NCBI GenBank assembly: GCA_016845225.1
Contig: JAERTB010000014.1
Coordinates: 1 to 32,221 of the forward strand
Length of the DNA: 32,221 nucleotides
Direction of reading: 5' to 3'
DNA from: Candidatus Woesearchaeota archaeon
Lineage (GTDB): Archaea; Nanobdellota; Nanobdellia; SCGC-AAA011-G17; UBA489
This document shows positions 1 to 32,221 of the stretch, in pieces (within the stretch, counting starts at the first letter, position 1; every line of letters starts with the position of its first letter). The notes below the pieces were generated by a model. It was given only the letters and a program-made list of their open reading frames with translations. It was not told where the DNA came from and did not search any database. The translations under genes were made by a program, and so were the position numbers.

Positions 1-1
1 A

Positions 2-1144
2 GAAAATCTTACAGGATTTACAGGTTTAATACAATGGAACGCATCAGATGAAACTGTAGACGGAACTTACACTATTAATATTAGTGCAACTGATGACGGT
101 ACAAGTTATGAAAATACAATAACTACTATTGTAGATCATACAAATCCTCTTTCAACTGTGGTAATTACAGGGAGCAAAGATAGTATAAGAGATCAAGATC
201 TTACATCTGTAGCTACTGTTGATTATGGTGCAGATTTAGTTGTAGATTGTGGTGTTTCAGATGCGACAGCAGGATTAAGCAGTACTAGAAGTGCAATTTT
301 AATTAAATATCCTGGTGTGACAAGTTTTGCAAACATTACTTCTTCATTAATTACTACATCAAATAGCACATTAAAGGCTTCATTGGGAAATGCTGAAACA
401 AGTTTCTTAGGTAGTTTTGAAATTCAATGTAGTTTCTATGATCAGGCAGGAAATTCAAATGATACTTATTACAATTTTTCAACTCAATCAGTAGTTGTAG
501 ATAAGGGATCACCATTTACAAATGAAAACTTTGTTTCACCTATTGGTAAGACCTTAATTGGTAGAGGGACTGTTGAAAATTATGCTACTAAATATGGAGC
601 ACTTCCAGAAGATGGAGATGCTAGATTAATTAAGAAACAAGGCGGAATTAAATTATTGATTGGTGGAGAAAAACATACAGTTATGGTTGATGATATTGAT
701 GACGCTTCAGCAACTTTAACAATTTCAAGTGAACCATTTACATTCGATATTAATGTTGATGAGACAAAAGAAGTAGATGTGAATGGAGATGGAACAAACG
801 ATCTTGAAATATATTTACATAAAATTCACCAGAGGGCAGCAGACTTAGTATTCAAGGAAATTGCAACGCCTGTTGTGATCGAAGAAGATGTTGTGACAGA
901 AGAAGTTGAAGAAGAAGTTGTAATGCCTGAAGAAGAATCAAAGGACCTTGGTTGGTTATGGACCCTATTCATCTTAGTAATCGTAATAGTAATTTTCATG
1001 TTTATTTTACATAAATTTACTGGCGGTGCTAAGGGCGGAGCTACAGGTGTTAAATTTAAACCTAGAGACTTAGGATCTTCAAGAGATGGTTCTTGGGGAA
1101 CTCCTGAAGTTTCTTCTAAGAAGGGTTCAAAACCCTTTTATTAA
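2..1144 (+). CDS. C-terminal part of a large surface/secreted protein with a single C-terminal TM anchor (5' end outside window)
   Basis: The frame is open from base 2, upstream of the listed GTG at 158. Ig/adhesin-like Thr/Ser-rich sequence, acidic linker (EEDVVTEEVEEEVVMPEEE), then TM helix LGWLWTLFILVIVIVIFMFILHKF. Confidence 0.75.
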   Translation, partial: ENLTGFTGLIQWNASDETVDGTYTINISATDDGTSYENTITTIVDHTNPLSTVVITGSKDSIRDQDLTSVATVDYGADLVVDCGVSDATAGLSSTRSAILIKYPGVTSFANITSSLITTSNSTLKASLGNAETSFLGSFEIQCSFYDQAGNSNDTYYNFSTQSVVVDKGSPFTNENFVSPIGKTLIGRGTVENYATKYGALPEDGDARLIKKQGGIKLLIGGEKHTVMVDDIDDASATLTISSEPFTFDINVDETKEVDVNGDGTNDLEIYLHKIHQRAADLVFKEIATPVVIEEDVVTEEVEEEVVMPEEESKDLGWLWTLFILVIVIVIFMFILHKFTGGAKGGATGVKFKPRDLGSSRDGSWGTPEVSSKKGSKPFY

Positions 1145-1188
1145 ATTCTAAAAACTTTTTAAATAGAAATTTATTCTAATTGCTTACT

Positions 1189-2031
1189 ATGGCAACGAAT
1201 GTAACCTTTGATTATCAGAAAGCTGAAGAGAAATATAGGGACGCTGATAGTCTTGAAGAGAAGATGAATTGTTTGAAAAAAATGCTCCAAACTGCGCCCA
1301 AACATAAATCTGCAGGAAATTTATTAGCTTCTATTAAGGAAAGAATTGCCAAATTAAAATTGCAGATGGATCGCCAAAAAAAGGCATCTAAGGGGAGCGG
1401 ATATTCGTTAACAATCAAGAAGGAAGGCGCAGCTCAAGTTTGTTTAGTCGGAAAAACAAATACTGGAAAAAGCACTCTGTTGAAAGAACTTACAGGTTCT
1501 AATGTCGAAATAGCAGATTATGAATTTACTACTAAACGTCCAGAAGTTGCAATTATGGATTATGAAGGAGTTAAGATTCAAGTTATTGAAATTCCTGCTA
1601 TAGTCGAAGATTTAGAAGAAAGTGTGATGGGTCCAACATTTATTAGTATTATGAAGCATGCAGATTTGTTAGTTTTGATGTTTAATGATGCAAAAGAAAA
1701 AGCATTCTTAGATAAAGAATTAGATGGAATAAAAACAGAAAGAACAGTGTATAATAATCAAGCTAAAGAAAAATTTTCTAAATTACTTTGGGAACGTATT
1801 GGAATGATCAAAGTCTATACTAAACAAGCAGGAAAAGAAAAAGATTTTCCTCCAGTTGCTTTTAACAAAGGGGCTACTGTGGGAGATGTAACTCAAAAAG
1901 TACATAAGGATTTTGTTAAGAATTTTAAATATGCAAAAATTTCTGGAAAAAGTGCTAAATTTAAATGGCAAACTGTGGGAAAAGATCATGTGTTAAAAGA
2001 CGATGATATTGTTGAATTACATATGAAGTAA
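1189..2031 (+). CDS. DRG/OBG-like GTPase with C-terminal TGS domain
   Basis: P-loop LVGKTNTGKSTLL and C-terminal TGS-like segment (HKDFVKNFKYAKISGKSAKFKWQTVGKDHVLKDDDIVELH). ATG at 1189 preferred over the GTG/TTG-type start at 1180. Confidence 0.8.
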   Translation: MATNVTFDYQKAEEKYRDADSLEEKMNCLKKMLQTAPKHKSAGNLLASIKERIAKLKLQMDRQKKASKGSGYSLTIKKEGAAQVCLVGKTNTGKSTLLKELTGSNVEIADYEFTTKRPEVAIMDYEGVKIQVIEIPAIVEDLEESVMGPTFISIMKHADLLVLMFNDAKEKAFLDKELDGIKTERTVYNNQAKEKFSKLLWERIGMIKVYTKQAGKEKDFPPVAFNKGATVGDVTQKVHKDFVKNFKYAKISGKSAKFKWQTVGKDHVLKDDDIVELHMK

Positions 2032-2071
2032 AATGAATAACTTTTAATAGGTTTAATTTGTTTATTTTAAT

Positions 2072-2581
2072 ATGGCAGACTTAAAAGAGAATTTGGAAAA
2101 TATTGAAAAAGCGGAAAAGAATTTTGAAAAAGAGCTTTCCAATTTTAAGAATGAATTTGCTGAAAAAACTGAAATAAAAGAAAGAAATTTTGAAAAAACT
2201 GTTGGCGCATTAATTTCTAAAGATCAAAAAATATTGTTAGTTCAAAGAGGTCATCACCCTTTTAGAGGTACATGGACATTACCTGGAGGGCATATCGAAG
2301 AAGGAGAGGCCGATGAAGAAGCAATTATACGAGAAGTTAAAGAAGAAACTTCTTTAGGTTTTAAACCAGAATATTTTGGAAGTTATGAAGAATGTTTTGA
2401 AGAGTTAGGCTGGTTTGCATATGTTTCTATTTTCAAAGGAGAATTTAAAGGCGAAATAGATATGAAGAAGGTGGATCCAGAAGAGATATTAGATATTAAA
2501 TGGACAAGTTTTAATGAGCTAAAGGATTTAAAAATTGGTTTTGAGCATAGAAAAATTATTGATGAATATTTTTCTTCTTAG
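2072..2581 (+). CDS. NUDIX hydrolase with short N-terminal coiled coil
   Basis: Nudix box GGHIEEGEADEEAIIREVKEETSLG. Confidence 0.9.
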   Translation: MADLKENLENIEKAEKNFEKELSNFKNEFAEKTEIKERNFEKTVGALISKDQKILLVQRGHHPFRGTWTLPGGHIEEGEADEEAIIREVKEETSLGFKPEYFGSYEECFEELGWFAYVSIFKGEFKGEIDMKKVDPEEILDIKWTSFNELKDLKIGFEHRKIIDEYFSS

Positions 2582-2629
2582 TTAATTATATAAGTGAGGA
2601 AGTGTTAATTTATTTTTGGAGGGATTATT

Positions 2630-3022
2630 ATGAGCAAAGTAAATTATGTAGGATTAAAGTCATTAGATACAACAGAGGGAGAAATTTTGAAAACCTTGGT
2701 ATTAAAATATTTGGTTAAGTTAGATAGATCACTTCCAAATGGAAATGTTAAGTTTCATGTTAAACTTCACGAAATTGGAGGGAAAGTAAAATATTCTTTT
2801 CATGCAAGAGTTAAGGCAGAAAAAGAAATATTAACTTCTGCTGCAGATGATTGGGATTTGAGAAGAACAGTTCACAAAGTTATGAAGAAATTACTTAGTT
2901 CTGTAGAAAATAAACTTAGATTGGATGGTCAAAAACAAGAAAAGTTTCACCCTAAAAAGGCCAAAAGAGGATTTGGTAAAAGTATCAAAATGAAACTTAA
3001 GGGATTGGTTAAATTTAGATGA
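2630..3022 (+). CDS. small basic protein, possible HPF/ribosome-associated-inhibitor-like fold
   Basis: Good SD (ggaggg) upstream of ATG. Predicted beta-alpha-beta-beta-beta-alpha pattern with a Lys/Arg-rich tail. Confidence 0.55.
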   Translation: MSKVNYVGLKSLDTTEGEILKTLVLKYLVKLDRSLPNGNVKFHVKLHEIGGKVKYSFHARVKAEKEILTSAADDWDLRRTVHKVMKKLLSSVENKLRLDGQKQEKFHPKKAKRGFGKSIKMKLKGLVKFR

Positions 3023-3363
3023 GTTTTAAACAGGTTATTCTTGTACGGGCAGATTTGAAAATGCCCAAAGGAAAACTTGCAGTGCAAGTAGCACATGCTA
3101 GTGTTGAAGCAGTACTAGGTTCAAGTCAAGAAAAAGTTAATGCTTGGAAAAGAAATGGTATGAAAAAAATAACTTTGAAAGTTATTGATAAAGAAGATTT
3201 AATGTATTATGTAAAGAAAGCTAGATCCCATAAATTGAAAACTGGTTTAATTACGGATGCAGGAAAAACTTTTTTTGATACTCATACTACTACTTGTTGT
3301 GCAATTGGTCCAGATGAAGAAGGAAAAATTGATACCGTAACTGGCGAACTTAAAATGATTTAG
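3019..3363 (+). CDS. pth2: peptidyl-tRNA hydrolase Pth2
   Basis: KQVILVRADLKMPKGKLAVQVAHASVEA ... GLITDAGKT ... TTCCAIGPDEEGKIDTVTGELKMI is diagnostic of PTH2. Confidence 0.95.
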   Translation: MSFKQVILVRADLKMPKGKLAVQVAHASVEAVLGSSQEKVNAWKRNGMKKITLKVIDKEDLMYYVKKARSHKLKTGLITDAGKTFFDTHTTTCCAIGPDEEGKIDTVTGELKMI

Positions 3364-3369
3364 TAAAAA

Positions 3370-3488
3370 GGTAGACAACTAACCAGGGTTCCCACAGCAA
3401 AGTGCAGTACAACCTGGAACGTGGGATTGCTTAACTTCTGTGTTCGAAATGGGAACAGGTGGAACCAATCCGCTATGGTCGTCTGACT
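3370..3488 (-). rRNA. rrf: 5S ribosomal RNA
   Basis: Reverse complement contains GACGACCATAGCGG ... CCACCTGTTCCCATTTCGAACACAGAAGTTAAGC. A minus-strand TATA-like CATTTTTAAATAGC lies about 25 nt upstream. Confidence 0.93.
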
Positions 3489-3590
3489 AGAATTCTTCAA
3501 TTGCTATTTAAAAATGTTTTGGAAGTGTTTTTGGATTATCTTCGGAATTTCTTAGGCAACTGCTATTAAAAGTAATTATTACTTGTTTCT

Positions 3591-4601
3591 ATGAGATTAA
3601 TAATTGTAGTTTTGGTAGTTTTGGGTTGTTTCTATGTGCCTGTTGAGGCTTATAACACATGTACTAATTTTGAAGTTATCTCTGATAATTCTACCCGTTA
3701 TAATGGCCCTCCTAGCATTTTTGGAGATCAAGTAGTTTGGGCTAGTGAAGGGAATATTGTGGCCTATAATCTATCTAATAAGGTTCTAATGCAGATTACT
3801 AATGATTATTGGTGGAAAGAAGACGTTGAAATCTTTGAAAATAGAGTAGTTTGGGTAGAATATGGCCCAATTGCCCAGATAAGGGGGTGTGATTTTGAAT
3901 TGAACGGATTTAAAGGAGGTTGTTTAGAAAATGATTCTAAATTATGGATAACTAATAGTTTTTCCTTGAAATCTGATCCTGTTTTATTTGAGAATAAACT
4001 GGTTTGGTCTGAATATGATGGAAATGATTTTGAAATTGTTGGTTGTGATTTTGAATTGAACGGATTTAAAGGAGGTTGTTTAGAAAATGATACCAAATTA
4101 TGGATAACGAACAATACTTACGATGATAAAAATCCGGATGTTTTTGAAGATAAATTAGTGTGGGAATTTTTTGATGGAGATTGGAATGTTGGATTTTATG
4201 ATATTTTAAAAGAATCTTCTTTGAGATTGCTAGAACTAGGGGATCAAAGGAGTCCAAAAATTTTAAAGAAAAATGATAGATTTTATGTAGTCTATTCAAG
4301 TAATGAATTAAATGAAGACGATATCTTTTACTATTCATTAAATTCTAAATCTAAAAGAAAACTAAACTTAGTGAATGGCTATGATGAATGGAATGTTGAA
4401 GTAAATAACTTTGGAAATGTTTCTTTGTTTTGGCAGACTTCTAGATCTGGAATTTCAAATTTAGAAGGATATAATGGAGAATTTATTGATGCATCTTATA
4501 GCGGGTTGGATAATCAAAGAGAATTGGATGTGTATGAAAATAAATTAGTTTTCCAGAGAATTAATTCTGGAAAAGAAGAAATTTGGATAAGTTACTGTTA
4601 A
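3591..4601 (+). CDS. secreted TolB/PD40-like beta-propeller protein
   Basis: N-terminal signal peptide; recurring F-G/E-D/N-K-L/V-V-W blades (VWASEG, VWVEYG, LVWSEYDGNDFEI, LVWEFFDGDWNV). Confidence 0.65.
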   Translation: MRLIIVVLVVLGCFYVPVEAYNTCTNFEVISDNSTRYNGPPSIFGDQVVWASEGNIVAYNLSNKVLMQITNDYWWKEDVEIFENRVVWVEYGPIAQIRGCDFELNGFKGGCLENDSKLWITNSFSLKSDPVLFENKLVWSEYDGNDFEIVGCDFELNGFKGGCLENDTKLWITNNTYDDKNPDVFEDKLVWEFFDGDWNVGFYDILKESSLRLLELGDQRSPKILKKNDRFYVVYSSNELNEDDIFYYSLNSKSKRKLNLVNGYDEWNVEVNNFGNVSLFWQTSRSGISNLEGYNGEFIDASYSGLDNQRELDVYENKLVFQRINSGKEEIWISYC

Positions 4602-4799
4602 TCATCCAATAAGTCTAGTGAAAATATCTTTTGCATCTAACCAGGTTCCAAATCCAATTGCCATGATTACAAAAAGAATCATGAAAACTATTAAGACTCT
4701 TAATAATTGATTAGTTTTTCTTATCTCTTTATTTGTTCTTTCAAGATTTTCCTGAGAAAATCCATAAAGTTTGTTTCCTTTTTCGTCTTTGTATTCCAT
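4602..4799 (-). CDS. small single-TM protein
   Basis: Start MEYKDEKGNKLYGF with SD-like AGGGGG upstream; TM LLRVLIVFMILFVIMAIGFG. Confidence 0.6.
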   Translation of the reverse strand: MEYKDEKGNKLYGFSQENLERTNKEIRKTNQLLRVLIVFMILFVIMAIGFGTWLDAKDIFTRLIG

Positions 4800-4819
4800 C
4801 GCTATTGCCCCCTGTAGCA

Positions 4820-5593
4820 TTATTCTGCAGTATAAGAGATATTTAAGCCTTTATCTTCTAGACTTTCTTTTATTGCTTCTTTATCTGTTTGTACCCAATT
4901 GTATTTAAGTGGATCAACTGGAGAAATTAATCCTTGATCCATATCAATGAAACAAAATTCTTCAAGAGCTATGAAATTTCTTGCAACTTCCGTTTTAAGA
5001 TTTCCTAGCAGACTGTAGAAAAATTTAGGTTTTTCTTTGTTCATTCCTACTAGTTCTCCAATATTCGCAATTAGATGATAGTCTGCAATTAGATTATCTA
5101 ACATTTTATATGCTTCTAATCCTGAACTGTAACTTAGGTTGAAGTAATATGCAGTATTGATTAAGTAACCTGACTCAGAACAACTAAATCCTTCTATGTC
5201 TCCAGCAAATCCCTTTGAACCATATTGATTTCCTAAATGATAATTTTTTTGAGCTAAAAGCATCATTGCACGTGCATCTATAAATAATAATGTTGCCTGT
5301 TCTTCTTTTGTTTTTTCTGAATGAACGTTATTTGCGACTTCTTCACGTATTAATTTTAGTTCTTCAAGATAGGCATCAATATGTTTGTAATTGATTAAAG
5401 ATTCTGCTTCGCCGCCAATCATTTCTGCTTTGAATGAAGTTTCATACTTTTGATCTAACTCCGTTATTTGATCGAATGTAGTTTTGAATTCTACATTTTT
5501 TGAATTTAAAAATAATGTGAATATTATTATTGCGGCTAGTATTCCTAGTGCTATTTTGATACTTTTTTTATGGGTTTTAATTAGTTTTTTCAT
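4820..5593 (-). CDS. hypothetical membrane-anchored (N-terminal TM) protein
   Basis: Refined start MKKLIKTHKKSIKIALGILAAIIIFTLFL; the listed longer start overlaps the divergent rnp4 gene. Confidence 0.65.
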   Translation of the reverse strand: MKKLIKTHKKSIKIALGILAAIIIFTLFLNSKNVEFKTTFDQITELDQKYETSFKAEMIGGEAESLINYKHIDAYLEELKLIREEVANNVHSEKTKEEQATLLFIDARAMMLLAQKNYHLGNQYGSKGFAGDIEGFSCSESGYLINTAYYFNLSYSSGLEAYKMLDNLIADYHLIANIGELVGMNKEKPKFFYSLLGNLKTEVARNFIALEEFCFIDMDQGLISPVDPLKYNWVQTDKEAIKESLEDKGLNISYTAE

Positions 5594-5669
5594 AGGCTTG
5601 TAATTTTTGTATTGATTTATAATATTTTTGATTGAAAAGTTATTTATATAGGGATTATAAGATAAGTGT

Positions 5670-5978
5670 ATGGCCAGAAGAAATTTTGATGTTAAAGGGA
5701 TTGCAAGAGAAAGAATTTTGGAGTTGTTTAAACAGGCAGAGGACCAATTTAACAAACATTCTGAAAGAAGCAATAAATATGTTAAAATGGCTTTAAGATT
5801 AGCCGCTAAGAGTGGAATTAGGATGCCTAAGAAGGTTAGAAGGAGTTACTGTAGGAATTGTAAAAGTTATCTGGTTAGTGGAAAAAACTCTAAAATAAGA
5901 ACTAGAAATGGGAAATTAGTGGTTTCTTGTCTAGTTTGTGGAAGTCATAGAAGAATGATATTAAAGCCTAAATTTTAA
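5670..5978 (+). CDS. rnp4: RNase P protein component 4 (Rpp21/Rpr2 family)
   Basis: N-terminal helices plus zinc ribbon CRNCKSYLVSG...LVVSCLVCGSHRRM. Confidence 0.88.
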   Translation: MARRNFDVKGIARERILELFKQAEDQFNKHSERSNKYVKMALRLAAKSGIRMPKKVRRSYCRNCKSYLVSGKNSKIRTRNGKLVVSCLVCGSHRRMILKPKF

Positions 5979-6432
5979 AGTAAGTTAGTAAGTTTTTCTT
6001 TTTATTGATTATTTTTGATTGTTTGAATTTGTGTGGCATTAGTTCTTTGTATAGGTTATACCATTCGTTTTTTTGCCATTCTTTTTCTTTTTTTAACATA
6101 TAAGAAAATCCCCTGGCCATTAAATCTTTATCAACAACTCCTCCTTTGTGAGGATGTTTGTATTTTCTTGGTAAATGTGAATGGAATCCATGAGAATAAT
6201 GCACTATTTCATGAGCGATTGTTAATTTGATTACATCTTCTGGAACTTGAAGATTTTGAAAAATTTTATTTATTGCAATTTCTGTGGTTTTATCTTTCTT
6301 TGTGGTTATGTGTCCAAATTTATTTTTCCACTGCCCTTTCCATCTTATAGATACATTCTTTTTTTCTACGTCTGGAAAAAATAGTTGCCAGATTTGTTCA
6401 AATCTTTGATTTAACCACTCATCATCTCTCAT
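5968..6432 (-). CDS. SprT-like zinc metalloprotease-family protein
   Basis: HEIVHYSHGFHSH (HExxH plus downstream His) in a short SprT-like context. Confidence 0.65.
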   Translation of the reverse strand: MRDDEWLNQRFEQIWQLFFPDVEKKNVSIRWKGQWKNKFGHITTKKDKTTEIAINKIFQNLQVPEDVIKLTIAHEIVHYSHGFHSHLPRKYKHPHKGGVVDKDLMARGFSYMLKKEKEWQKNEWYNLYKELMPHKFKQSKIINKKKNLLTYFKI

Positions 6433-6486
6433 TTTTAGAAAGTAGTTACTATGTATTAAAAATATTGTTGTGAAGAATATTGCTAA

Positions 6487-6684
6487 TTAAGCTCTCTTGA
6501 ACTGTGCAACAGTATCAATAAGATCTGTGTGACCTAAGAAAGTTGCTTTACAACAGTAACGGTCAAGACCCAGGTCTTTCATTACTTTTTTCTTTTCTTC
6601 GCCTTTTTCAACTCTTTGGGTGTATTCTTCCCAAAGGTGACTAATTGGTTTGCCACACGAAAAACATCTTACTGGTATTATCAT
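6487..6684 (-). CDS. rpoN: DNA-directed RNA polymerase subunit N (Rpb10)
   Basis: MIIPVRCFSCGKPISHLWEEY...LGLDRYCC, the canonical RpoN signature; start refined from the listed ORF. Confidence 0.96.
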   Translation of the reverse strand: MIIPVRCFSCGKPISHLWEEYTQRVEKGEEKKKVMKDLGLDRYCCKATFLGHTDLIDTVAQFKRA

Positions 6685-6697
6685 TTTGAATATTATA

Positions 6698-7105
6698 CTA
6701 ACGGTATGACTTTTGTCTCTTTGCACGAGGTTTTGAGTCGTTTGGTTTGTGAGGTTCGTTTCTTCTCACGTCTGCTACTAGCAGGTGTCTATCATAATTT
6801 AATAAATCTTTCTTTAATTGAGGATCTTTCTTTGAAAAAGCAAAGATTGCTTTTGCGATTGCTAATCTTGTTGCTTCTATTTGGCTTTCTGAGCCTCCGC
6901 CATGAACTTTAATTTTAATATCTACTTTTGAAGCTAATTCTTGAGCTAATTCTAATGGCTCCTGTAATCTTAATCTTGAAACCAGTGGTTCAATTGTTGC
7001 TAAACTTTGTTGGTTGATTACTACGTTTCCTGTTCCTTCTTTAACTGTAGCTCTTGCTATTGCTTTTTTTCTGCTACCTGATACGTTAAAGATTGTTTTT
7101 TTCAT
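6698..7105 (-). CDS. rps9: 30S ribosomal protein S9 (uS9)
   Basis: SGSRKKAIARATVKEGTG ... DPQLKKDLLNYDRHLL...EPHKPNDSKPRAKRQKSYR. Confidence 0.96.
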   Translation of the reverse strand: MKKTIFNVSGSRKKAIARATVKEGTGNVVINQQSLATIEPLVSRLRLQEPLELAQELASKVDIKIKVHGGGSESQIEATRLAIAKAIFAFSKKDPQLKKDLLNYDRHLLVADVRRNEPHKPNDSKPRAKRQKSYR

Positions 7106-7518
7106 TTTCTTCTACCTAGTAATTTAGACACTTCTTTTAGACGAATATATTTAAGAGTTTGCGTTTTACTTATGTTTGCTTCTGGAATTGTAATTGTTTT
7201 TTTTCCTTCAAGCTCTTCTGGAACGCCAATATGGCATTTAACTTTTGCATATGCTGCTATTCCTCTTGGTTGTTTGTGTGGAAGCATTCCTCTGATCATT
7301 CTTCTCATGAATTTGTCTTCTCTCTTTGGAATGAAAGGTCCTTTGTATGGGTGCCCCCTTTCTTGTCTATGAAGTTGTTTCTTCATAACATCTGCTTTGC
7401 TTCCAGTAATTAGTATTTTTTCTGAGTTGATTACTTCTATTTCGTTACCAAGTAATGCTTGTTTTGCAGCGTAGCTAGCAAGTCTTCCAGCAATTAAATT
7501 ATTTCCATCGATTATCAT
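7102..7518 (-). CDS. rpl13: 50S ribosomal protein L13 (uL13)
   Basis: IIDGNNLIAGRLASYAAKQALLG...RMIRGMLPHKQPRG. Confidence 0.96.
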   Translation of the reverse strand: MIIDGNNLIAGRLASYAAKQALLGNEIEVINSEKILITGSKADVMKKQLHRQERGHPYKGPFIPKREDKFMRRMIRGMLPHKQPRGIAAYAKVKCHIGVPEELEGKKTITIPEANISKTQTLKYIRLKEVSKLLGRRK

Positions 7519-7519
7519 T

Positions 7520-7870
7520 TTAACAAAGTAATTTGATTTTGCTCCCTTTTGGATTATCTTTCATAAGTTGTGAAATTGAAATAGAGTCTTTTATTTTTTC
7601 TGTTGCTGAAGCTGAAAATTGCCATGCTGCAACTTTAACTTGTTTTGTTAATTCTCCTGTAGCTAAAACTTTTCCAGGGATTAGAACTGTTTCTCCGTCG
7701 TTGGAGTTTTTATTAATATCTTGTAGATTTACATGACGTCTTTGTCTTGTAGGTCTTTCTAATTCAGTAGCTACTCTTTTCCAGATTTTGGATTTGTTCT
7801 TTATACTAGCTGTTTTTAACTCTACTATGAGTTTTGCTAATTCCGGGTTTGTAGTTCCTGTTCTTTTCAT
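7520..7870 (-). CDS. rpl18e: 50S ribosomal protein L18e (eL18)
   Basis: KRTGTTNPELAKLIVELK...VNLQDINKNSNDGETVLIPGKVLATGEL. Confidence 0.95.
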   Translation of the reverse strand: MKRTGTTNPELAKLIVELKTASIKNKSKIWKRVATELERPTRQRRHVNLQDINKNSNDGETVLIPGKVLATGELTKQVKVAAWQFSASATEKIKDSISISQLMKDNPKGSKIKLLC

Positions 7871-7947
7871 TTTAATTTATTTATAGAACACGTTTGTGCT
7901 CTACTATTCGCTTTCGCTTGCAAAGTATGTTATTTTTATGTTTTGGG

Positions 7948-7957
7948 TATATAAGGG
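7948..7957 (-). promoter_or_regulatory. internal TATA-box promoter ahead of rpl18e
   Basis: Minus strand reads ACCCTTATATACCC in the 115-bp gap between rpoD and rpl18e. Confidence 0.5.
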
Positions 7958-7985
7958 TTTCTATGGGTTATTTATGTCCTTAGAA

Positions 7986-8759
7986 TTATAATTTTTTAAT
8001 TGAAGCTTCAAAATCATTGATTTTTGAGTCAAACATTTCAATTGCCTTTGTTAAGATTTCTCCAGGCGCTAATTGTCCCCAAGATTCAATTGTAAAAATG
8101 AAATCTTCTGTACTTGAAGTTACTTCTATTCCATTCATTTCACAAATATCTTCATGAGCTTCATTCCATCTTGTTAAGTCTTTGATTTGTAATCCTGTTC
8201 CTTTCTTTTCAACTACTTCAGAAAGTTTTTCTAAAACTGCTGTAACGTTGCTGTCTTTTGTTGTTGTTAACTGAGGAATTCCTCTGTAGATTGCAAGTCC
8301 TGGTGTGAATTTTGCATGTTCTTTTCCTTGGCCTAATCTTGCAGTTGCAATTAATTCGATTGATTGATCTTCTAAAAGTTTTGTAATTATTGTTTTTTCA
8401 ATTGCAGGAACTACTTTTGGATCCTGACTTTTTAGATCTGAAGCATAAACTGTACATGGTCCTTCTGCTTTCATGGTTAATTTTAATTCGTATTGTGCAC
8501 TATGTGGTCTATCCGCTTCTTTTCCTTCCCATAATTTGTAAGATTTTAAGTCTGTTTTTAGTGGAGTTAATCCTAATCTTAATGCTAACATTTCATCATA
8601 TAATGCAGATCCATTTTTTTTGAATTCAATTTCATCAATAGCCATAGTCGGAACATATGCTAAGATGTATCTTCTGATTGCATTAGCAATTGAAGGGTTT
8701 ATTTTAGAAATTTGGAAAGAAACTTTAGTATCGTCTTTTTTTAGAACTTTGATATCCAT
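7986..8759 (-). CDS. rpoD: DNA-directed RNA polymerase subunit D (Rpo3)
   Basis: NAIRRYILAYVPTMAIDEIEFKKNGSALYDEMLALRLGLTPL. Confidence 0.96.
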   Translation of the reverse strand: MDIKVLKKDDTKVSFQISKINPSIANAIRRYILAYVPTMAIDEIEFKKNGSALYDEMLALRLGLTPLKTDLKSYKLWEGKEADRPHSAQYELKLTMKAEGPCTVYASDLKSQDPKVVPAIEKTIITKLLEDQSIELIATARLGQGKEHAKFTPGLAIYRGIPQLTTTKDSNVTAVLEKLSEVVEKKGTGLQIKDLTRWNEAHEDICEMNGIEVTSSTEDFIFTIESWGQLAPGEILTKAIEMFDSKINDFEASIKKL

Positions 8760-8761
8760 AG

Positions 8762-9160
8762 TTAAACTCTCCTTCCTCTTCTACCGCCTTTCTTTCTACA
8801 TCCGTCTGTAGGTAATCCTGTAACATCTTCGATGATACCGATTCTAATTCCGCTTCTGGATAAAGAACGAACTGCAGCTTGCGCTCCAGGTCCTGGTGAA
8901 TTTGGACCATTATGGCCTCCAGGTGCTCTGATTTTAATATGTAATCCGGTAATTCCTTTTTCTCTTGCTTGTTCAGCTACTTGTTTTGCTGCAGCCATTG
9001 CTGCATTAGGTGAAGATTCTAAACGGTGTGCTTTTACAACCATTCCTCCAGTAACCTTTGCAATTGTTTCTGAACCTGTAATGTCAGTAATATGAATTAT
9101 TGTGTTGTTGCTACTTGAATAAATATGTGCAACTCCCCATCTTGGTTTTTGGTCTGCCAT
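8762..9160 (-). CDS. rps11: 30S ribosomal protein S11 (uS11)
   Basis: [27 protein letters not shown]...[12 protein letters not shown]...[13 protein letters not shown]. Confidence 0.97.
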
Positions 9161-9161
9161 T

Positions 9162-9821
9162 TTATTCCTTTACCTCTTTAGTTTCTGGCTTTTCTTCAGT
9201 TTTAGTTTCTTCCTTAGCTTCAGGTTTTGGAGCTTCTGTTTCTGCAGGAGTTTCCTTAGGTTTTTCTTTCAAAGGTACTTCAACTACGTCTACTTTTTTT
9301 GAATCTTCTTTCTTAACAATTACTAATTCTGGATGTTCTTTGTCTGTGAAAGGTGAAGCTGGTGCGTAAGCTAAATCATCACTCGTTTTTACTAAATAAG
9401 AAGGTATGTTTGTTTTATTGTTGTTAACTGTAATGTGTCCGTGTGCAATCATTTGTCTTGCTTGTTTGCTTGTTCTTGCAATTCCTTGAGTAAGAATCAT
9501 TGATTGTAATCTTCTTGCTAGTAATTGTCTTACTGAAATTTCTAAAATATCATCTAATGTTGCACCCTCAGTTAAGATTCCCAAACTGATTAATCTTTTA
9601 ATAAGTAATTCTTCTTCTTTTTTACCTTGATCAGATGTATCTGCAACAAGTCTTTTTGCTTGTTTTTTAATCGCACTTAATTTTGAATTTAATTTCCAAA
9701 TTTCTTTTTTATTTTTTAATCCGTATTCTTTTGTAAGTCCTCTTTCTTCTTCAATTCTTTCGCCTTCCCATGGATGTGATGGTCCTGAGTATTTTTTTCT
9801 TGGTTTCCTTACAATTCCCAT
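9162..9821 (-). CDS. rps4: 30S ribosomal protein S4 (uS4) with acidic C-terminal extension
   Basis: [27 protein letters not shown]...S4 RNA-binding domain; tail [35 protein letters not shown]. Confidence 0.96.
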
Positions 9822-9822
9822 T

Positions 9823-10272
9823 TTATTTCTTCTTCTTAGTTACTCCTACACTTCCTGCTTTTCTGAAGTTTCCTTGTGTTCTTTGTCCCCTTACTGGAAG
9901 ACTAAACATGTGACGGATTCCTCTGTAGGATTTTATTTTCTTCATTTTACGAACGTCGAATTCTTTTGTTAATTTTAATGTTGGACCTGTTAAGTGAAGG
10001 TTTTCTCCAGAATCTGGATCATTTTTTCTATTGAATAACCATTTAGGTATTCCTTTTGATTTTGGATCAGCTATTGTAGCTTCGATTTCTTTGATTTTTG
10101 CTTCGTCCAGTGAAACAATTTCATCCTTTTCTTTAATATTTAGAACTTGACAAATTGCTCCTGAGAAAGGTAAGCTAATTCCTTTGATTTTTGATAGCCC
10201 GTAAAGAACACTCTTATTACCAGCTATATCTGTGTTAGCTATTCTAATTAATCTTTTAATCTCATTTGCCAT
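9823..10272 (-). CDS. rps13: 30S ribosomal protein S13 (uS13)
   Basis: IRIANTDIAGNKSVLYGLSKIKGI...SYRGIRHMFSLPVRGQRTQGNFRK. Confidence 0.96.
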   Translation of the reverse strand: MANEIKRLIRIANTDIAGNKSVLYGLSKIKGISLPFSGAICQVLNIKEKDEIVSLDEAKIKEIEATIADPKSKGIPKWLFNRKNDPDSGENLHLTGPTLKLTKEFDVRKMKKIKSYRGIRHMFSLPVRGQRTQGNFRKAGSVGVTKKKK

Positions 10273-10318
10273 TTTATTTGTGAATTAGAATGAAATCCAT
10301 TTAAAAGAGTTTTGGTGT

Positions 10319-10879
10319 TTAAACGCCTAAGAATAGCCTATATTTGTCTTCTTCACTAATTTCTGCGATTAATCTTTTGATTATTGCAGATTCAGGATCA
10401 GGCATTAGTTTAACTCTTGCTTTAATGTCTTCAAAGTCTGTAAATTCTTTATCTTCTCTTTGTTCTAATATTTCCCACATGTGTTTTTTACCTATTCCAG
10501 GAATAAGTTCTAATTGATGCATTCTTGCATTAATTGGACCAGCTTTGTTAAAGAAATCTATGAACTTTTGTTCTTTTTCTTTAACTAATCTTTTTAGAGT
10601 TTCTTCTAAGTTTAATTTAGCTGTTTGTGTTAATTTGAAAAAATTAATTCTACCACTGATGTGATGAATGTCATCTCTTTTACCTTCGCCCATATACACT
10701 TCTTGGTTAGGTTGTAAAAAAATTCCTTTCTTTGGAACTAATTCTAGAATTGTAAAGTGTTCAGCACCTATAGCTTGCACTATTGCTGTCTTGATGTGTG
10801 CAGGTCTTGTATCCGATGGATACCCGTGTGGGAGAAAGTCTAGTACTATAGCTTTTTCTTCCTTCGCTTGTCTTTCCAT
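10319..10879 (-). CDS. DUF655 family protein
   Basis: AIVLDFLPHGYPSDTRP...QEVYMGEGKRDDIHHISGRI...LELIPGIGKKHMWEILEQRE is typical of archaeal DUF655. Confidence 0.88.
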   Translation of the reverse strand: MERQAKEEKAIVLDFLPHGYPSDTRPAHIKTAIVQAIGAEHFTILELVPKKGIFLQPNQEVYMGEGKRDDIHHISGRINFFKLTQTAKLNLEETLKRLVKEKEQKFIDFFNKAGPINARMHQLELIPGIGKKHMWEILEQREDKEFTDFEDIKARVKLMPDPESAIIKRLIAEISEEDKYRLFLGV

Positions 10880-10898
10880 TGTTTAATTGCATTCTTAA

Positions 10899-11240
10899 TT
10901 ACTTCATACAGTCGACGATTTTCTTTAAGTCATCTTCTTTCAGTGTTATGTTATCGTTTGATAAAATGATTTTTATGCTGTCTTCATCTGTTGGTTGAAC
11001 ATTTGCAAGATTATTAATTTGTCTTTCTTTTAATCTTTGAACATCTAAAGTTTCTAATGCTTTTTTTAAGTCACTAACTTTTTTTAATCCTTCTTTACCA
11101 AAAGAATCAATAAATTCTTGAGCTTTGGTTGTTCTGAATCCTGGTTCATTTTCTCCAAGATTTTTTTTGATTATTTTTAACTTGTCAGCTACTTCTGAAT
11201 AGTTCAATGTTTTTTCTGATTTAATTTCAATTTCTGCCAT
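10899..11240 (-). CDS. rpoF: RNA polymerase subunit F (Rpb4/RpoF)
   Basis: HRDC-like alpha-helical sequence and position between L21e and DUF655, the conserved archaeal order. Confidence 0.8.
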   Translation of the reverse strand: MAEIEIKSEKTLNYSEVADKLKIIKKNLGENEPGFRTTKAQEFIDSFGKEGLKKVSDLKKALETLDVQRLKERQINNLANVQPTDEDSIKIILSNDNITLKEDDLKKIVDCMK

Positions 11241-11241
11241 T

Positions 11242-11532
11242 TTATGCTTTTTTTAAGTGTACAGGATGTACTACTGCTGTTTTTCTTTTGTTTCCATCTT
11301 TGAAAGAAACGTGATAACAGTTTCCTTCTTTGGATATTACTTCTCCAGTCTTTCCGTGAAATCTTGGGAAATACATTCCTTTTTGATATGCAGGTTCTGC
11401 ACTAAAACATACTTTTGTACCATTTTTTAATTCTTGAAAGAATCTTCTGATACTTATTTTACCCTTCTCTTTAGGGCTTTTTCTCAATTTACTTCTGGTT
11501 TTTCTTCTAAATCCACCAACTCTTGTTGCCAT
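11242..11532 (-). CDS. rpl21e: 50S ribosomal protein L21e (eL21)
   Basis: GGFRRKTRSKLRKSPKEKGKISIRRFFQEL...PRFHGKTGEVISKEGNCYHVSFKDGNK. Confidence 0.95.
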   Translation of the reverse strand: MATRVGGFRRKTRSKLRKSPKEKGKISIRRFFQELKNGTKVCFSAEPAYQKGMYFPRFHGKTGEVISKEGNCYHVSFKDGNKRKTAVVHPVHLKKA

Positions 11533-11601
11533 AGTTTATTCCTCGTAATTAGTTATTATAAGATAAGTTACACCGATATTTTGAATTTATAAATGTAGTG
11601 G

Positions 11602-11889
11602 TTACTCTTTTTTTGTTTTAATGGCTTCTAGAGCCCTACTAAGAGTAAAGAATAGATTTTCTCCTTGGATTTCTGAGTTTAAGTTTTCTGAAGTTTTTTG
11701 AAATTCAGCACTTATCTTGAAATCTTTTGGATTGTTAGATTCTAAATTTAAAATTAGGTTTTGGAAATCTTCTGTTTCTTCTGCTAATTTTTTAGCATAG
11801 TTTCCAACAATTTTTTTTATGACAATTAGGCTTGCATTGTCTATTTCGCTAAATCCTTTTAGTTTTATGTTTCCGCCTAGTTCTATCAT
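11602..11889 (-). CDS. small conserved-looking protein, possible HPF-like fold
   Basis: Sits upstream of rpl21e; IKLKGFSEIDNASLIVIKKIVGNYAKKLAEE.. pattern resembles the 2630..3022 product. Confidence 0.55.
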   Translation of the reverse strand: MIELGGNIKLKGFSEIDNASLIVIKKIVGNYAKKLAEETEDFQNLILNLESNNPKDFKISAEFQKTSENLNSEIQGENLFFTLSRALEAIKTKKE

Positions 11890-12003
11890 TGTGAGGTGTT
11901 AAATTATTATGTTAGAGTGTATAAATAACTTTCTAAATAACTTTGTTGGAAAGGTTTATAAGTAATTTTGAGTTGATTAAGGTATCAAAAAGGGGTTATT
12001 TTA

Positions 12004-15000
12004 ATGCATTCAGATCACAAAGTACTTTTTCCAGCGTTTTTGATACTGTTTGCTATGTTTTTATCTTTTAATTATGATTCGTTAGTTAGTTCTGAAGTTA
12101 ATGTTGTTGAAGTTGGTAATAGTTTAACTGGTTATGCTGTGAATAATAATGTTTGTGGAGATAGCGGAGTGTTGGAAATGTATAATATTACTAATTCTCA
12201 TGTTGCTGCTGTTGGCGATGATTCTTCAAATATTGCTTATTGTGCTTCTGTTTCTCAGTCTCTTATTACTAATTCTCCTCTAAGAAATTGTTATACTGAT
12301 TTATCTAATTTGATTGGTTATGCTTCAAGTGGTACAGATATTGGTGCTGAATTTAATTCTCCTAAGGGTGTAAGTGTGTTGATGGATGTTAATGGTTTTA
12401 GTTACGCATATGTTGCAGATACAGGAAATCATTGTATAAGGATTGCAAAGGGGGATGGAAGCGTTGAACATTTTTCTGGGCAATGTACTTTTAGTGGGGT
12501 TGATGATGGAAATGCAAACACTGCTAAATTTAATTCTCCTGAGAGTTTAGTTGAAATGGGAGGAAATTTTTATGTTGCAGATACAGGAAATCATTGTATT
12601 CGTGAGGTTAATGTGAGTACTGGGTCTGTGAGTACTCTTGCCGGTAGTTGTGGAAATAGTGGTTCTGCTGATGGGATGGGTAGTAATGCTAAATTTAATT
12701 CTCCTTCCGGAATAACTACTGATGGTGTTTATCGTTTGTGGGTTTCTGATAATAAATGTGTTAGAGAAATAGATACTACTACTGGTGATGTAACTACTAT
12801 TGTTGGAACTTGTGGAAATAGTGGTTCTGCTCTTGGTGTTGTTGAAGGAATTTCTTATAATTCTGATTCAAATGAAATTTATATTGCTGATAAAGGTAAT
12901 AGTAAAATAAAAAATTATAGTGTTTCTTCAGGCTCAATAAGCAATTATGTTTCTGCAACTAATCCTTCAGGGATGGTTTTTGATTCAGGTTTAAAAATAC
13001 TTTATTTTGCTAGTAGTTCTCAACATAAAATTTGGAAAGTAGATACTGCGTTAACTCCTTCAGCTAGTGTATATGCTGGTTCTGGAACTCTTGGTTTTGT
13101 GGACGGAGCTATTTCAAGTTCTAGATTTGATACTCCTTACGGTATTGGTGTGGATAGTTTCGGAAATTTGTTTGTAGCAGATTCTCAAAATCATGCAATT
13201 AGAGTTGTAGCTCCAACAGCCCCAATAGATGTTTATACTTTGTCTGGAAAGAACGTGCAAGGTTTTTCAGATTTATCTGCAATTACTAATTCTCATTTTT
13301 ATGCATCAAGTGCAACTACAAACATAACCAAGCAAGGAACATATGGTAGAATTTGTTATGATGGTTTGAGTTGTGAATCTAAAGCAACTTGTGATACTTC
13401 TCAGGAATGTATATTTTCATTTAGTGCTGCAACTAATTCTATGGTTGGTGCTTGTGGAGATTATAGTACAGATGTTTGTTGTGAACTTGGTGGAAGTGGA
13501 ACTTATTGTGGCGATGGAACTATTCAGAATCCAAATAGTAATGGTGAATCTGAACAATGTGAATCTGATACTGATTGCGGAACCGGTCAAACTTGTGTAA
13601 ATTGTCAATGTACTGTTCCTGGAAACGATGCTGATGGTGATGGAATTATTGATGATGATGATAATTGTCCAAATCATCCTAATAGTGATACTCTTGGAAC
13701 TTGTGTTGTTGCTGGAACATTTTCAAATCCTGATCCTAATTCGTCACCGATTACTTGTACTACTGATGCGGATTGTAGTGGAAAAAAGATTGGGGCAACA
13801 TTGGTAGAGTATTGTGCAGGCGGAATTGGAAGAAATCAAGATAACAATGATAATCCGTTTGGAACTAACGGAGATAATTGTGGAGATGCATGTGATATTA
13901 ATTCACAAAATGCATGTACTTGTTCTGCTGGAGATGATCTTTGTCCTGGCCCGGATACTTGTTCAGATGCATTAGTTGGTGCTAGCTTTGGATGGGATAG
14001 AATTTCTGCAAACAAAGGAGATTTGACTAAAATAATTCTTGATTTAAATTTTGTTCCAGACTGTGATGGGCAAATATTTGACGTTACTGTTATTGATGCC
14101 GATACTGGTACACCTTCGCTTACAAAACCTAGTCCTATTACAATTATGAATGCTTATGGTGAAACTGAATGGTACGCAGAAAATAATAATCCTGGACAAA
14201 CTCCTGCAGATGTAAAATGGTATGGAGAATCAATTAAAGATTCAATATTGATGAAAACTGGAAATTTAACCGTTAGTGGAGGAACAAGTTATTGTGGTGA
14301 TGGTGCAATTAATGGTGGAGAACAATGTGATGATACTGCTAATCCTATGTTTGGAGATGGAAGTGATACTTGTGAAGATTTTGGTTTAACTGGGGGAGCA
14401 TCTTTAGATTGTATGAATTGTGTAATTGATACTAGTGGTTGTATTGGAGATTCTGGAGTTTGTGGCGATGGAAATATTAATCCTGGAGAAACTTGTGATG
14501 GAACAAATATGTCTGGTTTGACTTGTGAAGATGTAGATGAGTTTACTGGTGGAACTTTGGGATGTTATCCGCCGTCGGATGCAAATGAATGTACCTTGGA
14601 TGTTTCTGGATGTGTTGGAAGTAGTGGTGGTTATTGTGGCGATGGAATTCAAAATATAGATGAAGCATGTGATGATGGTGGAAGATGTGGAACTACTTCT
14701 ACATATTGTACTTCTGATGCTGAGTGTGATACAGATGTTCTTTGTCTTCCTCAAAGCGGAGATGGTTGTGATGATACTTGTAATTTGGAAGATGGTTATG
14801 GTGGTGGAGGCTCGGGCAATTGTAATTCTAATTGTATTTTAGGAAATAAGATGTGTAGTACTAGTGCAAATACACTTTATACTTGTGCAGATTATAGTAA
14901 TCCTCCTGATGGATGTTATGAATGGGGCGTTGGAGAGACTTGTGCTTCTGGAGAAACGTGTAGTCCAGAATTTGATCAGTGTGTCGATAGTGGTTGTAGC

Positions 15001-15282
15001 GTGAAAAATAGTCCTACAATACTTATTCCTAGTTGTAGTGGAGTTAATGAAGATTATGTTTGCGGTAAATGGAGTGATTGTATGAATGGAGAAAAAACAA
15101 GAACATGCTCACAATGTGATACTGGGACCAGTTGTCCATGGCCTACACAAAAGATTAATTGTGAACCAGAACCTTCAGTTAAGGGTTCAGCATTTGATTT
15201 ATTCAGTTGGATGGTTGGATTATTTTTAATTGTTGGATTCTATTTGATTAGAGAAAAGAAAATTAGGATTAGTTTTAATTAA
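12004..15282 (+). CDS. large secreted NHL-repeat and Cys-rich (DUF4215-like/TSP3-like) surface protein with C-terminal TM anchor
   Basis: N-terminal hydrophobic signal, NHL units (YVADTGNHCIR, FVADSQNHAIR), CGDG..N.GE.CDD repeats, DADGDGIIDDDDNCP, C-terminal TM FSWMVGLFLIVGFYLIREKK. Confidence 0.85.
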   Translation: MHSDHKVLFPAFLILFAMFLSFNYDSLVSSEVNVVEVGNSLTGYAVNNNVCGDSGVLEMYNITNSHVAAVGDDSSNIAYCASVSQSLITNSPLRNCYTDLSNLIGYASSGTDIGAEFNSPKGVSVLMDVNGFSYAYVADTGNHCIRIAKGDGSVEHFSGQCTFSGVDDGNANTAKFNSPESLVEMGGNFYVADTGNHCIREVNVSTGSVSTLAGSCGNSGSADGMGSNAKFNSPSGITTDGVYRLWVSDNKCVREIDTTTGDVTTIVGTCGNSGSALGVVEGISYNSDSNEIYIADKGNSKIKNYSVSSGSISNYVSATNPSGMVFDSGLKILYFASSSQHKIWKVDTALTPSASVYAGSGTLGFVDGAISSSRFDTPYGIGVDSFGNLFVADSQNHAIRVVAPTAPIDVYTLSGKNVQGFSDLSAITNSHFYASSATTNITKQGTYGRICYDGLSCESKATCDTSQECIFSFSAATNSMVGACGDYSTDVCCELGGSGTYCGDGTIQNPNSNGESEQCESDTDCGTGQTCVNCQCTVPGNDADGDGIIDDDDNCPNHPNSDTLGTCVVAGTFSNPDPNSSPITCTTDADCSGKKIGATLVEYCAGGIGRNQDNNDNPFGTNGDNCGDACDINSQNACTCSAGDDLCPGPDTCSDALVGASFGWDRISANKGDLTKIILDLNFVPDCDGQIFDVTVIDADTGTPSLTKPSPITIMNAYGETEWYAENNNPGQTPADVKWYGESIKDSILMKTGNLTVSGGTSYCGDGAINGGEQCDDTANPMFGDGSDTCEDFGLTGGASLDCMNCVIDTSGCIGDSGVCGDGNINPGETCDGTNMSGLTCEDVDEFTGGTLGCYPPSDANECTLDVSGCVGSSGGYCGDGIQNIDEACDDGGRCGTTSTYCTSDAECDTDVLCLPQSGDGCDDTCNLEDGYGGGGSGNCNSNCILGNKMCSTSANTLYTCADYSNPPDGCYEWGVGETCASGETCSPEFDQCVDSGCSVKNSPTILIPSCSGVNEDYVCGKWSDCMNGEKTRTCSQCDTGTSCPWPTQKINCEPEPSVKGSAFDLFSWMVGLFLIVGFYLIREKKIRISFN

Positions 15283-17006
15283 ATTAATTTTTTAGAAACA
15301 TACGGTCCGTCTTGTATGTAATTTAATTGTTTTTTATAGTATTCTCTTACTCCGATTCCAGAAATAACTAACATTTTATTTGCATCATATTTTTCTTTTG
15401 CAATTTTTTCTGCTTCTAACATTAGAGATTTTCCTAATCCTCTATGTTGTGCTTCAGCAGTTTTAGTCGGTTGATTGTTAATGTCTAAAGATTTACCAAA
15501 TACATGTAGCTCTCTTATTCCTGCACTTTTGGGAGTTATTTCTTTTCTAAATGGTTTGTAAGGAATTCTTAATCTTGCATATCCCAATAGAATATCGTTC
15601 TTAGTATCTTCTTTTGAAATAAATATCTCTGTTCCGTTTGAAGCATCATAAGTATCTATTTTAGTTTTTACATGATCATAAGAAACTTCTTTGTTTTTTG
15701 GTTCTCTACATCTGATACATCTGCATTGGGCTTTTGCTTTTTCTAATTTTTGTAAAATTATTTGCCTTAGATTTGTTTTGTCTACTCCTGCCTCTGTCAT
15801 GTAGGTAGGAATATCTCTTTGTATTCTCATGATTCTACAGCATTCTGGAATTATTTTTTTAATTTCAATTATTCTTTCTGTTGCTTGTTCTGTGTTTATT
15901 GGTTTGAATTTACCTTTTTTAAACTCCTCATATAATGGAGTTCCAGCCATAACTAAACAAGGATAAATTTTTAGAGAATCTGGCTTAAAGTTAGGATTAG
16001 TAAATAACTCTTTGTATTCTTTTACGTCTGATGATTTAGTAGATAATGGTAGGCCCATCATCATGTGATAAGTTACTTTTAGAAAAGAATCTTTTAGTAA
16101 CTGAGTAGCTTTAATTGTAGTTGTAGTAGGATGTCCTCTTTTAATTTCTTTTAGTATTTTATCATTAAGGCTTTGAACACCCATTTCTACTCTGGTAGTT
16201 CCTGCTCTTAGCATTTCATTTATCTCAGGTTCTAATGAACAGTCAGGTCTTGTTTCAATAACTAATGCAATGCATCTAATCTTAACGTTTTCATTCTTTT
16301 TTTGTTCTTTTACTAATGTGGTTTCTTTGTTTTTTTCTTTTAACTTGAACATCTTTTCAATTAGTTTCTTTTCTCTTTCTTTGGAGTCTAGCTTTTCTGA
16401 AAGTAAGAAGAATTTATTGAATTTCTTTTCATTTAGATTGCCTTCTTTGTCGTAGAATTCTTTTGAGAAATCATTCAATGCTTTCATTGCAAAGGTGATA
16501 AATTCATCTCTGTAAACTTTTGGGAAAGAAGGAAATGTTCCTCCCATAACGATTAATTCTATTTTTGTAGGGTTGTGGTTTAGTAAGATGTAATGTTCTA
16601 ATCTGTTGAAAACTTGTAAGTAAGGATCGTATTGATTTCTAATAGCTCTTTTTACTGCTGGTGCTCCGTCAGTGTAACTTTTCGGTGTACTTCCAAAAAT
16701 AGAATTTGGACCTCCCGGACAATATGTGCATTTAGCTTGTGAAGGGCAAGAAATTGGTGCAGCCATTATGGCTAATGGTGCTACTCCTGATAGTGTTCTT
16801 ACAGGTTTACTTGTGATTAATCCTTCAATTGTTTTTCGTTGCGATTTAGGTAATGTGTGGACTATTTCTGCGTTTTTTGGAACTTCTTCTAATCCTAACT
16901 TTTTTGCAATTTGGTGTTTTAATTTGTTGAATTCTTGACGAGATTTGATATTCTTTGTATGTTTTACAATCTCTAACATGAATTCTTTTTTTTCTTGATT
17001 TACCAT
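15279..17006 (-). CDS. elp3: archaeal Elp3: radical SAM/GNAT tRNA uridine-modifying enzyme
   Basis: Radical SAM cluster motif CPSQAKCTYCPGGPNS, VVIETRPD-like ALVIETRPDC, C-terminal GNAT (QHRGLGKSLMLEAEKIA). Confidence 0.93.
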   Translation of the reverse strand: MVNQEKKEFMLEIVKHTKNIKSRQEFNKLKHQIAKKLGLEEVPKNAEIVHTLPKSQRKTIEGLITSKPVRTLSGVAPLAIMAAPISCPSQAKCTYCPGGPNSIFGSTPKSYTDGAPAVKRAIRNQYDPYLQVFNRLEHYILLNHNPTKIELIVMGGTFPSFPKVYRDEFITFAMKALNDFSKEFYDKEGNLNEKKFNKFFLLSEKLDSKEREKKLIEKMFKLKEKNKETTLVKEQKKNENVKIRCIALVIETRPDCSLEPEINEMLRAGTTRVEMGVQSLNDKILKEIKRGHPTTTTIKATQLLKDSFLKVTYHMMMGLPLSTKSSDVKEYKELFTNPNFKPDSLKIYPCLVMAGTPLYEEFKKGKFKPINTEQATERIIEIKKIIPECCRIMRIQRDIPTYMTEAGVDKTNLRQIILQKLEKAKAQCRCIRCREPKNKEVSYDHVKTKIDTYDASNGTEIFISKEDTKNDILLGYARLRIPYKPFRKEITPKSAGIRELHVFGKSLDINNQPTKTAEAQHRGLGKSLMLEAEKIAKEKYDANKMLVISGIGVREYYKKQLNYIQDGPYVSKKLI

Positions 17007-17058
17007 GGTTTGTTTGACTTTAGCAAGTTTTATATATCTTTTTAAGGTAATTTAGTTT

Positions 17059-17556
17059 ATGAAGAAGAAGGTGAGTTCTAAAAAGAAAGCGTCTAAGGCG
17101 TCTAATATCTCTGATGTTATGGGGGCCTCATATATTAAGAGACTTTTAGCTTATTTTATTGATATGCTGGTTGTATCTTTAGTAATGTATTTTCCTATAA
17201 AAGAATTATTCTCTGGAATGGTTGGCGAGGGAGAAACATTTTCTTCTCTATTTGCAGCTTCAAATGAAATGAGTTTTTCTATATTTTTACTTGATTTTGT
17301 TTTAGCATTAGTATTTATTTTGTATTTTGCATTATTAGAATTTAACATTTCACAAACTGTTGGAAAAATGATGATGGGTTTAGAAGTTAAATCTGTAGTC
17401 GGAAAAGAATTAAGTTTTAGACAGTGCTTTATGAGAAATATTTCAAAAATGTCTGTAATGTTTTTATTTATTGATAGTATCTATGGATTATTTAAAGGAA
17501 CTAGAAGAAGATTTTTAGAAAAATATTCTGCAACTGTTGTGGTGAATAAATGGTAA
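17059..17556 (+). CDS. RDD-family membrane protein
   Basis: ASYIKRLLAYFIDMLVVSLVMYFPIK...QTVGKMMMGLEV...SFRQCFMRNISK. Confidence 0.75.
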   Translation: MKKKVSSKKKASKASNISDVMGASYIKRLLAYFIDMLVVSLVMYFPIKELFSGMVGEGETFSSLFAASNEMSFSIFLLDFVLALVFILYFALLEFNISQTVGKMMMGLEVKSVVGKELSFRQCFMRNISKMSVMFLFIDSIYGLFKGTRRRFLEKYSATVVVNKW

Positions 17557-18560
17557 AGAAAAAAACAACAAAAAAGAGTGCTAAAGAAATTAATAATAAA
17601 TATCAAGAAGAATATATTAAAAATTTAATTAAAAGTAGTAGAAAAAGAAAAAAGTTCGACGGTAAAAAATTCAAAACGGTTTTGAAAGTTTTATTGATTA
17701 TTTGGGTGTTGAGTTTCTTTATTGGAAAAATTTTCTCTGGAGAAGTTGGTGATAAGGTTGCAATTATTCCTATTGAAGGTCCAATAATGAGTTCTATTAG
17801 TGCTTCTCCTTTTGGAGGAAATGTAGTCGATAGCGAAACTATTGTAGATCTTATTGAAGAAGCTAGCGAAGCCAAAAATGTTAAAGCGATTATATTAGAA
17901 ATAAATAGTCCTGGAGGAACAGTGGTTGCTTCTAAGGAAATAGCTAGAGTAGTTAGTGAATTAGAGGTTCCAGTAGTTTCTGTTATTAGGGAAGTTGGTG
18001 CGAGTGGAGCTTATTGGATTGCCAGTGCTAGTGATTTTATTATTGCGGACGAGATGAGTATTACTGGCTCAATTGGAGTTAATGGAGGTTATTTGGAATT
18101 TAGTGGATTGATGGACGAGTATGGTGTAGGTTATGAAGAGATGACTGCTGGAAAATATAAAGATATGGGGAATAAATATGAAAAGTTAAGTTCTAAAGAA
18201 AGAAAAATTATGCAAAAGAAATTAGATTTAATTTATGAAAACTTTTTAGGTGCAGTTGCAGAAAATAGAAATTTAACTTATACGCGTGTTGCAGAAATTG
18301 CGGAAGGACTTTATTATCTGGGAGTTGAAGCAATGGGGCTTGGATTGATTGATGGGTTTGGTGGTATGAAAGAAGGTAAAGAAAAAGTTGAAGAACTAAC
18401 AGGTTTAGAATTGGAAGAAAAGATTTACGAAGTTGACGAAGGATTATTTAGTGCTTTTGACATGATTGGAGCTAAAAGTTCTTATGGTGTTGGAAGGGGT
18501 ATTGGGGACTCATTCATTAAAGGAAATATTAATTCTGGTTATTTAAGTCCCATAACATAG
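17550..18560 (+). CDS. sppA: signal peptide peptidase SppA (S49 family)
   Basis: ILEINSPGGTVVASKEIA, VREVGASGAYWIASASDFIIADEMSITGSIGV, catalytic-Lys context TAGKYKDMGNKYEKLS. Confidence 0.92.
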   Translation: MVKKKTTKKSAKEINNKYQEEYIKNLIKSSRKRKKFDGKKFKTVLKVLLIIWVLSFFIGKIFSGEVGDKVAIIPIEGPIMSSISASPFGGNVVDSETIVDLIEEASEAKNVKAIILEINSPGGTVVASKEIARVVSELEVPVVSVIREVGASGAYWIASASDFIIADEMSITGSIGVNGGYLEFSGLMDEYGVGYEEMTAGKYKDMGNKYEKLSSKERKIMQKKLDLIYENFLGAVAENRNLTYTRVAEIAEGLYYLGVEAMGLGLIDGFGGMKEGKEKVEELTGLELEEKIYEVDEGLFSAFDMIGAKSSYGVGRGIGDSFIKGNINSGYLSPIT

Positions 18561-18590
18561 ATTTAAATAATAGATTTTACTAAGATTTGG

Positions 18591-18859
18591 TGTAGACTAG
18601 GCCGGGGCAGTAGTCGTGCCTTGTAACCACAAATTGGCTTTAGGGTGGGGCTGAAGTAGCGGAGAGGATTAAGCTCTTGGTACTATTCCCGAATCGTACG
18701 GCGAAACTTTGTCCCAATTGGCCGATAATCTTGAGAACCAGGTCAGATCCTGACGGAAGCAGCCTTAATCATTGTTGTTGGCGCTTTTGGGGTAACGAAG
18801 TGGAGGAAAGTTTGGGGCTCAATAGTATTGGTGTTTGATTCCATCTGCTACGGTCTACA
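18591..18859 (+). ncRNA. ffs: signal recognition particle 7S RNA
   Basis: Helix 8 signature CAGGTCAGATCCTGACGGAAGCAGCC; termini TGTAGAC/GTCTACA pair as archaeal helix 1. Confidence 0.93.
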
Positions 18860-19358
18860 TTTCCATAATGTTTTTCGCTTCTTCTGCAATCTCACCAAGA
18901 TTTAGAATTATTAATTCGTACATTCTTTTTACAATTAATTCGTAAAGTGCTTCTTTTAATTCACCTGAACAGTAAGGCATTATTTCGTCCATTTTTAGAA
19001 GGTCTTTTTCTTTCAGAACCTTTCTTGGAATGTCACATTTCATAGACTTTCCTTCTAATAGTGATTTATGTTCTGGAGGTAATCCTTCTTGGGCTCTTTC
19101 AAAAGTTATTTTTAGATTACATTTATTTCCAATTATTGGCGTTAATTTATAGTGATAAACATTATTACTTCTAGAAAGATAAACTTCTGAAGGAGAACAT
19201 GATTTTGCATTTTCTGAAAAACAATATTGGTCTTTACCACAATACTCTCTGGTCATTCCAGAATAATATGCTAAGAAAAATATTCCAGTTAAAATTATGG
19301 AGAGGAGGATAAGTTTCATACCGCTTCTGAGTTTTTTATTCTCTGAGTATTCTACCAC
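18855..19358 (-). CDS. hypothetical single-TM protein with extracytoplasmic domain
   Basis: N-terminal TM GMKLILLSIILTGIFFLAYYSG; several Cys after it. Confidence 0.65.
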   Translation of the reverse strand: MVEYSENKKLRSGMKLILLSIILTGIFFLAYYSGMTREYCGKDQYCFSENAKSCSPSEVYLSRSNNVYHYKLTPIIGNKCNLKITFERAQEGLPPEHKSLLEGKSMKCDIPRKVLKEKDLLKMDEIMPYCSGELKEALYELIVKRMYELIILNLGEIAEEAKNIMEM

Positions 19359-19382
19359 TTATTCACCCTCCGCCTTTTTATT

Positions 19383-20690
19383 TTAACATAAGTCTTTTTT
19401 TGTAAAAACTTTTACTCTTGACTTCACGTCTTTAAGATAAGACTTTTTGCCTATTAAATATCTTACTCTTGAATTTTCTGCAGATTCTAATAGTTCTTTT
19501 GTTAAAGATCCATCAATAACTACTGCACTAGTCGCTTTTCCTAGTCCTTCCATTGTGGAAGCAGCTTCTTTTGCAGGAACTTTTCCTAAGATATTACCTT
19601 TACCATCTAATAGACAAGCATTTTTAGTTCCATCCATCTCCTTGATTAAATTAACAAATTTTTCTTTTTGTTTTAATGGAATTCTAAATTCTCTTTCTTG
19701 ATAGTTGTCTCTGGAGTTGAACCTTCCTCTACCTCTGTCATTTTTATTGAAAGGTTTTCTTTCAGGTCTTCCTCTGCCTCTGTCATTCCTGTCAAAAGAT
19801 TTTCTTTCAGGTCTTCCTCTACTTTGCCTATCTCCAACTTTTGGTTTAGTTCTTGAAGGCCTTTTAGTTTCTAATGCTGTTTTCAAGGTAACTTTTCCTC
19901 TAAGTGCTTGATGGATTTCTTTATGAGTTATTTCTTCTACTTCTTTTCCATCAGGCGCCTTTGCAACAAAATCAATTTTTGCGACTTCTGCAAGTTCTTT
20001 AACAATTAAATCTCCGCCTCTATCTCCGTCTACAAAAACTGTAACTTCTTTGCTTTTTGCCATGTCTATTACTGTTTGTGGAACTGAGGTTCCATTCATA
20101 GAAACTGCATTTTTGATATCATATTTTAGAAGATTAATTACATCTGCTCTTCCTTCAACTAGAATTACTGATTCAGCATTTTCTACCTCTGGGCCTGCAG
20201 GTAATTTATCTTTACCATATTTTACAATGTCTGCAACTCTTACCGCATTGGTAACTTCTTCTTTGATTTCTCTTGAATCAGGTAAAGTTCCATGTGTAAA
20301 TTTACTTAGAAGACTTTTAGCACGACCAATTAATTGATCTCTTTTAGCTGCCCGTACATCTTCTAATCCTGTAACTTTAACTTCTGCATTACAAGGACCA
20401 ATTCTTTGAATTGTTTCTAATGCAGCTGCAACTAGTGCTGTTTCTGTTTTATCTAAAGAACTAGGAATACTTATTTTTCCAGAAGTTTTTCCATCTTTGT
20501 TTGTGGTTTCTACTTCTATTCTTCCAATTCTACCAGAACTTTGTAATTCTCTTAATTCTAGGTCTGAACCTAATAATCCTTCTGTTTGTCCAAAAACTGA
20601 ACCAATAACATCAGGTCTGTCTACCATACCATCAATATTGATTGTAGCATGAATTATGTATTTAGCTGATACTAAACTTATTTTTCCCAT
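19383..20690 (-). CDS. dnaG: archaeal DnaG-like primase/exosome subunit with Arg/Gly-rich insert
   Basis: KYIIHATINIDGMVDRPDVIGSVFGQTEGLLGSDLELRELQSSGRIGRIEV; TOPRIM VILVEGRADVINLL...VFVDGDRGGDLI. Start refined to MGKISLV with upstream GGAG. Confidence 0.94.
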   Translation of the reverse strand: MGKISLVSAKYIIHATINIDGMVDRPDVIGSVFGQTEGLLGSDLELRELQSSGRIGRIEVETTNKDGKTSGKISIPSSLDKTETALVAAALETIQRIGPCNAEVKVTGLEDVRAAKRDQLIGRAKSLLSKFTHGTLPDSREIKEEVTNAVRVADIVKYGKDKLPAGPEVENAESVILVEGRADVINLLKYDIKNAVSMNGTSVPQTVIDMAKSKEVTVFVDGDRGGDLIVKELAEVAKIDFVAKAPDGKEVEEITHKEIHQALRGKVTLKTALETKRPSRTKPKVGDRQSRGRPERKSFDRNDRGRGRPERKPFNKNDRGRGRFNSRDNYQEREFRIPLKQKEKFVNLIKEMDGTKNACLLDGKGNILGKVPAKEAASTMEGLGKATSAVVIDGSLTKELLESAENSRVRYLIGKKSYLKDVKSRVKVFTKKDLC

Positions 20691-20880
20691 TTTGTGCTCC
20701 TTTATCGCACTCTGTTGGTTCATTATAGAATAAGTGAAACGTGTTTTACCATTAAACTTTTTAAATTTCGAGTTTTATGCTGTTAATCGACTAATTTGCC
20801 GTAAATATTAATTTTTTCTAACGTTTTTATTCAAATAATAAACTTTTGCGATGTGTGATTTATTAATAATTGTGAATTTT

Positions 20881-20950
20881 GCCCACAGTTAACTCTCAAG
20901 TTCCTTGCTTGATAATTATCGTGCTCAATTGAGTGATTCTCAAGTGGGCT
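20881..20950 (-). ncRNA. candidate structured small RNA (no recognised family)
   Basis: 6-bp closing stem (20881-20886 gcccac with 20944-20949 gtgggc) enclosing short hairpins; minus-strand TATATAAA at 20973-20980 predicts a start near 20950. Confidence 0.35.
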
Positions 20951-20972
20951 AGTTTATTGTAGAAAAAGGGCG

Positions 20973-20980
20973 TTTATATA
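20973..20980 (-). promoter_or_regulatory. TATA box ahead of candidate RNA
   Basis: Minus strand reads AAACTATATAAACG. Confidence 0.45.
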
Positions 20981-20982
20981 GT

Positions 20983-21477
20983 TTACTTTTTGAGTTTTGG
21001 AGCCTTGAAATGGTCTTTAATGGTGTTTCTAAGGTCTCTAGTCTCTTTTTTTAGTAGTTTTTCGTCAATTTCATATCTGCTGTTGCCTATAAATCTATCA
21101 TAGAATTCTCTAATGAATCTGTATAGGTTTTTTCTTGTCCATACATCTTCATAATCTCTTTTAATGAAATTGTTTAGTACGACTAAAACATCTCCTTCTT
21201 GGATTATTTTGTTTTTTTGTTTGATGTTTTTTAATTCTGTACCTATAAGTGCAACAATAATACTAATTTTTGCATAATCTGAAACTTTCTTATTTAATTC
21301 TAAAACTATTTTTGTGTTTTGCCCTTCTTCACCTTTACTTATTTCATATTTCTTTTCATCGATATTGTACTGATGGTGTTTCCCCCATCTGGTTATCTCT
21401 TTGTAAATATCATTAAATTTTAGTTTACCACTAAACTTTACTTCAATTCCTCTTTCGACAAAATCTGTGTATCCCAT
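20983..21477 (-). CDS. hypothetical protein, paralogue of 21479..21979
   Basis: Clean ORF; NKKVSDYAKISIIVALIG...QEGDVLVVLNNFIKRDYED...IREFYDRFI aligns with its neighbour. Confidence 0.7.
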   Translation of the reverse strand: MGYTDFVERGIEVKFSGKLKFNDIYKEITRWGKHHQYNIDEKKYEISKGEEGQNTKIVLELNKKVSDYAKISIIVALIGTELKNIKQKNKIIQEGDVLVVLNNFIKRDYEDVWTRKNLYRFIREFYDRFIGNSRYEIDEKLLKKETRDLRNTIKDHFKAPKLKK

Positions 21478-21478
21478 T

Positions 21479-21979
21479 TTAATATAAATTTTCTTTAATT
21501 ACTTTTATTAATTCTTTTCCTTCTTCATCTAATTTATCTTCATAATCATCTAGTTTTTCTGCTATAATAAACTTTTCATAAAGGTGTCTTTGGATTTTAC
21601 CTGGTAAATTTTCTTTGAAACTTTTTTCATAATTTTTAGTCATGCTTGAAGAAAGTCTAAATTCAAAATCTCCTTTTTGGAGTTTTTTATTTTTTATTTT
21701 TACATCTCCTTGCCTTAATGTGATTATTTTTACTTCTGTTTTGAATTTTACATATTCGCTTACTTTTTTTTCACATTTCCATTCAATTGTTAATTCCTTT
21801 CCACTGGGTTTAACTGATTCGCTATGGTCTTTATCCTGAATGTAGTATCCTAAATCATCTAGAATTTCTTTACATTCTTTTAGAATTTTAGGTAAATTAT
21901 ATAGGCCGCTATGTTTAATCAGATAATAACTAGCGCCTCCGCCATAGATATCTAGCGTTTCTTTACTTTCTTTACCCAT
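21479..21979 (-). CDS. hypothetical protein, paralogue of 20983..21477
   Basis: CEKKVSEYVKFKTEVKIITL...QKGDFEFRLSSSMTKNYEK...HLYEKFI aligns with its neighbour. Confidence 0.7.
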   Translation of the reverse strand: MGKESKETLDIYGGGASYYLIKHSGLYNLPKILKECKEILDDLGYYIQDKDHSESVKPSGKELTIEWKCEKKVSEYVKFKTEVKIITLRQGDVKIKNKKLQKGDFEFRLSSSMTKNYEKSFKENLPGKIQRHLYEKFIIAEKLDDYEDKLDEEGKELIKVIKENLY

Positions 21980-21980
21980 T

Positions 21981-22709
21981 TTATTTTTTTGTACCTTCTT
22001 TTGTAAGGATGATTATGTTTCCTCTTCCTTTTTTTATTTTCTTTACTAATTTTCTAGATTCTAAATCTGTAATCATTAAAGATATCTTTGCTTCACTTGA
22101 TGGGAACTTTTTTCTTATTTCTTTTTGAGTGCTTCTTCCACCTTGTTCTTTTATGAATTTTAGTAATTTTTCTAAATCTTCTTCTGTTTCGCTTTTTAGA
22201 TCACTTTCATCTAAGTCTTTTATGAAATGTCCTTTTGCAAAATGTAGGTATAATATGATAATTAGTAATGCAATAATTGTGATTATGATTCCTAAATTTG
22301 ATGATTCTTTTTCTTCATCTAAACTTAAATTAGCTTCGCTAAAATTTCCAAAATCAGTAATATCATCTTCATTTAATACATTTCCTAATGATGGAATAAG
22401 AATTAAGTCTAAAGTATAAATCCCTCCCTCGTTGATTCTAATACTTTCTTCTAATTCATAAGTGTCATCTTCCCCATAATACGTTGCAGAAATTGTATAT
22501 TCTCCTGGAGGAATTTCAAAAGAATAAGCTCCATCTTTTGAAACTGCCATTTGTTTTGGTTCAGTATCTACAGTAACAATTGCTTTATCTAATTCTTCTA
22601 AGAAAATATCATATACTGAACCCTGAATTGTTGCTGCATTAACTAATGGTGAAAATGCTAGCACAGCTAAAATGATTGTGATGATTTTAGTTATGTTTTG
22701 TTTTTTCAT
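21981..22709 (-). CDS. membrane protein: signal, carboxypeptidase-regulatory-like beta-sandwich, TM, cytoplasmic winged-helix domain
   Basis: ATIQGSVYDIFLEELDKAIVTVDT...GAYSFEIPPGEYTISATY; TM LGIIITIIALLIIILYLHFAKG; wHTH LEKLLKFIKEQGGRSTQKEIRKKFPSSEAKISLMITDLESRKLVKKIKKGRGNIIILT. Confidence 0.75.
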   Translation of the reverse strand: MKKQNITKIITIILAVLAFSPLVNAATIQGSVYDIFLEELDKAIVTVDTEPKQMAVSKDGAYSFEIPPGEYTISATYYGEDDTYELEESIRINEGGIYTLDLILIPSLGNVLNEDDITDFGNFSEANLSLDEEKESSNLGIIITIIALLIIILYLHFAKGHFIKDLDESDLKSETEEDLEKLLKFIKEQGGRSTQKEIRKKFPSSEAKISLMITDLESRKLVKKIKKGRGNIIILTKEGTKK

Positions 22710-22783
22710 ATTTGATTGGCTGTATGTAAAATATAAAAACCTTTCTTATGGAATTTTTTGGGTAATCTACCTAATTAGAAGAG

Positions 22784-22812
22784 ATTAAAGTTTCCTAAAG
22801 TTTCCCTAAAGT
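22784..22812 (+). promoter_or_regulatory. three TAAAGT iterons upstream of a TATA box (gcttataaac)
   Basis: ATTAAAGTTTCCTAAAGTTTCCCTAAAGT with 10-11 bp spacing, directly before the TATA of the 22875 gene. Confidence 0.45.
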
Positions 22813-22874
22813 ATGCTTATAAACAATATCTTACAGATTATATTAAATTAGATTCATATCCGGAGGTATAAAAT

Positions 22875-23825
22875 ATGAAAAAATTAATGAAAAAGGGCTT
22901 TACCTTAGGTATGGCTTTAATGTTTTTAGTTAGTATTGTTCCTGCAGCATTTGCTCAAGAAGATACAGATGCTACTGAAACAAATATGAAATATATAGAT
23001 GCTAGTTCTGGAAGAGTAACTGTAAAGAGAGTTCCTACAAGGGGACCAATTACTACTGATGCAGAAGCAAATCCTATTGCAGTTAATCCAATTAGCATAA
23101 GGCCTATTGCTATAACTGATAGAGGTGCTGTGGGTCATACATTAAAAAAAGTAGATGATGATGTTGAAAAAAGTAAAAGAAGAAGTAAAATAAAAAACTC
23201 GATTGACCATTATCGTAAAAAGATTAAGTATCTTATGTCTGATAAATTCTTAGAGGAAGATAATTATAATGAAAAAAAAGCAGCAAGGTTTTTAGTTTTT
23301 TCTACATTATTGACTGAAAGGGCAATTGACTTTTTAGATCATGTTGAAACTAGAGCTGAAAATTCTCCAAAGTTTTTAGAGAAACATCCAGAAGCATTAG
23401 AAAAAATTGCTGAAAAGAGGGAGCAACTATCCGGAATCTATGAAGGGCTTTATGATATTGTATCTGATGGAGGATTAAGCGAAATGGGTCTTACTTCTTT
23501 AGATAAAGATCTTTATCAAGAAGTTAAGGAAACATATCTTATTTCTCTTGGAAAGGAACTTAAGTCAATTGCTAAGAATAAATACATTTTAGCATATAGA
23601 AAACATAACAAAGACAAGGTTGTTAAAAAACTTAAAACTTCTGCTAAAAAATGGAAAAAGAAATATGGCGCAGACAAAGTTAAGGGTGTTGAAGTTGAAA
23701 TAGAAAGATATGAAACAACTGGAGATATAGGTGCTGTTAAAACTGAAATAACCAAATTAATTGCTGTTGAAGTTGAACCAGTTATGTTAGAAGATAAGGA
23801 TGAAATAGAAGAGGATTCTGATTAA
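22875..23825 (+). CDS. secreted hypothetical protein
   Basis: SD ggaggt; signal peptide MKKLMKKGFTLGMALMFLVSIVPAAFAQE; helical charged body. Confidence 0.75.
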   Translation: MKKLMKKGFTLGMALMFLVSIVPAAFAQEDTDATETNMKYIDASSGRVTVKRVPTRGPITTDAEANPIAVNPISIRPIAITDRGAVGHTLKKVDDDVEKSKRRSKIKNSIDHYRKKIKYLMSDKFLEEDNYNEKKAARFLVFSTLLTERAIDFLDHVETRAENSPKFLEKHPEALEKIAEKREQLSGIYEGLYDIVSDGGLSEMGLTSLDKDLYQEVKETYLISLGKELKSIAKNKYILAYRKHNKDKVVKKLKTSAKKWKKKYGADKVKGVEVEIERYETTGDIGAVKTEITKLIAVEVEPVMLEDKDEIEEDSD

Positions 23826-23912
23826 TCAAGAATTGGTTTTATTTGATTGGAAACATTTAAATAGAGCCTTTCCTTGCTTATTTTATCGAAATATTAACGA
23901 GGTGTTAACAAT

Positions 23913-24134
23913 ATGAAAAAATTAATGATTTTCGCGGTTTTCTTAATGTTGATGGTTTTTGTTGCTGGTTGTGCTCCAAAGAGTGCTCCTAAGACTCCAG
24001 AAACTCCTGCACCTGAACCGCCAGTTGGTGATGATTCTGTCCCTGAATTAGACGAAGAATTTGGAGATTTAGATGATTTCGAAACTGAAGATTTTGAAGA
24101 TTTTGAAGATTTAGGCGATTCTTTTACAATTTAG
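23913..24134 (+). CDS. small putative lipoprotein with acidic tail
   Basis: MKKLMIFAVFLMLMVFVAGCAPK (lipobox VAGC) followed by Pro-rich and Asp/Glu/Phe-rich sequence. Confidence 0.7.
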   Translation: MKKLMIFAVFLMLMVFVAGCAPKSAPKTPETPAPEPPVGDDSVPELDEEFGDLDDFETEDFEDFEDLGDSFTI

Positions 24135-24143
24135 GGTCCCTAA
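24131..24143 (+). terminator. hairpin plus T-tract terminator
   Basis: ttagggtccctaa followed by tttctttcttttttt. Confidence 0.45.
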
Positions 24144-24223
24144 TTTCTTTCTTTTTTTACCACTGTTTAATGATTAAAAACCTAAAGTTTTTTAAAGGAT
24201 AAATTCTATTTTTTTGCTATAAA

Positions 24224-25030
24224 ATGATAGTAAAAGAAGAACTTTTGAAGAAATTGAGAGCAGCATTTGACCTTAATATTTATGAAGTTAAAATTTGGAC
24301 TGCTTTGCTATGTAGAGGCGTAGCTACAGCTGGAGAACTTAGCGATATTTCTCAAATTCCTAGAAGTAGAAGTTATGACGTATTGGATTCACTTGAAAAG
24401 AAAGGTTTTGTAATGATGAAACTAGGAAAACCTATCAAATATTTAGCAATTAAACCTGAAGAAATTATTAGAAGAATTAAGGATCAAGTTAAAGAAAAAA
24501 GTAAAGCTAGATTAACAGAATTAGAAAATATTAAAGGGGAAAATATTTATGAAGATCTTCAATTATTATATACTCAAGGTATTCAAAAAATAGACCATTC
24601 TAATTTATCTGGTGCTGTTACTGGAAGAGATAATATTTATACACAATTAAAAAGCATGATTGAAGGTGCTGAAAATGAAGTGATGATTGCAACTACAGAA
24701 GAAGGAGCTTTAAGAAAACTTAAGAAATTCAAAAATCTGTTTACTAGATTAGATAAGAAGGGCGTAAAGGTTAAAATTGCAGCGCCATTGACAGGATTAG
24801 ACAAGCCAATTCTTAAAGATCTTAAGGGTGTAGTAGAGATTAAAAAATTAGAAGGAATAAATGCAAGATTTTGTTTAGTTGATAGAACACAAATGTTGTT
24901 TATGGTTTCAGATGATCAAAATGTTCATGAAGCATATGATTCAGCAATTTGGGCAAGTTCTCCTTTTTTTACAAATTCTTTTAGCTCAATGTTTGATACT
25001 GTTTGGAATAGTTCTTCTAAGGTTGAGTGA
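24224..25030 (+). CDS. TrmB-family transcriptional regulator
   Basis: HTH LNIYEVKIWTALLCRGVATAGELSDISQIPRSRSYDVLDSLEKKGFVMMKLGKPIKYLAIKPEEII plus C-terminal TrmB-type domain. Confidence 0.88.
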   Translation: MIVKEELLKKLRAAFDLNIYEVKIWTALLCRGVATAGELSDISQIPRSRSYDVLDSLEKKGFVMMKLGKPIKYLAIKPEEIIRRIKDQVKEKSKARLTELENIKGENIYEDLQLLYTQGIQKIDHSNLSGAVTGRDNIYTQLKSMIEGAENEVMIATTEEGALRKLKKFKNLFTRLDKKGVKVKIAAPLTGLDKPILKDLKGVVEIKKLEGINARFCLVDRTQMLFMVSDDQNVHEAYDSAIWASSPFFTNSFSSMFDTVWNSSSKVE

Positions 25031-25353
25031 TTTGGATGGATGAAGATTCAAATTATCTTGAAGTGGGGTTACATATTTATTCTGATGATTGTGTTACTAA
25101 ATTTAGAGCTAGCTCTAAATCATATGGCCCTCTCGAAGCAGATAGTGCTGAAGAGTTAGGAAGATTAGTTGTAAATTATTATCCTAAAAAATTTATTAAG
25201 TTCAAAAACGGTGTTTATTTTTTTTGTGGAAAAAAATTTATGATTGATCAAAGAGATAAACATAGTAAATATTTTTCTAAAGAAGAGATGATAAGTTTTC
25301 ATTCTAAACGTTGGGAAACTTTAGAAAATTTAATTGACGAAAGCGAAATTTAG
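25027..25353 (+). CDS. hypothetical small protein
   Basis: ORF overlaps the TrmB stop by 4 nt, consistent with translational coupling. Confidence 0.55.
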   Translation: MIWMDEDSNYLEVGLHIYSDDCVTKFRASSKSYGPLEADSAEELGRLVVNYYPKKFIKFKNGVYFFCGKKFMIDQRDKHSKYFSKEEMISFHSKRWETLENLIDESEI

Positions 25354-25504
25354 TTTTTTTATTTATTTTTATTAATGATAACACTTATATACTATAATAT
25401 ATAGATTAAAAGAGTAATCACAAACTACATTTTGTAAAATGTTTTGTAATTGCAATAAATAAAACCAAAAAATAAGTTCATGATAATGCGTGAACGGAGG
25501 AAAA

Positions 25505-25816
25505 ATGGTTAGAAGAAAAATAAAAAGAGCTGTTAGAAAATCAGTAAGAAAAGTTACTAGAAAAGTAGCAAGAAAAACTGTTAGAAAAACAGCAAAAAAA
25601 GCAGTAAGAAAAAGAACTGCAAAAAGAACAGTAAGAAAAACTGTTAGAAAAAGAGTTGCTAAGAGAGCAACTAGAAAGACTACAAGAAAGAGAGTTGCTA
25701 AGAGAGCAACTAGAAAGACTACAAGAAAGGCAACTAAAAGAAAAACAGTAAGAAAAACTGTTAGAAAAGCAGTAAAAAAAAGAACTGCAAAAAGAACAAC
25801 CAGAAGAAGAAAATAA
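25505..25816 (+). CDS. Arg/Lys-rich low-complexity protein (histone H1/Hc1-like tail composition)
   Basis: MVRRKIKRAVRKSVRKVTRKVARKTVRK...; ATG at 25505 preceded by ggagg; almost only K, R, A, T, V. Confidence 0.75.
   Translation: MVRRKIKRAVRKSVRKVTRKVARKTVRKTAKKAVRKRTAKRTVRKTVRKRVAKRATRKTTRKRVAKRATRKTTRKATKRKTVRKTVRKAVKKRTAKRTTRRRK
25652..25729 (+). repeat. perfect 39-bp tandem duplication (13 codons) inside the basic-protein gene
   Basis: agagttgctaagagagcaactagaaagactacaagaaag at 25652-25690 and 25691-25729. Confidence 0.95.
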
Positions 25817-25832
25817 TTTTTTAATGGTTGAA

Positions 25833-25851
25833 AGGGCCCTTAATGGGCCCT
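25833..25851. terminator. bidirectional hairpin terminator between convergent genes
   Basis: agggccc-ttaat-gggccct with A/T tracts on both sides. Confidence 0.6.
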
Positions 25852-25862
25852 AATTTTTAATT

Positions 25863-26135
25863 TTATTTTGTATAGAATTCTTTGAATTCTGATGCTGTTG
25901 AGATATATACAGGTTGGGCATTTTCATTCAGATCGCCTGTTAGCTCTGAAGCTTCACCATACTCAAAAACTTTGTGCGTAGGTATATGTGATTCAATTTC
26001 ATCTAATTTATCCACTAGGTCGCCTAATGAGTCTCCCTTAAGATAAAAGATATGATCTTTGTCTCCCTCTGCTACAAACTTTGTAGAACAATTTACTTTG
26101 TCGTAAAGTGTGCTCTCTAAAAAATATTCTTTCAT
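25863..26135 (-). CDS. hypothetical small protein
   Basis: Refined start MKEYFLESTLYDKVNCSTKFVAEGDKD. Confidence 0.6.
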   Translation of the reverse strand: MKEYFLESTLYDKVNCSTKFVAEGDKDHIFYLKGDSLGDLVDKLDEIESHIPTHKVFEYGEASELTGDLNENAQPVYISTASEFKEFYTK

Positions 26136-26225
26136 TATTATCCATCTCCAAACACTATTTACCTTTCGGTAGATGATAATCAATACTGCTTAGTTTAAAA
26201 GGTTTTATGGTATAAAAAAGAAAGA

Positions 26226-26253
26226 AAAAAGTGCGAAATTAATCGCACTTTTT
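26226..26253 (-). terminator. hairpin plus T-tract terminator
   Basis: 11-bp stem AAAAAGTGCGA / TCGCACTTTTT, loop AATTAA, then T-rich on the minus strand. Confidence 0.6.
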
Positions 26254-26259
26254 CTAAAT

Positions 26260-27099
26260 TTATTGGTTTCTAATGTTTTTTACAACTTCTCTTGCATCTT
26301 TGTAGGTTGTTCTTGCAACCTTTGCAGCATTTTTCAAATAATTATTTGATTTTTTAGCAATGTTCAAAGCATCTTGCGCGTTTGAAACATCTCTCCACAT
26401 TGAAACTACATTGTTCCAGTCATTATCTAATGCTGAAATTCTATGTTCCATTTCTGTGATTAATGCTCTTGCTTCAGTTACATCTTTACCGTTGTTTTCT
26501 GCTTGATCAGTTAATTCTGTTACTCTAACCATTAAGGTGTCAAGTTTTTCTTGAACTGCTGCATATTTACAAGCAACTGCTCTTCCTGCTCCTGTGTAAA
26601 CAATACCTTTTACGTTATCCCATCCGTTTTGGAATTTTCTAAGTACTGCATTTAGGTCATCTCTTGTAGCAGTTTCAATATCTAAGTCATTAACTTCTGT
26701 TTTTAGATCTTCTGCCCAATTGATTACTCTATCAAGGAACTCATTTCCATTGTCGTCATCTACACAACTGTTTTCAACAGCTATTTTTGTTCTTTCAGCA
26801 TGTGTAATAATTCCATCAAGGAAATTGCTTAATCTTTGTTGCACTTGTAATGCATCTTCTCTTGTAACTTGTCCTCTTTTCCTAACATCTGCTAGGAAAT
26901 TTTTAAGACCGTTTATGTCTTTCTTTAGTTCAGTTTCTACTTTTTTATGTTGGGTTTTTGCTTTTTCTGCATTAGCTAAAAAAGCTCTGTCCAGTTTTTG
27001 AACTTGTGTTTCTTTTGCAAATACTGCAGCAGGAAACATTCCAACAATAAAAAGAGATAGTACTAAGATAGTACCTATTTTCTTCATTGTATTTTTCAT
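26260..27099 (-). CDS. secreted coiled-coil/helical hypothetical protein
   Basis: Start MKNTMKKIGTILVLSLFIVGMFPAAVFAKE with upstream AGGAG; helical body. Confidence 0.75.
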   Translation of the reverse strand: MKNTMKKIGTILVLSLFIVGMFPAAVFAKETQVQKLDRAFLANAEKAKTQHKKVETELKKDINGLKNFLADVRKRGQVTREDALQVQQRLSNFLDGIITHAERTKIAVENSCVDDDNGNEFLDRVINWAEDLKTEVNDLDIETATRDDLNAVLRKFQNGWDNVKGIVYTGAGRAVACKYAAVQEKLDTLMVRVTELTDQAENNGKDVTEARALITEMEHRISALDNDWNNVVSMWRDVSNAQDALNIAKKSNNYLKNAAKVARTTYKDAREVVKNIRNQ

Positions 27100-27242
27100 T
27101 TTTGGTTTCTCCTGTTCAATCCCCCGTTCATTCGAAGTTTTGATCATTATTTTTTTTGACATCTTGTTTGATGTCTGAGATTATTCTGTTCAAAGTTGTT
27201 TATAAAGAAACTTGCAGATTTCTTCATTTGTAGGTTTACTTT

Positions 27243-27260
27243 ACTTTAGATTACTTTAAT
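27243..27260 (-). promoter_or_regulatory. ATTAAAGTAATCTAAAGT motif upstream of TATA (CTTTATAAACAAC)
   Basis: Minus-strand motif matches 22784-22801 at 15 of 18 positions. Confidence 0.4.
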
Positions 27261-27389
27261 TGGGTTTTTTAGTGGTTGTTTTAGAGAATAAGTATTTTAT
27301 TGTCTTTTTTTGACTAAAAGAAGGTTAATTTGGACTTATTTAGAATTTGTGTTGAAAAATGTTGTTTTTTATTAAGAAATAATAAAAGC

Positions 27390-27471
27390 GCCGTGACCCG
27401 GATTTGAACCGGGATGCCCAGATGGGCCCAGCTTTCCAGGCTGGTGCAATACCAAATTATGCGATCGCGGC
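27390..27471 (-). tRNA. tRNA-Ser (anticodon GGA)
   Basis: Reverse complement GCCGCGATCGCATAATTTGGTATTGCACCAGCCTGGAAAGCTGGGCCCATCTGGGCATCCCGGTTCAAATCCGGGTCACGGC; class II variable arm; loop CTGGAAA. Confidence 0.95.
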
Positions 27472-27679
27472 AGCGTTAAGTTAATTTTGAAGATTGCTTG
27501 TTTTTAAGCTTTATCTTGTTGTACTTTAAACCGAATTAACTTGCTAAATTTTCTTTTTTAAGCTAACGTTGTAACTGAATAATTAGTCAATTTTTTCAAC
27601 TAGTATATACACTATAGAATGTTTAGTAAATATATCGACAATGTTTATATACAATTTTGCTTTCTATACTTTGATCGAA

Positions 27680-27913
27680 ATGAAACTGCCTGTACGAAGA
27701 ATGTGCTGTAGTCTTGAAATGAAACCATTAGATCAAAATAAAAGAGAAACGCTATTGACTAAAATCCTAAAGATAGGAAATAGAGATAACGAAAAGAAAA
27801 ATATGAAAGAAGTGGCAGAAGAGCTAAATTTGCTTAGAAGGGAAGGATACGATGTAGACAGTTATAGTATGCTGTTTATGGGTTTCATGCAAAGATACGG
27901 ACTTGGAAATTGA
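27680..27913 (+). CDS. small hypothetical protein, probably leaderless
   Basis: TATA tttatatac at 27644-27652 places the start site next to ATG 27680 (MKLPVRRMCCSLEMKPLDQ...). Confidence 0.5.
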   Translation: MKLPVRRMCCSLEMKPLDQNKRETLLTKILKIGNRDNEKKNMKEVAEELNLLRREGYDVDSYSMLFMGFMQRYGLGN

Positions 27914-28020
27914 ATCTGGCAATGGCCATTTATATATAGGTTTCGCACTCAAAATTTTTTAAGATAAACTTTATTGATTAACATAGCTCTGTTGTTATTA
28001 AATTTAGAAGTTTTAAAAAA

Positions 28021-28329
28021 TTAATCAAATAATTCTATTTCAATATCAACGTCTTTTGGTATTGGAACTCTCATAACTAATCTTAATGCTCTTTCATTGT
28101 CTGCAAGATCAATTAATCTTTTATGAATTCTCATTTCAAAATTATCCCATGTAGCTTTTCCGTCTCCACAAGGACTTTTTCTTGTTGTATGTTTTAGAAT
28201 TTGAGTTGGCAATGGAATTGGTCCAGAAATTTTAGTTTTTGTAGATTTAGCTATATCTGTGATACTTGTACAAATATCATTTATTTGATTAATATCAATT
28301 CCGCTTAAGTTTATTCTTGCTTTTGCCAT
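28021..28329 (-). CDS. rps10: 30S ribosomal protein S10 (uS10)
   Basis: ARINLSGIDINQINDICTSI...ISGPIPLPT...MRIHKRLIDL; follows EF-1A. Confidence 0.95.
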   Translation of the reverse strand: MAKARINLSGIDINQINDICTSITDIAKSTKTKISGPIPLPTQILKHTTRKSPCGDGKATWDNFEMRIHKRLIDLADNERALRLVMRVPIPKDVDIEIELFD

Positions 28330-28384
28330 TTTAGTATTTTTATGATTTTAATTTATAAGGTTTTTGTAAAGAAAAAATAAGAAA

Positions 28385-28401
28385 AAGGGGTTTACCCCCT
28401 T
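28385..28401 (-). terminator. hairpin plus T-tract between EF-1A and rps10
   Basis: Minus AAGGGG-GTAAA-CCCCTT then TTTCTTATTTTTTC. Confidence 0.5.
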
Positions 28402-29683
28402 ATTTCTTTTCTTTTAATTCAATACACATTCCTGCAGCTACTGTTGATCCAGCATCTCTGATAGCAAATTTAGACATTTGCGGTATCTCGCCGAATTTTT
28501 CAATAACTACTGGTTTTGTAGGTTTTAACTGTACAACTGCAGCGTCACCAGTCTTTAATGTGTCTGGTTTTTCTTTTAATACTGCTCCTGTAGCAGGATC
28601 TAATTGTTGTGTTAGTTCTGTAAATTGACATGCCACTTGAGATGTGTGGATGTGGAATACAGGTGTATATCCTTGTGTAACCACAGTAGGATGATTTAAA
28701 ATCATAATCCTTGCTGTAAATTCACTAGCAATCTTCGGTGGGTTGCTTGCTTCTCCAAGAACGTCTCCACGTGCAATATCTTTCTTTCCTACTCCTCTAA
28801 CGTTGAAACCAACGTTGTCACCAGGAATAGCTTCTTGTACTTGCTCGTGATGCATTTCAATGGATTTTACTTCCCCTTCTACACCATTACCTTCTCTCCC
28901 AGGTACGAATACTACTTTTTGACCAACTTTTAATTTACCTGTTTCAACTCTTCCTACTGGAACTACTCCGATTCCTGAGATGTTATATACATCTTGTAGA
29001 GGTAGTCTTAAAGGTAAGTCTACTGGTTTTTCTGGTTCGTCAAAGTTATCAATTTGTTCTGCAACTGTAGGTCCTTTGTACCAAGTCATATTTTCTGACT
29101 TTTTGTAAATGTTGTCTCCTTCAAAAGCACTTGCTGGAATGAAGTTTACTTTACTTGGGTCGTAACCTGCTGTTTGAACTAATTTAGTTAATCCTTCTTT
29201 GATTTCATTGTATTTAGCTTCGTCGTATTTTACTACGTCCATTTTGTTAACTAATACACAAAGTTGGTTAACTCCTAGAGTTTTTAACAACCATAAATGT
29301 TCTTTAGTTTGAGGCATTGCTCCTTCATTTGAAGATACAACTAAAAAAGCTACATCTGCTTGTGAAGAACCTGTAATCATGTTCTTAACGAAATCTTTGT
29401 GCCCTGGAGCATCAATGATTGTTGCTTCGTAGTTTTTGGACATGTATTTCTTATATGAAAGGTCGATTGTTACCCCTCTTTCTTGCTCTTCTTTTAAGTT
29501 GTCCATAACGAAAGCGAATTCGAAACCTGCTTTTCCAAGTTCTTGCGCTTTGTCTTTTAACTTTCTCATAGCTTGCTCATCGACGTTTCCTGAGTCAAAC
29601 ATAAGTCTTCCTACTGATGTAGATTTTCCGTGGTCTACGTGACCTACGAAAATTACGTTTAAATGTGGTTTTTCTCTTGCCAT
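28400..29683 (-). CDS. tuf: translation elongation factor EF-1 alpha
   Basis: [46 protein letters not shown]. Confidence 0.97.
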
Positions 29684-29844
29684 TTTGATTTGTTTCTCCG
29701 TAAATTGTAATATTAAATGTAACTCTGAAAACTGAATCTGCTTTATAAAGATTTTGGTGTGTTTTTGGAGTATATTCGCTCTTTTGGTTCTTTTTTTGAT
29801 TGATTTAAAAACATTTTTAAAGATTTTTTGGTTTAAAAAAGGAG

Positions 29845-32221
29845 ATGCAAGAGAAAAAGAGGTTTTCTTTAGTTAGAAATGGAAGAGGTCAGATAGCTAC
29901 TGAACAGATGATGCTTACCGGCATTATTTTGTTGATGCTAATTCCAATTATATTTTATATTACTCAGACTCAAACCCAAACTCCTTACATGACTGATACT
30001 TTAGTTGTGTTGGATAATAGTGTTGAATCTTTGAGTAATCTTGGATCAGGAAGTTCGACAACTGTTGTTGTTCAAGTTCCTACTTCTGTTGTTTCTGCAG
30101 ATTTTGCAGATTGTAATTCTAACGGTGATGTTTGTGGTGCGATCCAAGTTGATTATGCCGATGGTTCTCAAGATGTTTTTGAGATGAGTTATTTTGTGCA
30201 AGGTTCTTTAGATTTCTTAGAAGATCCTGGATTACATTATGTTACTTTGTATCATCAAGATGAAGAACAAAATATTATTTTTCAAGAATGTGGTGACGGA
30301 GTTCAAAGTGGTGGCGAACAATGTGAAGTTTGTACTATTGATGATGATTGTGTAGGTGGAACATGTGATAATGGAATTTGTCAATTTGGTGCAACAACTC
30401 CTTGTCTTTCAAATGCATGTTATGATCCTAGTGACCAGTATGGTTGTTTTTGTCAATGTAGTAATGATAATGAATGTTTAACAAATCTTTGTGAAATTGA
30501 TGCTGGTGCAAGTACTGGGCATTGTTCATTATGTGAAACTAGTGCTGATTGTAATCCTTCTGGAGGGGATGATTATTATTGTGATGCGGGAGTTTGTAAA
30601 AGTTGTGACTATGATGGAGATGGAGAAGAATCTGATTTCTATTGCGGAGGTGTTGATTGTAATGATGATGATGCTTTGATAAATACTGGCGCTACTGAAA
30701 TTTGTACTGGTGGTATTGATGAAAATTGTGATGGTCTTGTTGACTGTTTAGATGGTGCATGTGGTTTTGATCCTGCCTGTAGTGTTGATAAAGAAAATGA
30801 ATGTACTACTGGAAATTGTTGCAGTGATAATCAGGATAATGATGGTGATGGAAATACTGATTGTAATGATAATGATTGTGATTTAGATAGTGCATGTACT
30901 GGCGAATGTAGTGAAGGTCAGGTGTTATGTAGTGGAGTTTGTGTTGATGGAGATACTTGTGGAAATAGTTGTGGTCCTTCTGAGTGTAGTGGCGGTGTAG
31001 CTAATAGTGTGTGTGAAATTGGTGAAAGTTGTTTATGTCCGGATTGTACTGGTCAACAAGATAGTTGTGCAAGTGGATTAACTTGTCAAATTTCCAGTAG
31101 TGGTTGTGATGTTTGTACGGATTGTACTGGAAGCGAAAATAGTAATGCGTTTTGTAGTGATGGGTTAGATAATGATTGTGATGGATTTGTTGATTGTTAT
31201 GATGCAGATTGTTTTGGATTTACTGGAACTAGCGGGATTTGTTGCGTTAGTGGTGGTGATGGAGTTTGTGAAGGTGCACTTAATCAATGTAATACTGCTG
31301 GAACTGGAACAAATTATTTCTTAGATAGTTGTGATAGTAATTGTAATTTACAAACTGGAAATACTTGTGCTTCAAATAGTCTTGGATCAAGTTGCGTAGG
31401 TGATGTTGATTGTGATGGAGGAATTCCTCAAAATTATTGCCCTACTAGTGGAAGTTGGTGCGACTCTGGTTGTGGCGAAATTGATAGAGATAGTTCTCAA
31501 ACTGCTTGTGAAGATTCTGGAGGAAATTGTAATGCTCAAATTTGGTCAAGTTCTTATGTTTGTTGTAATGGAGATGATGGAACTGATAATTGTGCAGTAG
31601 ATAGTGATTGTACTGGTGGATATTTATGTACTGGTTCTTGTCAATGTTCTACTGATTGTAATAACGATAATGAATGTCAATATGGGTACTTTTGTGTAAA
31701 TGGAGAGTGCAGTACTGGTGGTTCTGGTGCTGGATGTACTGATAATTCTGATTGTAGTTCCGGATACACCTGTGATGCAGATTATAATATTTGTGTTGCA
31801 TGTGATGGAAATAGCGTTCAGAATGATCCTGGATCAAATTATGGTTATGGTTTATGTGAAATGGGATATAATGGAGATGGAACTGGAAGTTGTGGTGCAA
31901 ATTCAAATTCCGATGAAAAATCTCCTAGTGCTTGTGTAGGAAATAGTGCTTATGTGGATTCAAGTTGTAATTATTATAGTGATGGAGATTCTAATTTGAA
32001 TACTTGTAATTGTATCGCTGGTGCTGGAAATTATTTTAGCTCTGGTAGTGGACAAGATAAATGTTGCGGAGATGATAGTGGAGAAGATTTTGGCACTGGA
32101 AGTTCAGAAGGTTGGTGTTGTATAAATGGGAATAAATATTCAAGTAATAGTTTGGATAGTACTGGGCAATATCTTTGTTTGAATGGCGCACTTTCCGGAT
32201 GCAATGGAAATTTAGGCGGAG
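29845..32221 (+). CDS. very Cys-rich surface protein with type IV pilin-like class III signal peptide (3' end outside window)
   Basis: Hand translation of frame 1 shows no stop from ATG 29845 to the window end. N-terminus [40 protein letters not shown]. Roughly 95 Cys codons by manual count. Not in the supplied ORF list. Confidence 0.85.

Follow-up and report, generated by a model that had tools for sequence, protein, structure and literature searches.

Modular pilins are already known from bacteria, and large proteins with class III signals are already known from archaea. Bacterial pilins of modular layout carry adhesive modules and, owing to their bulk, have been modelled at the pilus tip; the survey of modular pilins in the paper on PilB and PilC speaks of bacteria only (PMC8179133, PMC9934059). 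Archaeal prepilin peptidases recognize sites with a charged residue at position -2 and G, A or S at -1, to which EppA-type substrates add Q at +1 and E at +5 (PMC4371748), and the text of the 2016 census of archaeal type IV pili (T4P) does not contain the word DPANN (PMC4371748, PMC4858521). Here we describe a Cys-rich protein that is likely to be an archaeal modular minor pilin with an acidic, disulfide-rich adhesive ectodomain, located on the pilus or at its tip.

The window, that is, the whole stretch of DNA analysed here (32221 bp), is the complete contig C14 of an archaeal metagenome-assembled genome (MAG; G000) of ~0.68 Mb and 98% completeness; of its named relatives, the nearest is the 'Candidatus Woesearchaeota' MAG JABIPM010000036. 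An earlier note, made from the sequence alone, had reported an edge-truncated frame of at least 792 codons, and the frame is indeed open from its ATG to the window end (Table 1); because the window is an entire contig and the frame reaches its end, the gene is interrupted by the assembly. The ORF list included no open ends and therefore missed this frame. The Cys content, estimated manually at about 12%, proved accurate (95 Cys in 792 residues, 12.0%, vs 1.5% in the other ORFs of the window), and the quoted N-terminus was an exact match on recheck. Orthologues were identified in four congeneric genomes (G001, G002, G003 and G004), with the G002 protein 75% identical to the window protein over the first ~320 residues. 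The low-complexity G/C/D/S/N composition might hint at a spurious or degenerate frame in Gly/Cys-biased DNA, a reading to which we give practically no credence; it is already refuted by the orthologues with conserved synteny, the dN/dS of 0.15 in the N-terminal module, the Cys residues invariant across seven proteins, and the GC content by codon position (0.47/0.51/0.12, that is, a GC3 of 0.12). The frame is a genuine coding gene cut at the contig end.

Table 1. Features of the Cys-rich pilin gene and its surroundings (window coordinates unless a contig is named)
Feature	Coordinates	Strand	Basis or remark
Cys-rich pilin gene frame	29845-32220	+	792 codons, ATG 29845 to window end
Leader peptide, predicted class III signal, residues 1-15	29845..29889	+	R(-2) G(-1) / Q(+1) E(+5)
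Type IV pilin module, residues 16-148	29890..30288	+	homology to G000:C16 pilin and >60 loci of the order; AF2 model
Disulfide-rich acidic ectodomain (predicted), residues 149-792, truncated by contig end	30289..32220	+	composition
Proximal Cys core, residues 149-320	30289..30804	+	many Cys invariant in seven family proteins (alignment)
DYDGDG motif, residues 255-260, opening a MopE-like stretch	30607..30624	+	motif
20-residue stretch 437-456, resembling acidic double-disulfide repeat NF033662	31153..31212	+	by eye
EF-1alpha, divergent neighbour, synteny marker	28403..29683	-	conserved in four genomes of the genus
102-aa gene downstream of EF-1alpha, synteny marker	28024..28329	-	presumably ribosomal protein S10-like (named by recognition)
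EF-2 of G000	C27:25436-27634		contig ends 915 bp further on

The protein starts with a predicted class III signal, as the earlier note had proposed. Cleavage is predicted after G15 (R14-G15/Q16-I-A-T-E20), with the charged residue at -2, Gly at -1, Gln at +1 and Glu at +5 all in place and a hydrophobic segment behind them (KD 2.42); the part of the protein that is seen contains no second membrane segment. Among the orthologues, the charged -2 residue is absent in L038 and L039, and the acidic +5 residue in L037. A match to the Pfam family PF04021 (Class_IIIsignal) is a helpful rather than a defining sign; the window protein gave none at E 5, the operonic short pilin discussed below had no match over the cut-off, and the homologue L042 passed it. 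The signal assignment is strengthened by the pilin head, whose homology to this operonic pilin is detected without the hydrophobic segment. In a whole-protein search, the window protein matched the 140-aa pilin of the T4P operon on contig C16 of the same genome (E 3e-7), with 26% identity over 101 aa between this pilin and the window module. Even with the hydrophobic segment left out, a profile of operonic-type pilins matched five of the five proteins of the genus (E 7e-8 to 7e-6), and the window module without its TM segment yielded E 3.6e-7, whereas the lowest E among 1000 shuffled sequences was 0.25. Furthermore, the Cys-rich part of the window protein starts at approximately the point where the family's short pilin ends. 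The AF2 model of the module (mean pLDDT 77) consists of a 53-residue helix (14-66) and six beta strands, so the predicted architecture is a long N-terminal helix with a beta-rich head, as in type IV pilins. A Foldseek search of the PDB with this model produced no significant match (best E 0.17), and the claim for the fold therefore relies on sequence homology and predicted topology; a search of PDB sequences with the module profile gave chance matches only and no pilin.

Judged by this homology, the N-terminal ~148 residues are a whole pilin module, beyond a signal peptide, and the C-terminal modules that follow are not specific to pili (LamG and Hint in orthologues), which is the layout of a modular pilin. 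Two statements of the earlier note need revision. Class III signals were said to target normally short pilins, yet bacterial modular pilins and predicted archaeal proteins of >1000 aa are documented (PMC8179133, PMC4371748); and the description of the protein as 'tethered' may be wrong, given that a pilin module implies incorporation into a filament.

No T4P genes were found in the window. The neighbouring pilin peptidase or PilB-like ATPase that the note had named as potential support are both encoded in the genome, on contigs C10 and C16, respectively, and neither adjoins the gene. Besides the 140-aa pilin and other pilin-like proteins, the T4P operon on C16 encodes T2SSE (at 12190), two T2SSF proteins (at 10242 and 11066) and an ATPase of KaiC-like type; a second set of machinery genes is located at C16:74155-77281. 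Peptidase_A24 (PF01478) at C10:37817 is the single detected A24 prepilin peptidase of the genome, from which the peptidase family PF06847 is absent; VKOR, for disulfide formation, is present. A promoter scan, designed for sigma-70, is uninformative for an archaeon. In the mechanism that we envisage, the class III signal would target the precursor and the hydrophobic helix would insert into the membrane; the A24 peptidase would cleave after G15, and the TadA/TadC-type machinery, whose genes lie on a different contig, would add the ~133-residue module to a type IV filament. The ectodomain, with its Cys residues presumably paired in disulfides, would then be displayed on the pilus or at its tip in an adhesive role.

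The gene is divergent from EF-1alpha in G000, G001, G002 and G003, and the G004 contig starts at the gene. This location next to EF-1alpha, unlinked to the pilus operon in this genus, would also suit a membrane-anchored surface protein that retains the pilin-derived N-terminus as an unpolymerised anchor only, the ectodomain serving as a cell coat, receptor or stalk. The degenerate processing sites of some orthologues and the size of the ectodomain, bulky for the body of a filament, point in the same direction. We nevertheless consider such an anchor unlikely because the pilin head, beyond the helix, is under strong constraint, homologues with the same module sit in a pilus operon, and plain anchored Cys-rich surface proteins of these genomes (e.g., that encoded at 12004-15282) use a C-terminal TM segment. 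The protein at 12004-15282 (plus strand) is a secreted protein of 1092 aa with NHL repeats, Cys-rich repeats and the C-terminal TM anchor.

A profile of the module matches 57 of the 103 genomes of the order that were searched, and the 66 near-full matches fall into open frames of <200 aa (24), 200-299 aa (15) and >=300 aa (27, spread over 26 genomes); the frames were counted from one stop codon to the next, and some of them run into the end of a contig. The grafted design is thus common among relatives in the order. In four genomes from four other families (L041, L043, L045 and L046), the extended module is encoded inside the pilus ATPase operon, adjoining a second small pilin, with Ig-like or Cys-rich extensions of ~170-380 aa; in L041, L045 and L046, it adjoins a divergent 'QAAMEFLMTYGWA' major-pilin-like gene. 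Two genomes of the window's own family (G005 and G006) encode Cys-rich homologues of 582 and 525 aa, respectively, that are divergent from a major-pilin-like gene of this kind. In the window's genus, the short pilin occupies the operon slot and the extended paralogue a separate locus. The pilus ATPase of L041 (857-3931, G048) is 1025 aa long, with T2SSE in two stretches, and its apparent LAGLIDADG-type insertion is probably an intein.

The first 89 residues of the window protein contain no Cys, and the density of Cys is high from residue 149. From residue 150 on, Cys, Gly and Asp make up 14.3%, 15.6% and 12.8% of the sequence, respectively, and 108 acidic residues (D+E) face only 6 basic ones (K+R). 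No Pfam or NCBIfam family scored over its cut-off in the window protein. PF11617 exceeds the cut-off in the orthologue L034, whereas the window protein stays below it, and NF033662 is below the cut-off in an orthologue and in the C27 fragment described below. The AF2 model of residues 1-328 has a pLDDT of 56 and is mostly too poor in the Cys part, for which no fold is claimed. A weak teneurin match in the search of PDB sequences was rejected as an effect of Cys composition; a multihaem cytochrome was discarded given 0 CxxCH motifs among the 95 Cys; and two bacterial loci (L035 and L036) were dismissed as relatives, as they match the Cys-rich part only (residues 249-465) and not the pilin module. 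The PilY1 beta-propeller had no Pfam match in the complete orthologues or in the window protein, the C-terminus of which is unseen.

The pilin module is conserved in the compared sequences, and the ectodomain varies in length, modules and sequence. The complete orthologues comprise 519 aa (G003), 948 aa (G004) and ~1360 aa (G001), the whole proteins thus spanning 519-1366 aa. The G001 orthologue combines LamG-like modules with acidic disulfide repeats and a Hint domain, the last with a C-terminal motif of intein type; the G004 orthologue carries one LamG-like module; and LamG lectin-like, acidic disulfide and PKD modules occur in relatives. The Hint/PT-HINT domain of the G001 protein (L037 4320-8393), located with its intein-type motif near the C-terminus, suggests self-processing of a pilus-displayed protein. 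Rates were compared for the pair G000 and G002, which share 97% identity in the EF-1alpha protein. The pilin module shows dN 0.057 and dS 0.37 (dN/dS ~0.15), residues 151-330 show dN 0.25 and dS 0.55 (0.45), and the distal part dN 0.58 and dS 0.74 (~0.8), the last from a shaky alignment with large indels. Because of this alignment, the estimate for the distal ectodomain indicates fast divergence and is not proof of positive selection.

Strongly acidic composition, DxDGDG motifs and the MopE-like match in an orthologue are features that might also be expected of a structural cap or initiation subunit, that is, a minor pilin of the tip complex whose ectodomain binds metal or serves as a scaffold and is not adhesive. 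Such a role appears very improbable to us, since the extreme turnover of distal sequence and modules, and the lectin-like modules of orthologues, suit ligand binding better. An adhesin or contact role of the ectodomain is plausible, and the ectodomain probably makes the pili sticky for other cells. The organism is presumably host-dependent, given its small genome and DPANN kinship. It is conceivable, although we rather doubt it, that the pilus of this DPANN archaeon recognizes hosts through the ectodomain: on a conserved pilin carrier, the disulfide-rich distal part would be swapped and diversified among close relatives to suit different partner cells, acting together with the LamG-bearing major-type pilins of the same genome.

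These pilins include at least four further large proteins of G000, encoded on C2 and C27, in which a different, major-pilin-type N-terminus precedes LamG modules; grafting onto pilins therefore seems to be a general device here. The tandem proteins of 576-650 aa on C2 (L073 6575-10289) and C27 (L074 3550-7400), in which LamG modules follow a closely similar major-pilin-like N-terminus of the KKGQSALEFIMTYGWALVV type, look like recently duplicated modular pilins, and a further copy is cut by the end of C2.

A candidate for the missing C-terminus was found on the same contig C27. EF-2 lies on the 3' side of the gene in G001 and G004, and in G000 the contig with EF-2 breaks off within a Cys-rich frame (281 aa, minus strand) facing EF-2. 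This fragment is probably the remainder of the window gene, judging by its orientation, its composition and an acid_disulf repeat shared with the G002 orthologue. It is a candidate only, because no overlap was found between C14 and C27, the similarity to the C-terminus of the G003 protein is not significant (E 0.11), and other genes occupy the interval between the orthologue and EF-2 in G003. If the fragment belongs to the window gene, the protein comprises at least 1073 aa. A repeated 'TNAHA...CC' domain is common to the fragment, the protein encoded at 12004-15282 and the family's other surface proteins of Cys-rich type. The assemblies of G000 (window position 32221, the end of C14) and of its nearest relative G002 (end of G002:C6, L034 5976) both break inside the distal ectodomain, which may reflect strain variation in this region.

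How small host-dependent archaea recognize their partners is largely an open question, and pilins in such genomes are often unannotated. The module described here is a carrier defined by sequence, with C-terminal extensions from nothing to >1200 residues, and it points to a list of candidate contact proteins, the expression of which needs no culture of the organism. In a literature search covering few subscription journals and preprints, we found no paper on pilin-Cys-rich fusions in Woesearchaeota.

Among described systems, several resemble parts of this protein. The TIGR02232, NF033662 and PF11617/MopE-like proteins share its short repeats rich in Cys and Asp, matched in orthologues; these families name modules of the ectodomain only, and the window protein remains below their cut-offs. 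The PilC/PilY1 tip adhesins of diderm type IV pili offer a parallel as tip effectors of great size and modular build whose adhesive modules can be exchanged, but they lack a pilin module of their own, and their beta-propeller carrier domain was not found in the window protein. Archaeal FlaFind positives, bindosome subunits and predicted T4P adhesins share the pilin-type signal and span <150 to >1000 aa; the large FlaFind positives, some of them Cys-rich and near T4P loci, have been predicted to be adhesins or minor pilins (PMC4371748, PMC4858521). The window protein belongs to a different family, with a pilin head shown by homology, and, unlike it, the bindosome proteins are not pilin-derived. 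PilB and PilC of Streptococcus sanguinis share with it a class III signal, a small pilin module and one or more large C-terminal modules grafted through a linker (PMC8179133, PMC9934059); modules of the LamG/ConA-like lectin and Ig-like types are found repeatedly both among bacterial modular pilins and in this archaeal family. PilB and PilC are bacterial proteins of ~50 kDa with one or two folded modules (vWA or lectin), whereas the window protein is archaeal and carries a predicted disulfide-rich ectodomain of >640 aa. The grafted-pilin principle would thus extend to archaea, with a disulfide-rich cargo.
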